Source: Croceimicrobium hydrocarbonivorans (GTDB lineage Bacteria > Bacteroidota > Bacteroidia > Flavobacteriales > Schleiferiaceae). From it: a DNA stretch of 64,000 nucleotides. The DNA is taken from assembly GCF_014524565.1 (NCBI RefSeq), contig NZ_CP060139.1, forward strand, positions 1,557,501 through 1,621,500, in the 5' to 3' direction. This document shows positions 1 through 64,000 of the stretch, piece after piece. The position numbers were made by a program, and so were the translations under genes. Under the pieces are notes generated by a model, which made no database searches, had not been told where the DNA came from, and saw nothing but the letters and a program-made list of their open reading frames with translations. The number at the start of each line of letters is the position of its first letter. Within the stretch, counting starts at the first letter, position 1.

Positions 1-1245
1 ATAGCCTTGGAGCAAAACCTCGATATCCGCGTGGCTCAGCAAAGTCAACGTATAGCCGACAAGCAAGAGAATTGGGGCCAGGCGGGTTTCTTACCCAATG
101 TTAGTGCCAATGCTGCCTACAGCTATTCTCAAACCGATGTACAACAGCAATTGGCGGTGGGCAGTGATACCAGTGGCGCACCTGCTCCCATCCGTGAATT
201 TAACGATGCGGTTGCCGAAAATTACAGCGCCGGAATCAATGCCAGCTATGTACTCTTTGATGGATTAGGTCGAATTAACAATCTGCAAAAGCTGCAATTG
301 CAAAAAGAGCAAAGTGAAGTACAATTGCGCTTTACCATCGAAAACACCCTCTTGCAGGTGTTCAGTGCCTATTTCAATTTGGCGCAGCAAAGTGAGCAGG
401 TAGACATTGCTAGGGAATCCGTTAAGCTTTCGCTGAAGCGATACCAAAGAGCAGAAACCGCCCTGGAATTAGGGTCCCAGAGTCGTCTGGAGGCCTTGAG
501 TGCTCAGGTCGACTTACGTCGTGATAGTGTAGCTCTCTTCAATGCACAGAACAGCCTGGAGAAAGGTCTGCGCGAATTGAATAGACTGCTCAATTTTCCC
601 ATTGATACCAGCTATGCCTTTGAAACCCAATTGGACTATCGCAGTGATTTGATCTTTGGCAGCTTACTTACGGAGGCCATGCAAAACAATGCTGCTTTAA
701 TTCAAGCGCAAATTGCCCGCGACATTAACCGTAAAAACCTCAACATTGCCTGGAGTGATCGTTTGCCAGAAATTGCTGCTAATGCAGGATATTCCTACAG
801 CAGACAGGATAATGAGGGAGGTTTTTTACGCTTTACCCAAAATACAGGTTGGAATTATGGCCTGAGTGCACAATGGAATATCTTTAGCTCCTATCGCTCC
901 CAAACCGCAGTGGAAGTGGCTCGCATTGCTATCTTCCAATCAGAATTAAGTCAGGAAAAAGCCAAACAACAGGTGCAAACCGACTTAGCCAATGCTTGGC
1001 TCGACTATACCAATGCCCGCAAGGTTTTAGATCTGGAGCGACGTAATCTAAAAGTAGCGCTGATCAATTTTGAGCGTAGTGAAGAAGCTTATGCCTTAGG
1101 GAATATTACCAATGTGCAATTACGTGAAGCGCAGCTCAATTACATCAGCACCAAAGCCTCCTTAAACAGCCTGCGCTATCAACTTAAATTAGCAGAGATC
1201 GAATTGCAGAGGGTTGCAGGAGTATTGATGCAAAATACCCCATAA
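1..1245 (+). CDS. TolC-family outer-membrane efflux protein, 5' end cut by window edge
   Basis: The frame is open from base 1 (Ile-Ala-Leu-Glu-Gln-Asn-Leu-Asp) to a TAA stop, so the start and signal peptide lie outside the window; 414 residues are visible. The text shows the TolC duplication: two halves of long amphipathic helices rich in Gln/Ala/Leu, each with a beta-strand segment of the type 'LPNVSANAAYSYS' (near the left edge) and 'LPEIAANAGYSYS' (about residue 255). Family knowledge: trimeric outer-membrane channel working with an RND or ABC pump and a membrane-fusion protein. Partner genes would be expected upstream, outside the window. Function is assigned to family level only; the exported substrate is unknown. 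Confidence 0.9.
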   Translation: MALEQNLDIRVAQQSQRIADKQENWGQAGFLPNVSANAAYSYSQTDVQQQLAVGSDTSGAPAPIREFNDAVAENYSAGINASYVLFDGLGRINNLQKLQLQKEQSEVQLRFTIENTLLQVFSAYFNLAQQSEQVDIARESVKLSLKRYQRAETALELGSQSRLEALSAQVDLRRDSVALFNAQNSLEKGLRELNRLLNFPIDTSYAFETQLDYRSDLIFGSLLTEAMQNNAALIQAQIARDINRKNLNIAWSDRLPEIAANAGYSYSRQDNEGGFLRFTQNTGWNYGLSAQWNIFSSYRSQTAVEVARIAIFQSELSQEKAKQQVQTDLANAWLDYTNARKVLDLERRNLKVALINFERSEEAYALGNITNVQLREAQLNYISTKASLNSLRYQLKLAEIELQRVAGVLMQNTP

Positions 1246-1272
1246 AAAAACCTCGTCTTTGCAGACGAGGTT
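1246..1272 (-). terminator. Rho-independent terminator between convergent genes
   Basis: Ten-base-pair perfect stem AACCTCGTCT / AGACGAGGTT (1249-1258 with 1263-1272) around a 4-nt loop. Read on the minus strand the stem is followed by a T run (1250 down to 1244), so it ends the susCD-type operon. On the plus strand no T tract follows, so it serves the TolC gene less well. Confidence 0.85.
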
Positions 1273-1297
1273 CAAATTCTAGTGTTTGATTAGATCC

Positions 1298-2170
1298 CTA
1301 TTCACAACTTAGTTCAGCTATGATATCGTAACTAATACGTGAGCCAGCACCGGTAAATACACGGCGCATCACGTAAATGGTCATCTTGGTAATGGTCTTC
1401 CCTTCCGCAACGCTAAAGAACTTACGTGGCACCATATAAGTTTTGAAAACTCCGTCTCCGTAAGAGGTCATCTGCAATTGCGGATAGTTCCCAACGGTGA
1501 AGGCATTATTAGCAATCTTTACAGTAGTACTGTCACTTAAAGTCGCTTCGGCGAAGAACCAAACATCGTCAGTTGCCAGGTTCTGCATTCCCTCTACCTC
1601 TTCCAATTTATTATCATAATACAACATCACCAGATCATCATCTTCAAATGATCCTGGGAAAAGGAAAGCCGGATTACGGGTAGTAACGGGTGGGTCCACC
1701 AATATGGTTAAGTCTTCCGATTTAATATCGGGATCACCATAACCACCGCCATCTTTTGGCTTCACCAAAAACTGAATATCATTAGCAAAAACCGTTTGGG
1801 CGTCTACCTCGTAAAACTCGGTAGGCGTCATGGTGTAGGAATAAATATTCTCCGCTTCTTTAGTCATGCGAAGAGTGTCATTACTCTCTTTCCAAGGAGC
1901 CGTGCCCACTCCATTCACCAAGGGGTGACCAGCGGGATGCTCGGCCGGACTCCAAGTCCAGATGTACATATCTTCCCCTGCTGCGGCAGCATCCAATAAG
2001 TTCTGGGTATGATCTAAACTGGCATCCAGTTGACTGAGGTCTACAATAATTTTTAATTCTGTAGTAGGATCTTGATACTCGGGCGGATCGGTGCTAACCT
2101 GAGCTGAAAGCGCAGGCCCAAATATTAGGGCAGCCAGAGAAAATATCGTGTTAAACTTCAAATTCTTCAT
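1298..2170 (-). CDS. Exported protein of the susCD operon, SusE/F position, family not recognised
   Basis: 290 residues with a type I signal peptide (MKNLKF..., cleavage probably after ALSA before Gln). There is no lipobox cysteine. The rest is beta-rich with a Trp/Tyr-rich stretch (MYIWTWSPAEHPAG at about residues 68-81) and repeated aromatic strands. It is the last gene of susC-susD-lipoprotein-this gene, starting 2 bp after the preceding stop, the place where SusE/SusF-like surface glycan-binding proteins usually sit. Inference: accessory glycan-binding protein. I cannot tie it to a named family from sequence alone. Confidence 0.6.
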   Translation of the reverse strand: MKNLKFNTIFSLAALIFGPALSAQVSTDPPEYQDPTTELKIIVDLSQLDASLDHTQNLLDAAAAGEDMYIWTWSPAEHPAGHPLVNGVGTAPWKESNDTLRMTKEAENIYSYTMTPTEFYEVDAQTVFANDIQFLVKPKDGGGYGDPDIKSEDLTILVDPPVTTRNPAFLFPGSFEDDDLVMLYYDNKLEEVEGMQNLATDDVWFFAEATLSDSTTVKIANNAFTVGNYPQLQMTSYGDGVFKTYMVPRKFFSVAEGKTITKMTIYVMRRVFTGAGSRISYDIIAELSCE

Positions 2171-2172
2171 AA

Positions 2173-2649
2173 CTAGTTACTGCGTTTAAAGGTGTAGATA
2201 TAGCGGGCATATTCCGCATCGCACTTGTTTTTCAGCTCTTCGAAAATCATGTTAGGATCAATGGCGCGAACCATATTTCCCATTCCTACAGTACTGGTAT
2301 CACCGTCGGTACTGATTAAGTAAAGATTCTCTGGATATTCCGGATCATCAAAGGCATAAGTTCCGTTGAGGGAGCTAAAGGGTAGTCCGTCTAAGGAATT
2401 AGCGCTGATCGCGTAAGTATTGTCATTAGAATTGAAGTTAATGGACACGGGATTATCCAGGAAAAAGTCGGTGAATTCCAAAGTTTCCCACTGGGGGAAA
2501 GAGCGGTCTTCTACCTCTACCATTTCCAGATCCCAGTTTCCATTAATTCCGGTTATCACCGAGTAGGGAGCACCAATTTCTTTGAAGGGCTCCGGGCGAC
2601 AAGCGCTTATGGCTAGGGCCAAAAGGCCAAGGCTGAGTAATTTCTTCAT
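2173..2649 (-). CDS. Small lipoprotein of the susCD operon, lipocalin/DUF5004-like
   Basis: 158 residues from the ATG at 2649, chosen because MKKLLSLGLLALAISAC is a textbook lipoprotein signal; the longer reading frame adds six residues before it. The mature part has the layout 'NGNWDLEMVEVEDRSFPQ...' followed by short beta strands, resembling small lipocalin-like or DUF5004-type lipoproteins often found in Bacteroidetes polysaccharide utilisation operons (tentative). It lies 11 bp after susD and 2 bp before the next gene, so it is certainly in the same transcript. Its role is unknown; a periplasmic or surface accessory protein is likely. Confidence 0.6.
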   Translation of the reverse strand: MKKLLSLGLLALAISACRPEPFKEIGAPYSVITGINGNWDLEMVEVEDRSFPQWETLEFTDFFLDNPVSINFNSNDNTYAISANSLDGLPFSSLNGTYAFDDPEYPENLYLISTDGDTSTVGMGNMVRAIDPNMIFEELKNKCDAEYARYIYTFKRSN

Positions 2650-2660
2650 AGTACTATAAA

Positions 2661-4043
2661 TTAACATCCTCCGGTAGGGTTCAGTTCAAATTTCGTGGTT
2701 TGCTCGGATATAGGGAATTGAATTACCATGCCATTGCAATCCCATGGGTGAGTGCGTACTTCCGTAGCTTCGCCTTCTAGGGCACCGCGACGTTTAATTT
2801 GCTGGATACGGTCTCCCTCTCCAAACATTTCGATACGACGCTCATAACGGGCGGCCTCAATAATTTGGCTGGCAGAACTACCTGTAGGTAAATTATTCAA
2901 ATTAGAACCATAAGCTCTTTCCCGAACGTCGTTAATATCCTGAATCGCCACTGTTAAATCCCCTCCGCTTTCGGCCAAAGCTTCGGCACGCAGAAGTTTT
3001 AAATCGGTTAAATGCAGGATGGTTACATTAAACCACTCTTGATTAAATTTCTTAACCAATACGCGAGGGGCATCACCACTCTCATCCAATTCGAAGAAGT
3101 TCTTCAATCGACGGTCAGAGGTATCGGCCGCGTAAATATCATAGAATTCACGGCTAGCAAAGAACTCAGGTGGAGAAGCCAAATCTGAACGGTAGTTTCC
3201 GAAACCTGAAGAGCGGAAATCACCAAACTCAGGACGGCTGGTATTACTGAAGATTGCTTCGGTAACATCTACAGTATCGTTTTCAAAACGATCGATGCTG
3301 CTTCCTAAGCTATATCGTCCACTACCAATAACGGCATTCGCATAAACGGCTGCCTGGGCATAATCTCCCATTTGGAAGTGAATCTTTGCCAAGAAACCAT
3401 TGGCCGCATCTTGAGAGGCATAATAATCTGAGCTGGGTCTTAAATTGGGGAGAGCCGATTCCAAATCAGCAATGATCTCATTGTAGTTTACCCCTACTGG
3501 AGAACGGGCAACAATTTCCTCAAAAGTTCGGGTCTTATAGATAATACCATTGTGACCATTATTTGACGTAAAACCATAAGGTTGAGCAAAAAGACGCAGG
3601 ATTTCCCACTGGGAGATAGCACGCAAGAATTTGGCTTCTGCTACAATCTCATTACGTTCGGCTGTGCTAAAGTCGAAATTGTCTATTATCTCAAGAATAC
3701 GGTTACAACGAAAAGCGGTGATATATGGATCAGCGTAAATGCCTCCAATCGTGCTATTGAAGAAAAGGGTATTATGATTAAAGACCTCGGTTAAATCCTC
3801 ATTGGAACGAGGCTTAGCCAGGTTATCACTTAATAGCTCTCCCAAGTATTGAATGCGACCATTGTAAACATTGGCCGTAACATCATAGCAGCTTTGCAGT
3901 ACGTTTAATACGTCTTGCTTGGTCTGCAGAGCCTCTTCCTCAGTAAGGTCTGTTCCTTGTAGAGGAGTTTCTAAAATTTTCTCGCAGCCTGTACTCAAAA
4001 GCAGGCCACCGGCTACTAGTATTGCGCTAAATGACTTTTTCAT
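2661..4043 (-). CDS. susD: SusD/RagB-family glycan-binding outer-membrane lipoprotein
   Basis: 460 residues from the ATG at 4043, chosen because it gives a clean lipoprotein signal with the acylated cysteine at residue 20 (LLLSTGCEK). Early 'ETPLQGTDLTEEEALQTKQD', the TPR-like helices ('EIVAEAKFLRAISQWEILRL') and the late 'RYERRIEMFGEGDRIQQIKR' are characteristic of SusD/RagB. Family knowledge: SusD forms the lid of the SusC channel and binds oligosaccharide at the cell surface. It follows susC by 10 bp. The sugar specificity is inferred from the surrounding maltodextrin genes. Confidence 0.93.
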   Translation of the reverse strand: MKKSFSAILVAGGLLLSTGCEKILETPLQGTDLTEEEALQTKQDVLNVLQSCYDVTANVYNGRIQYLGELLSDNLAKPRSNEDLTEVFNHNTLFFNSTIGGIYADPYITAFRCNRILEIIDNFDFSTAERNEIVAEAKFLRAISQWEILRLFAQPYGFTSNNGHNGIIYKTRTFEEIVARSPVGVNYNEIIADLESALPNLRPSSDYYASQDAANGFLAKIHFQMGDYAQAAVYANAVIGSGRYSLGSSIDRFENDTVDVTEAIFSNTSRPEFGDFRSSGFGNYRSDLASPPEFFASREFYDIYAADTSDRRLKNFFELDESGDAPRVLVKKFNQEWFNVTILHLTDLKLLRAEALAESGGDLTVAIQDINDVRERAYGSNLNNLPTGSSASQIIEAARYERRIEMFGEGDRIQQIKRRGALEGEATEVRTHPWDCNGMVIQFPISEQTTKFELNPTGGC

Positions 4044-4053
4044 GATCTCAGGC

Positions 4054-7000
4054 TTAGAAGTTAACATTTAAACGAATGGAATAGCTTCGCTCCTGAGGTG
4101 GAGTTAAGAAGGTAATATTCACACTCATATTACGATCGGTAGCATTCTCGAAATCACGAGCAATCTCAGGATCCAATCCAGGATATTTAGTGAAGGTGAA
4201 CAAATTGGTTCCGATGAAAGAAATCTGAGCACCTTTCAATCCTAATTTCTCTAATTGATTACGATTCAAGCGATAGCTTAAAGTTAAATTTCGCAAGCGT
4301 AGGTAGCTACCATCATGAATCCACTGATCCGTGTTAATCCATGGAGTGTTAGATCCGTGATTAGCCGCATCTAAAGTTAAGAGTGGGTAAGTAGCTTCGT
4401 CACCCGGAGCTCTCCAACGATCGTAAATATGAGGCGTTTTGTTCCAATCATCCATACGGCCTAATTGACGCTTAGAAGAAGAATCATAAATATCCGATCC
4501 AATGGTGAACACAAATAGAACGCTTAAATCCCATTGCTTGTACGAAAAGTTATTGGTGATACCACCCACCGCATCAGGTAACACATTACCCACAGGAACA
4601 CGGTTTGCAGGATCCCAAACAAAGGTTGGATTTCCATCGATATCCAAATAAACAGGACGACCGGTAGTAGGGTCTACATGGCTAAAACGCACCAGGAAGT
4701 TCGTTCCAACGGGTTCTCCAACAATGGTACGGGTATCATTAGTACCTCCACCAACAGCATCGGCAGAATAACCACCTAAGCTAACAATCTCATTATGGTT
4801 ATAAGCAATGTTAAAGTCGGTGGTCCAGCGGAATTCACCCACCAGGTTTCGCGTCTTAATTTGGAATTCAAATCCTTCATTGAAAAGACCTCCAACATTA
4901 TCATAGAAATTATTAAATCCAGAGACCCTTGGTAAGGTTACATTCAATAGTACATCTGAAGTATTCTTGCGATAATAGGCTAATTCACCGGTAATACGGT
5001 CTTCAAACAAACCATATTCTAAACCTAAGTCGATTACCTGAGTGGTTTCCCAGCGTAAATCAGGATTAGGGTTATTTAAGGGATATAAGATATCCCGACC
5101 ATCATAGGCCTGAGAAGCATAGTTATAACGTGCTAAAAACTCGTTATTGGTGAGGTTTGCATTTCCAATCCAACCTATACTAGATTTCAATTTTAAATAG
5201 TTGATGAAACGGTTCTCCTTCATCCAATTTTCTTCAGAGATAATCCATCCTGCCGAAACGGAAGGGAAATAACCAAAGCGGTTATTGGGCCCAAAGCGAG
5301 AACTACCATCCGTACGCATAACTAACTGAGCCAGATACTTGCCTTTATACTGGTAATTGATCCGGGTGAAAACCGACATAAATTTGCTAATGAAGGAAGT
5401 AGTTACCGAGTCGAAATCATAGTTATTTCGCAGATCTGCACTTTCATAAAATGCAGAAGGCGCATTAAACACATCATTACGAATACCATTCGCAACGCCA
5501 TTAGTATCGAAGGTGGTAATGTAATAGGTATGGGTGAAATTTTCTTGATACTCGGTACCTACCATGAAGGCGAACTTGTTATTCTCGTTCAATTGCCAAT
5601 CGTAAGTACCGGTTAAGAAACCATTGTAGTTATAGGATCTTCTGGGATAACGTTGAGCAGTACCCTGACCACGAGTGGCCACATCAGTTTGATAGGTATT
5701 GCGACCCGCTGGTTCCCAAATGTCTTCCATGGATTGGAAATAATCCAAAGAACCCGAAGCTAAAATGGTAAAGTTCTTAAGGGGCGAATACGTAATCTTA
5801 GCATTATTGATAGAGCGGAGATCCGTAATTCTCCAATCCTTCAATTCGCGCTGGGCTACAGGGTTAGTACCTTGTAAGAACCAGTCTCCTGGACGAGCCA
5901 CTGTATCACCAGCACTTACATAATAACGATCCCATTTTACCGGATAATAAGGCAAGGCAGTACTCATAGCTGCTCCCAGACCACCAGACCAGGCATTATC
6001 TACCCGATTGTAAATACTTTGGGTTAGACCCGTGCTGGCACTAATACTTAATTTATCATTAAAGCGATAATCTCCATTAAAACGTCCACTCATCCTATCA
6101 TACTCATCACCAATAATATAGGACTGGTTTTTATCATAAGATAATCCCGCGTAGAAATTATAACGGTCGGTTCCCTTTGATACGCTAAAATCGTAGAAGG
6201 CTTTGTAACCTGTGCGTACTACTTGATCAACCCAATCGGTATTATTTCTTTGGGCCTCTTCCCAACTTAAAGCTGGATTGGTTAATACCGGAGTGCCGGT
6301 ATTGCCATCATTAATCCAGGCTTCGCGGTATAATTGAAGGTACTCCTGAGAATTCAACATCTGAGGGCGCTGAGTAGGCTCTGAAATACCCTGAGTAGTT
6401 GAAAAGTTAAATTGGAGTCCGCCTTTGTTACCACGTTTGGTAGTAATTAAGATAACCCCGTTGGCACCACGAGAACCATAGATGGCGGTTGCAGATGCAT
6501 CCTTCAAAATCTCTACAGATTCAATATCATCCGGGTTTAAGAAAGCCAGTGGGTTTTGGTTCATACCTCCACTGTTACCACGGCTGAAATAATCCTGATT
6601 CAATTGAACTCCATCCACGATATAAAGCGGGTCACCCCCTGCTCCGATACTGGTAACTCCCCGTACCCGAACTACCGAAGCCGATCCAGCCAAACCACTA
6701 CCGGTAACAATCTGTACCCCGGCAGCCTTACCCTGAATCGCAGTTTCGAAACTGGGTGCTGGCATATCGTTCAATTTTTTGGCATCTATTTTCACCACGT
6801 TTCCGGTCATTTCCCGGCGACGTTGTACACCATAACCCACCACCACAATCTCGTCTAATTGCGAGCTGCTTTCGGCAAGGGCCATATTTAAAGTTTTGGT
6901 TTCACCTTCAGCAAGCTGAACTTCCACTCGCTTGGTTTCAAAACCAATAAAGGCAAACTCTAAGGTGAGCTTCCCGGCTTTTAAGCCACTAAGGCTATAG

Positions 7001-7176
7001 TTTCCATCAAAGTCGGCCGCGGTTCCGGATCCAGATTGGCCAACAACTAAAACCGATGCTCCCGGTAAGGGCTCACCAGACTTGTCGGTAATCGTCCCCT
7101 TAACCACCTGAGCCTCCAGACTCCACACAGCCATGGAAAAAAGCAGTGCAAAGAGAGACTGTAAAGTTCTTTTCAT
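4054..7176 (-). CDS. susC: SusC/RagA-family TonB-dependent outer-membrane transporter
   Basis: 1040 residues. Order of parts: signal peptide (to about residue 22), carboxypeptidase-D regulatory-like domain ('VVKGTITDKSGEPLPGASV'), a TonB-box region ending in 'LDEIVVVGYGVQRRREMTG', plug domain ('IYGSRGANGVILITTKRG'), then a large beta barrel ending in the terminal strand 'YSIRLNVNF'. Family knowledge: TonB-dependent importer of oligosaccharides partnered by SusD. It is first in a four-gene operon. Its promoter carries the AGTGTA-N5-TACACT operator shared with the rest of the maltodextrin locus, so maltodextrin is the probable substrate. Confidence 0.95.
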   Translation of the reverse strand: MKRTLQSLFALLFSMAVWSLEAQVVKGTITDKSGEPLPGASVLVVGQSGSGTAADFDGNYSLSGLKAGKLTLEFAFIGFETKRVEVQLAEGETKTLNMALAESSSQLDEIVVVGYGVQRRREMTGNVVKIDAKKLNDMPAPSFETAIQGKAAGVQIVTGSGLAGSASVVRVRGVTSIGAGGDPLYIVDGVQLNQDYFSRGNSGGMNQNPLAFLNPDDIESVEILKDASATAIYGSRGANGVILITTKRGNKGGLQFNFSTTQGISEPTQRPQMLNSQEYLQLYREAWINDGNTGTPVLTNPALSWEEAQRNNTDWVDQVVRTGYKAFYDFSVSKGTDRYNFYAGLSYDKNQSYIIGDEYDRMSGRFNGDYRFNDKLSISASTGLTQSIYNRVDNAWSGGLGAAMSTALPYYPVKWDRYYVSAGDTVARPGDWFLQGTNPVAQRELKDWRITDLRSINNAKITYSPLKNFTILASGSLDYFQSMEDIWEPAGRNTYQTDVATRGQGTAQRYPRRSYNYNGFLTGTYDWQLNENNKFAFMVGTEYQENFTHTYYITTFDTNGVANGIRNDVFNAPSAFYESADLRNNYDFDSVTTSFISKFMSVFTRINYQYKGKYLAQLVMRTDGSSRFGPNNRFGYFPSVSAGWIISEENWMKENRFINYLKLKSSIGWIGNANLTNNEFLARYNYASQAYDGRDILYPLNNPNPDLRWETTQVIDLGLEYGLFEDRITGELAYYRKNTSDVLLNVTLPRVSGFNNFYDNVGGLFNEGFEFQIKTRNLVGEFRWTTDFNIAYNHNEIVSLGGYSADAVGGGTNDTRTIVGEPVGTNFLVRFSHVDPTTGRPVYLDIDGNPTFVWDPANRVPVGNVLPDAVGGITNNFSYKQWDLSVLFVFTIGSDIYDSSSKRQLGRMDDWNKTPHIYDRWRAPGDEATYPLLTLDAANHGSNTPWINTDQWIHDGSYLRLRNLTLSYRLNRNQLEKLGLKGAQISFIGTNLFTFTKYPGLDPEIARDFENATDRNMSVNITFLTPPQERSYSIRLNVNF

Positions 7177-7201
7177 AGAGATTACATTAAGATTGGTTCC
7201 T

Positions 7202-7209
7202 CAAAAGTA
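7202..7209 (-). promoter_or_regulatory. -7 promoter element of the susC operon
   Basis: On the minus strand this reads TACTTTTG, a perfect match to the Bacteroidetes -7 consensus TAnnTTTG, 25 bp before the susC start codon. The palindromic operator lies 14 bp upstream of it, over the expected -33 region. Confidence 0.7.
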
Positions 7210-7223
7210 GAAAAAAAGCATTA

Positions 7224-7240
7224 AGTGTAAAAAGTACACT
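7224..7240. promoter_or_regulatory. Operator 1, AGTGTA-N5-TACACT, susC promoter
   Basis: Perfect 6-5-6 inverted repeat AGTGTA AAAAG TACACT. The same palindrome recurs at 9055, 15777 and (one mismatch) 23321, always in a promoter region of the maltodextrin locus. It covers the -33 region of the susC promoter, which fits repression. The likely binder is the NUDIX-winged-helix protein encoded at 8294-8995 (inference). Confidence 0.75.
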
Positions 7241-7331
7241 AAAATATTTCTAATTTGCTAACTCTGCGTTCAGATATAATGGCTTGGTTTAGTAGCTATT
7301 TTCCCGTTTTTATTCGGGAATCCTAAAGTAG

Positions 7332-8291
7332 ATGAAGTTCAAAGTATTAACTATGATTAATATCAGTATAGCAAGATCTAGGCTCGGCGTTTTTACGGCC
7401 ATATGGCTTGTTTCCAACTCCTTTGCCCATGCTCAATTAGTGGGAGAGCTTCGGACCATTTCGAAATTCCACAGCCTCGAAATTGAGGATCGAAGGGTAG
7501 ATATCTGGAAGCCGGCAAATGTTTCAGAAGGCCCCTATCAATTGCTGATTATGCACGATGGGCAAATGCTTTTTCAAGCCGATTCTACTTGGAATGGTCA
7601 GGAATGGGGGGTGGATGAATGTTTGGACTCCCTCTATCAACAAAGCCTTATTGGCCCCACCTTGGTAGTAGGCATTTGGAATATCCCGGAACGCCGCCAT
7701 CAAAACTACTTTCCACAAAAGCCTTTTGAAGCTTTGCCCGAGACCTTTAGGGATTCAGTTCTGCAATTGCAAAGGCCCGGCGAAGAACGAAAGCTTCTCT
7801 ATGGCAGTCCCAATTCGGATGCCTATTTGCGCTTCATCTTTAAGGAGCTTCTGCCTTGGATTAAATCCGAATACCCCATTCAGACTAATGGAGTTTATAT
7901 GATGGGCTCCAGTATGGGTGGTTTGATTAGCATGTATGCTGCCCTCGAATACCCTAATGAATTGACAGGGGCTGGATGTATGTCGACCCACTGGCCGGGT
8001 TTCTTTCAGAATGAAAACAATCCGGTGCCTGATGCTCTCATTAATTACATCGCCTCTCACGAAGAAGCCGCCACTAAGAGTCGTTGGTATTTTGATCGTG
8101 GAGACGCTTCGCTGGATGCGCTTTATCCTCCTCATCAAGATCGGGTGGATTCCCTCTTCCAATCCTGGCCTATGGTAAGCGCTAGGGACTATAAAAGTTT
8201 GGTGGCCCCAGGGGATCCACATTGGGAAACCGCCTGGCGCAGTCGATTGCCTTTTGCCCTAATCTACCTCATGGGCAGAAGTAGAGAATAA
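7332..8291 (+). CDS. Exported esterase-family alpha/beta hydrolase
   Basis: 319 residues with an N-terminal hydrophobic segment (LGVFTAIWLVSNSFAHAQ) that looks like a signal peptide. A start at the second ATG (7353) would give a more compact signal. The nucleophile elbow is GSSMGG with Ser194, followed by 'YPNELTGAGCMSTHWPG' as in the enterochelin-esterase/esterase D superfamily (PF00756-type). A late His (DPHWETAW, near residue 297) is a candidate for the triad. It stands divergent to susC and converges on the NUDIX regulator with only 2 bp between stops. Such esterases often accompany flavobacterial maltodextrin loci; the real substrate is not deducible. It has no clear copy of the operator of its own beyond the one at 7224. 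Confidence 0.8.
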   Translation: MKFKVLTMINISIARSRLGVFTAIWLVSNSFAHAQLVGELRTISKFHSLEIEDRRVDIWKPANVSEGPYQLLIMHDGQMLFQADSTWNGQEWGVDECLDSLYQQSLIGPTLVVGIWNIPERRHQNYFPQKPFEALPETFRDSVLQLQRPGEERKLLYGSPNSDAYLRFIFKELLPWIKSEYPIQTNGVYMMGSSMGGLISMYAALEYPNELTGAGCMSTHWPGFFQNENNPVPDALINYIASHEEAATKSRWYFDRGDASLDALYPPHQDRVDSLFQSWPMVSARDYKSLVAPGDPHWETAWRSRLPFALIYLMGRSRE

Positions 8292-8293
8292 GT

Positions 8294-8995
8294 TTAGATA
8301 TTCTCGTGATTGAGAGTATAAAGGATAGCCGGTTTATGCAATACTCCGGTTTGCTTCTGATTGGTAGCGGATACCAATTTCTCCTTGAGGATTTTCTTAC
8401 GGAAGTTTCGCTTATCCAATTCCTTACCCAGGATGATCTCGTAAAGCTTTTGGATCTGCCCCAAGGTGAACATTTCAGGTAATAATTCGAAGCCCGTACG
8501 GTGATTCACAAAATCATCGCGCAAGCGATCCAAAGCTTCACTTAAAATTTGATTATGGTCGAAAGCCAGGGAAGGCAAACTGTCTAACTCTTGCCAGAAC
8601 ACACGCTCTGCAAAGGAAGACGCTTCTGGTTGAAAATCGTCCATCTTAACCAGAGAAAGGTAAGCCACGGTAATTACCCGCGCTTGCGGATTTTGACGGT
8701 AATTCTTCAACCAATCCAAATCCTTGATATCGCTAACCCGATTGGGATCGCCAAAGGCCTTAAACTGTCGTAAGAACACTCCGGAAATTCCAGTGATTTC
8801 ACTTAAAACGCGATTTGCGGCATCGTCCAGGCCCTCATCATCTACGATCAAATCACCCGGTAAGGCGAACTGAACCTTCTCTTTATTGGCCATTTTTTGC
8901 TCGATAAGAAGAATGTTTAACTTCTCATTATCGAAACCAAATACTACGCAATCTACCGATACGTTCGGATTAACATTCTTGAGAGTTTCGCTCAC
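8294..8995 (-). CDS. NUDIX-winged-helix transcriptional regulator, NrtR family, probable maltodextrin regulator
   Basis: 233 residues. The N-terminal half is a NUDIX fold (VSVDCVVFGF..., ALPGDLIVDDEGLDDAANR). The C-terminal part (about residues 165-206) is the NrtR-type winged helix with the hallmark 'LYEIILGKELDKRNFRKKIL'. The catalytic NUDIX box is broken: where REUxEExGU is expected the protein has R62-V-L-S-E-I-T-G-I70, so two acidic residues are gone and the domain probably only senses a ligand. Family knowledge: NrtR members repress NAD or sugar genes; AraR of Bacteroides is a sugar-responsive member. Here it is the only regulator inside the maltodextrin locus, and an operator lies in its own upstream region (9055-9071). 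Repressor responding to maltose or a phosphosugar is inferred. Confidence 0.85.
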   Translation of the reverse strand: MSETLKNVNPNVSVDCVVFGFDNEKLNILLIEQKMANKEKVQFALPGDLIVDDEGLDDAANRVLSEITGISGVFLRQFKAFGDPNRVSDIKDLDWLKNYRQNPQARVITVAYLSLVKMDDFQPEASSFAERVFWQELDSLPSLAFDHNQILSEALDRLRDDFVNHRTGFELLPEMFTLGQIQKLYEIILGKELDKRNFRKKILKEKLVSATNQKQTGVLHKPAILYTLNHENI

Positions 8996-9054
8996 GGTCT
9001 AAGTATTGTGGTTGAACCTTGTTTAGGGTCAACAAAATAAGAAAAAATTCCCCA

Positions 9055-9071
9055 AGTGTAAAAAATACACT
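9055..9071. promoter_or_regulatory. Operator 2, AGTGTA-N5-TACACT, between regulator and pfkA operon
   Basis: Perfect inverted repeat AGTGTA AAAAA TACACT in the divergent region between the NUDIX regulator gene and pfkA. Its last base is the first base of the pfkA -7 element, so binding should block that promoter. It is 59 bp from the regulator start, which makes autoregulation possible. Confidence 0.78.
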
Positions 9072-9078
9072 AAGTTTG
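9071..9078 (+). promoter_or_regulatory. -7 promoter element of the pfkA operon
   Basis: TAAGTTTG, a perfect TAnnTTTG match, 19 bp before the pfkA start codon and overlapping the operator by one base. Confidence 0.7.
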
Positions 9079-9097
9079 TCTGGTCAGTTTTAAAGGA

Positions 9098-10081
9098 ATG
9101 GCAAAGGAAATAAATTCTATTGGAGTTCTGACTTCCGGAGGCGATGCCCCGGGCATGAATGCCGCTATCCGTGCGGTAGTTAGAGCTGGTAATCATTACG
9201 GAAAGCGAGTTTTTGGGATTTACGAAGGATATCAAGGTTTGATTGAAAATCAAATTTTGGAATTGAATGCCCGCTCGGTGAAAGGAATCTTAAACCGCGG
9301 AGGGACTATTCTCAAGTCTTCTCGTTCCGAAGAATTCAAAACCAAAGAAGGTCGGAAACGCGCCTACGAAAACCTGCAAGCCCATGGCATTGACGCCCTG
9401 GTGTTAATTGGTGGTAACGGAACCTTTACCGGAGGCATGTACTTCAGCGAAGAGTTCGACTTCCCCTTAATGGGTTTACCCGGCACCATCGATAATGATT
9501 TGGCAGGCACCGATTTTACCATCGGCTTCGATACCGCCTGTAATGTAGTTATCGAATGTGTAGACCGTATTCGTGATACGGCCGAATCTCATAACCGACT
9601 CTTTTTAGTGGAAGTAATGGGTCGTGACTCTGGCTTTATCGGCCTGCGAGCCGGTGTAGCTTCCGGAGCGGTAGATGTAATTTTCCCCGAAGAGGAGAAT
9701 CCCATGATCGACCTTTTCGCCGAATTAGAGCGAGGTGCATCCAACAATAAAACCAACCGAATCATTCTGGTTTCGGAGGGTAATAAAATGGGCAGCATTC
9801 AAGAAATCGCCGCTGCCGTTAAAGAGCGTTACCCCCAATGGGAATCTAAAATCACCATTCTTGGGCATTTACAAAGAGGGGGATCCCCCACTTGTACCGA
9901 TCGGGTTTTAGCCAGCCGCCTGGGTGTGGCCGCCATCGAAAGTTTATTGGATGGCCGCAGAGGCGAAGCTATCGGTATCGTAAACAATCAATTGGCCTAT
10001 ATGCCTTTTGAAGAAGCCATTCGCAGCAAAGCAAAACTCGACATGGAGTTGAATCGCATTCTTAAAATATTAGCATCTTAA
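9098..10081 (+). CDS. pfkA: 6-phosphofructokinase
   Basis: 327 residues, normal length for a short bacterial PfkA. It phosphorylates fructose-6-phosphate to fructose-1,6-bisphosphate in the cytoplasm. Visible motifs: [15 protein letters not shown] (9-23), PGTIDND with the catalytic Asp132, [10 protein letters not shown], and [12 protein letters not shown] near the C-terminus. The Gly of PGTIDND (a Lys in PPi-dependent enzymes) and the Gly after Asn107 both indicate ATP rather than pyrophosphate as donor. The usual GGDG(S/T) is GGNGT here, so the Mg-ATP-site Asp is Asn. First gene of a five-gene operon with gap, a sugar kinase, beta-phosphoglucomutase and a GH65 phosphorylase. Confidence 0.95.
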
Positions 10082-10092
10082 AAAATCAAGCA

Positions 10093-11085
10093 ATGAAAAA
10101 AATCGCCATTAATGGATTCGGTCGCATCGGCCGTTTGAGCTTCCGCAATCTTATCGCCAAAAACGATGTTGAAGTTGTTGCCATTAACGATCTTACTGAT
10201 CCCGCAACCTTGGCGCATTTATTAAAGTATGACTCTATTCACGGTCGTTTTCCTCTGCCAGTAAGCCTGGAAGGTGACACCCTGGTGGTTGGTGATCATA
10301 GCATTAAGCTTTTTGCAGAGCGCGACCCGGCCAAATTGCCTTGGGGTGATTTAGGTGTAGATCTGGTTTTGGAGTGTACCGGAATTTTCCGCTCAGCTGA
10401 GCAAATGGAATTGCACCGTCAGGCTGGTGCTAAGAAAGTACTATTGAGCGCTCCTGCTAAAGGAGGAGTGAAAACCGTGGTATTAGGTGTAAATGATGAA
10501 GATTTACAAGCTTCCGACGTAATTGCCAGTAATGCCTCTTGTACCACCAACTGCTTAGCCCCTATGGCCAAGGTTCTGCAAGAAAAATTTGGCATCGTAA
10601 AAGGTTTTATGACCACTACCCATGCCTATACTGCTGATCAGCGTTTACAAGACGCCCCTCATAGCGATTTACGTCGAAGCCGTGCAGCTGCCTTAAGCAT
10701 TATCCCTACTACAACTGGTGCCGCTAAGGCCGTAGGACTGGTGCTCCCCGAATTGAAAGGTAAGCTGGATGGTTTCGCATTACGTGTACCTACCCCAACC
10801 GGTTCGGTAACCGACTTAACCGTAGAGTTGGCAAAAGAAGCCAGCAAAGAAGAAATTAATGCGGCCATCAAAGAAGCGGCTGATAGTTATTTGAAAGGCA
10901 TCCTCGAATACACCGAAGATCCAATCGTATCTGCTGACATCGTGGGCAGTAGCTATAGTTGTATTTTTGATGCCGATTTAACCAACGTAAACGGTAACAT
11001 GGCCAAAGTTGTAGGTTGGTATGATAATGAAGCCGGATACTCTGCCCGACTTGCTGATATGGCCTTAAAAATGGCTTCTCTGTAA
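10093..11085 (+). CDS. gap: Type I glyceraldehyde-3-phosphate dehydrogenase
   Basis: 330 residues. N-terminal Rossmann motif [17 protein letters not shown]-type Asp33 (INDLTD), active-site segment [12 protein letters not shown] with Cys150, and His177 in TTTHAYT. C-terminal '[15 protein letters not shown]' is standard. Oxidises glyceraldehyde-3-phosphate to 1,3-bisphosphoglycerate. It starts 11 bp after pfkA, in one transcript with the maltose-phosphorolysis genes. This may be one of several gap paralogues in the genome; the window cannot show whether it is the main glycolytic copy. Confidence 0.96.
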
Positions 11086-11117
11086 GATCAGATTAGCCTC
11101 AATCAAACACTGGTTCT

Positions 11118-11999
11118 ATGATATACCTCGCAGAAAGCGGTAGCACTAAATGCGATGCCGTATTCCTGACTAACGAGGGGGAAGAAATTAAGCGTATCCG
11201 CACCATTGGTTTTAACCCCTATTTCCACGATGAGCAATTCGTGGCGAAGGAAATCATTAAGGTACCTGAGATTGCCGAGCTCGGCAGCCAGGTGGATCAA
11301 GTTTATTTTTACGGAGCAGGTTGCTCCACTCCCGAATTAAACGAAATCATTGCACGTGGGCTTAAAGCCGGATTTCCCAGTGCGGAAATTCAGGTTGACC
11401 ACGATTTGAGAGCCTCGGCCTATGCCACCTGGAATGGCCTGCCTCAAATTACCTGTATTTTAGGCACGGGCAGCAATGTAGTGTACTACGATGGTCAAAG
11501 ATTACAGCCTGGCCGATCTGGCTATGGCTTTATTATTGGCGATGAAGGATCTGCAAGTTATATCGGTAAACGCTTAGTACGCGCCTATCTCTATCGTCAG
11601 ATGAGCGATGCCCTTTGCCGCGAGTTTGAAGAAACCTTCGGGGTAAATGAAGTTAGTATTCGTGAGAAGGTATATGCTCCCCAAGGGGCTAATGTGTTCC
11701 TTGGCAGCTTTGCTCCTTTTGCACATAAGCATCTTCAACATCCCTTTTTCTATCAATTGGTATTCAACGGTTTCCGCGAGTTTATCGAAACCCAGGTACT
11801 GCCCTTTTCTCAATCCCAAAAAGTTCCCATTAGCTTTGTAGGGTCTATTGCCTATCATTTTTCTCCGGTTTTGAAAGATGTTCTGGATTTCTTTGATTTA
11901 CAGGAAGGAAAGATCATTCGTCGCCCGGTAGATGGGCTGATCGACTATTACCGACGCTATAAAATGAACTTACATAAGATTGACCATGGCAACCATTAA
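11118..11999 (+). CDS. BadF/BadG/BcrA/BcrD-type sugar kinase (GlcNAc-kinase-like; glucokinase candidate)
   Basis: 293 residues of the ASKHA fold. N-terminal phosphate loop 'LAESGSTKCDAVFL', second nucleotide motif 'ITCILGTGSNVVYYDG', then 'GFIIGDEGSASYIGKRL', the typical signature of the BadF/GlcNAc-kinase family. Cytoplasmic, no signal peptide. It lies between gap and pgmB in the phosphorolysis operon and overlaps pgmB by 14 bp. Since GH65 phosphorolysis of maltose releases one free glucose and no ROK or classical glucokinase is in the window, this protein is a reasonable glucokinase candidate. The family is better known for amino sugars, so specificity stays open. Confidence 0.8.
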   Translation: MIYLAESGSTKCDAVFLTNEGEEIKRIRTIGFNPYFHDEQFVAKEIIKVPEIAELGSQVDQVYFYGAGCSTPELNEIIARGLKAGFPSAEIQVDHDLRASAYATWNGLPQITCILGTGSNVVYYDGQRLQPGRSGYGFIIGDEGSASYIGKRLVRAYLYRQMSDALCREFEETFGVNEVSIREKVYAPQGANVFLGSFAPFAHKHLQHPFFYQLVFNGFREFIETQVLPFSQSQKVPISFVGSIAYHFSPVLKDVLDFFDLQEGKIIRRPVDGLIDYYRRYKMNLHKIDHGNH

Positions 12000-12645
12000 G
12001 GGCTTTATCTTCGATCTCGACGGAGTAATTGTTGATACAGCAAAATTTCACTTTAAGGCCTGGCATCGCTTGGCCCATGATTTAGGCATCCATTTTACCG
12101 AAGAGGAAAACGAACAACTCAAAGGCGTTAGTCGCCGTGAGTCCCTCCAAAAAATATTGGACTGGGGTCAAATCAAATTGAGTGAGTCTGAGTTCGAAAA
12201 GCGCATGGCGCAAAAGAACGATTGGTATCTCGAATTTGTACGTGAAATGGGACAGGAAGAAGCCCTGCCCGGAGCCAAGGAGTTTTTACGTGAATCAGCC
12301 CAATTGAATTTAACGATTGGTCTGGGTTCGGCTAGTAAAAATGCCCGCCTTATTCTCGATCTTCTCGAAATCACCCCCCTCTTCCAAACCATTATTGACG
12401 GCACGGTAGTAAGTCAATCCAAACCCGATCCGGAGGTATTCCTCAAAGGAGCCGAGGCCCTGCAAATGGAGCCCAAATCCTTAGTGGTTTTCGAAGATTC
12501 CTTGGCCGGAATAGAAGCCGCTCGTAGGGGTGGATTTCGCACCGTAGGTATTGGCAGCAAATCTATTCTGAAAGATGCCGAAATTGTGGTCTCCGGACTG
12601 GATCAAATCAGCCCGGTGGAAGTGATTAACCAACTGAATTTCTAA
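11986..12645 (+). CDS. pgmB: Beta-phosphoglucomutase
   Basis: 219 residues from the ATG at 11986; this start overlaps the preceding stop by 14 bp and puts the HAD motif directly at the N-terminus. HAD motifs: FIFDLDGVIVDT with nucleophile Asp10 and acid/base Asp12, cap-domain 'KGVSRRESLQKIL', motif II 'LGSASKNA', motif III Lys in 'SKPDPEVFLKGA', motif IV 'VVFEDSLAGIEAA'. It converts beta-glucose-1-phosphate into glucose-6-phosphate. The GH65 phosphorylase that supplies its substrate follows after 7 bp, which makes the assignment firm. Confidence 0.95.
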   Translation: MATIKGFIFDLDGVIVDTAKFHFKAWHRLAHDLGIHFTEEENEQLKGVSRRESLQKILDWGQIKLSESEFEKRMAQKNDWYLEFVREMGQEEALPGAKEFLRESAQLNLTIGLGSASKNARLILDLLEITPLFQTIIDGTVVSQSKPDPEVFLKGAEALQMEPKSLVVFEDSLAGIEAARRGGFRTVGIGSKSILKDAEIVVSGLDQISPVEVINQLNF

Positions 12646-12652
12646 AATACAC

Positions 12653-14938
12653 ATGCATAATAAGTACCTGGTAACCGACGAATGGAAGATCATCGAAGAT
12701 CGATGGAATCCAAGTTTACACCAAGGTTCCGAGTCGCTGTTTAGTATTGGCAACGGCTTTATGGGCCAAAGAGCTAACTTCGAAGAGAGCTATAGCGGAC
12801 AAAGTCTGCAGGGTAGCTACTTAGGTGGGGTTTACTATCCCGATAAAACGCGAGTGGGTTGGTGGAAAAACGGTTATCCGGAATACTTTGCCAAGGTGCT
12901 GAACTCCGTAAATTGGATTGGCATTCGCTTTCGCGTGGATGGCGTAGAGCTCGACTTAGCCCAGCTAAAAGTGCTGGATTTTTACCGCGAGCTCAATATG
13001 AAGGAGGGACATCTCCTGCGTCGTTTCAAAGTAGAAATCCGCGAAGGCCTAACATTCGAAGCCGAGGTTTGTCGCTTTATCAGCATGAAGCGCAAAGAAA
13101 TTGGAGCAATTAGCTACCAGTTTAAAATTAAAGGTGGCGATGTACCAGTGGAAATTATCCCCTACCTCGATTTTGATGTAGAGAACCACGATTCGAATTA
13201 CGACGAGAAATTCTGGGAAGGCCTTGAAGAAAATGTGGCCACTCAAAAAGCGGTGATTAAAGCCCGCACCCGCAAACTCGATTTTCAAGTAGCTGCCGCT
13301 ATGCGCTATGAGCTCTATCATAATGAAAGTGCGCCCCTACCTCTTTATCCCGAAGAAAGCACTCGTGACAAATACGCAGAAAACGCTTTTACCCTTCAGG
13401 CGAAAGCCGGCGAGAAATACAGCTTGTACAAATACGCCGCCATCTGTTCCTCATTCCACTACCCTAAAGATTCTTTGGTAGCTAAGGCGGATGAATTAGC
13501 CTCTCAGGCCCGTCGTGATGGTTTCAAAACCTTATGGGCAGAGCAAAAAGCCGATTGGCAACAACGCTGGGAACAAAGCGATATCAGCATTGAAGGTGAT
13601 GCCGAAGCCCAACAGGGAATTCGCTTCAATATCTTCCACCTTAGCCAAACTTATACCGGCGAAGATGCCCGCTTAAACATCGGGCCTAAAGGCTTTACCG
13701 GCGAAAAATACGGTGGCTCCACTTACTGGGATACCGAGGCCTACTGCCTGCCCTTCTATATGGCTTCGGCCGGAAAAGAGGTAGCGCGCAACCTTTTGGT
13801 ATACCGCTACAATCATTTGGAAAAGGCCATCGAAAATGCCGCCAAGCTCGGCTTTAGCAATGGTGCTGCTCTTTACCCCATGGTAACCATGAATGGTGAA
13901 GAATGCCATAATGAATGGGAAATCACCTTCGAGGAAATTCATCGTAATGGTGCCATTGCCTTTGGGATTTACAACTATGTACGCTATTTCGGCGATGAGG
14001 CCTACCTGGCAGAATATGGCCTGGAGGTACTGATGGCCATTGCCCGTTTCTGGGCCCAGCGCTTTAATTGGAGCGAAAGCAAAAAGCAATATGTGATGCT
14101 GGGTGTAACCGGTCCTAATGAGTACGAGAACAACGTAAACAACAACTGGTACACCAATTACTTGGCGAAATGGTGTATTGAATATGCGGCCGAAGTTTAT
14201 GCCCGAGTAGCTGAAATGGACCCCGCCGCCTTGCAAAGAATTGTGGCCAAAACCGGCTTTAATGCTGAAGGCGAATTGAAGCAATGGCAAGAGATAAGCA
14301 GCAATGTATACTTCCCCGTAAATGAGGAGTTGGGCATTGTATTGCAACAAGAAGGCTATCTGGACAAAGAACAACGCATGGCCGATGATTTGGAGCTGAG
14401 CGAACGTCCCATAAACCAACACTGGAGCTGGGATCGCATTCTGCGTTCATGCTTTATCAAGCAAGCAGATGTATTACAAGGATTCTACTTCTTTGAAGAT
14501 CATTTTAGCAAAGAGGAATTAGAACGCAATTTCGATTTCTACGAGCCACGTACCGTTCACGAAAGTTCGCTTTCGCCTTGTGTACATGTTGTTCAAGCGG
14601 CCTATTTAGGGAAAATGGACAAGGCTTACGAAATGTACTTACGTACCTCACGCCTGGATCTTGACGATTACAATCGCGAAGTTCATGAAGGCTTGCACAT
14701 CACTTCCATGGCAGGGACCTGGATGAGTGTTGTAGAAGGATTTGGTGGCATGCGGGTTCGCAATGGACAATTGCATTTTAATCCACGCTTACCCGAGCAT
14801 TGGAAATCTCTGGCCTTTAAAATCAACTTCCGCAATTCCGTATTGAAAATACGCCTCAGCAGCCAAGATCACGCAATCGAAAAGCTTAGTGGCGATTCGG
14901 TTGAAGTGGTAGTGCATGGCGAAACCATCAGCCTGTAA
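12653..14938 (+). CDS. GH65 family phosphorylase, probable maltose phosphorylase
   Basis: 761 residues, the usual length of GH65 phosphorylases. N-terminal beta-sandwich with 'FSIGNGFMGQRANFEE'; (alpha/alpha)6 barrel with 'VTGPNEYENNVNNNWYTN' carrying the catalytic acid Glu490; phosphate-site segments 'HESSLSPCVHVV' and 'GLHITSMAGTWMSVVEGFGG'. No signal peptide, so cytoplasmic. It splits maltose with phosphate into glucose and beta-glucose-1-phosphate. Trehalose or kojibiose phosphorylases share the fold; maltose is favoured because of the GH13, SusCD and pgmB context. Last gene of the pfkA operon, followed by a strong terminator. Confidence 0.92.
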   Translation: MHNKYLVTDEWKIIEDRWNPSLHQGSESLFSIGNGFMGQRANFEESYSGQSLQGSYLGGVYYPDKTRVGWWKNGYPEYFAKVLNSVNWIGIRFRVDGVELDLAQLKVLDFYRELNMKEGHLLRRFKVEIREGLTFEAEVCRFISMKRKEIGAISYQFKIKGGDVPVEIIPYLDFDVENHDSNYDEKFWEGLEENVATQKAVIKARTRKLDFQVAAAMRYELYHNESAPLPLYPEESTRDKYAENAFTLQAKAGEKYSLYKYAAICSSFHYPKDSLVAKADELASQARRDGFKTLWAEQKADWQQRWEQSDISIEGDAEAQQGIRFNIFHLSQTYTGEDARLNIGPKGFTGEKYGGSTYWDTEAYCLPFYMASAGKEVARNLLVYRYNHLEKAIENAAKLGFSNGAALYPMVTMNGEECHNEWEITFEEIHRNGAIAFGIYNYVRYFGDEAYLAEYGLEVLMAIARFWAQRFNWSESKKQYVMLGVTGPNEYENNVNNNWYTNYLAKWCIEYAAEVYARVAEMDPAALQRIVAKTGFNAEGELKQWQEISSNVYFPVNEELGIVLQQEGYLDKEQRMADDLELSERPINQHWSWDRILRSCFIKQADVLQGFYFFEDHFSKEELERNFDFYEPRTVHESSLSPCVHVVQAAYLGKMDKAYEMYLRTSRLDLDDYNREVHEGLHITSMAGTWMSVVEGFGGMRVRNGQLHFNPRLPEHWKSLAFKINFRNSVLKIRLSSQDHAIEKLSGDSVEVVVHGETISL

Positions 14939-14962
14939 AATAACGCTGAAAAAGCTTAGAAG

Positions 14963-14996
14963 CAGCCCTGAGATTTCAGGGCTGTTTTTGTTTTCT
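14963..14996 (+). terminator. Rho-independent terminator of the pfkA-GH65 operon
   Basis: Nine-base-pair stem CAGCCCTGA / TCAGGGCTG (14963-14971 with 14976-14984), 4-nt loop, then TTTTTGTTTTC on the plus strand, 25 bp after the GH65 stop codon. Confidence 0.9.
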
Positions 14997-15007
14997 TTGG
15001 TATCCCA

Positions 15008-15691
15008 ATGAACAAGTCTGCACTCCGTACTGAGCTTGATGCTTTAATGCTACCCATTCCCGCTGGCAGCATCGCCCTGCGTGATGATCGTATCCAGAAA
15101 AACTGGGAGGTAGAAATCAATGCATTTCGCTTAGCTAAAACCGTAGTTAGTCAGGAACTCTATCAGGCTATTATGGGGGAAAACCCTGCTCAATTTGTCG
15201 ATCCTCAGAGGCCGGTAGAAAATGTAAGCTGGTGGGAGGCGATTCAATTCTGCAATGCCCTATCCAGGCAAATGGAACTCTCCCCCTGCTATAGCATCGA
15301 CGAAAACAAAATGGTGACTTATCAGGCGAAAGCCAATGGATACCGCTTAGCCTCGGAAGCCGAATGGCAATATGCCTGCCAAGCCGGAAGCACCGAATTG
15401 CGCTATGGCCCCATCGATGATATCGCTTGGTTTAAGGAAAATTCCCAAGGGCAAAGTCAGCCTGTAGGCCTTAAAGAGCCCAATGCTTGGGGCCTCTATG
15501 ATATGCTGGGTAATGTTTGGGAATGGTGCAGCGATTTGTACGATGAGGAGGTCTATGGCAGCTACCGCATTATAAGAGGTGGTGGTTGGTGCGACCCGGA
15601 GCGTGGCATTTTAGCTACGAATCGCAGGCGCAGTCATCCTCATAGTTTTAAGATCGATGATTTAGGCTTCCGCATCGCTCAAAATTTATAA
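15008..15691 (+). CDS. SUMF1/FGE-like domain protein, cytoplasmic
   Basis: 227 residues without a signal peptide, made of one formylglycine-generating-enzyme-like fold: 'PAQFVDPQRPVENVSWWEA', 'YRLASEAEWQYACQAGS', 'GLYDMLGNVWEWCSDLY', 'IIRGGGWCDPE' and the end 'LGFRIAQNL'. The pair of copper/active-site cysteines of true FGE is not complete (only Cys in GGGWC is present), so sulfatase activation is unlikely. Many such proteins are of unknown role. It starts just after the operon terminator and before the operator-controlled GH13 operon; a functional link with maltodextrin use is only suggested by position. Confidence 0.82.
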   Translation: MNKSALRTELDALMLPIPAGSIALRDDRIQKNWEVEINAFRLAKTVVSQELYQAIMGENPAQFVDPQRPVENVSWWEAIQFCNALSRQMELSPCYSIDENKMVTYQAKANGYRLASEAEWQYACQAGSTELRYGPIDDIAWFKENSQGQSQPVGLKEPNAWGLYDMLGNVWEWCSDLYDEEVYGSYRIIRGGGWCDPERGILATNRRRSHPHSFKIDDLGFRIAQNL

Positions 15692-15700
15692 GCCTGGATT

Positions 15701-15727
15701 AAAGCCTGAAAAAGAAGGCTTTTGCTT
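15701..15727 (+). terminator. Possible weak terminator after the FGE-like gene
   Basis: Seven-base-pair inverted repeat AAAGCCT / AGGCTTT (15701-15707 with 15716-15722), 8-nt A-rich loop, followed by TTGCTTTGC. The T tract is short and interrupted, so it is only a candidate. Confidence 0.4.
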
Positions 15728-15776
15728 TGCCAGCATTGGAATTAATCCCCTTACCTTTCTAGAGTCTTATTTTATA

Positions 15777-15793
15777 AGTGTACATTTTACACA
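15777..15793. promoter_or_regulatory. Operator 3, AGTGTA-N5-TACACA, GH13 operon promoter
   Basis: AGTGTA CATTT TACACA, 6-5-6 inverted repeat with one mismatch in the outermost base. It ends 6 bp before the -7 element at 15800 and 31 bp before the GH13 start codon, so it occupies the promoter spacer. Confidence 0.75.
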
Positions 15794-15799
15794 GTTGTT

Positions 15800-15807
15800 T
15801 ATATTTG
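15800..15807 (+). promoter_or_regulatory. -7 promoter element of the GH13-transporter operon
   Basis: TATATTTG, a perfect TAnnTTTG match, 16 bp before the ATG at 15824 and just downstream of operator 3. Confidence 0.7.
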
Positions 15808-15823
15808 TTCTCAAGGACCTACT

Positions 15824-18151
15824 ATGAGAAGAACGTTTATCCTAGTTTTTGCCCTGCTGATTGGCATGTCCAGTCAGGCCCAGGTGGCATTAGGCGGGCT
15901 CTATACCCCCATCTATCTACAGCCCGATACGACTCGAATTATTCTTCGAGATTATCTGGCGGACCTGAAAGCCGAAAATATTGTTTTACCCGAAGGTTTA
16001 GCGAATATCAGTACCGATGCTGATCAATTGCTCCTGGTGGGTAATCCGCATCAAAAAATCAGCACCGTTGAGATCAGTCACCGCAAGGGAACTGAGCATT
16101 TGGTTTTAATTAAATCCGCGGCCAAGGAAATCAATTTTACCTATGATCGTGATGATATTGGTAAAGACAAGGAAGTGCACCTCATAGGCACCTTTAATAA
16201 TTGGAACCGGGCTTCGGAGCCGATGGATTACCACCGCGGGGTTTATTCTAAGAGCTTGCAATTGGAACCGGGTCGCTATGAGTACAAACTCTATGTAGAT
16301 GGCACCGAAGTTCTTGACCCCTTGGTGGAACAGACCGTAAGCAATGGCATGGGGAGTTTCAATAATATTTTGATTGTAGAGGGAGATTCCATCCAGCCGG
16401 CTGAATTTCAAATCAAGGAAAACGGTGATGTTCTGGAAGTGCAGCATCAAAATCCTGCCGGTCATTTAGTAGCCCTTTGGAACAACCGTCGCTTGGAAGT
16501 GATTTGCAAGAAGAATTTACCTCCCACCTGTATTATTCGTGTGCCCGAAGACGCGAAAAGACAAAAGCGTTCGTATATCCGCATCTATCATTTCTTGGGT
16601 GAGAACCGCGGTAAAGATCAATTGATTCCCTTGGAATATGGAAAGGTGGTACGTTATGCCTCTCAACTGGATCGCCACGATTGGCATAGCGCCAGCATGT
16701 ACTTTATTATGGTAGACCGTTTTGCCAATGGCGACACGGCCAACGATGAGCCGGTACAAGACACCAGTATTCAGCCCCAAGCCAATTATTACGGCGGTGA
16801 TCTAATGGGTATCCAACAGCAGATTGACGCTCAGTATTTCGATCGCTTAGGGGTAAACAGTATTTGGATTTCTCCCATCATGCAAAACCCAACTGATGCC
16901 TGGGGTTATTGGAATAAGGGCAAGGTAAAGAGCAAGTTTTCTGGTTATCACGGCTATTGGCCGATCAGCAATATTCGTATTGATTATCGTTTTGGCAATG
17001 CTCAAGAATTCACTTCTCTCATTTCGGATGCGCATTCCCATAATTTCAATGTGATCTTGGATTACGTTGCCAATCATGTGCATATCAATCACCCCATTTA
17101 TCAGCAACATAAAGATTGGGCCACCCCGCTTTATCTGCCGGATGGCACCAAGAACACCGAAAAATGGGATGAGCAAAGGTTGACCACCTGGTTTGATGAT
17201 CATCTGCCCACTCTAGATTTGCGCCGCTATGAGGTAGTAGACCCTATGGTAGACTCGGCCCTCTTTTGGTTAAAGAACTATGAATTAGACGGCTTCCGCC
17301 ATGATGCGACCAAACACATCGACGAGCTATATTGGCGTACCCTTACCTATCGCATTCGCAAATTGCGCTCGGAGCCCGTGTATCAAATTGGCGAAACCTA
17401 TGGCAGTCCAGGCTTGATAAACAGCTATATCTCTACCGGGATGTTGGATGCCCAATTCGATTTTAATCTCTACGATGCGGCCGTAAATACTTTTGCCCTC
17501 AGTGAAAACCTGGCCAACTTAAAATCAGTACTCGAAGCCGGATTAAGCACCTACGGCTACCATCATTTAATGGGCAATATTTCTGGTAATCAAGATCGGG
17601 CGCGCTTTATCTCCTATGCCAATGGCGATGTGCGTTTTGATGAAGATGCCAAGCTTGCAGGCTGGGATCGCGAAATTCCCGAAGCTGGCCCTAAAGCCTA
17701 CAAACGACTGGCAATGCTCCACGCCTTTAACTACAGTGTTCCCGGTATTCCCTGTATTTATTATGGTGATGAAATTGGGCTGCCCGGTGCCAATGATCCG
17801 GATAACCGTCGTATGATGGTTTTTGAGGATTGGAATAAAAATGAAAGTCTGCTTTTTGCCCAGGTGGCGGAGCTTAACAAACTGCGCAGTGAAGAAATGG
17901 CCTTGCTTTACGGTCAAACTACCTGCTATGTAGAAGGACCTTTATTAATTATCCGTCGCGATTATTTTGAGCAAAGCATCGCCTTCGTATTTAACCTCTC
18001 TGAAGAACAACAAGCCCTGGAGCTCCCATTTGAAATGGAAGTGAAACGCAGCTTAAACACCGTTCGAAATGGACTGGTAGAAGACAATTTAGAACGAGCC
18101 GGCTTGGCTCCAATCAAGGGATTATCCTATCAAATATTAGCCAACTATTAA
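15824..18151 (+). CDS. Exported GH13 alpha-glucan hydrolase with CBM48-like domain
   Basis: 775 residues. Signal peptide to about residue 20 (FALLIGMSSQAQ), a starch-binding/CBM48-like domain from about residue 115 ('HLIGTFNNW', 'GRYEYKLYVDG'), then the GH13 barrel. Catalytic segments: region I 'LDYVANHVH', region II DGFRHDATKH with nucleophile Asp494, region III 'YQIGETYG' with acid Glu524, region IV GNQDRARF with Asp591, where the usual His before Asp is Gln590. C-terminal beta domain follows. Best match is the neopullulanase/cyclomaltodextrinase-type group; periplasmic or surface location. First gene of an operon with a GH13 lipoprotein (8 bp gap) and a transporter. Confidence 0.9.
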   Translation: MRRTFILVFALLIGMSSQAQVALGGLYTPIYLQPDTTRIILRDYLADLKAENIVLPEGLANISTDADQLLLVGNPHQKISTVEISHRKGTEHLVLIKSAAKEINFTYDRDDIGKDKEVHLIGTFNNWNRASEPMDYHRGVYSKSLQLEPGRYEYKLYVDGTEVLDPLVEQTVSNGMGSFNNILIVEGDSIQPAEFQIKENGDVLEVQHQNPAGHLVALWNNRRLEVICKKNLPPTCIIRVPEDAKRQKRSYIRIYHFLGENRGKDQLIPLEYGKVVRYASQLDRHDWHSASMYFIMVDRFANGDTANDEPVQDTSIQPQANYYGGDLMGIQQQIDAQYFDRLGVNSIWISPIMQNPTDAWGYWNKGKVKSKFSGYHGYWPISNIRIDYRFGNAQEFTSLISDAHSHNFNVILDYVANHVHINHPIYQQHKDWATPLYLPDGTKNTEKWDEQRLTTWFDDHLPTLDLRRYEVVDPMVDSALFWLKNYELDGFRHDATKHIDELYWRTLTYRIRKLRSEPVYQIGETYGSPGLINSYISTGMLDAQFDFNLYDAAVNTFALSENLANLKSVLEAGLSTYGYHHLMGNISGNQDRARFISYANGDVRFDEDAKLAGWDREIPEAGPKAYKRLAMLHAFNYSVPGIPCIYYGDEIGLPGANDPDNRRMMVFEDWNKNESLLFAQVAELNKLRSEEMALLYGQTTCYVEGPLLIIRRDYFEQSIAFVFNLSEEQQALELPFEMEVKRSLNTVRNGLVEDNLERAGLAPIKGLSYQILANY

Positions 18152-18158
18152 ACCTACT

Positions 18159-19529
18159 ATGAAGAAGATTACTAGCCTATTATTGGCCGCCAGCTTTTTG
18201 GCTTCCTGTCAAAATACTCCGGCCCCCAGCGAGGAGAGCACTACTGCTAACACAAATACCACCAAAAGCGAGGGCAAAACGACCCCAGCTTGGGCTGAAC
18301 ATGCCAGCATTTACGAGGTAAACATCCGCCAGTATACTCCTGAGGGAACCATTAATGCTTTTAGCGAGCATCTCGATCGCTTAAAAGAATTGGGGATTAA
18401 AGTGCTTTGGATTATGCCCGTGCAGCCCATCGGTAAAGAAAATCGCAAAGGTGGTTTAGGAAGCTACTATTCGATCTCAGACTATACCGCGGTAAACCCC
18501 AATTTCGGTACTCTGGAAGATTTCAAAGCTTTGGTAAATGAAGCGCACGCCCGGGATATGAAAGTTATTCTGGACTGGGTAGCGAATCATACCGCCTTCG
18601 ATCATCCCTGGACGCAATCGCATCCCGAATGGTACACCCATGACTCTACCGGAGCCATTATTCCGCCCGTTGCCGATTGGAGTGATGTGGCCGATTTAAA
18701 TTATGATGAGAAGGGCCTTTGGGCCGCCATGAAAGAATCCATGCAATTTTGGGTGAAAGAAGCGGATGTAGATGGCTTCCGTTGCGACGTTGCCATGATG
18801 GTGCCAATGGAATTTTGGAATGAAAGTCGCCAGGCACTGGATTCACTCAAGCCGGTGTTTATGTTGGCTGAAGCCGAAGGACCTGAGTTCCACAGCGCTT
18901 TCGACATGACCTATGGTTGGGAGATGCATCACATCATGAATGAGATTGCCAAAGGTGAGATGGACTTTAGCCATTTCAACAATTACCTCAGTAAAGAAGA
19001 CAGCATTTATGCCCCTGAAGACCTCCGTATGAATTTCGTGACCAATCACGATGAGAACAGCTGGAATGGTACTGCTTACGAGCGCATGGGTGCTAATGTG
19101 CATAATTACTTCGTGCTTTGTGCAGGAATGAAACGTTCCATGCCCTTGGTTTACAGCGGACAGGAAGCTGGCTTAAACAAGCGTTTGGCCTTCTTTGAGA
19201 AAGACACTATTAATTGGAGCGACGAAAGTCAGTATCCCTTCTACCAAAAAGTTTTAGCCTTAAAAGCCAGTCATCCTGCCTTAATCAATGGCGCGGAGCA
19301 AGGTGAGCTAGAGATTATTGAAACGGATAATCCCAATGTATATGCCTATGGCCGTAGCAAGGGTGAAGAACACGTTATTTTCTACATGAACTTTGGTGAT
19401 GAAGCTGCGGATATCCAATTAGCTTCTGATGCTGGCAACTTGAAAAACTACATGAATGGCAAAAGTGTGGATGCCTCAAAGGCACATAGCCTGAAAGCTC
19501 ACGACTTCCTGATTCTTGTAAATAATTAA
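18159..19529 (+). CDS. GH13 alpha-amylase-family lipoprotein
   Basis: 456 residues. Lipoprotein signal MKKITSLLLAASFLASC with Cys17, followed by a Ser/Thr/Asn-rich linker, then a compact GH13 catalytic domain: 'LDWVANHTAFDHPW', GFRCDVAMM with nucleophile Asp210, 'MLAEAEGPEF' with acid Glu238, 'VTNHDENSW' with Asp298, and a short C-terminal beta domain. Membrane-anchored, on the outer-membrane surface or facing the periplasm; the residues after the cysteine do not clearly show a surface-export signal. It sits between the large GH13 and the transporter with gaps of 7 and 11 bp, so the three act together on imported maltodextrins. Exact activity (alpha-amylase or alpha-glucosidase) is not resolved. 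Confidence 0.92.
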   Translation: MKKITSLLLAASFLASCQNTPAPSEESTTANTNTTKSEGKTTPAWAEHASIYEVNIRQYTPEGTINAFSEHLDRLKELGIKVLWIMPVQPIGKENRKGGLGSYYSISDYTAVNPNFGTLEDFKALVNEAHARDMKVILDWVANHTAFDHPWTQSHPEWYTHDSTGAIIPPVADWSDVADLNYDEKGLWAAMKESMQFWVKEADVDGFRCDVAMMVPMEFWNESRQALDSLKPVFMLAEAEGPEFHSAFDMTYGWEMHHIMNEIAKGEMDFSHFNNYLSKEDSIYAPEDLRMNFVTNHDENSWNGTAYERMGANVHNYFVLCAGMKRSMPLVYSGQEAGLNKRLAFFEKDTINWSDESQYPFYQKVLALKASHPALINGAEQGELEIIETDNPNVYAYGRSKGEEHVIFYMNFGDEAADIQLASDAGNLKNYMNGKSVDASKAHSLKAHDFLILVNN

Positions 19530-19540
19530 GCTCCAATCTC

Positions 19541-21352
19541 ATGAGTGTAGCAAGTCAAAATACTTCGAGCGGAGGAGGAGCTGAAAAGCCCAAATTAGGC
19601 CTGGGATCCATCATAAACCTCAGCATGGGTTTTATGGGAATCCAGATGGGCTTTGGTTTACAAAATGGTAATGCCAGCCGTATTCTGGCTAATTATGGTG
19701 CGGATGTTCACCATTTAAGTTGGTTTTGGATTGTAGCCCCTTTAACGGGATTAATCGTTCAGCCTATTATTGGGCATATGGGCGATAATACCTGGGGCAA
19801 ATTAGGCCGACGTAAGCCCTATTTCCTCATCGGGGCCTTGCTTGCTTCCCTGGGATTAATCTTTTTACCCAATTCGAATATCATTGCCGGCGAAGGCATG
19901 TCGGCGGTTGACTTCATGGGCATTTCGGCCATCCTCTGGATTGGCATTGGCTTTTTAGCCTTAATGGATGTCTCCTTTAATATTTCGATGGAACCCTTTA
20001 GGGCCCTGGTGGGAGATATGCTCCCCAAAAGTCAGGGTACACTGGGCTTTAGCGTACAAACGATATTGATCGGATTGGGTGCCATTTTAGGTTCCTTCTT
20101 ACCTTATATCCTCAGCAATTGGTTTGGCGTTTCTAATACCCCGGAGGGAGGTGATGTTGCCATGAATGTGGTCTGGTCTTTCTATATAGGTGCAATAATC
20201 CTGATGGGCACCATTCTGTACACCATCATCACTACCAAGGAATATCCTCCCGAGGATTTTGCACGCTTTCAAGGAATTGAAGACAGCGAAGGCCTTGAGA
20301 AATCACCGATGAGTGATATTTTTAAAGATGCCTGGAAAATGCCCAAGCGCATGCGCAGATTGGGTTTGGTGCAATTCTTCTCTTGGTTTGCTCTTTTCAC
20401 AATGTGGGTATTTACCACCGTGGCTATTTCGCAAAACGCCTATGAGGTAGAAGTAGATAAAGAGGCCTATCAATTAGCGCTTAACAAACTAGAATCTCTG
20501 CCTATTCCCGCTGATGAAAAGGAGGCCGAGGATCAAGCTAAATTGATCGAAAGCTTTAAAAACATTGAAGCTAATGAGGGTCTTTACTTTGTCAACTCGA
20601 GCCAAGCTGGACTTTTCGCCAATAGCTTTTTTGTTTCGGATCAAGAACTTGAGGAAAGTGCTCTGGAAGCCTTATACAGCAAACCGGGAAATTTCGCTAG
20701 TGAAATAGAAACCAAAACTTCAGCAGAGCTTTTGCGAGATTCTGAAATCCTTGGCTATTTATTGGATGAAAGCTCATTCAGCTTTAATCAAGATTTAAAA
20801 ACCAGTCTTGTTTATAAGCGAGTTAAGGTGCAACATGAATTAGGTGGTGACTGGACCGGAGTTCTTTTTGGAACTTACAATGCCATCGCAACCCTCTTTG
20901 CCTTTTTAATCACCTTTATCGCCGCCCGTACCAGCCGTAAATTTGTACATATCATTTCCTTATTGGCAGGTGGTTTGGGCTTGATTTCGATGCTCTTTAT
21001 TCATGACCCCACTTATTTGCTGATCCCCATGATCGGAATCGGTTTTGCCTGGGCCAGTATTTTAACCATGCCTTATGCCCTACTCATCGATAGCCTACCT
21101 CCCGCCAAAATGGGAGTGTATATGGGTATCTTCAACTTCTTTATTGTAATCCCCCAAATTGTAAATGCCTTAGTTGGCGGACCTATCGTACACGCCTTCT
21201 TTAACAATTACGCGATTTACTATTTGGCCTTTGGTGGAGTACTATTTGTAATTGCCGCCTTGCTAACCCTACGTATTAAGGAACCCTTATTCGGGGAAGC
21301 GGAAATCATTAAACTCAGGGAAGAAGACGCCCTAAAGAAAAGTACCAACTAA
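19541..21352 (+). CDS. SLC45/GPH-type MFS sugar transporter, probable maltose importer, with large periplasmic insert
   Basis: 603 residues. Twelve membrane segments can be read: six before about residue 235, TM7 near 275-296, then TM8-TM12 from about 438. The motif 'GHMGDNTWGKLGRRKPYFL' after TM2 is the GPH/SLC45 sugar-transporter signature. Between TM7 and TM8 lies an unusual hydrophilic insert of about 135 residues (roughly 300-435), acidic and helix-prone ('ADEKEAEDQAKLIESF'), which by topology faces the periplasm; typical members are nearer 450-500 residues. Last gene of the GH13 operon. Inner-membrane uptake of maltose or short maltodextrins for the GH65 phosphorylase is inferred from context. 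Confidence 0.88.
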   Translation: MSVASQNTSSGGGAEKPKLGLGSIINLSMGFMGIQMGFGLQNGNASRILANYGADVHHLSWFWIVAPLTGLIVQPIIGHMGDNTWGKLGRRKPYFLIGALLASLGLIFLPNSNIIAGEGMSAVDFMGISAILWIGIGFLALMDVSFNISMEPFRALVGDMLPKSQGTLGFSVQTILIGLGAILGSFLPYILSNWFGVSNTPEGGDVAMNVVWSFYIGAIILMGTILYTIITTKEYPPEDFARFQGIEDSEGLEKSPMSDIFKDAWKMPKRMRRLGLVQFFSWFALFTMWVFTTVAISQNAYEVEVDKEAYQLALNKLESLPIPADEKEAEDQAKLIESFKNIEANEGLYFVNSSQAGLFANSFFVSDQELEESALEALYSKPGNFASEIETKTSAELLRDSEILGYLLDESSFSFNQDLKTSLVYKRVKVQHELGGDWTGVLFGTYNAIATLFAFLITFIAARTSRKFVHIISLLAGGLGLISMLFIHDPTYLLIPMIGIGFAWASILTMPYALLIDSLPPAKMGVYMGIFNFFIVIPQIVNALVGGPIVHAFFNNYAIYYLAFGGVLFVIAALLTLRIKEPLFGEAEIIKLREEDALKKSTN

Positions 21353-21372
21353 ACAGGAGTTGTCGCATTGGT

Positions 21373-21418
21373 ACAGAGAAGCGAAGGAATTCACTTCTCT
21401 GTGCTTTTGCGATTTTTT
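21373..21418 (+). terminator. Terminator between transporter and convergent GH13 gene
   Basis: Nine-base-pair stem ACAGAGAAG / CTTCTCTGT (21373-21381 with 21394-21402), a loop holding a further small GAA/TTC pairing, then GCTTTTGCGATTTTTT. The T tract runs into the last codon of the convergent GH13 gene, so the two 3' ends share it. Confidence 0.75.
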
Positions 21419-23249
21419 AAGGCTTACGGCTGAAAATCCGGATCGACATGGCCGGCATCTCCAAGCTATCCATCGGGGCTATTTCACCGCTCATTACATC
21501 CTTGGCTTCACCTACAACTGGCCACACTTCACGGAATCGATTGAGATCTACCGCTCTGCTTTCCTTCGAATTACTATTTACCACTACCATCACAGTTTCA
21601 TCTTCCACAATTCGGAAGTAAACATAGACGTCGTTCTCCGGCACAAAATGCAAGAAGGAGCCCTGGGTAATGGCTGAGCTTTGGGCACGCCATTTTAATA
21701 ATTGTCGCAGATACTGATTGAAATCGGCTTCTCTACCTTGCAGGTTCTGAGCTTCGAATTTATTGATGGCATCACCAGCAAATCCACCGGGAAAATCTTC
21801 GCGAATCACTCCGTGATTTTTGGTTTCCTTCATCAAGATTTCGGTGCCGTAATAGGTACACGGAATTCCACGCATGGTGTATAAAATCCCCAGGGCTACC
21901 TTCATCTTGGCCGTATCTTCATGCAGCTCCCCAAAGATGCGCGGCTCATCATGATTATCCATAAAGGTGATCAAGTTCGAAGGGTTCTTGTACATATGAT
22001 CAGCCGCTAAACGATAATAAAGCTTGGCGATACCGCCGGTCCAGCTTTGATGATTATCTATACTTTCTTTTAAGGCATAGCGAAACTGAAAATCGGTGAC
22101 AGCATCTAACTGCGAATTGTATTTATTGAAGGGATTACCACCAGCGAAGTAGGATTGCACTTCTGGAAAATGCACCCAAATTTCGCCGAAGATGAAAAAG
22201 CTGGGACGCTCTAACTTAATTCTTCTAGCCAGCTCCGCCATAAAATCCTGATCGGGATAAGCATAGGTGTCTATTCGGAAAGCATCCAAACCATATTCCA
22301 GCACCCACCAGAGGGAATTTTGAATAAGGTAATTGGCAAACTCCGGCTGCTGCTGATTTATATCCGGCATATGATCGTCAAACCAACCTTCGCCAAATTT
22401 CTTAAGGTCGGCTTTAGATACATGGGGATCCATCCGGTTAACGGCCCGGAAATTACTGCGCGTCTTACGCATATCGTAATGGAAGAAAGCCGAATCCGGT
22501 GGATCGAGATTTAAGAAATGTTGCGAACCACTGTGATTGTACACCACATCTAAAATCACCTTCATACCCCGCTTATGGGATTCATCTACATAGGCACGAA
22601 AGGTCTCAGCATTCCCTAAACGAGGATCCACCTCATAATGGTCGGTAATAGCATAACCGTGATAGCTCTCCTTGAACTCATCATTAGTCATTACCGGCGA
22701 GGTCCAGGTGGCAGTATAGCCTAAATCCTGAATGTAATCAAGATGATCGATCACCCCTTGTAAATCACCTCCATGGCGACCAAATTCGTTCTCCCGACCA
22801 TACTTCTTTTCATTCATGTCCTTAGGATGGTCATTATCCGGATCACCATTGGCGAAACGATCGGCGGTAATCAGATAAATGGCATCTGCAGGATTTAAAG
22901 GCTGGGGCTGATGACTTGAGGCTTCCTTAATTTGATATTGGTACTTCTTGCCATTAATGCGGATATCGAAAGCGGAACCTTGAAAAGTGGCCAGGTCTAA
23001 ATCGATAAAGAGATAATGGGCACTACCAGCCGCTCCCTCTAATTGATGCCAACTCGCTTGCAGGCCAGATGGTAGCTCCACCTTAGGCGAATCCCCAAAA
23101 CCCTTGGGGTTATAGACCATGATTTCTAGTTGACTTTCCTGCAAACCACGGAACCAGTGGGGAGGATAAAAATGGCTTTGGCCTAAGAGGCTAAAACACA
23201 AAGTTGACAATAAGAAAATCCAAAAACTATGATTTTGAGCAGTTTTCAT
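21417..23249 (-). CDS. Exported GH13 neopullulanase/cyclomaltodextrinase-like (SusA-type) enzyme
   Basis: 610 residues from the ATG at 23249, chosen over an upstream GTG because it starts a normal signal peptide (FWIFLLSTLCFSLLGQS). N-terminal Ig-like domain of the cyclomaltodextrinase kind ('PPHWFRGLQESQLEIMVYN'), then the GH13 barrel: 'LDVVYNHSGSQHF', DAFRIDTYAY with nucleophile Asp327, 'FIFGEIWVHF' with acid Glu356, 'FMDNHDEPRIF' with Asp434. Periplasmic or outer-membrane-associated hydrolysis of maltodextrins or pullulan is expected from the family. Transcribed alone, divergent from the T9SS repeat protein gene; operator 4 lies in the shared upstream region, 72 bp from this start. Confidence 0.92.
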   Translation of the reverse strand: MKTAQNHSFWIFLLSTLCFSLLGQSHFYPPHWFRGLQESQLEIMVYNPKGFGDSPKVELPSGLQASWHQLEGAAGSAHYLFIDLDLATFQGSAFDIRINGKKYQYQIKEASSHQPQPLNPADAIYLITADRFANGDPDNDHPKDMNEKKYGRENEFGRHGGDLQGVIDHLDYIQDLGYTATWTSPVMTNDEFKESYHGYAITDHYEVDPRLGNAETFRAYVDESHKRGMKVILDVVYNHSGSQHFLNLDPPDSAFFHYDMRKTRSNFRAVNRMDPHVSKADLKKFGEGWFDDHMPDINQQQPEFANYLIQNSLWWVLEYGLDAFRIDTYAYPDQDFMAELARRIKLERPSFFIFGEIWVHFPEVQSYFAGGNPFNKYNSQLDAVTDFQFRYALKESIDNHQSWTGGIAKLYYRLAADHMYKNPSNLITFMDNHDEPRIFGELHEDTAKMKVALGILYTMRGIPCTYYGTEILMKETKNHGVIREDFPGGFAGDAINKFEAQNLQGREADFNQYLRQLLKWRAQSSAITQGSFLHFVPENDVYVYFRIVEDETVMVVVNSNSKESRAVDLNRFREVWPVVGEAKDVMSGEIAPMDSLEMPAMSIRIFSRKP

Positions 23250-23320
23250 GCAGAAAAGTGATTTTAACTTGCCCACAATATTAGGGCAAACAAGATATTT
23301 TTTCGTTTATTTGTCTAATA

Positions 23321-23337
23321 AATGTAATTCTTACACT
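23321..23337. promoter_or_regulatory. Operator 4, AATGTA-N5-TACACT, divergent GH13 / secreted repeat protein
   Basis: AATGTA ATTCT TACACT, the same 6-5-6 palindrome with one changed base in the left arm. It is 29 bp before the ATG at 23367. A weak -7-like element (GAACTTTA, 23348-23355) follows on the plus strand; on the minus strand TAATATTG (23283-23276) is a one-mismatch -7 for the GH13 gene, but well away from the operator. Confidence 0.65.
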
Positions 23338-23366
23338 TACTAAATCGGAACTTTAAATTAATTGTT

Positions 23367-25043
23367 ATGAAGAAAATTTACACGCTAGCGTTGGCCATGA
23401 TGATGGCAGGTGCAGCCTGGGCTCAGCGAAGTGTTACTTTTCAAGTAGACATGACTGGGCAAACTGTGAGTGCCAATGGTGTTCATATTGCCGGTGATTT
23501 TCAAATGGCTGCCGGTGCCGCCAGTAACTGGGACCCTGCCGCCACTGCACTTTCGCAGGTTGGTGCTACCAACATTTACGAAGTAACTGTGAACATTCCT
23601 GACGGATTATACCAGTACAAATTCATTAACGGAAATGCCTGGGGTGATGACGAGGGTATTCCTGCAGCCGCTCAAGTAAGTGCCGGTTTAGGATTTGATG
23701 GTGGTAACAGCAACCGTTGGGTACAAGTAACTGGAAATGAAACCTTAGCCGCAGTGATGTACGGAGGAGCTGCTCCGGCTGGTATGTCGGCTGTTTCTAT
23801 GGTATTAGATATGAGCTTAGAAGCCAGTATTGCTGATACAGTAAGTGTAGCCGGAGATTTCCAAGGCTGGAGCCCTGGCACCACTTTGCTACATGATATC
23901 CTAAACGATTCTATGTATCGTTATATCTACTACATTCCCACTACTGATACCATGAACTTCAAGTTCTTAAATGGTGCTGCCTGGGGTTCTGATGAAGGAG
24001 TTCCTTCTGCTTGTGCAGTGAATAATAACCGCCGATTGATCATTGCAAACGACACCGTTTTCGGTCCTCTTTGCTATGCTCAGTGTGGGCCTTGTTTTAT
24101 TCCCGACACTTTTGCTATCACAGTTCAAGTGGATATGAGCGCAGCTCTTTGTGATTTTGACCCTGCTACCGACTCTGTAGATATCGCTGGTCCTTTCAAT
24201 GGCTGGGGTGCCACTGAATTCTTTATGGATGATTCCGATGGTGACTTAATCTATGATATCACTCTTCCAAATATTCCTGGTCCAGAGTTCGAATACAAAG
24301 CCCGTATCAGAAAAACAGGTATATCACCAAACTACGAAGGTGGTAATAATCATATTATTGCACTCTCTAGTGATACCACTTTAGCGGTACGTTGTTTTGG
24401 TCAGGCCAGCGGAGCTTGTTCTCCTCTTCCTCCTCCTGCCGATGTAACTTTCCAGGTGGACATGACCAATGGACCTTCCAGTTTTGTTAAGGTATTCCTG
24501 ATCGGTAACTTCACCACTCCATCATGGCAAGGTGGTGCTATCGAACTTACTGCTTCTACTACTCAGCCTGGTGTATTCGAAACTACTGTTACACAGTTAT
24601 GCCCCGGTCGTATCGCCTTCAAATACATGATTGAAGACGGTAGTGGCAACCAACAAGAAGAAAGCTTCGCAAGTGCAAGTGACACCTCTTGTTTAGAGCC
24701 TAGCGGAACTGGTGACTATAACCGCTTCATTGTTCGCACCAGCAGCAATGCTATCGTAAACAGTGCTCCATGGGAAGACTGTGCTACCGTTGGCATCCGC
24801 GAGAACGAAGTTGCAAGCCTAAAAGTGTATCCTAACCCATTCTCCGGAAGCACTACCATCGAATTGCCAGAAGGTAACTTCGAAGTTAAAGTGTACAACT
24901 TAACCGGAAGTCTTGTTGAGCACATGAGCAATGTAGAAGGTAAAGTTGAGTGGAATGCCGCTCAATTGAATTCTGGTATCTACATTATTAATGTGAGCAA
25001 CGAAGCAGGATTTACTGCTACTCAAAAAGTAGTATTGAAATAA
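23367..25043 (+). CDS. T9SS-secreted protein with four carbohydrate-binding-like repeats
   Basis: 558 residues. Signal peptide to residue 20 (MAGAAWAQ). Four related beta-sandwich repeats start at about residues 22, 142, 249 and 359, each opening with a strand like VTFQVDM and followed by (I/V)AG(D/P)F(Q/N)GW and 'YKFINGNAWG'-type strands; these resemble starch-binding/AMPK-glycogen-binding-like folds. The last 75 residues are a type A T9SS sorting domain ('LKVYPNPFSGSTTIEL' ... 'GIYIINVSN' ... 'QKVVLK'). So it is exported to the surface or medium. In place of SusE/F it probably holds starch at the cell. It has an upstream copy of the locus operator and its own terminator. Confidence 0.88.
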   Translation: MKKIYTLALAMMMAGAAWAQRSVTFQVDMTGQTVSANGVHIAGDFQMAAGAASNWDPAATALSQVGATNIYEVTVNIPDGLYQYKFINGNAWGDDEGIPAAAQVSAGLGFDGGNSNRWVQVTGNETLAAVMYGGAAPAGMSAVSMVLDMSLEASIADTVSVAGDFQGWSPGTTLLHDILNDSMYRYIYYIPTTDTMNFKFLNGAAWGSDEGVPSACAVNNNRRLIIANDTVFGPLCYAQCGPCFIPDTFAITVQVDMSAALCDFDPATDSVDIAGPFNGWGATEFFMDDSDGDLIYDITLPNIPGPEFEYKARIRKTGISPNYEGGNNHIIALSSDTTLAVRCFGQASGACSPLPPPADVTFQVDMTNGPSSFVKVFLIGNFTTPSWQGGAIELTASTTQPGVFETTVTQLCPGRIAFKYMIEDGSGNQQEESFASASDTSCLEPSGTGDYNRFIVRTSSNAIVNSAPWEDCATVGIRENEVASLKVYPNPFSGSTTIELPEGNFEVKVYNLTGSLVEHMSNVEGKVEWNAAQLNSGIYIINVSNEAGFTATQKVVLK

Positions 25044-25065
25044 TCCAAGCATAAGCTTAATTAAG

Positions 25066-25099
25066 ACCCTCTCTGAATAAAACCAGAGAGGGTTTTTTT
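25066..25099 (+). terminator. Strong Rho-independent terminator after the T9SS repeat protein
   Basis: Ten-base-pair perfect stem ACCCTCTCTG / CAGAGAGGGT (25066-25075 with 25084-25093), 8-nt loop, then a run of seven T. Confidence 0.95.
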
Positions 25100-25147
25100 A
25101 TGCCCCGAACTTTGGGGAATTTCTAACTTGCCGCCAAATTTCAAGCT

Positions 25148-25486
25148 ATGTCCGACTCCCAAACCTGTCCCGAATGCAATTCTCCCTATGGCTACTCCAC
25201 CGGAGATAATCTTTTTGCCTGTCCTGAATGCGGACATGAATGGGACCCCGAAGCCTTAGCGCGTGAAAATGAACTTACCGTGATTGACTCCAATGGTCAG
25301 CAATTACAGGATGGTGATGATGTGGTGGTAATTAAGAACCTCCCGGTTAAAGGATCTCCAAAACCAATTAAGGCCGGTACTAAAGTGAAAAACATTCGTT
25401 TGGTGGAAGGCGATCATAATATTGATTGCAAGATCACCGGCTTCGGAGCAATGGCCCTGAAATCTGAATTTGTGAAAAAAGCCTAA
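25148..25486 (+). CDS. yjdM: PhnA/YjdM-type zinc ribbon protein
   Basis: 112 residues. N-terminal zinc ribbon with Cys7, Cys10, Cys25 and Cys28 (CPEC...CPECGHEWD), then the beta-barrel PhnA domain ('[19 protein letters not shown]', '[18 protein letters not shown]'). Full-length match to the family once named for alkylphosphonate uptake but not part of that pathway; the biochemical role is unknown. Followed after 4 bp by a methyltransferase gene. Confidence 0.93.
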
Positions 25487-25490
25487 GACG

Positions 25491-26291
25491 ATGTCAGACG
25501 ATTACATTGATATCAACCGCCAAGCCTGGAATCAAAAACTGGAAAGTCACCTGGAGTCTGAATTCTACAATCTTAAAGACTTCATGGCCGGTGCTAGTTC
25601 CTTAAATGAAATCGAGCTAGGCCTTTTGGGTGATCTTAATGCTAAGAGTCTGCTTCACTTGCAATGCCATTTTGGACAGGATACCCTTAGTTTAGCTCGA
25701 ATGGGCGCTAAAACTACGGGCGTAGATCTCTCGGATGCCGCCATTGCAACCGCACATAATTTAAATAAAGAACTGGGTTTAAACAGTCGATTTATTGCCT
25801 GTGACCTGTACAGTCTGGAGGAGCATTTAGACGAACAATTCGATCGGGTATTTAGCTCCTATGGAACTATCGGCTGGTTGCCGGATGTTGATCGCTGGGC
25901 CCAAATTGTGGCCAGATATCTTAAAGCCGGGGGAGAATTCATATTTGCAGAATTCCATCCGGTGTTATGGATGTACGACAGTCAGTTTCAAAAAATTGAA
26001 TATCCCTATTTCAATCGGGAACGCATCGAAGAGATCGAAAGCGGCACCTATGCCGATAAGGAAGCCAATATCGAGTACAAAACAATAAGTTGGAACCATA
26101 ATTTGGCCGAGGTAATTAGCGCCCTCATTAAAGCCGGATTAAAGCTGGAAATCTTTCAGGAATTCGATTATTCGCCTTATGCCTGCTTTGCCAATTTGGT
26201 GGAAGTGGAAAAGGGCAAATACCAGATCAAAGGATTGGAAGGGAAAATGCCCATGGTTTATGCACTCAAAATGAGCAAGGCCTCAAAATAA
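25491..26291 (+). CDS. Class I SAM-dependent methyltransferase
   Basis: 266 residues. SAM-binding motif I 'LLHLQCHFGQDTLSLARMG', followed by 'GVDLSDAAIATA' (motif for the ribose hydroxyls) and 'FDRVFSSYGTIGWLPD'. Similar to Bacteroidetes methyltransferases of the UbiE/11-type family. Cytoplasmic, substrate unknown. Cotranscribed with the PhnA-like gene and ended by a terminator at once. Confidence 0.85.
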   Translation: MSDDYIDINRQAWNQKLESHLESEFYNLKDFMAGASSLNEIELGLLGDLNAKSLLHLQCHFGQDTLSLARMGAKTTGVDLSDAAIATAHNLNKELGLNSRFIACDLYSLEEHLDEQFDRVFSSYGTIGWLPDVDRWAQIVARYLKAGGEFIFAEFHPVLWMYDSQFQKIEYPYFNRERIEEIESGTYADKEANIEYKTISWNHNLAEVISALIKAGLKLEIFQEFDYSPYACFANLVEVEKGKYQIKGLEGKMPMVYALKMSKASK

Positions 26292-26328
26292 AAGCGGCGC
26301 TCTTCGACCGAAGAACACCGCTTTCTTG
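26291..26328 (+). terminator. Terminator after the methyltransferase gene
   Basis: Nested hairpin: AAAGCGG / CCGCTTT (26291-26297 with 26318-26324) outside TCTTCG / CGAAGA (26301-26306 with 26309-26314), then CTT. It starts at the stop codon and separates two convergent genes. Confidence 0.75.
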
Positions 26329-26361
26329 AACAACCAATCTAAAGAATAGATTAATCAGGGT

Positions 26362-27456
26362 TTATTTGTTTGAGCGGGCGATATTGAATCCTAACATGAT
26401 TCCCACTACATGGGAGTCGAAGGTGGGCACCTGCGAATAGTAGATGTTAACGGGGAAGTTGATATGACCAGAGCGGAAGGTTTTGCCTACCGCCACGATT
26501 AATCCGGTAGTTAAATCCAGATCACCGCGACGGTCGATATTCAAAATTCTGGTGAAGGGTGCACCCTCAGGCACTTCACCTATATGCCATTTTTTATCAT
26601 AGTCGTAATAACCATAGGCAGTACGACTAAAGCGGAACACCGGACCAAAGCCAATTTCGAAGCCTTTATAACGAAAGCCATTTAGGAGAGTTAGACTGGG
26701 ACTGGCATATTTGGTTTCAATGGCATTAATAGATCCAATGATTTCCAATAAAGCCTGAAAATGCCCGGAACTCACATACTGCACTTCATGCTGATAAGCA
26801 AATACAGTTGAGTAGTTAACCGAGTTATAGCCACCATCAGCCTCCGGTTCCTGCAATCGTTTACCAACCTGGCCCCCAATCACCTGCATTCCGAAACGAG
26901 GACCATTAAGTCTGAGGGTTTGCCCATCGGTAATAACCGGCTTCTCCACATTAGTTAGTTTGGCTTTTAATTCGGGGTCCCCTGGCAGGTCCAGAAGACT
27001 GGCGATAGACACCTTAGCCATCATTTGGAGGTAATCTTCGTCGTATACATACTCATTGACATCCGAGCGAGAGATCCGCTCTTTCTGCACATCAATCATC
27101 CTTAAAATGAAAATGATCTTGGAACCAAAGCGTTGAACGGAACCGCTCAACATAAAATCGGCCCCAATTTGCTTTCCAATATCAATTAGGGCCGATTTAC
27201 CAAAAGCCTCATTAGGGTTTATTTTATTTTCCTTCATTTTGGCTTCTACATCGTACTTATCCAGTACTTCAAATTTTTGGGCTTTCTCAAGCTCAAATCG
27301 AATCAAATTTGCCATGGCAATATTGTCGAGGGCAATGCCGCTGGCATCTACACTAATTATAGCTACACTTCGGTAATTTTCTGTGTTGGGTTGTGCTTGG
27401 AGGCTTGCGCCGAATAGTCCGAAAATCGTGATCAGACCTAAAACCATCTTTTTCAT
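26362..27456 (-). CDS. Exported CsgG/LpoB-like protein
   Basis: 364 residues with a signal peptide (LGLITIFGLFGASLQAQ). Residues about 28-150 have the TolB-N/CsgG-like fold: 'RSVAIISVDASGIALDNIAMANLIRFELEK', 'FEVLDKYDVEAKM', 'IGADFMLSGSVQRFGSKIIF', 'MIDVQKERISRS'. The C-terminal 200 residues are beta-rich with many Tyr/Phe/Gly, looking like a small outer-membrane or surface domain. Role unknown; the N-terminal fold is found in outer-membrane lipoproteins that assist secretion or cell-wall synthesis, but here there is no lipobox. Confidence 0.7.
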   Translation of the reverse strand: MKKMVLGLITIFGLFGASLQAQPNTENYRSVAIISVDASGIALDNIAMANLIRFELEKAQKFEVLDKYDVEAKMKENKINPNEAFGKSALIDIGKQIGADFMLSGSVQRFGSKIIFILRMIDVQKERISRSDVNEYVYDEDYLQMMAKVSIASLLDLPGDPELKAKLTNVEKPVITDGQTLRLNGPRFGMQVIGGQVGKRLQEPEADGGYNSVNYSTVFAYQHEVQYVSSGHFQALLEIIGSINAIETKYASPSLTLLNGFRYKGFEIGFGPVFRFSRTAYGYYDYDKKWHIGEVPEGAPFTRILNIDRRGDLDLTTGLIVAVGKTFRSGHINFPVNIYYSQVPTFDSHVVGIMLGFNIARSNK

Positions 27457-27548
27457 AATCGAATTGTTTTATTGATTATGAGACCAAAGCTATGCGTGCA
27501 TAACTTTTAGATAAAACGGTGAAACGCCGCTTTAACTAAGTAATCCGG

Positions 27549-27563
27549 CACTTTTCGCAAGCC
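27549..27563 (-). repeat. GCGAA-centred palindrome copy 1
   Basis: On the minus strand GGCTT GCGAA AAGTG. It forms a perfect 14-bp inverted repeat with copy 2 (27548-27561 against 27627-27640), 76 bp apart centre to centre, in the divergent region between the CsgG-like gene and the HTH regulator. Confidence 0.6.
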
Positions 27564-27624
27564 TGGCATGAGAAACTAAAAATTTTCGTTAACATCTTGC
27601 GGCATATCGGAATGACGCACCCCT

Positions 27625-27639
27625 CACTTGCGAAAAGTG
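27625..27639 (+). repeat. GCGAA-centred palindrome copy 2
   Basis: CACTT GCGAA AAGTG, a perfect 5-5-5 inverted repeat 46 bp before the HTH regulator start codon. Likely an operator; third copy at 48156. Confidence 0.6.
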
Positions 27640-27684
27640 CAAATAGTTGTGTGCAATATTGCGATTTATGCGTATTTTAGGATT

Positions 27685-28689
27685 ATGACAAAATCTCAAA
27701 CCTTACAGATGCTTTTCGTTGACCGCCTGCAGGAGCTTATTCCCCCCGGTCAATCTTTGGCTCCGGTGCTTGCCGAAGCTCTGGACATCAGTATGGACTC
27801 TGCTTATCGTCGAATTAATGGTAAAACCACCTTTAGCTTAGAAGAAGCCTTGGTACTGGCCCGTCAGTATAATTTAAGTCTCGATGGTCTTACCGACCCC
27901 ACCCAGCAGAATGCCCATTTCAGCTTTCAGGATTTACAGCCCAGCTTCAGCAGTTTTTCCGAGTATTTGGATTTGCTCCTCAATAATTTGAATCGTTTAG
28001 CAGCGGCTCCCGATGCCCGGCTCTACTATTCCTGTTTGGACATTCCCATCTTTTTCAATTTGGGTTCTCCGCAAATTGCCGCCTTTAAAATGTTCTATTG
28101 GATGCATTCCATTTTAGAGGTGGAAGAGCTGCAAACCAAAATCTTCGAACCGGAGCTTATCCCGGATTACTTTCTGGAAAAAGGAAAACTGATTTACGAT
28201 ACCTATTGTAAAATCCCGTCCATAGAACTGTGGACCACCAATACCCTAAACAGCACCTTAAGGCAGATTGAGTATTATAATAATGCCGGGCATATTCGTT
28301 CCCCCGAAGTAAATGAAGCCCTTTTTGCGGATTTGCAAATTATGCTAGACCGACTCAATACTATGGCCGAAAAAGGAACCAAGGTTATTGATCGCGTTCC
28401 CACGGATAAGGAGAAAGACAATTACAAGCTCTACGAAAGTGATATCGAATTAACCGGTAATGGTGCCTTAGCGATGGTAGGTGAGCACCGCCTCAGCTTT
28501 ATCGGCCACCTTACTTTCCACACCCTAACCTCCGATCATCCGGCCTTGAATCAAAAAACCCTGCTTTGGTACGAGCGTCTGGTGCGCAAAGCCAACCTGA
28601 TTAGCAGTGTATCGGCTAAATATCGCTATCAGTTTATCAGCCATCTTCAGGCCGACCTGGAAGCTACTAAAGCACGCATACTCGGATAA
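27685..28689 (+). CDS. HTH-domain regulator, uncharacterised
   Basis: 334 residues from the ATG at 27685; the longer frame begins at a TTG inside the palindrome and is unlikely. The first 70 residues form an HTH of the XRE/BetR kind ('LAPVLAEALDISMDSAYRRINGKTTFSLEEALVLARQY'). The rest is helical with no recognised ligand domain ('FSSFSEYLDLLLNNLNRLAA'). Cytoplasmic. It overlaps the WYL regulator gene by one base (TAATG), so the two are translationally coupled. The palindrome pair upstream suggests autoregulation. Confidence 0.7.
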   Translation: MTKSQTLQMLFVDRLQELIPPGQSLAPVLAEALDISMDSAYRRINGKTTFSLEEALVLARQYNLSLDGLTDPTQQNAHFSFQDLQPSFSSFSEYLDLLLNNLNRLAAAPDARLYYSCLDIPIFFNLGSPQIAAFKMFYWMHSILEVEELQTKIFEPELIPDYFLEKGKLIYDTYCKIPSIELWTTNTLNSTLRQIEYYNNAGHIRSPEVNEALFADLQIMLDRLNTMAEKGTKVIDRVPTDKEKDNYKLYESDIELTGNGALAMVGEHRLSFIGHLTFHTLTSDHPALNQKTLLWYERLVRKANLISSVSAKYRYQFISHLQADLEATKARILG

Positions 28690-29375
28690 TGGAACGTTTG
28701 CCACGCCTTATTGCCTTGCTCACCATGCTGCAAAGTCGGAAAGTGCTTACCGCCGCTCAAATGGCCGAGCGCTTTGAGGTAAGTGTCCGCACCATATACC
28801 GCGACCTTCGCGTGCTGGAAGAAGCGGGCATCCCCATTGGGGCCGAGGCCGGTGAAGGCTATTTCTTAGCCGATGGTTATCGTTTGCCCCCCTTACAAGT
28901 GAGTGAAATGGAGGCCTTCGCGATTTTAATTGCCAATACGCTTTTGCAAAGGCATGGCGACCAAAGCGTAAAAGAAGCTTTTAGCAGCCTGAGCGATAAA
29001 GTGAGTAATCTGTTGCCTACGGATCAAAAAGAAAGGCTGGGTCAATTGGACTTAAAAATGGGTACTTCCTTACCCTCCCGCAATAAGAAAGAAGCTCAAT
29101 TACTCAAAATTCAAAAGGCCATAGTAGAATATCAAATCCTGCATTTGAAGTATCTCGACTCTGCAGGAAAATGGAGCGAGCGGGATGTAGAACCCCTGGG
29201 CCTATATTTCACCGTCGAAAGCTGGGTAATGGTTGCCCATTGCCGATTGCGCCAGGAAGAACGGGAATTTCGCGTTGATCGAATTCAAGAGATTTTGGAT
29301 AAAGACGAGCACTTTGCCTTACGACCCTTCGCTTTACAAGGCTATTTTCAAAAAAAGCAGGAATCCCATTTATAG
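28689..29375 (+). CDS. YafY-type transcriptional regulator (HTH_11 + WYL)
   Basis: 228 residues. N-terminal winged helix 'LTAAQMAERFEVSVRTIYRDLRVLEEAGI' and the following 'AEAGEGYFLADGYRLPPL' are the DeoR-like HTH_11 region; C-terminal WYL-type domain ends with 'EREFRVDRIQEI'. The Trp-Tyr-Leu triplet itself is changed (LHLKYLD). Transcriptional regulator, ligand unknown. Start shares a base with the stop of the upstream HTH gene. A TGACA-N6-TGTCA palindrome follows 4 bp after its stop and precedes the small monooxygenase-like gene it may control. Confidence 0.85.
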   Translation: MERLPRLIALLTMLQSRKVLTAAQMAERFEVSVRTIYRDLRVLEEAGIPIGAEAGEGYFLADGYRLPPLQVSEMEAFAILIANTLLQRHGDQSVKEAFSSLSDKVSNLLPTDQKERLGQLDLKMGTSLPSRNKKEAQLLKIQKAIVEYQILHLKYLDSAGKWSERDVEPLGLYFTVESWVMVAHCRLRQEEREFRVDRIQEILDKDEHFALRPFALQGYFQKKQESHL

Positions 29376-29379
29376 CTAC

Positions 29380-29395
29380 TGACATACTGTTGTCA
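29380..29395. promoter_or_regulatory. TGACA-N6-TGTCA palindrome before the small monooxygenase-like gene
   Basis: Perfect 5-6-5 inverted repeat, 12 bp upstream of GAATTTTG (29407-29414), a one-mismatch -7 element. It covers the -33 region, a position typical of a repressor site. The WYL regulator just upstream is the natural candidate. Confidence 0.5.
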
Positions 29396-29436
29396 TAGGC
29401 CCCCGCGAATTTTGTTGACCTAAAAACACATATCAT

Positions 29437-29748
29437 ATGTCAACAAAAAAACTTTGTTTAGAATTGGTAAGCTGTCGCTTTCGCGATGAAGTAAATGCCG
29501 AGCAAGCTCAAAAAGCCTTAGCTCAATTAAATGATTTTTTAAAGGCGCAAAAAGGCTATCGCAATCGCACTTACACCGAAATGGAACATCCAGTTTACCT
29601 CGACCTGGTTTGGTGGGATAGCCTTGATGATGCCAAAGAAGCTTCGGAACGAGCCATGCAATCGGAGCTTTGCAAAGAGGTTTTCGCCTTGATGGATCTC
29701 CCCAATGTAGCCATGGAACACTATGAATTGGTATCGGATCCTCACTAA
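29437..29748 (+). CDS. Small ABM-like (dimeric alpha/beta barrel) protein
   Basis: 103 residues, no signal peptide. The layout 'LELVSCRFRDEV ... FLKAQKGYRNRTYTEMEHPVYLDLVWWDSLDDAKEASERA' fits the ferredoxin-like antibiotic-biosynthesis-monooxygenase fold, with the Trp-Trp-Asp-Ser core. No catalytic residues can be named for this family from sequence. Sits directly after the WYL regulator with an intervening palindrome, so it is the regulator's probable target. Confidence 0.65.
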   Translation: MSTKKLCLELVSCRFRDEVNAEQAQKALAQLNDFLKAQKGYRNRTYTEMEHPVYLDLVWWDSLDDAKEASERAMQSELCKEVFALMDLPNVAMEHYELVSDPH

Positions 29749-29819
29749 ATTTCAATTTTTTAAGATTTTACTAAGTACCTGTCCTTGATTGGATTGCCAT
29801 CTTTGGGGAAATTTAATCT

Positions 29820-30935
29820 ATGCGACAGGTACTATTCTATTTCCTCCTGACTCCTATTTTCCTTTCGGCGCAAAGCCTCACCGAAGCCGAAGCTCAAATC
29901 TCCTTCGCCAAGGAAAGTCGCAGTCATGACTACTATGTAAAACAAGCCGCTCTCTGGTGGCAGGAAATAGAAAAGAGCCCCAAGGATGAAATGGCCTGGT
30001 GGAATTACTACCGTGCTTGTCGCAATGCCGAGGGCAGCGCTGGCTGGAACCCCGACTTTGTAAATCATGGTCCGCAATTAAGAGTGGGGAGCGATATTGT
30101 TGCCCTTATGGAGGAAGCCATTCCCGGCACTTTCATTTACCATTATGTAAAAGGCTCCACCGGTGGGGTCGATCCTCAGGCGGGAGATCACCTGCTCAAA
30201 GCCTATGAGATGAATCCCGATTTCCCGGGTTTACTGGCTCCTTTGGTAACCTATAGCATCAGCACCCACAATGAAGCTTTACGGAAGGAGGCTAATCTGC
30301 GTTGGTATCGCAGTGGAGACTATTCGGCAGCCTGGCTCGATTTCGCCTACAACCTCTTACAGTCTGTGGAACCCAATGGCATTCTCTTAACTCAGGGAGA
30401 TAATGACAGCTATCCGCTTTGGATGCTGCAAGATGCTTTGGCTATCCGCACCGATGTGCAAGTCATTAATATCGACTTTCTACTCTTTGCTGAATTCCAG
30501 GAACCCACCTTCGCGAAATTGGGTTTAAAGCCTTTCAAATTTGAGAAGATTGAAATCGGAGAATTCGCCAAAAACTGGCAAAATGTATGCACCTATTTCC
30601 TGGATCAATATTCGGGAGAGCGGCCCCTTCATATCTCTTTTACCGTGAACAAAGCCAATTACCGGGACTTCAAAGATCAGCTCTATGTGCGTGGTTTCAC
30701 TTATCGAATTTCTAAAGAGGGTGAAGCTAAAAACCGCAATTTGGAACTGTTTAGAGAGGTCTTTCGTTGGGATAGCTTCCTTCGGGAACTAGAGCTTAAT
30801 CCATCCGCCGCAAGGCTGAAAGAAATGCAACAACATTATGCCCTTTTTCTAGAGAGCATAGAGACCTTTAAATCAGATTTAGCGCCTTGGGAAATGCAGA
30901 AAGTAATGGCCCTCGAAAAAATCACAGGAAAATAA
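29820..30935 (+). CDS. Exported protein with DUF2723-C-terminus-like domain
   Basis: 371 residues with a signal peptide (FYFLLTPIFLSAQ). N-terminal part is TPR-like ('AALWWQEIEKSPKDEMAWWNYYRACRNAEG'). The central 'PNGILLTQGDNDSYPLWMLQDALAIRTDVQVINIDFL' strongly recalls the soluble C-terminal part of DUF2723 membrane glycosyltransferases ('GDNDTFPLWY...RTDV'), yet there are no membrane segments here. Function unknown. A one-mismatch -7 element (CATCTTTG, 29798-29805) lies just upstream. Confidence 0.6.
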   Translation: MRQVLFYFLLTPIFLSAQSLTEAEAQISFAKESRSHDYYVKQAALWWQEIEKSPKDEMAWWNYYRACRNAEGSAGWNPDFVNHGPQLRVGSDIVALMEEAIPGTFIYHYVKGSTGGVDPQAGDHLLKAYEMNPDFPGLLAPLVTYSISTHNEALRKEANLRWYRSGDYSAAWLDFAYNLLQSVEPNGILLTQGDNDSYPLWMLQDALAIRTDVQVINIDFLLFAEFQEPTFAKLGLKPFKFEKIEIGEFAKNWQNVCTYFLDQYSGERPLHISFTVNKANYRDFKDQLYVRGFTYRISKEGEAKNRNLELFREVFRWDSFLRELELNPSAARLKEMQQHYALFLESIETFKSDLAPWEMQKVMALEKITGK

Positions 30936-31012
30936 ACTAAGATGCTTGCGGCACTTTAGAGCTTAGCTTAACTTGTAGGGGTTCAAGCTTTTCAATTCTA
31001 GTTCTGCAATTC

Positions 31013-34000
31013 ATGACTTTTCGCCGTCTTTCCCTGCTCTTGCTCAGTCTCTTTATCCTGAGCTGTAACAACCAACCTGAAATCCCCGAAAATGACCCGG
31101 CTTTTGCCGATTATATCCTGGCCCATACCTCAGGAGTCATTTCTGCTTATTCGGAGATTGAGATTCATCTGGCCCAAGACCTAAATCCCGGGGTGGAACC
31201 CGGAACCCCCATTGAAGCGAAGATCTTTGATTTCAGTCCGGACATCAAAGGCCAGGCAGTTTGGGAAAGTAGCAGCGAAATTCGCTTTAAGCCGGAAGAA
31301 AGTCTTAAACCTGGCCAGCATTACAGCGCTGAATTCGAATTGGGCAGCCTCACCACGGTAGAGTCCAAATTAAAAACCTTCGAATTTGCTTTTCAAGCCA
31401 TTGAACAGTCTTATGCCTTGCTGCAATTTCATATCGAACCCTATCAGGCTAAAAACCCTGCTTTAAATGTTTTAAAGGGAGAGATCAATACCGCCGATTT
31501 AAGTCATGCCGAAGAGCTGAGTGAAGCCTTGAAGTTTGAAGGTATAGAAAGCAGCTCTATTCATTGGAACCCCGGTAGCGATGAGCACCGTTGGCTCTTT
31601 AGTATTGATTCGATTGAACGAAAGGAAAAGGCTTCCGAGATTCCCATCCTTCATAAGAGTAAAGAAATTGGCAGCCTAAGGGTACCCAGCCTCTCCGACT
31701 TTGAGGTGATTGGCGTTTACGTACAGCAATTACCGGTGCAAAAAATCAGCATCTCCTTTTCTGATCCTCTCAGCGAAAAACAAAGTACCAGCGGTATGTT
31801 TCAGGTGGACGGCGAAGATGTAGCCTCTCTGGAAATTGAAGGCTCCGTAGTGCATCTCTACCCTAAGAGTCGTAAAACCGGTACGGTGGCTCTAAAAATT
31901 TACCCGGGCTTAAAAAACATCCTCGGCTACAAATTCCCTAAAGAATACATTACACAGGTAAGCTTCCAGGCGCGGAAACCCGAAATTCGTTTTGTAAACA
32001 GTGGTACCATCATCCCCACCAAGGGTTCCGTAAATATTCCTTTTCAGGCAGTAAGCCTACGTGCGGTAGACCTTAAGGTGTATCAAATCTTCGCCAATAA
32101 GGTGCATCAGTTTTTACAAATTAATAAACTGAGTGGCAAACGCGAATTACGAAGGGTAGCTCGCCCTATTCATCGTGAACGCATTGAACTGGATGGCGAA
32201 GGCTTAAACCTGCAAGAATGGAACAATTTTGCCATCGACCTGGATCGCATCATCGAAAGGCAACCGGGTGCTATCTACCGCATTGAAATCGATTATCAAA
32301 AAGCCTATTCGCTTTACCCTTGTGAAGGCGACGAGAATAGTGAACTGCAAAGTCTGGAGGCCGAAAACTGGGATGAACCCGAAGAAGTATTCGACGAAGA
32401 CTATTACGACTACTGGTACTTTGATGGTTATGATTACAGCGAACGCGATAATCCTTGCCATATCTCTTATTACAACCGCTCTCGGAAAATTGAGCGCAAT
32501 GTCTTAGCCTCCGATATTGGCCTGGTGGTAAAGGGAACCGATAAGGAATGGTATGCCTATGCCCAACGCATTTCGAGCACCAGCTCCTTAAATGGGGTTA
32601 AAATCAAATACTACAATTATCAAGGTCAACTCATTAAAGAAGGAGTTACCGATGGAGATGGCTATCTGCGCTTAGATTTAGACACCCGACCATTTTTAGT
32701 GGTGGCGGAAAGTGGCTCCGAGCGCGCTTACCTCAGTCTGGAAAACAGCAGCAGCCTTTCCGTTTCCAGCTTTGCCGTTGGAGGTCGCGATGTGAGTACC
32801 GGCATTGAAGGGATGATCTATACCGAGCGCGGAATTTGGCGACCTGGAGATACCCTCTTCCTCGACTTCATTTTAAACGACACCAAAAACCCCTTACCGG
32901 CCAGTCACCCCATCGTGCTCACTTTAAAAGACCCTCGCGGTCAAGAGGTCTATCGCACGGTTCAGCCTCGGAAATCGGTTCAAATATTCAGCTTCCCGGT
33001 AACCACCAGCAAGGAGGCCATTACTGGTAATTACAGCGCGCAAATCAAAGTGGGTGGTAAAAGCTTTTACAAATCTCTACCCATTGAAACCATCCAACCC
33101 AACCGCCTCGATATCACCCTGAGTGCACCAGCGGAAATTATCGATGGTAGCCAAAGAGGTGAAACCGAAATTAAGCTGGAAGCCGAATGGCTCACTGGTG
33201 CATCAGCCTCAGATTTGCAGGCAGAAGTGCGTGCCAGTATTTCGGGGAATCCCAGGGCTTTCGCCGATAAGCACCCACTTTTTGATTTCTACGATGAATC
33301 GCGTTCCGTTCCTTCCATGTCGGGCAATGAAATCTTCAATGATAAATTAGATGCCACAGGAATGGCCGACATCACCGCCGATTTGGGTTACCTGAAAAAC
33401 AGCCCCGGAATGCTCCGCCTCAATATGGGCACCAAGGTCTTTGAGCCCGGCGGTCGTTTTAGCATTAATAGCACCAGCCTCGAATTAGCGCCTTTCAAAA
33501 ACTTTGTGGGTATCCAAATGCCCGAAACCAATAAATACGGCTATCTCGAAACTGAAAAAGATCATCCGGTAGGCTTAATCCGGGTAAACCAAAAAGGCGA
33601 AGCTGTCAATGGCAAGGTTAAGGTGAGTGTTTACAAGGTGAGTTGGTCTTGGTGGTGGTCGGCCCAAAGAGGCAATGCCACCTACTTAAATAACAGCTCC
33701 AATAACCGTATTGCCAGCGAAGAAGTAGAGCTAGTAAATGGCCGCGGTCGTTACACTTTAAACATACCTGATGACCATTGGGGTCGACTCTATATCGTTG
33801 TTGAAGATCCAGAAAGTGGTCACCGTAGCTCCAGTCTGGCCTATGTAGATTGGGGCTGGGGCCGCGATCGCAGTGGCAGAGCCGGTGGTGAATCAGTAAG
33901 TGTATTGAATGTTCAAACCGATAAGGACAATTATCAAGTGGGCGAAACCGCTAAAATCAGTGTGCCCAGTGCCGCAGGTGGTCGCTTAATCCTCAGCTAT

Positions 34001-36493
34001 GAAAATGCTACAGGCCAAATCACCCAAAAGGTATTGGCTACCAATGCAGGATCTACAGTGCATGAGCTTAAGATCACCCCAGAAATGGCGCCTAACTGCT
34101 ATGCTCATGCTATGATTTTACAGCCCCATAGCAGTAAAGGCAATGATTTACCCCTAAGGCTTTATGGCATCATCCCCATTATGGTGGAGGATCCGGCTAC
34201 GCATTTACACCCACAGATTGAAGCACCGGAGAAAATCCGTCCCAATTCGGAGTACAACATTAAGGTGAGCGAGAAAAATGGGGTAGCTATGGAGTACACC
34301 CTGGCGGTGGTTGATGAAGGACTCTTAGGGCTCAACAATTTCCAAAGTCCAGACCCCTGGCCTTATTTCTATTCTAAAATTGCTTTGGGTTTACGCACCT
34401 GGGACCTATACGATGAAGTGATTGGTGGCTTTAGTGGTGAAATCGCCAAAATGCTGGCTATTGGTGGTGATGGTGCCCTACTCGAAAGCAATGAGGAAGA
34501 CGCTGATCGCTTTGTACCGGTGGTGCGTCACTTAGGACCTTTCAAGCTAAAGGCGGGCGAAAAGGCTAATCACAAATTGCAAATGCCCAATTACATAGGT
34601 AATGTGCGGGTGATGGTAGTAGCCGCCAATGATAAGGAAGCTTATGGCGCTGCCGATACCAATATTCGGGTGAAACAACCTTTGATGGTTCAAATGACCG
34701 TACCTCGGGTATTAGGCCCTGAGGAGGAACTACTAGTTCCGGTGACGGTATTTGCCATGGAAGAGGGCATTAAGGATGTAAACCTGGAACTGAGTTCTAC
34801 TGGCAAAATTGAGCTGATTGACCGCAATAAAAAAGTGACTTTCTCGAAAACCGGACAACAAACCGTCTACTTCAAGGCTAAGGTAAAACGGGCCTTAGGA
34901 AAGGGCAGTTTAAAAATCACCGCTAAATCCGGTGCAGAGAAAAGCTTTGAAGAAACTGAAATTGCGGTGCGCAGCCCTATGCGTCGCCAAAAACAATTCC
35001 ACGATGCAATTTTGGAAGACAGCAATCCGGTAAGCTATAAAGCGGAGCCCTTTGGAATTGCAGGAAGTAATAAGCTTACGGTAGAAGTAAGCAGCCTACC
35101 AAAGATGAACCTAAGCGAGCGTTTGGAATACCTTATTGGCTATCCGCATGGTTGTTTGGAGCAGACTACCTCCAAATGCTTTGCTCAGCTTAATCTGAAT
35201 AAATGGATTAAACTGGATGCCAATCAAAAAGCAGCAATTGAGAGTAATATTCAAGCGGGCCTATCCAAATTGAGAACCCTGCAATTGGGTGAAGGTGGCT
35301 TCCGCTACTGGCCGGGACAGAACTATGCCAATGCCTGGGCTTCTACCTATGTAGGGCATTTTATGCTTTCCGCCGAAAAGGCCGGCTATAAGCTCCCGGT
35401 AGGAATGAAGGATTCTTATTTACGCTTTGCGCGCAAGGCGGCGCGGGAGTGGAATAACAATAATCACTATTCCTATAACAATGATTTCAACCAAGCTTAT
35501 CGACTCTATGTTTTGGCATTGGCCGGAAGACCCGAATTAGGGGCCATGACGCGCTTGAAAAACCGCAATGACCTTACGCGCTCCGCCGCCTTCCGTTTAG
35601 CAGCGGCCTATGCCTTGGTGGGCGAAAAAGAGGCAGCCCGTGCACTCTTGCAAGCTCATGACTATACCGAAGCTGAAGATCGTTATTACTATTACTGCTA
35701 TGGTAGTGCTACCCGCAGCCTGGCCATGCAAATGGAAACTTTCTATGCCATGGGCGATAAGGAAGAAGCCCTGCGCTTAGCCAAAGAAATTGCGGATAAA
35801 CTGAGTGATGGTTGGCATAGTACCCAAACCATTGCTTATACCCTACAGGCTATGAGCCAGGTATTTGGGGGTGGCACCGAAAAAATGGATTTCGAATTGG
35901 TGGTGAATGGCAAAACACGCCGTATTAGCAGCGACCTCAGCGTATTCCAATATGAAGATGCAGCATTTGAAAAGGCTCAAGATATCAGCGTCAAAAGCTT
36001 AAATGGACAATCGCTCTACCTTACGGTGATGCGTGAGGGCCTACCCGTTTACGGAAGCGAAACAGCAAATAGCAGTCGTATTGATATGACGGTGCAATAC
36101 CTCGATCAAAGTGGAAACAAACTAGATCCTTCGGCCTTAAAAATTGGCACCCCGATTATCGCTAAAGTGACCCTGCAACGATTAAGCTTATCCAAAGATT
36201 ATGAGAACCTGGCGGTGAGTCAACTCTTCCCCAGTGGTTGGGAAATCACCAATAATCGAGTACTGGCTGGTGGCGATGACACGGAAACCTATTTCGACTA
36301 TCAGGATATTCGCGATGATCGGGTACTGACCTATTACAATGGCTATCGCACGCCACGCATGACCATCCAAGTAGAGCTTACCGCTACCTATCCTGGAAAA
36401 TGGTATTTGCCTCCCACTTGGGCAGAAGCGATGTACGAAGGAAGCATTAACGCCAATAATGTAGGCCAATGGGTAGAAGTCCTCGTCGACTAA
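31013..36493 (+). CDS. Alpha-2-macroglobulin-family lipoprotein with intact thioester
   Basis: 1826 residues. Lipoprotein signal with Cys18 (LFILSCNNQ), then a long series of MG-type beta domains ('GIEGMIYTERGIWRPGDTL' is the typical A2M stretch), and the thioester motif GCLEQ with Cys1381 and Gln1384 followed by 'TTSKCFAQLNLNKW' and the alpha-alpha thioester-domain repeats ('GEGGFRYWPG'). Family knowledge: bacterial A2M traps attacking proteases in the periplasm by covalent bonding. Overlaps the pbpC start by 25 bp; the A2M/PBP1C pair is a recurrent arrangement in bacteria, thought to protect and repair the envelope. Confidence 0.95.
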   Translation: MTFRRLSLLLLSLFILSCNNQPEIPENDPAFADYILAHTSGVISAYSEIEIHLAQDLNPGVEPGTPIEAKIFDFSPDIKGQAVWESSSEIRFKPEESLKPGQHYSAEFELGSLTTVESKLKTFEFAFQAIEQSYALLQFHIEPYQAKNPALNVLKGEINTADLSHAEELSEALKFEGIESSSIHWNPGSDEHRWLFSIDSIERKEKASEIPILHKSKEIGSLRVPSLSDFEVIGVYVQQLPVQKISISFSDPLSEKQSTSGMFQVDGEDVASLEIEGSVVHLYPKSRKTGTVALKIYPGLKNILGYKFPKEYITQVSFQARKPEIRFVNSGTIIPTKGSVNIPFQAVSLRAVDLKVYQIFANKVHQFLQINKLSGKRELRRVARPIHRERIELDGEGLNLQEWNNFAIDLDRIIERQPGAIYRIEIDYQKAYSLYPCEGDENSELQSLEAENWDEPEEVFDEDYYDYWYFDGYDYSERDNPCHISYYNRSRKIERNVLASDIGLVVKGTDKEWYAYAQRISSTSSLNGVKIKYYNYQGQLIKEGVTDGDGYLRLDLDTRPFLVVAESGSERAYLSLENSSSLSVSSFAVGGRDVSTGIEGMIYTERGIWRPGDTLFLDFILNDTKNPLPASHPIVLTLKDPRGQEVYRTVQPRKSVQIFSFPVTTSKEAITGNYSAQIKVGGKSFYKSLPIETIQPNRLDITLSAPAEIIDGSQRGETEIKLEAEWLTGASASDLQAEVRASISGNPRAFADKHPLFDFYDESRSVPSMSGNEIFNDKLDATGMADITADLGYLKNSPGMLRLNMGTKVFEPGGRFSINSTSLELAPFKNFVGIQMPETNKYGYLETEKDHPVGLIRVNQKGEAVNGKVKVSVYKVSWSWWWSAQRGNATYLNNSSNNRIASEEVELVNGRGRYTLNIPDDHWGRLYIVVEDPESGHRSSSLAYVDWGWGRDRSGRAGGESVSVLNVQTDKDNYQVGETAKISVPSAAGGRLILSYENATGQITQKVLATNAGSTVHELKITPEMAPNCYAHAMILQPHSSKGNDLPLRLYGIIPIMVEDPATHLHPQIEAPEKIRPNSEYNIKVSEKNGVAMEYTLAVVDEGLLGLNNFQSPDPWPYFYSKIALGLRTWDLYDEVIGGFSGEIAKMLAIGGDGALLESNEEDADRFVPVVRHLGPFKLKAGEKANHKLQMPNYIGNVRVMVVAANDKEAYGAADTNIRVKQPLMVQMTVPRVLGPEEELLVPVTVFAMEEGIKDVNLELSSTGKIELIDRNKKVTFSKTGQQTVYFKAKVKRALGKGSLKITAKSGAEKSFEETEIAVRSPMRRQKQFHDAILEDSNPVSYKAEPFGIAGSNKLTVEVSSLPKMNLSERLEYLIGYPHGCLEQTTSKCFAQLNLNKWIKLDANQKAAIESNIQAGLSKLRTLQLGEGGFRYWPGQNYANAWASTYVGHFMLSAEKAGYKLPVGMKDSYLRFARKAAREWNNNNHYSYNNDFNQAYRLYVLALAGRPELGAMTRLKNRNDLTRSAAFRLAAAYALVGEKEAARALLQAHDYTEAEDRYYYYCYGSATRSLAMQMETFYAMGDKEEALRLAKEIADKLSDGWHSTQTIAYTLQAMSQVFGGGTEKMDFELVVNGKTRRISSDLSVFQYEDAAFEKAQDISVKSLNGQSLYLTVMREGLPVYGSETANSSRIDMTVQYLDQSGNKLDPSALKIGTPIIAKVTLQRLSLSKDYENLAVSQLFPSGWEITNNRVLAGGDDTETYFDYQDIRDDRVLTYYNGYRTPRMTIQVELTATYPGKWYLPPTWAEAMYEGSINANNVGQWVEVLVD

Positions 36494-38757
36494 TACTGCG
36501 CCGTATTGCCCTAATTGCGGGCCTGATATTTTTAATTTGGTGGTGGAATTGCCTGCCCGAGCCCCTCTTTGACCCGCCTTATAGCACGGTTACCGAGGCA
36601 GAGAACGGGCAATTATTGGGCGCGCGTATTGCGGAAGATGAACAATGGCGTTTCCCACCGGCGGATTCGGTGCCGATGCGCTTCCGGCAGGCGATTGTAC
36701 AGTATGAGGATGAGCATTTCTATTCGCATCCCGGCTTTAACCCCATTGCCATTGTTAGGGCCCTGTATCAAAATTGGCAGGCGGGTGAAGTTGTTTCTGG
36801 AGGCTCCACCATTAGCATGCAATGCATACGCCTGGCTCGTGGCAATCCACCGCGCACCTATTGGGAAAAGTTTACCGAGATCTTGCGAGCCCTGCGATTG
36901 GAGCTAAGCTATTCTAAGGAAGAAATTTTAGAACTCTATGCCAGTCAAGCTCCCTTTGGTGGCAATGTGGTAGGACTGGAAGCAGCCGCCTGGCGCTATT
37001 TTGCCCTGGCTCCGCATCGTTTATCCTGGTCGGAATGCGCGGCCCTAGCCGTATTGCCTAATGCACCGGGCATCATACACCCCGGACGTAATCACCAGAC
37101 ATTTGAGCAAAAACGCAATCGTCTGCTGCAAAAACTACTAAGCGAGGAAGTGATTGACTCCCTTACCTATCGCCTTTCTTTATTGGAAGAACTACCCCTG
37201 GAGCCGCAAGCCTTACCTGATATTGCCCATCATCTTAGTCAGTACCAAATGAAGATGATGCCGGAAAGCCGATTGCGCAGCAGCTTAAATGCCAATTGGC
37301 AAAAGCATATCCAAGATTTGGTAAACCTCCATGTTTTACAATGGCGGGGGAATTCTGTGCATAATTCAGCGGCTCTGGTTATGGATCTTCAAGATGGGAG
37401 TATCAAAGCCTATGTTGGCAATACCACCAATGAGCTGGCCGATGGCAAGGAGATTAATATGCTCAATAAACCGCGTAGTACGGGCAGCATTTTAAAACCC
37501 ATGCTCTATGCCGATGCCATGGCCTTGGGGCAATTATCTTCTCGGGCTCTGGTCCCTGATATCCCAACCCGCTTCGGTGATTTCACTCCTAAGAACTTCG
37601 ATCTTAAATACCGAGGCGCCACCCCGGTTTACAGAGCCCTGCAGCAATCTTTAAATGTGCCTGCCGCTCGAGTCTTAAGAGATATGGGCGTTCCCGTATT
37701 CTTGCATCGCTTGCGTGCCTATGGCTTGCAAAATTTAGATCGCGATGCCGGCTATTACGGCTTATCTCTAATCTTAGGAGGAGCCGAAGTGCCAGCCCTG
37801 CAAATTGCCCATATGTATCGACGCTGGATTTGGGCCATGCAAGGCAAAGAAGAAGACAGTATTTATGATATACTGGGGCAGGCTCAAGACTGGGGACCAA
37901 TCCCCAATTCAGATCCGGCAGCGATTTACAGCAGCTTGCAAATTATGGAGGGCCTAAATCGACCCAGCAACTGGCAACAATGGGGCTCCAGCCGACGAAT
38001 AGCCTGGAAAACCGGAACCTCCTATGGCTTTAGAGATGCCTGGGCCGTGGGTACCGATGGTCGATGGTTGGTTGTTTGCTGGACTGGCAATGCTAATTAT
38101 GAGGGGCGACCCGGAGTTATTGGAGTAGAGACCTCAGCGCCCTTGCTCTTTAGTATTATGGATTATTTGCCTGCCTCTCCCTTCTTTGAACCACCCTATG
38201 ACTGGCAGCATGCCAAGGTGATTTGCCGCGAAAGTGGTTTTTTGGCGCAAGAGCACTGTCGCTATAGGGATACCATTTACGGCTCTAAAGCGAGCCTTAA
38301 GAACTGCCCCTATTGCGAGCCCATTTTCTTGAACACTAAAGGATTAAGAGTACATCGCGAATGTAGCTTGGATGAACCCAAAGATTCGAGCTGGATGATT
38401 TTAAGTCCGGCCATGACCTGGTATGCCCAACGTTCAGAATTGAATTATAAGGCGCCTCCGGATTGGGATCCTCAATGCCTGGCGCCAATAGATGAAGTTC
38501 TGAAATTTATTTACCCGGAAAAATTTGAGGTCGTGCGTCGATCCCGTGATTTTGAAGGAACCCTTGGAAAGGTGATTCTCGAAGCAGGGCATCGACAAGG
38601 AGAAGTGGAGGTTTTCTGGTATGTGGATGACGAATACATCGGCTCCAGCCGGATCAATCACCGCATGGAAGTAGCCTTAGAGCTCGGCACCCACCGCCTC
38701 TTGATTATGGATGAAAAAGGAAATTCGGCCCAGTCATTTATAAAAGTGGTGGATTAA
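36469..38757 (+). CDS. pbpC: Penicillin-binding protein 1C
   Basis: 762 residues. One N-terminal membrane anchor (IALIAGLIFLIWWW), GT51 transglycosylase domain with the catalytic motif EDEHFYSHPG (Glu80) and 'GGSTISMQCIRLARG', transpeptidase domain with Ser340-x-x-Lys343 (TGSILKPM) and KTGTSYGFRDAW, then a C-terminal PBP1C-type beta domain. Periplasmic peptidoglycan synthase. The ATG at 36469 lies inside the end of the A2M gene, so translation is coupled. Confidence 0.95.
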   Translation: MGRSPRRLILRRIALIAGLIFLIWWWNCLPEPLFDPPYSTVTEAENGQLLGARIAEDEQWRFPPADSVPMRFRQAIVQYEDEHFYSHPGFNPIAIVRALYQNWQAGEVVSGGSTISMQCIRLARGNPPRTYWEKFTEILRALRLELSYSKEEILELYASQAPFGGNVVGLEAAAWRYFALAPHRLSWSECAALAVLPNAPGIIHPGRNHQTFEQKRNRLLQKLLSEEVIDSLTYRLSLLEELPLEPQALPDIAHHLSQYQMKMMPESRLRSSLNANWQKHIQDLVNLHVLQWRGNSVHNSAALVMDLQDGSIKAYVGNTTNELADGKEINMLNKPRSTGSILKPMLYADAMALGQLSSRALVPDIPTRFGDFTPKNFDLKYRGATPVYRALQQSLNVPAARVLRDMGVPVFLHRLRAYGLQNLDRDAGYYGLSLILGGAEVPALQIAHMYRRWIWAMQGKEEDSIYDILGQAQDWGPIPNSDPAAIYSSLQIMEGLNRPSNWQQWGSSRRIAWKTGTSYGFRDAWAVGTDGRWLVVCWTGNANYEGRPGVIGVETSAPLLFSIMDYLPASPFFEPPYDWQHAKVICRESGFLAQEHCRYRDTIYGSKASLKNCPYCEPIFLNTKGLRVHRECSLDEPKDSSWMILSPAMTWYAQRSELNYKAPPDWDPQCLAPIDEVLKFIYPEKFEVVRRSRDFEGTLGKVILEAGHRQGEVEVFWYVDDEYIGSSRINHRMEVALELGTHRLLIMDEKGNSAQSFIKVVD

Positions 38758-38786
38758 TCAAGCAAATTTGTTTTTAAATTCCCCTC

Positions 38787-39758
38787 GTGAAAGCCTTAGT
38801 CCGCAGGAATTACGGAGGACCGGAGCGCATCTTGCTCCAGGATATACCTCAACCCGAAGCTGCTAAAAATGAAGTACTGGTTAAAGTGCATTGCAACACG
38901 ATTAGCCGGACTGATTGTGGCATCTTAGGGGGCAAGCCCTACATTTTCCGATTTTTTGTAGGATGGCCCAAACCGCGCAACCCTATATTGGGTAGCGATT
39001 TCGCAGGCGAAGTAGTGGAAATTGGCGCCGAGGTAAAAAGCTTTAAGGTGGGCGATCATGTCTTTGGCTTTAATGATGAAGGCCTGGGTAGTCAGGCTCA
39101 ATTTGTGAAGATTAAGGAAAACGCTGCTATCAGTCATATACCGGGTCATAAGTCCTATGTTGATGCTATATGCTGCGCCGAAGGAGCCCATTATGCCCTC
39201 ACTTTTTTACGACCCCTTAATTTGGTAAAAGGCTCCAAAGTTTTGGTGATAGGAGCTACCGGAGCCATAGGTTCAGCTGCTATTCAAATCCTTCGTGCCC
39301 GCGGAATCCGTATTGATGCGGTGGGGCCAGGCAGTCATCGCGATTATTGGCAAGAAAAAGGCGTAGAAAGCTACTGGGATTACGAAAGGGAAGATTTTCG
39401 CAAGAGCTCCAAAAAATACGCCCATGTACTGGATGCGGTGGGTAAGAGTAGCTATTTCCAATGCAAGCATCTGCTCAACCATGGTGGCGCCTATGTTTCC
39501 TCCGAACTCGGACCTTATGCCTCCAATGTGTGGCTATCTTTATTGCAGCCCTTTATGCAAAAGTCTAAGGTGTACTTCCCGGTTCCCAAGGATATACCTG
39601 GCAGCCTTAAGGAGATGCACAAATTACTGGCCGCTGGTAAATACAAGGGTTTAGTAGACCCACTTAAGATTCAGCCTCAAAAGGCGGAAGATGCCTACCA
39701 CTATGCCTGCTCCGGTCAAAAGACAGGCAATCTGATCCTCTGCTGGGATCAGGATTAA
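38787..39758 (+). CDS. Zinc-free MDR-family NAD(P)H oxidoreductase (quinone-oxidoreductase-like)
   Basis: 323 residues from a GTG start. GroES-like N-terminus 'HCNTISRTDCGILGG', 'PRNPILGSDFAGEVVEIGAEV', 'FKVGDHVFGF', and the cofactor motif 'KVLVIGATGAIGSAAIQI' (AxGxxG-type Rossmann). No structural or catalytic zinc ligands are evident. Cytoplasmic; the substrate is unknown. It opens a run of six closely spaced plus-strand genes. Confidence 0.85.
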   Translation: MKALVRRNYGGPERILLQDIPQPEAAKNEVLVKVHCNTISRTDCGILGGKPYIFRFFVGWPKPRNPILGSDFAGEVVEIGAEVKSFKVGDHVFGFNDEGLGSQAQFVKIKENAAISHIPGHKSYVDAICCAEGAHYALTFLRPLNLVKGSKVLVIGATGAIGSAAIQILRARGIRIDAVGPGSHRDYWQEKGVESYWDYEREDFRKSSKKYAHVLDAVGKSSYFQCKHLLNHGGAYVSSELGPYASNVWLSLLQPFMQKSKVYFPVPKDIPGSLKEMHKLLAAGKYKGLVDPLKIQPQKAEDAYHYACSGQKTGNLILCWDQD

Positions 39759-39803
39759 GGCTGCTATTAGCAAAGCATTTTTCATTTGCCCTACCTTCGC
39801 GGC

Positions 39804-40433
39804 ATGCCCCTGCAAGACCTCATATATATCCTCGACTTATTAGGCACCTTGGTATTCGCTATTTCGGGAGTAGTGGCAGCTGTAGAACGTAAATTCGATT
39901 TGGTCGGTGCCTTTATTATTGGCTTTGTAACCGCCTTGGGAGGCGGCACCACCCGCGATGTTTTAATGGGCGCCACTCCGGTAAATTGGATGCTGCATGA
40001 AGAGTATTTAGGAATCGTGGCTCTGGCCATGATCCTCTGCTATCTGTTCTATCCCCGCTTAAGTCATATCCGCCGCAGTCTCTTCATTTTCGACTCCATT
40101 GGTCTAGGACTCTTCACCATATTGGGATTTCAAAAAGCAATGATTGCCGAGCTTAGCATTCCCATCGCCTTAATGCTGGGTATTGTATCGGCTGTTTTTG
40201 GGGGCGTTATCCGCGATGTGCTCACCAACCAGGTTCCGCTGATATTCCGAAAAGAAATCTATGCCCTGGCTTCTCTGGCCGGCGGTTTACTCTATTGGCT
40301 GGGTAGTTTGTTGGAGGTAAACACGGCCCTCAATGCCTTGATTTCCATTTGCGTGGTGGTACTCATTCGCAGTATGGCTGTTGCATATGGCTGGGAAAGT
40401 CCCTTTTTACCTTTGGGGCGAAAGGAGCACTAA
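39804..40433 (+). CDS. Trimeric intracellular cation channel (TRIC/YadS) family membrane protein
   Basis: 209 residues from the ATG at 39804; the upstream TTG reading is unlikely. Two TRIC repeats, each three membrane helices, with the paired Gly-rich motifs 'GFVTALGGGTTRDVLMG' and 'GIVSAVFGGVIRDVLTN'. Bacterial homologues form potassium-permeable trimers. TACCTTCG, a one-mismatch -7 element, ends 4 bp before this ATG. Confidence 0.9.
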   Translation: MPLQDLIYILDLLGTLVFAISGVVAAVERKFDLVGAFIIGFVTALGGGTTRDVLMGATPVNWMLHEEYLGIVALAMILCYLFYPRLSHIRRSLFIFDSIGLGLFTILGFQKAMIAELSIPIALMLGIVSAVFGGVIRDVLTNQVPLIFRKEIYALASLAGGLLYWLGSLLEVNTALNALISICVVVLIRSMAVAYGWESPFLPLGRKEH

Positions 40434-40484
40434 GTTTTGGGCTCCGGCCATTGCCGACTCATCTTCTGCCCCTACTTTAGAGCT

Positions 40485-41375
40485 ATGGCTCCCCTAGCAT
40501 TGCAAAATGTACATCTCCGCCGTATTTGGTGGGCACTAAGCACCCCATCATTTTTGGATTTACCCGATTCTGCCCATTATTTTCACGATGATCAACATCG
40601 CGCATTAATTGCCGAGCTCTTAATTAAAGAAGACCAAGAAAGCGCAAAAGTCAATGCGCATTTTGAAGCTCAGGTTCCGCAAGTCATGGGGCGCTATTTT
40701 GAGCAATTGCTTTTATACGTTCTAGAACTCGACCCTCATTATGAGGTACTAGCCGCCAATGTGCAGATAATCGAAGATAAAATCACTCGGGGTGAATTAG
40801 ACCTCATCCTCTACGATAAAAAAAAGGAACAAAAGCGACATTGGGAAGTAGCCCTGAAATACTACTTGCAGGTGGGTGAAGATGGCAATCACCATAATTT
40901 TTTGGGTCCCAGTCGTCGTGATTTTCTGGGTCGGAAGATGGAGAAACTCCGCAAATTACAATTGCCATTATCGCATCATTCGCAAATCCGAGCGGAGTTT
41001 GGTGACTTAAAATCGGAGCTCTTCCTAAAGGGTGAACTCTATTATCCCTGGGCTAAAGAAAAGCTTTGGCCCAATCAGGCTCGAGCCGATGCGCCCTCAT
41101 TTTACTTCCTCAGCATCCATCAGTTAAAAGAACTCCATTCTGTTAGTACTGCTAAATTTTGCATTCTCAAAAAACCGGATTGGATAGGCCCTTATTTTAC
41201 TGAAAGCCCTTCAGAATGCTTTTCCCTTACAAAGCTGGTGGAAGAATTAGAAGCTGAATTCCAGCGAATCTATCGGCCGCAACTTATCGCCAAAATGAGT
41301 GATTCAAAGAGCAGCTTTAAGGAGGAAGAACGCTATTTTATCATTCCAGATGGATGGCCTTATTCCAAACCCTAA
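40485..41375 (+). CDS. DUF1853 family protein
   Basis: 296 residues from the ATG at 40485; the frame extends 16 codons further to a TTG but that part is unlike the family. Recognisable features are 'MGRYFEQLLLYVLE', 'GELDLILYDKKKEQKRHWEVALKYYLQ' and 'LGPSRRDFLGRKMEKLRK'. The E-GELD-WE-VKYY spacing resembles a PD-(D/E)XK nuclease core. Cytoplasmic, function unknown. 26 bp before the next gene. Confidence 0.8.
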   Translation: MAPLALQNVHLRRIWWALSTPSFLDLPDSAHYFHDDQHRALIAELLIKEDQESAKVNAHFEAQVPQVMGRYFEQLLLYVLELDPHYEVLAANVQIIEDKITRGELDLILYDKKKEQKRHWEVALKYYLQVGEDGNHHNFLGPSRRDFLGRKMEKLRKLQLPLSHHSQIRAEFGDLKSELFLKGELYYPWAKEKLWPNQARADAPSFYFLSIHQLKELHSVSTAKFCILKKPDWIGPYFTESPSECFSLTKLVEELEAEFQRIYRPQLIAKMSDSKSSFKEEERYFIIPDGWPYSKP

Positions 41376-41401
41376 ATAATTAACTTAGCCAAAAGGCCGC
41401 T

Positions 41402-41899
41402 TTGTACCCCTTAAGATCTATCCTTGTATTACTGCTCTTTTTCTTCGCCCTAAATGTGGTGGGCGAATTGGTGACCGGCCCCTTGATGGGTGATGCGATT
41501 CCCGCCTGGAAAATTGCCGCCGTAAGCCTAATTTCTGCCTTGGGGGCAAGCTATCAATTAAGCCGACGAGGTCTAAAACCCGGCGATGTTTTTAAGTACT
41601 TCCGCCGAACTTATTTGGTTCCCGGATTGGAATTGGAGCGCCTTTATCCCGCCCTACTGGAAAAATTTCCCCCGCGAGAATTTAAAGTGGACTTGAGTTC
41701 GGATCATCAGGAAATTCGCATCCGCCGTAAGGCCAATTGGCGCAGCTTTGGTGAGGTTCTTAGCCTGAAAATTGTAGATTCTCATTTGCAGCTCTGGATC
41801 CGACCTAAGTATTATATCGATGTATTTGATCAAGGCCAGGCCTATGAGAGTCTGTTGCAGCTAGAGCAAGTCCTAAATACGGAAAGCTATGAGGCCTAA
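41402..41899 (+). CDS. Small membrane-anchored protein, unknown
   Basis: 165 residues if translation starts at the TTG at 41402; there is no ATG near the N-terminus, so the start is uncertain. Two N-terminal hydrophobic segments (LRSILVLLLFFFALNVVGELV, AAVSLISALGASYQL; given as approximate) are followed by a soluble alpha/beta part with basic stretches. No family recognised. Its end overlaps the MBL hydrolase start by 11 bp, so it belongs to the same transcript. Confidence 0.55.
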   Translation: MYPLRSILVLLLFFFALNVVGELVTGPLMGDAIPAWKIAAVSLISALGASYQLSRRGLKPGDVFKYFRRTYLVPGLELERLYPALLEKFPPREFKVDLSSDHQEIRIRRKANWRSFGEVLSLKIVDSHLQLWIRPKYYIDVFDQGQAYESLLQLEQVLNTESYEA

Positions 41900-42794
41900 T
41901 TTCAAAATTTGGATTGGCATCTTAATAAGCCTACAGCTTTCGGCCCAAAAGCTCATGGTATTGGGTCGTGCCCAAGATGCAGGAAAACCTCAACTAGGCT
42001 GCGAAAAAGAATGTTGCCAGCCTGGAGCCACTAAAGGCAATGTGGTTTCCTTAGCCTGGCTGGAGCCGGATTCGGCACAATGGACCTTAATTGAAGCCAG
42101 TCCGGATATTAGCGAGCAATTTCAATTAATTCCCCAAGGCTATGGCCGCTTACCCAAGGCTGTTTATGTTAGTCATGCCCATATTGGTCATTATACGGGA
42201 TTGATGTATTTCGGTCGGGAAGCCTGCAACACTCATCAATTGCCCTTATTTTGTGGAGAGCGAATGGCCGAATTTCTAAGTACGAATGGGCCCTGGTCGC
42301 AATTATTCGAATTGCAAAATTTGAAGCTCCATCCTCAGAAAGCCAGCCTAAAAGCGGCAGATCTTATTGCGCAGGTGGACAGTCCCGGCATTTATGTTTT
42401 TAAAGTACCCCATCGGGATGAATTCTCCGAAACCCTGGCCTATATCATTAAAGGAAAATCCAAGACGGCTCTTTTTATTCCAGATATCGATAAATGGCAG
42501 CTTTGGGATGAGGATATTGTGGAATTGGTGCAAGCGGTAGACTATGCGCTTTTGGACGCAACCTTTTACAATGCCGAAGAATTGCCAGGCCGCGATATGA
42601 GTGAGATTCCCCATCCCTTTGTAGTGGAAAGCATGGCCCTGTTCGATCGCTTAGATACGGAAGAAAAAGCCAAGATTCACTTCATCCATCTCAATCATAG
42701 CAATCCCCTTTGGAAGCCTCAATCGGATGCTTTTAAGGAAGTGGAAGCCAAGGGCTATCGCTTATCCTGGAAGGGACAAATCTTTAATCTATGA
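41889..42794 (+). CDS. Exported metallo-beta-lactamase-fold hydrolase, PqqB-like
   Basis: 301 residues with a signal peptide (IWIGILISLQLSAQ). Metal motif 'VSHAHIGHYTGLMYFG', and the PqqB-like opening 'VLGRAQDAGKPQLGCEKECC', where a CxxxCC cluster could bind another metal. 'ALFIPDIDKW' and 'HFIHLNHSNPLW' complete the fold. The Asp of HxHxDH is replaced by Gly. Periplasmic hydrolase, substrate unknown. Its last four bases overlap the next start (ATGA). Confidence 0.82.
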   Translation: MRPNFKIWIGILISLQLSAQKLMVLGRAQDAGKPQLGCEKECCQPGATKGNVVSLAWLEPDSAQWTLIEASPDISEQFQLIPQGYGRLPKAVYVSHAHIGHYTGLMYFGREACNTHQLPLFCGERMAEFLSTNGPWSQLFELQNLKLHPQKASLKAADLIAQVDSPGIYVFKVPHRDEFSETLAYIIKGKSKTALFIPDIDKWQLWDEDIVELVQAVDYALLDATFYNAEELPGRDMSEIPHPFVVESMALFDRLDTEEKAKIHFIHLNHSNPLWKPQSDAFKEVEAKGYRLSWKGQIFNL

Positions 42795-44506
42795 GTAAAG
42801 CAGGGCGAAAACTGTGGCGGCGTTTTATTCTCCTGGCTATCGCCTTTGGCCTGGTCATTTTTTCGGCCCTTTTCTTTTGGGCCCGGGTAAATTACCCTTC
42901 CTACGCCAAGGACTTTTACATCAGTCATAAATGGGGCGAGCGCGATCAAGCAGTGCTGCTTAAAACTCAAATTGCGGATTACAGTCAATATGAATTAAAT
43001 CCCGCTTTTGAGCATCGCTATGTACAGCTCAACCAAAGTGAAGATTGGCAAATTCCAACTGCCCTTATTGAGGACCTTCCGACCCAAGCCTCTTTAATAA
43101 TTGATCTCGAATGTTGGGGAAGTAAATATTGGCCGGTATACCGCAGTGCCCCTCTGGGCGCAGTTTCGGAGGGAGTTTACGATCAAAAGATTATCCAATT
43201 AGCGGATATGTTGGCCAGCCTCAAGCAGGAGGTCTACCTCAATTTCAATCCTCAAATGGAAGTCCCCGGGCGCTTTTTTCCCTGGCAAGAATATCCTTCC
43301 GTTTATATCGATGCCTATCGCCATGTGCAGGCCCTAATAAAATCCAAAGCCCCCAGCGTAAAAATGCTTTGGTCGCCGGCAGGTTATCCCGGTTTGGAGG
43401 AGTATTATCCCGGTTCCGATTATGTAGATGCTCTGAGCATCACCCTCATCGCTCATTCGGAAATCCCTTTAGAGGTTTATCCCAAAATGAAATTAGAAGA
43501 TGAAGTGTACCGCCGCTTACATCGCCTGCGTTTCTTTAATCATGAATGCCTAGTTTTAGCCGGACAGTATGATGATCTAAGCCCGGAACTCTGGCAATCA
43601 CAAATCGCCTTTCAGAAAGCAAATCCCCAACTTTACAATAGGCAATATTTTGAGCATCTGGAAACCAAAGTCGCTGAGGACAGCCTCTTCCATTTAGGAG
43701 TATATGATCCCGATCGAAAATTAGATGACCTGGCTGGAATTAATGCCGAGCATCTCTTTATCAATTTAGCGACCTATAAAAAGGAGGGCTTCTTTGAGGA
43801 ATTGGAAAAAGTAAAGCAAAATGGACGCGAGCTTATCCTTACCCTCGAGACCATAGAAGATCGCAATTTTGAGCGCGATGATCAATGTTTGGAAAAGCTC
43901 TTGAATGGTGAATACGATCCGGAATTAGAAGAGCTTTTAGATAGCCTGCAACATTTCCCACGGCAGATATACCTCCGCTTTTCCCAAGAAATGGAGATCC
44001 CCATTGAGCGCTATCCCTGGCAAAGTAAAGATCCCAAATTGTACATCGATGCCTATCGGTATTTGATGCTTAGAGCCGAAAAGGCAATTCCCAATATCTT
44101 AAAAGTATGGGGGCCGGCGGGCGATCGTGGTTCTTTGGAATGGTACCCGGGCAGTGATCAGGTAGATTATATCAGCATCGCCATTTATGGCCTGCCGGAT
44201 AAGAATATCACCGACCCCACCCAGCAGGAGCAATTCGCGCAAATTTACCGACGTAAATCCTGGCGAATGCGGCAAGCCCCCGAGCCCATTTTCATCACCG
44301 AATTTGGTGTAAAGGGCCCTGAAGATTTTCAGGAACAATGGCTTTTAAAGGCGGCCGAAACTATAAAATCGGCTGAGGAGATTGCAGGTATTAACTACTT
44401 CAATATGCATGATGTGCCTAAAGCCTGGGGCGATATTGCTCCACCCGATTGGAGTGTGGAAGCCCAAACTTATCGCAACTTTATAAAGGCTCTCGATCGA
44501 CCCTAG
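42791..44506 (+). CDS. Membrane-anchored tandem GH26-like protein
   Basis: 571 residues: one N-terminal transmembrane helix (about 12-31) and two copies of a GH26-like segment. Copy 1 around 148-262 and copy 2 around 393-508 share 'FF/YPW', 'YIDAYR', '(S/G)PAG', 'YYPGSD'/'WYPGSD'. Copy 2 keeps both acids expected of GH26: Glu400 (QEMEIP) and Glu504 (FITEFGV). Copy 1 has Gln155 and Gly258 at these sites and is presumably inactive. GH26 enzymes cut beta-mannans and related glycans; the substrate here is unknown. Faces the periplasm by topology. Last gene of the 38.8-44.5 kb run. Confidence 0.75.
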   Translation: MSKAGRKLWRRFILLAIAFGLVIFSALFFWARVNYPSYAKDFYISHKWGERDQAVLLKTQIADYSQYELNPAFEHRYVQLNQSEDWQIPTALIEDLPTQASLIIDLECWGSKYWPVYRSAPLGAVSEGVYDQKIIQLADMLASLKQEVYLNFNPQMEVPGRFFPWQEYPSVYIDAYRHVQALIKSKAPSVKMLWSPAGYPGLEEYYPGSDYVDALSITLIAHSEIPLEVYPKMKLEDEVYRRLHRLRFFNHECLVLAGQYDDLSPELWQSQIAFQKANPQLYNRQYFEHLETKVAEDSLFHLGVYDPDRKLDDLAGINAEHLFINLATYKKEGFFEELEKVKQNGRELILTLETIEDRNFERDDQCLEKLLNGEYDPELEELLDSLQHFPRQIYLRFSQEMEIPIERYPWQSKDPKLYIDAYRYLMLRAEKAIPNILKVWGPAGDRGSLEWYPGSDQVDYISIAIYGLPDKNITDPTQQEQFAQIYRRKSWRMRQAPEPIFITEFGVKGPEDFQEQWLLKAAETIKSAEEIAGINYFNMHDVPKAWGDIAPPDWSVEAQTYRNFIKALDRP

Positions 44507-44577
44507 TGAACATTTAGGGAGCTGAAATGCTATTTCAAGAATTGCGTGTAACTTCCACGACCCTAAATTTCAGCGCT

Positions 44578-47500
44578 ATGAATGTACGATTGAGAATGGC
44601 CTGCCTCCTTTTTGGAATGAGCTTTGGCCTCTATGCCCAGCAGGTAAACAGCACTGGACTTCAAGAAATGGAAACAGCCGGTTGGTATCGATATACCGGT
44701 AGTCAAAGCTTAAGCGCGGAGGCCTTTATTGAGCAGTACCATCAACAATTGGGATTAGGCGAAAAAGATCGCTTGGAGCTGCAAAGAGTGAGCTATGGCA
44801 AAGACGGTTCCGAGCATCGCCATTATCAGCAATTGCATCAAGGAATCCCAGTGGAAGCGGGAGAGCTGATTATTCACCTACGCAATAATGCAGTATACCT
44901 GGCCAATGGCGAAATTGTATCCGATTTAAACTTAAATCCAGAGGCAAGCATCAGCGAAAGCCAAGCTTTACAATATGCCCTCAATTATTTCCCCGCTCAA
45001 ATCTTTGCCTGGGAAGCCAAGGGAGAAGCCAGACCACAAGGAAACCTGGTTATTCTCAATAAGAATTTCAGCAAGGAAGCTCAGCAATATCAGCTCAGCT
45101 GGAAATTTGATGTATACAGCTATGAGCCTTATGATCGCAATTGGGTTTATATCAACGCTCAAAACGGCAGCTTAAGCCATAGCCTTAGTCGCATTCACAG
45201 TCAGGATACCGGTACAGCACGCACCAAGTATTCGGGCACACGCAGTATTTACACCAGCTACGATAGCGATTCGGCTCTTTATGTTTTGCACGATAGCCTT
45301 ACTGGCGGAGGGATCTACACCTTCAATATGCAAAAGCGGACCAATAAGGGGACGGCGATCGACTTTTACGACGATGACAATTACTGGAATAATTTCAATG
45401 CCAATTTTGATGAGGCGGCTACCGATGCGCATTGGGGTGCAGAGAGAGTTTACAGCTACTTTAAACAGCATTACAATCGCTTCAGCTACGATGATCAAAA
45501 TTCGCCGCTCAACTCTTTTGTACACTACGATTCCAATTATGTAAATGCCTTTTGGAATGGTCAGGAAATGACTTATGGTGATGGCAATGGTGTCGCTTCC
45601 ACCCCATTAATTTCTCTGGATGTGGTAGCCCATGAAATCACCCATGGTATTACCGAATACACCGCCAATTTGATCTATCAGGGAGAATCTGGCGCGCTCA
45701 ATGAATCCTTCAGCGATATTTTCGGAGCAGCGATTGAGTTTGCCTATGATTCGGCCGGTGGAGATTGGAAAATGGGTGAAGACTTTTTAAATACTGGCAA
45801 TGGCCTGCGAAACCTGCGCAATCCCGCTCAGTTTAATCATCCCAATACGTATAAAGGCAATAATTGGGGCCAGGGTCTCTTTTTCGACAATGGCTATGTA
45901 CACAGTAATTCTGGGGTTCAGAACTTTTGGTACTACCTGCTAAGTGATGGTGATTCTGGCGTGAACGACAATAATGATCGCTACGATATTGAAGGTCTTG
46001 GCTATCAAGCTGCAGCGGATATTGCCTACCATAATCTCGACAATTACCTCACCCGTTTTTCGGATCATTTTGATGCCCGCATGGGGGCCATGCAATCGGC
46101 CATCGACCTTTATGGGGCCTGCTCTAATGAGTATATTCAAACCACCAATGCCTGGTATGCAGTGGGAGTAGGAGAGCCTACCGGCGATTATGATCTTAGT
46201 CTTGATGCACTGGTGCTTCCCGAACGTGACTGCAGTTTAGGTGCTGCGGAAGATGTGATTTTTGTAATTCGCAATAATAGCTGCGCCCAAAGCATTACAG
46301 CGGGAACGGCAATTAACCTCAGCTACAGCATTAATGGCGGACTCCTGCAAACCATGAGTACCGTAATTAGCAATACCCTTTTACCGGATTCTGTGGCCTA
46401 TATCGTACACAGTCAAACTGCCGATTTAAGTCAGACGGGTAATTACGATTTCTTCGCCTCGATATCCACATCCAGCGACAGCCTTACTTACAATAACACC
46501 TACGAGCAAAGGGTTCGCCAAGAAAGCTATCAGAATGCCGAATGGAAATTGCTGGAGGTGCTCAATCCTATCTCGGGCTGTGAGTTAAATGACAGTACCA
46601 ACATTAGCCTAGCCGCAGTATTCCTGGGTTGTGATAGCCTAGCTGTAGGTACCAATATTTCATTAGACTACAGTTTATCCGGCACTGCCAGTCAAAATAT
46701 CGGCACCAGCTTAAGCAGAAGCGTGCATTATGGTGACACCCTAATTCTCGACTTCCCAACCAATTTGAATATGGATGCGCGTGGGGCCTATACCCTTACT
46801 TTAAACCTGGTATACAGCGGCGATCCTACTTTGAATAACAACCGCATTGTGAACTATCGGGTTCTAAAACCTTATGAATTACTGGGCGGAAAAATCGGCT
46901 TTGAGGACTTCGCCTATGCAGATTCCCTGCTTATTCGCCATGGTAACAATAGCAGCAGTAGACGCAATTCTGTGGCCAGTACCGGTAATCGCGGACTGGA
47001 AATAGTGGGTGGCCCGCTGGTTAATTATTCGGATCCTTTTGAGGTGCCTCGCAATGACACTGCCGTTTGGCAGGTAAATCCCAGCTTCCGCTCCACTTAT
47101 TGCACCTGTGTAGATGCCCGTCAGGAAGGAGCCTTGCAATTAAACTTCGATTTACAGCAGGCTTATACTCGCCTAATCCGACGTTTGCGTTCAGAACCCA
47201 GTAACAGCGCTTATACCAGCAGCTTGCGGGTTTTAGCCAATGGACAGCCGGTTAGCGGAACCTTTATTGCCAGCAATCCGGATGGCGATGGATTCCAAAG
47301 TCAAATTGTGAATTTGGATGATTTTGCCGGGCAGTATTTCGAGCTCTGTTTTGAGACCCATCTATTGGTGGATAAGCGTACCAATTCGGTCACCAATGAT
47401 GGCGATATTATCAACCTCGATAATATTTACTTAGGCAGCAGCGGCATTGGTCTAAAAGAACCTAAGGTAGCCAGCTTTAGCTTTGCGCTCTATCCTAATC

Positions 47501-47724
47501 CTCATAATGGTGATTTCAATATTCGCTTAGAAAAAGCTTCCGCCGGTACCTATGAATTGGAAGTACAGGATTTCCAAGGTCGAGTGATCAGCAAACGCAG
47601 TATTCAAACCCAAGCCGGGGATCAAAATTGGAACTTTAGCACGGATCTGGCCGCAGGTACCTATTTCGTGCTATTACGCAGTCCGGAGGGAAAACAGTAT
47701 GCCCAGCGCATGATTATTCAATAG
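44578..47724 (+). CDS. T9SS-secreted M4 (thermolysin-family) metalloprotease
   Basis: 1048 residues from the ATG at 44578, chosen because it starts a signal peptide (MNVRLRMACLLFGMSFGLYAQ). FTP/PepSY-like propeptide (to about 230), M4 catalytic domain with HEITH (His352, Glu353, His356) and the third zinc ligand Glu376 in GALNESFSD, then beta-rich CARDB-like regions, and a C-terminal type A T9SS sorting domain ('FALYPNPHNGDFNIRL' ... 'YAQRMIIQ'). Extracellular neutral protease. Convergent with the next gene, overlapping by 11 bp. Confidence 0.95.
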   Translation: MNVRLRMACLLFGMSFGLYAQQVNSTGLQEMETAGWYRYTGSQSLSAEAFIEQYHQQLGLGEKDRLELQRVSYGKDGSEHRHYQQLHQGIPVEAGELIIHLRNNAVYLANGEIVSDLNLNPEASISESQALQYALNYFPAQIFAWEAKGEARPQGNLVILNKNFSKEAQQYQLSWKFDVYSYEPYDRNWVYINAQNGSLSHSLSRIHSQDTGTARTKYSGTRSIYTSYDSDSALYVLHDSLTGGGIYTFNMQKRTNKGTAIDFYDDDNYWNNFNANFDEAATDAHWGAERVYSYFKQHYNRFSYDDQNSPLNSFVHYDSNYVNAFWNGQEMTYGDGNGVASTPLISLDVVAHEITHGITEYTANLIYQGESGALNESFSDIFGAAIEFAYDSAGGDWKMGEDFLNTGNGLRNLRNPAQFNHPNTYKGNNWGQGLFFDNGYVHSNSGVQNFWYYLLSDGDSGVNDNNDRYDIEGLGYQAAADIAYHNLDNYLTRFSDHFDARMGAMQSAIDLYGACSNEYIQTTNAWYAVGVGEPTGDYDLSLDALVLPERDCSLGAAEDVIFVIRNNSCAQSITAGTAINLSYSINGGLLQTMSTVISNTLLPDSVAYIVHSQTADLSQTGNYDFFASISTSSDSLTYNNTYEQRVRQESYQNAEWKLLEVLNPISGCELNDSTNISLAAVFLGCDSLAVGTNISLDYSLSGTASQNIGTSLSRSVHYGDTLILDFPTNLNMDARGAYTLTLNLVYSGDPTLNNNRIVNYRVLKPYELLGGKIGFEDFAYADSLLIRHGNNSSSRRNSVASTGNRGLEIVGGPLVNYSDPFEVPRNDTAVWQVNPSFRSTYCTCVDARQEGALQLNFDLQQAYTRLIRRLRSEPSNSAYTSSLRVLANGQPVSGTFIASNPDGDGFQSQIVNLDDFAGQYFELCFETHLLVDKRTNSVTNDGDIINLDNIYLGSSGIGLKEPKVASFSFALYPNPHNGDFNIRLEKASAGTYELEVQDFQGRVISKRSIQTQAGDQNWNFSTDLAAGTYFVLLRSPEGKQYAQRMIIQ

Positions 47725-48115
47725 TGAGTTGGTACAAACTTTGGTAAAGTCGATCGTGGGCACTAGCCGCGGTATCTTCCAATCCCCAGCTAAAGCTTAA
47801 GGTGTCCTGGGCGCTTTCGAGCCAAATGCTTCTTTGGATGTGCTGACCAGAGCTTTGAAATGGCGCTAATTTGCGGATGGCCTGGGCTTTCGCCTGAAGC
47901 GACTTTAATTGGGATTCGCTAAGCTGCTTTAATTCTGCTCCCTTATTGAGGACCCGTCCATCGGCTTCCAAGCTATACATACCACTTCCGCCAGTAAAGC
48001 CACCCACTTCCTCAAAGCGAATGCGAATAAAACCTGAATCCGTCGCAGCATTTTGTACTTGACTGCTCTTGCAAGCACCTAAAAACAAGAAGGCTAAAAA
48101 TGTCCATCTATACAT
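47714..48115 (-). CDS. Small lipoprotein, unknown
   Basis: 133 residues. Lipoprotein signal MYRWTFLAFLFLGAC with Cys15. Mature part 'FIRIRFEEVGGFTGGSGMYSLEADGRVLNKG' followed by a helical 'LSESQLKSLQAKAQAIRKL' and closing strands. The same order, 'beta hairpin with a dG.v turn then a Leu-rich helix', is seen in the small exported proteins at 54132 and 55316. Function unknown. Confidence 0.7.
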   Translation of the reverse strand: MYRWTFLAFLFLGACKSSQVQNAATDSGFIRIRFEEVGGFTGGSGMYSLEADGRVLNKGAELKQLSESQLKSLQAKAQAIRKLAPFQSSGQHIQRSIWLESAQDTLSFSWGLEDTAASAHDRLYQSLYQLTIE

Positions 48116-48155
48116 GCTTTAAAGATAGTCGCTCTGTTAAATAGAGCCAAGGCTT

Positions 48156-48170
48156 CACTTGCGAAAAGCA
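48156..48170 (+). repeat. GCGAA-centred palindrome copy 3
   Basis: CACTT GCGAA AAGCA, sharing 14 bases (TCACTTGCGAAAAG) with copy 2 at 27625. It is intergenic between the lipoprotein gene and the first PPK2 gene, 81 bp before the ATG at 48237. Confidence 0.5.
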
Positions 48171-48236
48171 GTTTATTTAGAGCCACTCTGGGCGGCTTAA
48201 TTCGTAACTTAGATGTTTCTCCAAGCCTTATTGTAC

Positions 48237-49085
48237 ATGTATACTCGTGAAGAGCTGTGTAAAGTAAAACAGCGCAAGGATTTGGTTCAGATTGCCGAGC
48301 AAAGTGGGACCGATCTCAGTAAAATTATTCGCAATCAACGCTATGAAGAAGAACTGCGCCTGCTGCAAACCGAATTGGTGAATTTGCAGCGCTGGGTAGC
48401 CAAGAAAAAGCTCCGAGTAGCGGTGCTCTTCGAAGGTCGGGATGCGGCTGGCAAAGGGGGGTCAATTAAGCGCTTTGTAGAACATCTCAATCCACGTTCC
48501 ATGCGGGTAGTGGCCCTTTCTAAACCCACCGAGGTAGAGAGCGGTCAATGGTATTTCAGGCGCTATATTAAGGAGCTCCCCAATCCGGGTGAGATTGTTT
48601 TCTTTGACCGTTCATGGTACAACCGAACGGTGGTAGAACCGGTTATGGGATTTTGCAATACCGAGCAATACGATCGCTTTATGGTGCAGGTGCCGGGCTT
48701 TGAGCATATGCTCTATGAGGATGGAGTAATCCTGATCAAATTTTGGTTTTCCATTTCCAAGGAGGAGCAAAAGAAACGCTTTAAATCGCGGATGAAAAAC
48801 CCCTTGAAGCAATGGAAATTTTCGCCGGTAGATATGAAGGGACAGGAATTATGGGATCGCTATACCTATTATAAGGAGCAAATGTTTTCCAAGACCCACA
48901 CCACCTTCAGTCCTTGGATCATTGTAAAAACCAATAATAAACGGGAAGCGCGTTTGGAAAGCATCCGCTATGTGCTCTCCCAACTCCCCTATCAAGATCG
49001 AAGGCTAAAAAACCGGACCACCATTTTACCCGATCCCAATGTGGTAGCACGCTATTATCGACATATTGAACAAATTGACATCTAA
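48237..49085 (+). CDS. ppk2: Polyphosphate kinase 2 family protein (copy 1)
   Basis: 282 residues from the ATG at 48237; an upstream ATG at 48213 would add 8 residues but directly abuts a -7-like TAACTTAG (48205-48212). Walker A 'FEGRDAAGKGGSIKRF', 'HLNPRSMRVVALSKPT', Walker B-like 'VFFDRSWYNRTVVEPVMGF' and lid 'KNPLKQWKFSPVD' are PPK2 hallmarks. Transfers phosphate between polyphosphate and nucleotides; direction and nucleotide preference are not predictable. Shares one base (TAATG) with the second ppk2. Confidence 0.93.
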   Translation: MYTREELCKVKQRKDLVQIAEQSGTDLSKIIRNQRYEEELRLLQTELVNLQRWVAKKKLRVAVLFEGRDAAGKGGSIKRFVEHLNPRSMRVVALSKPTEVESGQWYFRRYIKELPNPGEIVFFDRSWYNRTVVEPVMGFCNTEQYDRFMVQVPGFEHMLYEDGVILIKFWFSISKEEQKKRFKSRMKNPLKQWKFSPVDMKGQELWDRYTYYKEQMFSKTHTTFSPWIIVKTNNKREARLESIRYVLSQLPYQDRRLKNRTTILPDPNVVARYYRHIEQIDI

Positions 49086-49870
49086 TGAATCCGAAAGAAA
49101 AAGAAATCATGGCCCTGAGCGATGCCGAGCTGGAATTGCTCAATTCTCCGCTGGGATTGAAATACCTTTTTGCGGATAAGAAAACGGATGTTTTGAAGGC
49201 ATTGCGATTAGCCAATTATGAGCAACGTTTGCGCGACTTACAAGCCGAATTAATTCAACTCCAAGAATGGGTAATTGACCAACAGAAAAAGGTGGTTATC
49301 CTCTTCGAAGGTCGCGATGCCGCGGGTAAAGGCGGTGCTATTCGCCGGATTGCCGCACACATTAATCCCCGGCATTATCGCATTATCGCTCTGCCTAAAC
49401 CGACTGAAGAAGAATCTGGTCAGTGGTATTTTCAGCGCTATGTAAATCATTTGCCCAAGCCCGGGGAAATGGTATTCTTCGATCGATCCTGGTACAACCG
49501 AGCGGTGGTAGAGCCTGTGAATGGATTCTGCACGGCCGAACAATATGAAACTTTTATGGCTCAGGTGAACGACTTTGAGAGGATGCTACAAAGCTCAGAC
49601 ACCTATCTCATCAAGTTTTACTTCTCCATCACTAAGGAAGAGCAGGCGCGTCGTTTTGCTGATATCAAAAGTAGTCCTTTGAAGCGTTGGAAAATGACTC
49701 CGGTAGATGAAGCGGCACAAGGGCTATGGGATGAATACACCTCTTACAAGGAGCGAATGTTTAAGGAAACCCATACTGAGAATGCCCCCTGGATCATAAT
49801 TCAGGCCGATCAAAAAACCAAAGCCCGACTGGAAGCTTTGGAGCATGTTTTGAAATCCTTACCTTACTAA
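49085..49870 (+). CDS. ppk2: Polyphosphate kinase 2 family protein (copy 2)
   Basis: 261 residues. Walker A 'FEGRDAAGKGGAIRRI', 'HINPRHYRIIALPKPTEEES', 'VFFDRSWYNRAVVEPVNGF', lid 'SSPLKRWKMTPVD'. Clearly a paralogue of the preceding gene but diverged (different N-terminus, MNPKEKEIMALSDAELE). The start overlaps the upstream stop by one base, so the two are made together, perhaps in a fixed ratio or as a heteromer. Confidence 0.93.
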   Translation: MNPKEKEIMALSDAELELLNSPLGLKYLFADKKTDVLKALRLANYEQRLRDLQAELIQLQEWVIDQQKKVVILFEGRDAAGKGGAIRRIAAHINPRHYRIIALPKPTEEESGQWYFQRYVNHLPKPGEMVFFDRSWYNRAVVEPVNGFCTAEQYETFMAQVNDFERMLQSSDTYLIKFYFSITKEEQARRFADIKSSPLKRWKMTPVDEAAQGLWDEYTSYKERMFKETHTENAPWIIIQADQKTKARLEALEHVLKSLPY

Positions 49871-49912
49871 GCAACAGGGAACTAGAGGACGCAAATTTTA
49901 AAATACTTGTCC

Positions 49913-50329
49913 ATGATTAAAGCTCGCATCTTTCTCCTCTGCCTCAGTTTAGGTCTCTTATCCTGTAAAAAAGAGGAAGAAACTTCTTATTTAGAAAAAT
50001 ACACGGGTACCTATATAGGTGGCGGTTTAGTAGGTGGTGGTGATGTCATTACCGGAAGCAGTTATAAATATTCGGATGCTATTGTAAAAATTAGCAAGGG
50101 CTCTGGAGACTCTAGCCTCAACTTTAGAATTGACTACGATTCTCGAGATGTTTACATCCTTAAGGATATCAAAATCCATAGCTCGGGAGAAGGCCTTTAC
50201 GATTGGGACGGTGGTAGCCTGTATGGGACCTTACAGTATCACTTTGATGGGGATTCTCTGCATTTTATTCATAATCAAAATGCAGGTATGGGCGCTTGGA
50301 ATCGACGTTATTTTGACGGTAGGCGGTAG
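49913..50329 (+). CDS. Small lipoprotein, unknown
   Basis: 138 residues from the ATG at 49913. Lipoprotein signal 'MIKARIFLLCLSLGLLSC' with Cys18, then 'KKEEETSYLEKYTGTYIGGG' and a beta-rich body, similar in layout to small lipocalin-like lipoproteins. No family recognised. 9 bp before the alpha/beta hydrolase gene. Confidence 0.65.
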   Translation: MIKARIFLLCLSLGLLSCKKEEETSYLEKYTGTYIGGGLVGGGDVITGSSYKYSDAIVKISKGSGDSSLNFRIDYDSRDVYILKDIKIHSSGEGLYDWDGGSLYGTLQYHFDGDSLHFIHNQNAGMGAWNRRYFDGRR

Positions 50330-50338
50330 TTAGAAAAA

Positions 50339-51010
50339 ATGGAAATTGGCTCACCAAAAATCTATTTAATCAGTGGCTTGGGAGCCGATGAAAGAGTGTT
50401 CAAACGCTTGAAGCTGGATTTCCCTTCTATCCCCATTCCCTGGATTGCACCTCAAAAAAAAGAAGGTCTTAGCGATTATGCCAAACGTCTGTCGGAGACC
50501 ATTGATCCCAGTGAACCCTTCATTCTAATCGGCCTAAGCTTGGGAGGCATGATTGCCGTTGAGATGAATCGATATCTTAAACCTCTTGCCACCATCTCCA
50601 TTTCATCAATAGTTTGCAGTGAAGATTTGCCAGGTTATTTCCGAATATTGCTCCGTTCGGGCCTGGTTCCCTATTTACCTAATTGGGGTTTTCAGCATTT
50701 CCCTTCCTCTATCATGGCCTTCATTTTTGGGAGTTCGGAGCAGAAACTCTTGCGAGCGATCATAAGAGAAGGTGATCCGGCCTTTATTAAATGGGCTCTG
50801 GAAGCACTTGGCAAATGGGAAAACCAAATGATTCCGAAAAGGCTCGTTCAAATTCACGGAAAGCAAGATCGGGTGCTGGCCTTTAAGCAAAGAAGCCAAG
50901 CACCCAAACTGCTTAATGGTGGTCATTTAATTGTGTACGACCAGGCGAATGCGGTAAGTGATTGTATAAGACAATCGTTAACTGAATTGTTAGCCCTAAA
51001 AAGGGTTTAA
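50339..51010 (+). CDS. Alpha/beta hydrolase
   Basis: 223 residues, no signal peptide. N-terminal 'YLISGLGADERVFKRL', nucleophile elbow GLSLGG (Ser near residue 63), Asp in 'IHGKQDRVLAF' and His in 'GGHLIVYDQANAV'. Complete triad, cytoplasmic esterase-like enzyme of unknown substrate. Convergent with the next gene, overlapping by 4 bp. Confidence 0.8.
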   Translation: MEIGSPKIYLISGLGADERVFKRLKLDFPSIPIPWIAPQKKEGLSDYAKRLSETIDPSEPFILIGLSLGGMIAVEMNRYLKPLATISISSIVCSEDLPGYFRILLRSGLVPYLPNWGFQHFPSSIMAFIFGSSEQKLLRAIIREGDPAFIKWALEALGKWENQMIPKRLVQIHGKQDRVLAFKQRSQAPKLLNGGHLIVYDQANAVSDCIRQSLTELLALKRV

Positions 51011-52161
51011 GCCTGTTCTATCAATTCCCAAACTTTAGCATTATACTCCTCTGCCGAAATCCCCAATAAGCTCTCCAGCTTTTGATAAAATTTGGCATTG
51101 CCCTTTTCTCTAGGTCCAATATTTAAAAATTCCCAAACCCCTTCAAAGCCGTGTTTGGCTTCAATTTCCTGAACCAGCAGGGCACAAACTACATAGTCGG
51201 CCGAATTGCGATGTTCACCCGTTTGAAAGTACTGCGGCTTTTCCTTGAGCTCTCGCCAGTCCATAGCCGAGTCTGAGGCGACCTGCTCCTTAAAGGCCTT
51301 TAAAATTTCTTCCCAACTTAATCCCCAACTACCACCATAGAAGTAGGCACAGCCTTCGTCAACCGAATGATCTACCGCCCTACGCGATATCACCATACTC
51401 AGGCGTGCATGCCACAAATCATGAGGATCAAAATTCTCGAAGCTGGCATTGTCATTAGCCAGGGCCATAATTTTAGTGCCTGCTTCATTTACAGCCCAAA
51501 CACTGGAATTATAGCCATTATAATCAATCTTATAAGTGAGGCCCAGCAATCGCTCCATGGCAATTAAATTCTCACAGCAGTACACAATATTCGCCTTGTT
51601 CTCGGACTTCAAATTGCCATCAAAGCGAGAACTTAATTGATCGTATTGAATGGCATGGGCCGTATAAAGGCTATCTTGATAAAAGAACAGGCTTTTGCCG
51701 ACCTTATACTCCTTCCAATGTCGGGTATTACGCTTAAGAGGCGAGGCAAATTTGAATTGATCTTTATCCGGATGGGCAATAAGATCAAAGCTGGCGCGCA
51801 GAATCGAGGTATCTCCCTTTAGGCCTAAATAGGAGATTTGCAACCAATACTGGCCTTCCTCCAGAGGAGCAACATTGCAAAGCTGGGGCTGATAGAAATG
51901 TTCATCCTTAAAAGAGCTACTGGCTTCTATGCCTTTAAACTCATCCAGCAATAAATAGGTTTCGAATTTCTCCGCTGGCCAAACATAGGGGTTAGCTGAA
52001 TTTTCGGCCTGACTGGCTTCTAAAAAGCCTGCTAAGGATTGGATCAAATGACTGGCCTCAAGACTGTCTTTTGGCAAACGAATTCCGGGATTAATCTGAA
52101 GATCACGGGCCTGAACTCCTAAGGCTAGAAAACTGAAAATAAGAGGGTAAAATCGCTTCAT
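51007..52161 (-). CDS. Exported protein with degenerate gluzincin-like motif
   Basis: 384 residues with a signal peptide (FYPLIFSFLALGVQA). In the C-terminal half 'FDPHDLWHARLS' resembles HExxH with Asp in place of Glu, and 40 residues on 'HSVDEGCAYFYGGSWGLSWEE' resembles the 'EGxAxY' zinc-ligand region of peptidase MA-like gluzincins. This suggests a peptidase-derived fold, active or not. Otherwise unknown. Transcribed alone; the 276 bp upstream hold no other gene. Confidence 0.6.
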   Translation of the reverse strand: MKRFYPLIFSFLALGVQARDLQINPGIRLPKDSLEASHLIQSLAGFLEASQAENSANPYVWPAEKFETYLLLDEFKGIEASSSFKDEHFYQPQLCNVAPLEEGQYWLQISYLGLKGDTSILRASFDLIAHPDKDQFKFASPLKRNTRHWKEYKVGKSLFFYQDSLYTAHAIQYDQLSSRFDGNLKSENKANIVYCCENLIAMERLLGLTYKIDYNGYNSSVWAVNEAGTKIMALANDNASFENFDPHDLWHARLSMVISRRAVDHSVDEGCAYFYGGSWGLSWEEILKAFKEQVASDSAMDWRELKEKPQYFQTGEHRNSADYVVCALLVQEIEAKHGFEGVWEFLNIGPREKGNAKFYQKLESLLGISAEEYNAKVWELIEQA

Positions 52162-52383
52162 GGGAATTTTTTAGTTCACAGCATAGCAGCGAAAAAGGTG
52201 CCAGTCAAGGACTTAGGGAGGGCAATTAAGTTGAAGAGAAAGAAGGCTGAGGGAAAGAGCTGAAATCAAATTATTCGAAGTCAAGAGACTTGCCTACTGA
52301 ATCTTAGCAGGCTTGAAAAGGCCAGTTTTCTACGATTAGAAACCCTGCTTAAATATCAGACTCAGATTGAAAAGCCTTGCCCA

Positions 52384-52427
52384 TTGTTAATTTATTGTTA
52401 ACTTGGGGTTAATTCAATATTAACACA
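52384..52427. repeat. Four TTAA units at 11-bp period before a small membrane protein gene
   Basis: TTAA occurs at 52387, 52398, 52409 and 52420, exactly 11 bp apart, within units TTGTTAATTTA, TTGTTAACTTG, GGGTTAATTCA and ATATTAACACA. The last unit ends 10 bp before the start codon at 52438. Tandem 11-bp spacing on one DNA face is typical of response-regulator boxes (PhoB/PhoP type). Confidence 0.5.
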
Positions 52428-52437
52428 GATAGCTGTC

Positions 52438-52965
52438 ATGGCCAAAAAAGTATTTAAAGAGAAACAGCAATTCTTTTCATTTAAGCCCATTTGGGTAATA
52501 GCTAGCTTTATGCTCTTACTTGGCATTACCCTGCTTCGCCTTTACTATAGCCCCTCTTTTAAAGTACAAGTTCAAGATCTCTTCTTGGGAGCCATTGCCC
52601 TTATCCTATGTTTAGCTTTCATCTGGTTTTTAATGCACTTAAGCCTAAAAACCTCAATTAGTGAAAAGGGGATTGAGTATAAAATGATGCCTTTTCACCA
52701 TAATAAGCGAATCATCCCTTGGGATGAAATTAGCTTTATCCGGATTGTGTCCATTCCTCGCATGGCTAGTTGGCAAAAATCCTATAACCATTACTTACTA
52801 CAAAAGAAGTTCACCTTTTCAGGGCGCAATGGTATGAGTGTAGAAACCAGCTGGGGTGAAAGGATTTTTATTGGCTCTGGCAAAGTTGACGAATTGCAAA
52901 AGGCTCTTAAAAAAGCCATTAAGCACTATAAGCTAATGGAAGAGGGTAAAACGGATTTGCAGTAA
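52438..52965 (+). CDS. Two-TM protein with PH-like domain, unknown
   Basis: 175 residues. Two membrane segments (about 18-35 and 46-66: WVIASFMLLLGITLLR and LFLGAIALILCLAFIWFL), then a soluble part 'ISEKGIEYKMMPFHHNKRIIPWDEISFIRI' resembling bacterial PH domains, ending with a basic helix. Function unknown. Preceded by the 11-bp TTAA repeat array, so it may be regulated by a two-component system. Confidence 0.65.
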   Translation: MAKKVFKEKQQFFSFKPIWVIASFMLLLGITLLRLYYSPSFKVQVQDLFLGAIALILCLAFIWFLMHLSLKTSISEKGIEYKMMPFHHNKRIIPWDEISFIRIVSIPRMASWQKSYNHYLLQKKFTFSGRNGMSVETSWGERIFIGSGKVDELQKALKKAIKHYKLMEEGKTDLQ

Positions 52966-52982
52966 GAGGCTTCTAAAAAGCT

Positions 52983-53393
52983 CTAAGAAATACTCGAGGT
53001 TAGAAACTGCCTACGAAACAGGCCTATTAAAAACCAGAGTGCAAAAAGCAATACTAAGAGATTGGGAAGATCATTTAGCCAAAAGGCTGAATTTGCCATT
53101 TCGGCATCCGGTCTTTTGTTTAGCAAATCCCAAGCGGCAAGCCAGCCAAAATGCAAGTAGAGGTAAGAAGCTGCAAACAATATTAACATACCTCCGGGCC
53201 TAGCCAATTTCGATAAGCGAGGCCGCCAAAGCTGAAATAGAAAAAGGGCCACCAGCAATAACATCAAAAGAGAAATTAAAAGCTCGAATCCCAAACTTTG
53301 CAGGCCATTAACTAAAACAAACATAAAATAGACTTTGGCCAGAATAGCGTACAGTCCAAGGATTGTCAATAGAAGTTTTAGCGATCGATACAT
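52983..53393 (-). CDS. Four-TM membrane protein, unknown
   Basis: 136 residues from the ATG at 53393 (a GTG at 53402 is the alternative). Four hydrophobic helices, with 'LLTILGLYAILAKVYFMFVL' first and 'LLVLLFALWFLIGLFRR' last. No family recognised. Convergent with the gene at 52438, 17 bp between stops. It and the following five genes form a leftward series of unknown exported or membrane proteins. Confidence 0.55.
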   Translation of the reverse strand: MYRSLKLLLTILGLYAILAKVYFMFVLVNGLQSLGFELLISLLMLLLVALFLFQLWRPRLSKLARPGGMLILFAASYLYLHFGWLAAWDLLNKRPDAEMANSAFWLNDLPNLLVLLFALWFLIGLFRRQFLTSSIS

Positions 53394-53408
53394 TGGGAGC
53401 ACATTAAG

Positions 53409-54083
53409 TTAAATCCCTGGCCACAAAACTCTTCCGATATACTTAAAGCCGTCGATGATGAAGATCACCTCATATCCCGAGCTTATGCTATTTAGCTTTA
53501 AATACAACCTTTCCCGATCTAATGATCGATACACTCCTACCATTTGAAACTTAGAACCAAAAGAATCACGCAATAAGGGATCATATAAGTCGGAATAAGC
53601 GGCCTTAGGAATAGCAATATTGTGATTATGGATCACACAAGTCAAGTCTACCAACTCGGTAGCTGGCGTATCAATATCATAGCTACCATAATAAACCAAA
53701 CTATCAATCTTGTACAGTACCCTAACATCAGATTTCAAGGTTTCAAATTCGAGCAAATGCTCCTCAGGATTAAAGGCTCTATCCGCTAAGACAACAGATA
53801 AACCTTCTGCACTTAAGCTGATCACAGAATCATTTACCATTAAGTCCAGTTTCGGTGATTCCAAGCCAATGGAATCACAATCCATAGATACCTTATAAAA
53901 TATAGAATAGGTTTCGATGCAACTTAGCTCCTCTTCGTAGCTTGGCCATAGGGAAGGATCAAAGTCGATTTTCCGGCTTTGTGCCTTCAACAAATTGGCC
54001 TGAAAAAGAACACAAAGGATACCTAGCAGCCCTGTCTTAATGGGGTAAACAAATCGTGCTTTTGACTTCATCATTGGGAACAT
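53409..54083 (-). CDS. Exported protein, unknown
   Basis: About 224 residues; the start may be the ATG at 54083 or one of the ATGs at 54074/54071. Signal peptide with 'TGLLGILCVLFQANLLKAQ'. Mature part is beta-rich ('DSVISLSAEGLSVVLADRAF', 'SVVYYGSYDID'-like strands). No family recognised. Bases here are AT-richer than the flanking metabolic genes. Confidence 0.5.
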   Translation of the reverse strand: MFPMMKSKARFVYPIKTGLLGILCVLFQANLLKAQSRKIDFDPSLWPSYEEELSCIETYSIFYKVSMDCDSIGLESPKLDLMVNDSVISLSAEGLSVVLADRAFNPEEHLLEFETLKSDVRVLYKIDSLVYYGSYDIDTPATELVDLTCVIHNHNIAIPKAAYSDLYDPLLRDSFGSKFQMVGVYRSLDRERLYLKLNSISSGYEVIFIIDGFKYIGRVLWPGI

Positions 54084-54131
54084 CAAGATAAGACCTTAAA
54101 ACAGTATCATTCTTAAAGTTCGGCTGAAATT

Positions 54132-54602
54132 CTATTCCCGCAAATGAGCAGCAAATTCCCTCAATGCCAAAACCTGCTTCTTCAAGGCTTCGTTTTGAAT
54201 ACATTTTGCGCTGACTCTAAAAAAGTCCTCAAAGCTTTGAGGACTTTCTAAATAGTATTCAGACACCTTATCCCCTTCCATTACAAAAATCAAAATAAAC
54301 ACATCCGAAGCTGATCCATAAATCTCCTTCATACTAGGTTCAGGTATTTCCTGCTCCAATAGTTTTCGCTTTATTGAATCGAATTCTGATCTAGAAATCG
54401 AATAAAAATATCGATTCTGTCCCGCATAAGTCTGCGTAGTTTCAATCAAGCTATCTGCGACAATTAGCTCGATCATAAAGCTTCTATCCTGAATCTTCGA
54501 ATGTGGTCGTATTTCAATTTTCTGGCTATTAGCAGAAAAGCCCATAAAAGCGACAAAGCCCAGGAGCAAGCAGAACTTAGTATGAAAATTAATCAAGGAC
54601 AC
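54132..54602 (-). CDS. Small exported protein, unknown
   Basis: 156 residues from a GTG at 54602; no ATG lies before the signal peptide (FCLLLGFVAFMGFSANSQ). Mature part 'IEIRPHSKIQDRSFMIELIVADS ... SRSEFDSIKRKLLEQEI ... ALKKQVLALREFAAHLRE'. Layout (strands, a helix, strands, a closing helix) recalls the lipoproteins at 47714 and 55316. Function unknown. Confidence 0.5.
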   Translation of the reverse strand: MSLINFHTKFCLLLGFVAFMGFSANSQKIEIRPHSKIQDRSFMIELIVADSLIETTQTYAGQNRYFYSISRSEFDSIKRKLLEQEIPEPSMKEIYGSASDVFILIFVMEGDKVSEYYLESPQSFEDFFRVSAKCIQNEALKKQVLALREFAAHLRE

Positions 54603-54649
54603 TGTTACTTTTTTTTATCTAACAAATGTGCGCTCAAAATACAATGAAA

Positions 54650-55267
54650 TCAGGGCTTCTCAGATGGTTTAAATTGATAGTTCTTGAACGAACTCCAGTC
54701 TTCCCAATACAATTTATTCCAGCCATCAAAATAGAGTGAATCGAGATAAACATCTACCTTATTTAAATCACATTTTTGCTCATTTAGGAGCACAGGACTT
54801 TTAGTGTCAAAAACTTCATATTCACTAATCTTGAAGATAGGAAATTCATCAAACAGCAATAGCAGTGTATCTGCATCTTTTGCGATAGCGAATGGATAGA
54901 AGTCTTCATTCCTTACATTAAAACACAAGCTTTCCTCATTCCAGTAGTTACAGGTCCTACACAAAAGGTTGGTATCCATAAAGACGGTCCAGCCCATAAA
55001 AGAGTAATGAGTCATACGCATATATTCATATGACTTCAATTCAGTTTTTTGAAGCATTTTAAAGATCAATATGTCACTTTCTTCCTTTGAATAATGCTGC
55101 AAAACAATAAAGGCAGATTCAGAACCGATGCTTTCACATATCTCTAAGCTGACAAATTCCTTTAGTAAGGAATCTACCTCTATCGCTTTAGAAGCCCCAT
55201 AAGCATCTGGAGTCAGGCCCAGCAAAAACAGTACTAAAAGGAAGCTCACAGCCTGATCCCGTTTCAT
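54650..55267 (-). CDS. Exported protein, unknown
   Basis: 205 residues. Signal peptide MKRDQAVSFLLVLFLLGL with cleavage near AYGA. Five cysteines, two of them in 'LLCRTCNYWNEESLCFN', may form disulfides in the periplasm. Acidic and aromatic, no recognised family. Fourth of the leftward small exported genes. Confidence 0.5.
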   Translation of the reverse strand: MKRDQAVSFLLVLFLLGLTPDAYGASKAIEVDSLLKEFVSLEICESIGSESAFIVLQHYSKEESDILIFKMLQKTELKSYEYMRMTHYSFMGWTVFMDTNLLCRTCNYWNEESLCFNVRNEDFYPFAIAKDADTLLLLFDEFPIFKISEYEVFDTKSPVLLNEQKCDLNKVDVYLDSLYFDGWNKLYWEDWSSFKNYQFKPSEKP

Positions 55268-55315
55268 TCTTAATGATCAAATTCAAGTAATCTAAAGCCT
55301 TCTAGCACATTATAG

Positions 55316-55783
55316 CTAAGGCTCAAGGGGTTCTAAAAGGTATATCTTTTCAAGCTTTTCAGGAAGCAGACGATTGATCTGTTCAAATAAGCGGTTGGTG
55401 GATGGCAATCCGACATTATTTAGATAAACAAAGTTCAAAGTGTTTTGGTCCCGTAGCACCACCTTCCAAACAAATCCATCGATCATATTGGCATCATAAT
55501 ACATCTTTAAACCCTCCAATACTTTACGATGTTTTTCCAGCTCCAACAATTCATCCTCCGTGATATCGGAGCTATAGACCATGCCCTCATCAGTCCACAC
55601 TTCAATGCGTCTGGATCTGATTATATAGGTAAGTCCCGTATCCATTTCCACTAGATTGATTTGCTGAATAACAATTTCCAGCGCCTCTCGTGAAGTTTTA
55701 CTTTGGTGAAATGATCCGCAGCTGGTTAATATCAAACTGAACAGCAGAGAAAAGTTTACTATGATGTGCTTGGCCTTATTCAT
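55316..55783 (-). CDS. Small lipoprotein, unknown
   Basis: 155 residues. Lipoprotein signal 'IVNFSLLFSLILTSC' with Cys22 (CGSFHQSK). Mature part: 'TYIIRSRRIEVWTDEGMVY', a helix 'TEDELLELEKHRKVLEGLKM', then 'KVVLRDQNTLNFVYLNNVG'. Same fold pattern as 47714 and 54132 (inferred from strand order only). Membrane-anchored, function unknown. Confidence 0.55.
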   Translation of the reverse strand: MNKAKHIIVNFSLLFSLILTSCGSFHQSKTSREALEIVIQQINLVEMDTGLTYIIRSRRIEVWTDEGMVYSSDITEDELLELEKHRKVLEGLKMYYDANMIDGFVWKVVLRDQNTLNFVYLNNVGLPSTNRLFEQINRLLPEKLEKIYLLEPLEP

Positions 55784-55833
55784 ATTCCAATATTAGGCAA
55801 AGCCTTTATGGCCTTAGAGATTTAAGCTGGATA

Positions 55834-56463
55834 TTAGTCCACATAAAGCTTCTGCTGCTCCCCATTTAGGTGCAATTGCTTGGCCCCAAATAAATCCATC
55901 AAAAAGGCAAGCTCCTCTGCATCTGGAGCTTTTTCATATTGAAGAAATAGGTAATCGGCACTCAATCTACCTCCATAAAAAAGCATTTCAAATATTCGAC
56001 AATCCTTCTCTATCTCAATCTCCTTTAAATACAATTTCTCAATCTTAACATCATCCACAAAGGCCGTATAGGCCCAAAGATCAGCAAGGCTGGCCTCGGT
56101 TAAACATAGATTTTGAATGCTGTGATTAAAGAATAGAAGCTCAGGTAAAAAACTAATCATTTCGCCATTTAACTCCAAGGTTTCCAGCTGATCCATTTTC
56201 TCAAACAATGCTCCCGGTTGTTTTAAGTTCTTTGAAGGTTTCAAAAACCTTAAGCACTTTAGCCCTTTTGGAATAAGGGAATAATCAAAATTTGCAGGAA
56301 GCCTGAAGTCAATTGCCAGGATTCGGATATTGCTATCCGCGAAGCTTTCCAGCTCTGAAAGACTCTTAAGGCATATTGAATCCCCTTGAGCCAGGGTCGG
56401 AATTCTCAGCATTAAGCTAATGAATACTAAAGTAAAACCCGCTTTTCTTTTTCTTGATTGCAT
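55834..56463 (-). CDS. Exported LRR-like protein, unknown
   Basis: 209 residues. Signal peptide (FTLVFISLMLRIPTLAQ). Repeating Leu-rich pieces at about 20-25 residue spacing ('LKCLRFLKPSKNL', 'LETLELNGEMISFLPELLFF', 'IQNLCLTEASLADL', 'IEKLYLKEIEIEKDC', 'LSADYLFLQY') indicate irregular leucine-rich repeats, i.e. a binding surface. No named family. The 116 bp on its upstream side hold no other convincing gene. Confidence 0.55.
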   Translation of the reverse strand: MQSRKRKAGFTLVFISLMLRIPTLAQGDSICLKSLSELESFADSNIRILAIDFRLPANFDYSLIPKGLKCLRFLKPSKNLKQPGALFEKMDQLETLELNGEMISFLPELLFFNHSIQNLCLTEASLADLWAYTAFVDDVKIEKLYLKEIEIEKDCRIFEMLFYGGRLSADYLFLQYEKAPDAEELAFLMDLFGAKQLHLNGEQQKLYVD

Positions 56464-56579
56464 TGACGATTATAGTTTACCGTCTTGATTGGAGCCCTAA
56501 TTTAATGGATTAGATCTACACCCTCCCTTTCCCTAGCAATTGGGAATAAACGAATCTCCGGGCCCAAGACGCAAAGCAT

Positions 56580-57545
56580 CTATGTTCCCAATAAATACCC
56601 TTTTTTGCGCCACTTTTCCTTGAGCTTAATGGGCTCATAGTCCGGGCGTTCTTCGATAGGGACATAGTCCACCTTTAATTGCTTGCAATATTCTTCAATT
56701 GCGGGAAGGCCTAATACCTTTCTTCTTTGGGCCAAATTTGATTCATCGGCAATGGGATATAAAGTGAGCTTCTGCTGAGATAGACCTTCGCCCGAATTGG
56801 CCGATCGCCCTGCTTGTGTACCAAAGATTTGCAGCCCCTCTTTATTTACTAAGAAGCGATCTACCATAAGTGCGGCCTTGGCCTTATCCGCTTCACCAGC
56901 CATAGCAACCTCAATAAAAAGTGGCAAGCACTTCTTTAAAATCTTGGGAGGACTGTGTTGGATTAAAAAGAAGCAGGCCTCTCCAGCCTTTTCGCCTACC
57001 TCAGAATTTCGCGGCCAGCCCATTTGTTCGATTAGGTCCAACAAAGCATCCCTACGTTCTTCCCGATGTTCGCGGATCAGTTCCATCTGCGAGGCAGTGG
57101 GCGGCTGATCCATGGATTTTAATGGCAATAATTCCTGCTCTTCATCCAAATACCATGACCATATCTTATAGCCTATCTCGGCTTTGCCTGCGGTAGGGTA
57201 TTGCTGCTGATATTGCCTCTGTAGCAATACATCCAATTCCGAAGCGTATTTGGCCTTAAGCTCCTTAAAGGCAGGATCATAATAAACCAGATCCCGACCC
57301 GCGCCCTTATCTATCGCTTTTTCCAATTGCTGAAATGCCTCTTCCAAGGAGCCTTTTTCCGCATCGGACCGCGCAGAAAGCAAATAAGCTGAAAAGGTAT
57401 TGGTATCCTGCCCTGCCTCTGATTGAGCTGATGAAGCCGAGCTCGAAACCGCAATATCTTGTGCTCTTAGGTCAAGGTTTAGTCCACCGACTAAGAACAG
57501 TATTGCCCAGGCTTTAAGCGCCTCATTTCTCATCCTTCTCTTCAT
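56580..57545 (-). CDS. Exported DUF6624-type protein with TPR-like N-terminus
   Basis: 321 residues from the ATG at 57545, which overlaps the HlyD gene end by 23 bp. Signal peptide ends near 'LNLDLRAQ'. Residues about 50-90 look TPR-like. The C-terminal part shows the DUF6624 features 'IEQMGWPRNSEVGEKAGEACFFLIQH', 'LPLFIEVAMAGEADKAKAALMVDRFL' and 'EGLQIFGTQ'. The family's role is unknown. Its overlap with the exporter genes places it in the RiPP transcript; an immunity or processing function is conceivable but unproven. Confidence 0.75.
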   Translation of the reverse strand: MKRRMRNEALKAWAILFLVGGLNLDLRAQDIAVSSSASSAQSEAGQDTNTFSAYLLSARSDAEKGSLEEAFQQLEKAIDKGAGRDLVYYDPAFKELKAKYASELDVLLQRQYQQQYPTAGKAEIGYKIWSWYLDEEQELLPLKSMDQPPTASQMELIREHREERRDALLDLIEQMGWPRNSEVGEKAGEACFFLIQHSPPKILKKCLPLFIEVAMAGEADKAKAALMVDRFLVNKEGLQIFGTQAGRSANSGEGLSQQKLTLYPIADESNLAQRRKVLGLPAIEEYCKQLKVDYVPIEERPDYEPIKLKEKWRKKGYLLGT

Positions 57546-58890
57546 CTTTCTTAATGGGTTTACGTTCAAAGATCTTTTTAAGATTGTGGAAAAAGCGCTC
57601 GATCAATCTCAAATCATTGGTTTTTATCTCCAGCATGCCATTCATTTCCGGCCTTAGCTCGAGCTTATGAGCCGCCTTTACTTCAGGATAATTGAGTACC
57701 TCAACCACCACTCGATAACCCTCTTCTGTAGGCAGCTCACTCACGGTCTTGACCTTGCCTTTTAGTATCCCAAATTCTTGCCAATTGTAATTGTCTAATT
57801 TAAGATTCGCCTCCTGCCCTATTTGCACCTTACCATAATTCGAAGGAGGAATAAAGGCAGAAACATAGTACTGTTGATCTTCGGGGATGATCGCCAAGAG
57901 AGGCTCTCCTGCTAAAACGGTTCGTCCTTCGAAGAGATCGACCAAATAATTAATAGTTCCATCGGTATTTGCCAGGATAATATTCGATTGCTCCCAATTG
58001 GTCATTTCACTTTTCAGGGTAGCTAGGGCCTGATTTAACTCGATCAGAAGCTCTCGACGCTCCTTTTGCAGCTCATATTCCAATTCCGATAATTGCCGTT
58101 TATAATCCGCGGTAGTAACCTTATACTGACCTTTAGTTTGTTTTGCATTTTCCAAGGCCGAAAGCTTGCCTCGATAGGCGCTTTCCATATCCATGAAATC
58201 TACTTTCGAGTAAACTCCTTCTTTAAATAGCTTTTTGTCGGCCTTATGCTTTTGCTCTGCATTTCGCAATTCGTTCCTGGCAATTCTAACCTGAGTTTCG
58301 GCAATAGACACCAGGTTTTCGTAATTGCTGATCTGCTCCTTTAAATTCAGCAAACGCATACTATCTATGCTACGACTATTTAATTCCTGGATGGCCAAAT
58401 AAGCAGAACTTAGTCGATTGAAGCTGGCTTGCAAAAGACCAAAATTTCGATTGGTATCAATATCCAGAATTAGGTTTTGGGCCAAGTCCGACTTATTAGA
58501 TATCGAGTCAAATTGAATCAAGAAAGATTGTAAGTAAGAATATTCATCGGCCGACATCGGATTCTCAAAAGATAGCAGAGCATCACCCTTTTGAACCTTT
58601 TGGCCATCCACCACAAAAAGCTTGTTTAATCGACCATTCACCAAACTGGATTTCAGCACCACCGGGTTTTCAGCTTTTACCGTGGCCATGCCCGAAATTA
58701 TATCCGGATAACGAACAAACCATGAGGCCAGTAAAACAAGAATTATAACGATAAAAACGGAAGTTACCCCCCACCTTAACAACCAATGTGGCGGCTTATT
58801 TATAATATCATTTACCACAAAAGAGCGCAGGGCTTGCTCCTCTAGCGAGCTTTTTTTCTCCTTCTGGATTTGATCTTTTACTTCTTCCAC
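57523..58890 (-). CDS. HlyD-family membrane-fusion protein of the peptide exporter
   Basis: 455 residues. One N-terminal transmembrane helix (LLRWGVTSVFIVIILVLL, about 38-60), barrel and lipoyl-like halves split by a long coiled coil (about 120-300, 'LNLKEQISNYENLVSIAETQVRIARNELRN'), and 'GRTVLAGEPLLAIIPEDQQYYVSAFI' in the second half. Connects the inner-membrane C39 ABC transporter to an outer-membrane TolC-like channel, which is not encoded nearby. Lies 16 bp downstream of the ABC gene. Confidence 0.92.
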   Translation of the reverse strand: MEEVKDQIQKEKKSSLEEQALRSFVVNDIINKPPHWLLRWGVTSVFIVIILVLLASWFVRYPDIISGMATVKAENPVVLKSSLVNGRLNKLFVVDGQKVQKGDALLSFENPMSADEYSYLQSFLIQFDSISNKSDLAQNLILDIDTNRNFGLLQASFNRLSSAYLAIQELNSRSIDSMRLLNLKEQISNYENLVSIAETQVRIARNELRNAEQKHKADKKLFKEGVYSKVDFMDMESAYRGKLSALENAKQTKGQYKVTTADYKRQLSELEYELQKERRELLIELNQALATLKSEMTNWEQSNIILANTDGTINYLVDLFEGRTVLAGEPLLAIIPEDQQYYVSAFIPPSNYGKVQIGQEANLKLDNYNWQEFGILKGKVKTVSELPTEEGYRVVVEVLNYPEVKAAHKLELRPEMNGMLEIKTNDLRLIERFFHNLKKIFERKPIKKDEEKDEK

Positions 58891-58906
58891 AATTTAATGT
58901 TTGGAT

Positions 58907-61110
<2,204 letters not shown>

Positions 61111-61126
<16 letters not shown>

Positions 61127-62229
61127 ATACGCTGATTTAGGGCTGAAATTTTATCCTCATCCATACTGAACCCCTGCCCATTTGATTTCACCTCACATTC
61201 CTCCAATGACAAGAAGCCAGGTTCATCATTCCATTTACTGATATAAGGATTGTAATTGCAGGGACTGCTATGATACCATTGTTGATTGCCTCGATCTTTG
61301 GGCAGTCGATTGTCTACACACATGTATCTGAACTCACAGTCTTTGCAAATGTCAGTTTTCGATTTTGCCACCTGATCCAGAGAACCCATCCCCGCTAGAG
61401 TCAAAATTTCCTTCGGATTTTTAATGTCATTCAGATTGCCAAACACTGTGGTGCATTCAGGAGCATTTCTCAGCTCTCCTTTGGTATTGATATATAGCTT
61501 GCGATTAAAATAGCTATGATGAGATTGAGCTTCAATGAACAATTCGGAGTCCACTTGAAAGCTGTAGCGATTGACCAAACAGCGATTAGGATCGTAGAAT
61601 AAGGGGCTTCGAGTTTGGATGTAAAAATGGGCTTTGCGCTCATCTAAATAATCCACGCCATCGGCCGGCGCATCATGCGCTATAAACATGGATATCCGAG
61701 GATTATCATAGAGTAAATCCTTCAAAAAGGGCAGATCAATGACTTCTGAAAAAGGAAAGGCCACTTCCAGAGACCTTAGTGGGGAGCCTTCAAATGCCTG
61801 AATGGTTTTTCTCAATTCGGATCTTAGATTTCCCTCCGAAAAACGGAGATGCAAAGCTTTAACATTAAGCTCCTTTACCCAATCTACAAGCGTGGAAAGT
61901 TGTTCTCCCTCAACATCCCAAATTAAATTAGTGATATGGCTGGGTGACTGCCAATCCAGATTGAGGGGCGGAAAGAAGTCTGGGGTTTCTGTCCAAAAAC
62001 CAAACTCCTTCTCCATCATAAACTGAAAATACTCAAGGGGGTAAATCCCTTTAGGTTGAAGAGATTCCTCGATTTCCTCTTTGGATTTCGACTCGCAAAA
62101 TTCCAAAAAGCCAATAAAACTATTGGGGATTATAAAATGAGCTTTGCGCCCTAAATCGTACAATATCGCTCGATTGTAGCCCTTTACCGGAAAGACATGC
62201 GCAAAGCGTTTAAAACGAGCGACACTCAT
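61111..62229 (-). CDS. gwsS: SPASM-domain peptide maturase of a grasp-with-spasm system
   Basis: 372 residues. A partial-barrel N-terminal part ('PSHITNLIWDVEGEQLSTLVDWVKELNVKALHLRF') followed by the SPASM cysteine set Cys259, 295, 298, 304 and 324 (ICKDCEFRYMC). The radical-SAM CxxxCxxC is missing: the only cysteine in the first 200 residues is Cys45. Consistent with the family called SPASM peptide maturase, grasp-with-spasm type. Its start overlaps the 53-codon ORF stop (ATGA). Expected to work with the ATP-grasp enzyme on the precursor peptide; its chemistry is unknown. Confidence 0.85.
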
Positions 62230-62387
62230 CTATTTAAAATAATCGGTTTGTAAAAGGACTTTAGCTGATAGGAATCCGTTTGATGCAAATCTGAGGATGC
62301 CCACTTACCGTAAGCGCTATAGCTTGGTTCTTGCAGATTTCGATAGGCAGGGCTAATATGCTCTTCAAAAATTTTAAAATCTTTCAC
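62226..62387 (-). CDS. 53-residue candidate precursor peptide between the two maturases
   Basis: Found by reading the gap between gwsG and gwsS. A GTG start at 62387 shares its G with the gwsG TAG stop (TAGTG), and its TGA stop overlaps the gwsS ATG (ATGA), so translation is coupled on both sides. Starts M-K-D-F-K-I-F-E-E-H, ends Y-K-P-I-I-L-N-R. Middle part is rich in Ser/Thr/Lys and Asp/Glu ('YGKWASSDLHQTDSYQLK'), the residues ATP-grasp maturases link. There is no double-glycine site, so it may not be the exporter's substrate. It could also be a small helper protein. Gene overlap makes it a real ORF with fair confidence; precursor role is inference. Confidence 0.6.
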   Translation of the reverse strand: MKDFKIFEEHISPAYRNLQEPSYSAYGKWASSDLHQTDSYQLKSFYKPIILNR

Positions 62388-63325
62388 TAGTATAGATTAT
62401 TGGCAGCAATGAATTCGGCGAGTTCCTTTTCTAAATGATAATTACAGGGATTCGAAACCATTCCGAATTGCCCTTGAGGATTGACCTCAAAAAAGATGAA
62501 ATTGTTGTTGGGATCGACCGCAAAATCCAATGAGCCCCAATTGAGATCGCAGGCTTTCATGAAGCTTCTAATTCGATTCTCCATCTCCTTGGGCAGCTGA
62601 AAGGGAATCGATCGATTGCGATTTTTAAGATTGTAGTTTCGAAAGTCCACCTTCGTTTGCTCGGAAGACTGACTAAATATGGCCATTGACCAACATTTCC
62701 CATTGAGGTAAAAGGTCCTGATTTCGTATTGTTTCTCTACCATTTTTTGGAAGAGGCCAAAATGAAATACTTCGGGAAGCTTCTCTACTTCCTCGAGGCT
62801 AATGGCTCGGGTATAAGATAGTCTGGGCTTCTGCTTTCCCTCGGGATCATAATAGGTATAGGGAAATGCCAAGGGCTTGGTAATCACCGAACCCTCTTTC
62901 TCTATAAATGCCTGTACATCCTTTCGATTATTGCTAATCAGACTTTCTGGAATCTGCAGGCCATGTTGAACAGCGTAGTATAACTGACGTGGCTTTTCTA
63001 CCGCTCTATACAGACTTGGAATTTGACTTCGCAGGGCCTCCAAATCATAAATCGCCATGAGATCTCCCTCGAGATTTTTCTCAAGACCTGGCAAGTCGGG
63101 ATTGGGTTCAAACCTGGCTTTAGACCAATTGCGCAACCAATAGGTATCTTTTCGCTCTCCGGCTCTGCTTTGGCTCTCAATGTTGTAGGTTCTGGAAATC
63201 ACTGCCTCGCCTGTTAGCGCTATGCTTTCCGGAAACACTCTTTTAAATGGTATATCAGAAAAGTGCAGCCAGTCTAATACGCGATCTACACTTCCTTCAT
63301 CTCTCCTTGAATATATTGTAACCAT
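62387..63325 (-). CDS. gwsG: ATP-grasp peptide maturase of a grasp-with-spasm system
   Basis: 312 residues. Resembles microviridin-type (MvdD-like) ATP-grasp ligases: N-terminal 'TIYSRRDEGSVDRVLDWL', Lys150 in 'GSVITKPLAFPYTYYD', 'EIRTFYLNGKCWSMAIFSQS', 'DFRNYNLKNRNRSIPFQLP', Asp267 in 'LNWGSLDFAVD', and the Mg site 'FFEVNPQGQFG' (Glu280, Asn282). Such enzymes form ester or amide crosslinks between side chains of a precursor (graspetides). A strong Shine-Dalgarno-like GGGGGAG directly precedes the ATG. Start is 6 bp after the upstream gene's stop. Confidence 0.9.
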   Translation of the reverse strand: MVTIYSRRDEGSVDRVLDWLHFSDIPFKRVFPESIALTGEAVISRTYNIESQSRAGERKDTYWLRNWSKARFEPNPDLPGLEKNLEGDLMAIYDLEALRSQIPSLYRAVEKPRQLYYAVQHGLQIPESLISNNRKDVQAFIEKEGSVITKPLAFPYTYYDPEGKQKPRLSYTRAISLEEVEKLPEVFHFGLFQKMVEKQYEIRTFYLNGKCWSMAIFSQSSEQTKVDFRNYNLKNRNRSIPFQLPKEMENRIRSFMKACDLNWGSLDFAVDPNNNFIFFEVNPQGQFGMVSNPCNYHLEKELAEFIAANNLY

Positions 63326-63331
63326 CTCCCC

Positions 63332-64000
63332 CTATTCTATTACTAAGACATTCGCATATACTATGGGATTTGCCACTAAAAAATCTTTGCGTTCTTTCAA
63401 TCTGCGCCAACCCTCAAAATCACCGGGTCTTTGATACCAGCCTAAATAGTCTTCGAACTTGCAATGGTGCTCTGCCAAACAAAAATGATTGATGGGTTCT
63501 AATCGGCGCCGGCCCAGATTCGAAAAGGACTCCAACTCCGGAGTCTGTTCTGGTAGCCATTCAATAACGGCATAAAGCCCTTTGGAACTAAAGGGAATCC
63601 GCAATGAGTCTAGATCAAAATAGAGCCATCCCCCTTGATCTTGGCTCAAAGCCTTAATCTCCGATCCGGCAATTATCTTCCCCGGCCTTTGGTCTGAAGC
63701 ATCGGAGACCTCGCAAAAGAAAATTCGGAAGGGATGCTCTCCTTTCGAGCTTTCGCTGATTAATAATCCGAAGCGCCAGAGAATCCCTTGCTTCACATCC
63801 TCATCGGGCTCCAGCAAAACAGCCGATCTATTGCCGGGCCTCCTGCATATATAAATGTCCTCAGACTTACGATAGGTTCCGGTTTCAAAATATTCAGCTT
63901 CTTGAGGATCAATCGGCATCACGGTAACCTCATTAAGATACATAGGATCCGGCTCGAGAAAAATGGTATCCAGGGCTTCCGAAAATACCAGGGGAAAATT
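63332..64000 (-). CDS. Carboxypeptidase-regulatory-like domain protein, 5' end cut by window edge
   Basis: 222 residues visible; the frame stays open to base 64000 on the minus strand, so an internal ATG at 63943 is not the true start. The edge sequence 'DTIFLEPDPMYLNEVTVMP' is the end of a CarboxypepD_reg-like domain; it is followed by a beta-sandwich region with 'PFRIFFCEVSD...PGKIIAGSEI', 'WLYFDLDSLRIPFSSKGLYAVIEWL'. Exported or surface protein probably. 6 bp from gwsG, hence part of the same transcript; its relation to peptide maturation is unknown. Confidence 0.65.
   Translation of the reverse strand, partial: NFPLVFSEALDTIFLEPDPMYLNEVTVMPIDPQEAEYFETGTYRKSEDIYICRRPGNRSAVLLEPDEDVKQGILWRFGLLISESSKGEHPFRIFFCEVSDASDQRPGKIIAGSEIKALSQDQGGWLYFDLDSLRIPFSSKGLYAVIEWLPEQTPELESFSNLGRRRLEPINHFCLAEHHCKFEDYLGWYQRPGDFEGWRRLKERKDFLVANPIVYANVLVIE

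Follow-up and report, generated by a model that had tools for sequence, protein, structure and literature searches.

A tandem GH26 protein with one live-looking and one catalytically incompetent copy co-occurs with a BcsA-like GT2 synthase in Bacteroidia

Introduction

It has long been asked why synthase operons, such as those for cellulose, PNAG and periplasmic glucans, encode enzymes that cleave the product made there. In Escherichia coli, OpgB has a role in the osmoregulated periplasmic glucan system. The E. coli OpgG/OpgH/OpgB system combines a GT2 synthase with a periplasmic glucan-cutting protein, one paralogue of which has low activity (PMC10514313). In pseudomonads, the BcsA-like GT2-GH17 "orphan" synthases and the NdvB cyclic beta-glucan synthases have a periplasmic GH-A barrel that is proposed to cut and re-join newly made beta-1,3-glucan (PMC10237404).

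Several other reports touch on parts of such an arrangement. A GH26 gene lies in an actinobacterial Wzx/Wzy cluster, and the authors of that work knew of none such that had been characterised (PMC13390465); some GH113 genes near GT2 genes have been suggested to serve polysaccharide building (PMC9032380); and a GT2 that makes mixed-linkage glucan has been reported (PMC10374906). A GH26 enzyme with an inserted binding module has also been described, the layout of which differs from a live-dead tandem (PMC13357471). Our literature search, which covered titles and the beginnings of abstracts, with subscription literature mostly outside its reach, found no paper on a GT2-GH26 synthase of the kind described below or on a live-dead GH26 tandem.

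Here, we analyze a gene for a tandem GH26 protein located in a 64,000-nt stretch of the Croceimicrobium hydrocarbonivorans genome (the window), together with its relatives and with a family of GT2 synthases that accompanies it.

Results

The tandem GH26 gene (42791..44506, plus strand) begins with an ATG start codon and encodes 571 amino acids followed by a stop codon, with no internal stop. The first-pass annotation had placed its product at the inner membrane, and the N terminus bears this out: residues 12 to 30 (42824..42880, plus strand) form a hydrophobic segment with a mean Kyte-Doolittle value of 2.64, compared to a maximum of 0.95 elsewhere in the protein, and this segment is preceded by five K/R and no D/E residues. 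A scan of residues 1 to 40 found no Cys, and thus no lipobox. These features fit a signal anchor, with the remainder of the protein predicted to be periplasmic. Immediately upstream, an MBL-fold hydrolase gene (41889..42794, plus strand), which we treat as context only, overlaps the start of the tandem gene by 4 nt at its 3' end, and the order of the two genes is kept in five genomes of the genus. Gene starts in the relatives were set at the first possible start codon, and overlaps of a few nucleotides are approximate. On the other side, the tandem gene adjoins a gene for an M4 thermolysin-like peptidase with a T9SS sorting tail (44527-47724 in the window), again in five genomes of the genus. 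Elsewhere in the window are two adjoining PPK2 polyphosphate kinase genes, both with strong Pfam matches (48213-49870), and a PBP1C gene (TIGR02073) right after a 1,826-aa open reading frame that has no NCBIfam match (31013-38757).

The two internal repeats seen on first inspection were recovered by two kinds of comparison. BLASTP aligned the N half with the C half of the protein at 39 identical residues of 99 (39%; 77.8 bits; E value of 2e-21), and a profile-profile comparison of copy 1 (residues 50 to 296; 42938..43678, plus strand) with copy 2 (residues 297 to 571; 43679..44503, plus strand), using 11 rows for each copy, gave a probability of 100 and an E value of 3.9e-39 over 229 columns. 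This alignment sets Q155 against E400 and G258 against E504. The four residues on which the initial distinction between the copies was drawn can be read directly from the sequence, and the alignment matches their positions: Gln155 (43253..43255) and Gly258 (43562..43564) occupy the acid/base and nucleophile sites of copy 1, and Glu400 (43988..43990) and Glu504 (44300..44302) are the corresponding acid/base and nucleophile of copy 2, all on the plus strand.

Pfam GH26 (PF02156) matched the whole protein in two stretches at 39.1 bits, with a cutoff of 20.2; taken singly, copy 1 (20.7 bits) and copy 2 (21.7 bits) barely exceeded this cutoff. At an E value of ≤0.1, the profile matched 7 of 11 members of copy 1 and likewise 7 of 11 of copy 2. 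In profile searches, the best solved relative of copy 2 was the GH26 lichenase CtLic26A (5.7e-14), with whose HE and AEF glutamates E400 and E504 line up, and that of copy 1 was a GH26 beta-1,3-xylanase (9.1e-12). Copy 2 belongs to GH26 by profile and, at the sites on strands 4 and 7, has both catalytic Glu residues. Copy 1 is a GH26 homologue that lacks the catalytic Glu pair of a GH26 enzyme (Q155 and G258) and, judging by its sequence, cannot act as a classical retaining glycosidase.

Structure models were built from shallow alignments that comprised the window protein and the L011, L012 and L013 proteins only. The model of copy 1 (8 alignment rows) was of low confidence, with a pLDDT of 57.4 and a pTM of 0.65. 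All four of its Foldseek matches at an E value of ≤0.001 were CtLic26A, and its ten best rows in VIA-align were all GH26 chains (Z of 10.2 to 11.3, rmsd of 3.7 to 4.5, 184 to 199 residues), with mannanases trailing at a Z of about 9. The full-length model (4 alignment rows) was poor (pLDDT of 51.5, pTM of 0.37), and its best fold-search rows were again GH26. The suggestion that both repeats are GH26-like, rather than one or neither, is in keeping with the ten best structural matches of the copy 1 model, low in confidence as that model is.

A two-copy tandem GH26 protein was found in 21 different genomes from three families: 6 of 7 genomes in the genus, 7 of 88 in the family, 5 of the 395 genomes sampled from the class, 11 of the 201 of family f55 and 3 of the 120 of family f3. 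A phylum sample yielded five tandem genomes, all already present in the class sample, and no further independent case, and viral contigs scanned with copy 2 gave no match. Both catalytic Glu residues of copy 2 are present in all 21 genomes (19 of 19 in the first set and both of the genomes added later, G1028 and G1032). The nucleophile Glu of copy 1 is present in none of the 21, and no relative has Glu at the position of Gly258; among 19 relatives, no carboxylate is conserved at the end of the nucleophile strand of copy 1. The acid/base site of copy 1 varies over the 21 genomes: Asp occurs in 10, Glu and Gln in 5 each and Tyr in 1. Gln155 is specific to five members of the genus, and the missing nucleophile is common to all 21 genomes; the shared, ancient lesion of copy 1 is the nucleophile, not Gln155. 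In copy 2, the acid/base Glu is preceded by Gln399 in six genus members, the window genome included, and by His in the other 13 of 19. A His ahead of the acid/base Glu is usual for GH26 and not a defining feature; its replacement by Gln399 lowers the certainty of copy 2 activity and leaves the homology unaffected.

Conservation differs between the copies, with 17 of 233 columns of copy 1 invariant in 19 relatives versus 74 of 272 columns of copy 2. The invariant columns of copy 1 include W109, E157, P164-W165-Q166, G198, P200-G201, E224 and H244. Part of the cleft is kept, as seen in the MEVP, PWQ and GYPG motifs. In addition to MEVP and PWQ, which are shared, copy 1 has invariant residues of its own at P200, E224 and H244.

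In a tree of 39 GH26 domains, copy 1 (100/100) and copy 2 (97/90) each formed a clade, and the two clades grouped together (99/94). The nearest other row was a single-copy GH26 gene of G475, located behind a GT2 gene. The simplest account is one duplication, followed by loss of the copy 1 nucleophile and then by spread over families, with the nucleophile predicted to have been lost before the known lineages split. The pairing of one live-looking with one catalytically incompetent GH26 copy, first proposed for the window protein, thus holds at the level of residues, and the tree indicates a single internal duplication. Comparison of the window genome (G000) with G001 gave dN/dS values of 0.155 for copy 1 and 0.034 for copy 2; by this estimate, copy 1 evolves faster than copy 2 yet is under purifying selection. 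Because of this dN/dS value and the 17 invariant columns in 19 relatives, we regard copy 1 as kept and not as junk. Between the same two genomes, synonymous divergence was 0.23 to 0.39 for the tandem GH26 copies and 0.62 to 1.16 for the GT2 gene.

One subfamily of BcsA-like GT2 synthases is present in 18 of the 21 tandem genomes. In the class sample of 395 genomes, the GT2 gene was found in 20 and the tandem gene in 5, all of which are within the 20 (hypergeometric probability of 2e-7, uncorrected for kinship). In family f55 (201 genomes), 13 genomes have the GT2 gene, 11 have the tandem gene and 10 have both (1.3e-13, likewise uncorrected for kinship). The best solved match of the GT2 is the cellulose synthase BcsA (8.2e-35), yet it falls far under the curated cellulose synthase cutoff. 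Toward its C terminus, it often carries a GH26 domain and then a GH158-like barrel. When the GT2 proteins of the set were examined for a GH17 barrel of the NdvB type, the domains found were GH26 and GH158-like.

In the 18 genomes with both genes, the two are neighbors in 10 (nine of them with both in one operon) and apart in 8. The f55 operon, found in eight genomes (G331, G303, G563, G570, G670, G640, G627 and G652), consists of a lipoprotein-like gene, the GT2 synthase gene and, last, the tandem gene, all on one strand with gaps within ~25 nt. In G549, the tandem gene is the convergent neighbor of the GT2 gene. G1028 and G1032 were found in family f3 after the GT2 pattern had already been seen, and both fit it: the GT2 is present, copy 1 has no nucleophile and copy 2 has both Glu residues. 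In G1032, a four-gene run (L188:3129-12605) encodes a GH158-like protein, a GT2-GH26-GH158-like protein, an LtaS/sulfatase-like membrane protein and the tandem GH26 protein. An LtaS-like gene also adjoins the tandem gene in G1028 and G415 and is one gene apart in G245, for a total of 4 of 21 genomes. It is similar to lipoteichoic acid synthase and to phosphoglycerol transferase I, yet it falls under every curated NCBIfam cutoff; its place in the G1032 run suggests that the glycan is modified. The layout differs in G367 and G629 (L138:6299-9195 and L177:1286-4148, respectively), in which a shorter GT2 gene (~535 aa) precedes a single GH26 gene that stands by itself and encodes both catalytic Glu residues.

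Three tandem genomes, G582, G015 and G003, have no GT2 of this subfamily. In G582, the start and anchor of the tandem gene are replaced by unrelated sequence, and in G015, there is a stop codon within the anchor region. Damage to the tandem gene was seen in none of 16 genomes with the GT2 and in two of three without it (Fisher's exact test, 0.0175; G1028 and G1032 are outside this count). In the third genome, G003, which is 99% complete in a single contig, the tandem gene is intact, which argues against strict dependence of the tandem gene on the GT2.

The GT2 locus of the window genome lies near 1.96 Mb and the tandem gene at 1.60 Mb, ~360 kb apart, and the two genes are unlinked in all five genus members that have the GT2. 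In the window genome's GT2 synthase (G000:C1:1960588-1964220; L096:4526-8215, minus strand), the middle GH26 domain is decayed and the GH158-like barrel at the C terminus has no catalytic Glu; the synthase gene is preceded by one for a live-looking GH158-like lipoprotein. In 5 of 5 genus GT2 proteins examined, that of the window genome included, the fused GH26 keeps a family trace and has no nucleophile. A PF02156 search of the window genome found the tandem ORF and no other locus. With the fused GH26 decayed and PF02156 matching only there, copy 2 is the sole live-looking GH26 site of this genome. We considered whether the tandem gene replaces in trans a fused GH26 that is dead or missing. 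All five genus proteins would agree with this, but class-wide there was no association: the fused GH26 is not live in 10 of 16 GT2 genomes with the tandem gene (5 dead, 5 absent and 6 live) and in 10 of 16 without it. We therefore rejected simple replacement in trans as a class-wide explanation. These counts omit G367 and G629, in which the GH26 is a separate adjacent gene, and the later additions G1028 and G1032, whose fused GH26 domains have both Glu residues.

The first gene of the operon, which is lipoprotein-like, is GH158-like; the window genome's copy matched BuGH158 (6pal) at 5.2e-40. Both Glu residues are present in this lipoprotein in 23 of 23 genomes. In the GH158-like barrel carried on the GT2, both are present in only 5 of 23 genomes and in none of 15 tandem genomes examined (G002, split over contigs, is left out of the GH158 count, and G1028 and G1032 came later). 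As a pattern in sequence, the tandem GH26 protein thus appears to mirror, in one chain, the pairing of a live GH158 lipoprotein with a dead GT2 barrel. The association with the GT2 and the GH158-like gene moves the likely role of the tandem protein from glycan use to glycan synthesis.

Discussion

We consider it fairly probable that the tandem protein, anchored in the inner membrane and located in the periplasm, is a processing subunit for beta-glucan synthesis, of which copy 2 cuts and copy 1 binds the chain. Its task is probably to trim and hold a sugar chain during synthesis. The GT2 would extrude a beta-glucan that contains 1,3 links, and in the periplasm copy 1 would hold the glycan chain for copy 2, and copy 2, a putative retaining endo-glycosidase, would cut or transfer it; the GH158-like protein may also act on the glucan. 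The tandem protein would then be an accessory of a GT2 system that includes a GH158-like lipoprotein as well as, in some of the genomes, an LtaS/phosphoglycerol-transferase-like protein. As for the polymer, the likeliest is a beta-glucan containing 1,3 links (beta-1,3 or mixed 1,3;1,4), an assignment that we infer from the nearest solved relatives in a family that holds mannanases too.

The binding role given to copy 1, which on first inspection was proposed to be a glycan-binding or regulatory module, has two competitors. Faster evolution than copy 2, a smaller share of invariant columns (17 of 233 versus 74 of 272) and a weak Pfam match are all what one would expect if copy 1 were a passive scaffold or a slowly decaying leftover with no binding role. 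We give this limited credence, since all 21 genomes, which span three families, have retained copy 1, since its dN/dS is well below 1, and since it has invariant residues of its own (P200, E224 and H244) on top of the MEVP and PWQ motifs that are shared. It is very improbable that copy 1 is active in another way, for example, with its nucleophile at another position or by forming part of a transglycosylase together with copy 2: in the window protein, the two sites are Gln155 and Gly258, and the nucleophile strand end is without a conserved carboxylate among the 19 relatives, even though the acid/base site holds a carboxylate in 15 of 21 genomes (Asp in 10 and Glu in 5) and Glu157 is invariant in 19 of 19.

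Other readings concern the process that the whole protein serves. It could be an ordinary GH26 enzyme of catabolism, a glucanase or mannanase in which the additional barrel binds food polysaccharide; Bacteroidota GH26 enzymes usually serve uptake loci, and the window gene does not adjoin the GT2 gene. We regard this as unlikely, given that the window genome has no second PF02156 locus, that the protein has an inner-membrane signal anchor and is not a lipoprotein, and that the tandem gene co-occurs and forms operons with a GT2 synthase. Nor do we find it likely that the window genus has re-used the tandem protein for another envelope glycan, apart from the GT2. There, the tandem gene is unlinked from the GT2 gene and overlaps the MBL-fold gene, and G003 has an intact tandem gene with no GT2; against this, the GT2 is kept in 5 of 6 genus members with the tandem gene, and the tandem gene is damaged in two other genomes that are without the GT2.

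A wider and more doubtful conjecture can be drawn: an undescribed beta-glucan synthase system of Bacteroidia may contain live-dead pairs in both periplasmic hydrolase families, GH158 with its live lipoprotein and a dead barrel on the synthase, and GH26 with both barrels in one anchored protein, with the dead barrels acting as chain guides or length gauges that feed the live ones, to yield periplasmic glucans of set size that are modified by the LtaS-like protein in some species. The locus offers a testable candidate for how Bacteroidia might make and size their own beta-glucan, with a hydrolase in the synthase operon and an inactive twin beside it. Since the live-dead pair occurs naturally in one chain, its binding and cutting parts could be altered separately.

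Among characterized proteins, CtLic26A (PDB 2bvd, 2cip and 2vi0) has the same two catalytic Glu residues as copy 2 and is the top structural match of the copy 1 model. CtLic26A is the single secreted catalytic barrel of a degrader and is not known to have a dead second barrel, a membrane anchor or a synthase partner. The lipoprotein-like gene that precedes the GT2 resembles that for the GH158 endo-beta-1,3-glucanase BuGH158 (PDB 6pal) and keeps both Glu residues throughout; BuGH158 sits in a glucan-use locus (PMC7157763), whereas the GH158-like gene is here in a synthase locus. The Opg system (PMC10514313) likewise has a GT2 and a periplasmic cutter, and the LtaS/phosphoglycerol-transferase-like gene that lies next to the tandem gene or close to it in four genomes, although below curated cutoffs, may add to this likeness; the Opg system differs in that OpgG and OpgD are GH186. 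The GT2-GH17 and NdvB synthases (PMC10237404) share with the present system a membrane GT2 with a periplasmic clan GH-A barrel, but the barrels here are GH26 and GH158-like, some of them dead, and the tandem GH26 is an anchored protein in its own right.

Follow-up and report, generated by a model that had tools for sequence, protein, structure and literature searches.

A putative LPL-family accessory protein encoded between the ATP-grasp and SPASM genes of a grasp-with-spasm locus in Croceimicrobium hydrocarbonivorans

Between an ATP-grasp gene and a SPASM gene of Croceimicrobium hydrocarbonivorans lies a 53-codon open reading frame, and the question which it raises is whether its product is a peptide modified by the neighboring proteins or a protein which works with them. 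The window, that is, the whole stretch of DNA analyzed, comprises 64,000 nucleotides (contig NZ_CP060139.1, positions 1,557,501 to 1,621,500); its features are collected in Table 1. The original prediction described an uninterrupted frame at 62226-62387 overlapping both neighbors, and this is correct, as far as it goes. No strand had been given; the plus strand carries stops in this interval, and the uninterrupted frame is on the minus strand, running from 62387 to 62226 with the product VKDFKIFEEHISPAYRNLQEPSYSAYGKWASSDLHQTDSYQLKSFYKPIILNR. Its GTG has one base in common with the TAG stop of the ATP-grasp gene (TAGTG), and its TGA overlaps the ATG of the SPASM gene (ATGA).

Along the minus strand two GG peptides come first, then a CarboxypepD_reg-like protein of 310 aa, the ATP-grasp enzyme, the 53-codon ORF, the SPASM protein, a C39-peptidase ABC exporter and HlyD. 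The CarboxypepD_reg-like gene has its 5' end beyond the window (at L002 9765), and since the window stops within this gene the candidate precursors were not visible when the original prediction was made. Both GG peptide genes are situated 0.3-0.8 kb past the window end at 64000. The peptides are paralogues, and a search of the genome with the second returned just these two. They are likely to be the true precursors of the cluster; GG peptides occur upstream of the ATP-grasp gene in about 22 of the 27 loci examined with their flanks. Further upstream are transposase/integrase-core and RHS-repeat-like genes (L002:12635-13743 and L002:14406-18999).

Table 1. Predicted features of the locus, in the order of the minus strand. 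Coordinates are those of the window, except where L002 is given
Feature	Coordinates	Strand	Remarks
GG peptide MEALNSKKFEALSPEAMESLNGG-KWVYQWHVSDADGNTAVMYYQDSGIRRFFGDDYKQEVDHT	L002 10266..10075	minus	outside window
GG peptide MESLNSNKFNSLSAEEMMALEGG-AWSKWKVIDGVEDPYGYTYYQRYNWFGLHATTDTRAEQD	L002 10024..9836	minus	outside window
CarboxypepD_reg-like protein gene (310 aa), 3' part	63332..64000	minus	between candidate precursors and ATP-grasp
ATP-grasp graspetide synthetase, grasp-with-spasm type (putative)	62387..63325	minus	TIGR04192, 219.5 bits, cut-off 230
LPL-family small protein gene (putative)	62226..62387	minus	53 aa, GTG start, TGA stop; leave-one-out profile match
SPAYRNL, codons 12-18	62334..62354	minus	counterpart of LPL-type motif P-h-x-[FY]-[KQR]-x-h (family alignment)
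Conserved T/S37 and C-terminal FYKPI(S) motif, codons 37-50	62238..62279	minus	family alignment
SPASM protein	61111..62229	minus	TIGR04193, 178.7 bits, cut-off 175; RRE-like N-terminus, no CX3CX2C
Predicted RRE/PqqD-like domain, SPASM residues 1-73	62011..62229	minus	strands 5-35, helices 36-73
C39 peptidase / ABC exporter	58907..61126	minus	family-library match
HlyD-type membrane fusion protein	57523..58890	minus	family-library match

The flanking genes had been described as those of two peptide maturases, which holds for one of them. The ATP-grasp protein is of the graspetide synthetase type: its score falls just under the TIGR04192 cut-off, it is similar to the solved enzymes AMdnB, CdnC, MdnC and MdnB, and K150, D267, E280 and N282 are invariant in its family alignment. 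Residues 109-305 match TIGR04192 and the best solved relatives well; the N-terminal third (1-108) does not. The acidic residues of MdnC which contact the leader, E191/D192, correspond to E178/E179 here, positions which are acidic in just 39% and 46% of the family. Together with the TIGR04193 SPASM protein this enzyme forms the pair that defines grasp-with-spasm loci. As a second maturase the SPASM protein is doubtful, in that the radical-SAM CX3CX2C motif is found in none of its 58 homologues, the window protein included. All 58 retain the four cysteines of one auxiliary cluster; those of the other (AuxI) are all present in 43 and all missing in 15, including the window protein, for which a single Fe-S cluster is therefore predicted. 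Its AlphaFold2 model (pLDDT 92.9, pTM 0.88) opens with strands and three helices whose order is that of an RRE. The sole PDB match of this model at E<=1e-3 was 5wgg, which we take to be the RRE-rSAM-SPASM enzyme CteB, with SuiB next, at low TM-scores of 0.33 and 0.25.

Is the intervening ORF a gene? Its length alone is modest evidence, as 6 of 200 dinucleotide shuffles of the gap yield an ORF as long as 53 codons, and it is conservation that decides. The SPASM protein or the model of its family served as query in collecting loci, the gap being the interval between the ATP-grasp and SPASM genes. The original prediction had proposed conservation in orthologous loci as a check, and a frame of at least 50 aa was indeed present in the gap of 53 of the 55 loci (median 62 aa; shuffled mean 26 aa). 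Alignment of these gap proteins revealed two motifs, [LIM]-P-h-x-[FY]-[KQR]-x-h close to the N-terminal end and a C-terminal T/S ... F-Y-K-P-I-S, with T/S37 conserved in 80%, K47 in 76% and I49 in 29 of 41 proteins. By itself the 53-mer has no significant match in NCBIfam or Pfam, and a second copy was sought in the genome and not found. When searched with a family profile from which it had been omitted it ranked first among 1083 frames of the window (27.0 bits, E 2.9e-7; next 5.7 bits), and it still scores 19.4 bits with a profile built from AuxI-bearing loci only. In 395 genomes of the class all 25 profile matches with E<=1e-5 adjoin a SPASM or ATP-grasp match; many of these loci also trained the profile, and the informative part is that strong matches occur nowhere else. 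The dN/dS ratios of sister pairs (L007/L008, 0.16; L020/L021, 0.21; L016/L019, 0.17, the last computed at near-saturated dS) come from relatives, no close relative of the window copy having been found, and point to purifying selection in those relatives. We conclude from these comparisons that the ORF represents a genuine gene, one whose position and sequence are both conserved and which is tied to the ATP-grasp/SPASM pair. That it is an untranslated chance ORF, the shuffled lengths notwithstanding, is exceedingly improbable given the family-wide conservation, the profile match and the dN/dS values of the relatives.

Small proteins at this position have been described. Makarova et al. 2022 (Biol Direct 17:7, PMC8939145) defined in graspetide branch 5 the LPL family of 116 proteins, which are without GG and always encoded directly upstream of the SPASM gene. 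They proposed that LPL might be PqqD-like, noted a resemblance of its motif to the Phhx(1,2)h leader motif, which is missing from branch 5 precursors, and reported that other loci have unrelated small proteins in this position. The 53-codon gene is likewise directly upstream of SPASM, its product is devoid of GG, and the leave-one-out match includes the motif region; we therefore regard the 53-mer as a divergent member of the LPL family, the gap proteins being equated with that family by position and motif. The description of the ORF as overlooked may be right for this genome; the family to which it belongs was already published. The divergence is apparent in the motif itself, where the signature Pro is replaced by Ser (the literal LPL reads SPA); the closest relatives have MPVAYKSW (L057) and LPIGYQNW (L059) at this place. 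Gap proteins whose LPL motif is poor also carry the C-terminal FYKPIS motif, and this suggests that among the small proteins described in PMC8939145 as unrelated some could be divergent relatives. In two loci, L020 and L021, LPL and SPASM are separated by an inserted lipoprotein-like gene of about 300 aa and LPL stays beside ATP-grasp, an exception to the published rule of position.

The original prediction offered two roles, RiPP precursor or essential small partner, and favorable to the former are the small size of the product, its Ser, Thr and Lys residues (T/S37 and K47 are well conserved) and its location between modifying genes. The 53-mer has, on the other hand, no leader site, GG or other, for the C39 peptidase of its own operon. 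The LPL alignment does not display the conserved Ser/Thr/Lys donors and Asp/Glu acceptors of a graspetide core: Asp and Glu never exceed 34% in any well-occupied column, and a conserved acceptor is therefore absent. It had been claimed that Asp and Glu are concentrated in the second half of the peptide; between the halves VKDFKIFEEHISPAYRNLQEPSYSAY and GKWASSDLHQTDSYQLKSFYKPIILNR the count is four (D3, E8, E9, E20) to two (D33, D38), and for Ser/Thr three to five. Furthermore, conservation is found at both ends of the family rather than as a leader followed by a variable core, and the GG precursors lie upstream, here and in most loci with flanks. On conservation and profile grounds we reject the precursor assignment, and a role as an additional substrate would be very unlikely as well. 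It is the second of the two roles, that of partner, which the family-wide conservation of position and sequence supports in kind. We thus predict that the ORF specifies an accessory protein of the LPL family, which belongs to a grasp-with-spasm cluster (graspetide branch 5) and is not to be confused with its GG precursors.

With which neighbor might LPL interact? Of 26 precursor leaders from grasp-with-spasm loci none has the leader motif Phhx(1,2)h. Among SPASM-less loci with a related ATP-grasp enzyme, five of six have precursors with PFFAxFL-type leaders in cis and no LPL match; these precursors were selected using the motif as a filter, so that only their existence counts, and in three of the five the genome also holds a grasp-with-spasm locus. 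Among 41 LPL proteins the strict Phhx motif occurs in 12 (5.1 expected by shuffling) and a looser one in 21 (6.7 expected). Co-divergence was computed on 38 complete LPL/ATP-grasp/SPASM triples. Given ATP-grasp, the C-terminal half of LPL follows SPASM with a partial rho of 0.39 (p=0.002; 0.27-0.46 across all subsets). For 26-column blocks of ATP-grasp the values were 0.01-0.35 against the rest of that protein and did not exceed 0.22 against SPASM; those of SPASM blocks against ATP-grasp did not exceed 0.23. As the C-half value exceeds that of every ATP-grasp block with SPASM, a link between the C-half and SPASM is credible. A corresponding link between the N-half and ATP-grasp is not established, the partial rho of 0.14 (p about 0.05) disappearing in subsets. 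Overlaps or short gaps couple LPL to both genes, its start lying at most 15 nt from the ATP-grasp stop (37 of 41 loci) and its end at most 15 nt from the start of SPASM (36 of 40); judged by open-frame lengths, no fusions of LPL with either protein were evident. One Cyclobacteriaceae MAG (L011:5760-6990) has an intact SPASM gene and an LPL-like frame, with no ATG, GTG or TTG start ahead of the motif and no ATP-grasp gene in the locus; a C39-VKOR-thioredoxin fusion and a cysteine-rich GG peptide are nearby.

Our preferred model, toward which we lean by a little, is that LPL acts as a two-ended adaptor, supplying a leader in trans. The GG precursors are without a PFFARFL-type motif such as activates microviridin synthetases, and the SPASM protein, being catalytically degenerate, would hold their leader with its RRE-like N-terminus. 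LPL would dock on the SPASM protein by its C-terminal FYKPIS tail and on the leader site of the ATP-grasp enzyme by its N-terminal P-h-x-[FY]-[KR]-x-h helix, which would replace the missing motif. In this manner LPL may unite substrate receptor and ligase, activate the ligase, or both, after which the C39 exporter would cut behind GG and export the product. That LPL binds ATP-grasp we infer from the resemblance of motifs, the complementary distribution and the coupling of the genes; at the helix standing in for PFFARFL the N-half signal (p about 0.05) hints weakly. Some weak points speak against the adaptor: the faint co-divergence of the N-half, the poorly acidic E178/E179 positions of the family, the occurrence of the Phhx motif in just a part of the LPL proteins, the selection of the SPASM-less precursors by that motif and the Ser in place of the signature Pro in the window protein. 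So does L011, in which SPASM and a start-less LPL-like frame are kept without ATP-grasp. A more specific form of the model, which we consider rather doubtful, is a natural split-leader graspetide system, the activating helix having moved from the precursor into a separate protein of 50-75 aa whose C-terminal tail is tethered to a dead radical-SAM/SPASM receptor (RRE) for the GG leader.

The proposal published in PMC8939145, that LPL is a PqqD-like precursor chaperone working with SPASM only and with no direct part for ATP-grasp, agrees with the adjacency of the two genes, with the C-half co-diverging with SPASM rather than ATP-grasp, and with the arrangement in L011. A PqqD/RRE-like module is, however, already present in the SPASM protein, the profile of whose residues 1-88 matched that of the PqqD family with 58.5% probability (hhalign, E 9.6e-5, a single comparison) versus 0.1% for LPL and 0.3% for the remainder of the SPASM protein. 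Since it is the SPASM N-terminus and not LPL which is PqqD-like, the role of PqqD seems to be performed in cis. LPL is also too short for a winged helix; its AlphaFold2 model is a short helix plus hairpin (pTM 0.32), Foldseek with this model found no PDB match, and PDB sequence-profile searches with the LPL or SPASM alignments gave no meaningful relative. The candidacy of LPL as a PqqD fold or RRE was dismissed on grounds of profile and conservation. With, in addition, a SPASM protein lacking CX3CX2C, and with LPL remaining beside ATP-grasp in L020 and L021 where an inserted gene parts it from SPASM, the published guess is weakened, and we hold a SPASM-only chaperone to be unlikely. One might also imagine that LPL mimics no leader and only stabilizes the ATP-grasp enzyme, in the way that MirC stabilizes MirB in the biosynthesis of rosaritide. 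In favor of such a role are the translational coupling of LPL to the ATP-grasp gene (37 of 41 loci) and the precedent of partner-dependent graspetide synthetases (PMC13097080); the robust co-divergence signal points to SPASM instead, and we regard stabilization as a distinctly improbable explanation.

These comparisons clear away a misleading precursor assignment, supply the likely true precursors, and turn the published guess that LPL is a PqqD analogue into a set of rival models which are easy to test. Should the adaptor model be right, it would account for the acceptance of very diverse precursors by a single ATP-grasp ligase of Bacteroidota, and it would tell which proteins need to be co-expressed to make such peptides in a heterologous host. 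Were the leader truly split, one ligase could serve many unrelated precursors in such loci.

The window protein has in common with the LPL family its size and place between ATP-grasp and SPASM genes of Bacteroidota loci with GG precursors, the P-h-x-aromatic motif near the N-terminus and the absence of GG; it differs in having SPA for LPL. The microviridin/marinostatin PFFARFL leader helix (MdnA with MdnB/MdnC) similarly consists of Pro and then a short helix with hydrophobic and basic positions, and in microviridin biosynthesis it binds the ATP-grasp hairpin and activates the enzyme (PMC7823629), a contact which we propose for the LPL helix also. LPL, unlike that leader, is a separate protein with no core attached, and the motif match is partial. 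PqqD and other RiPP recognition elements are, like LPL, small partners encoded beside a SPASM protein, but LPL has no profile similarity to them and the RRE-like module is the SPASM N-terminus. MirC and CorD (PMC13097080) are likewise partner proteins in graspetide biosynthesis which are not substrates; MirC is, unlike LPL, a PpiC-type isomerase-domain protein, and the likeness drawn here is one of role.
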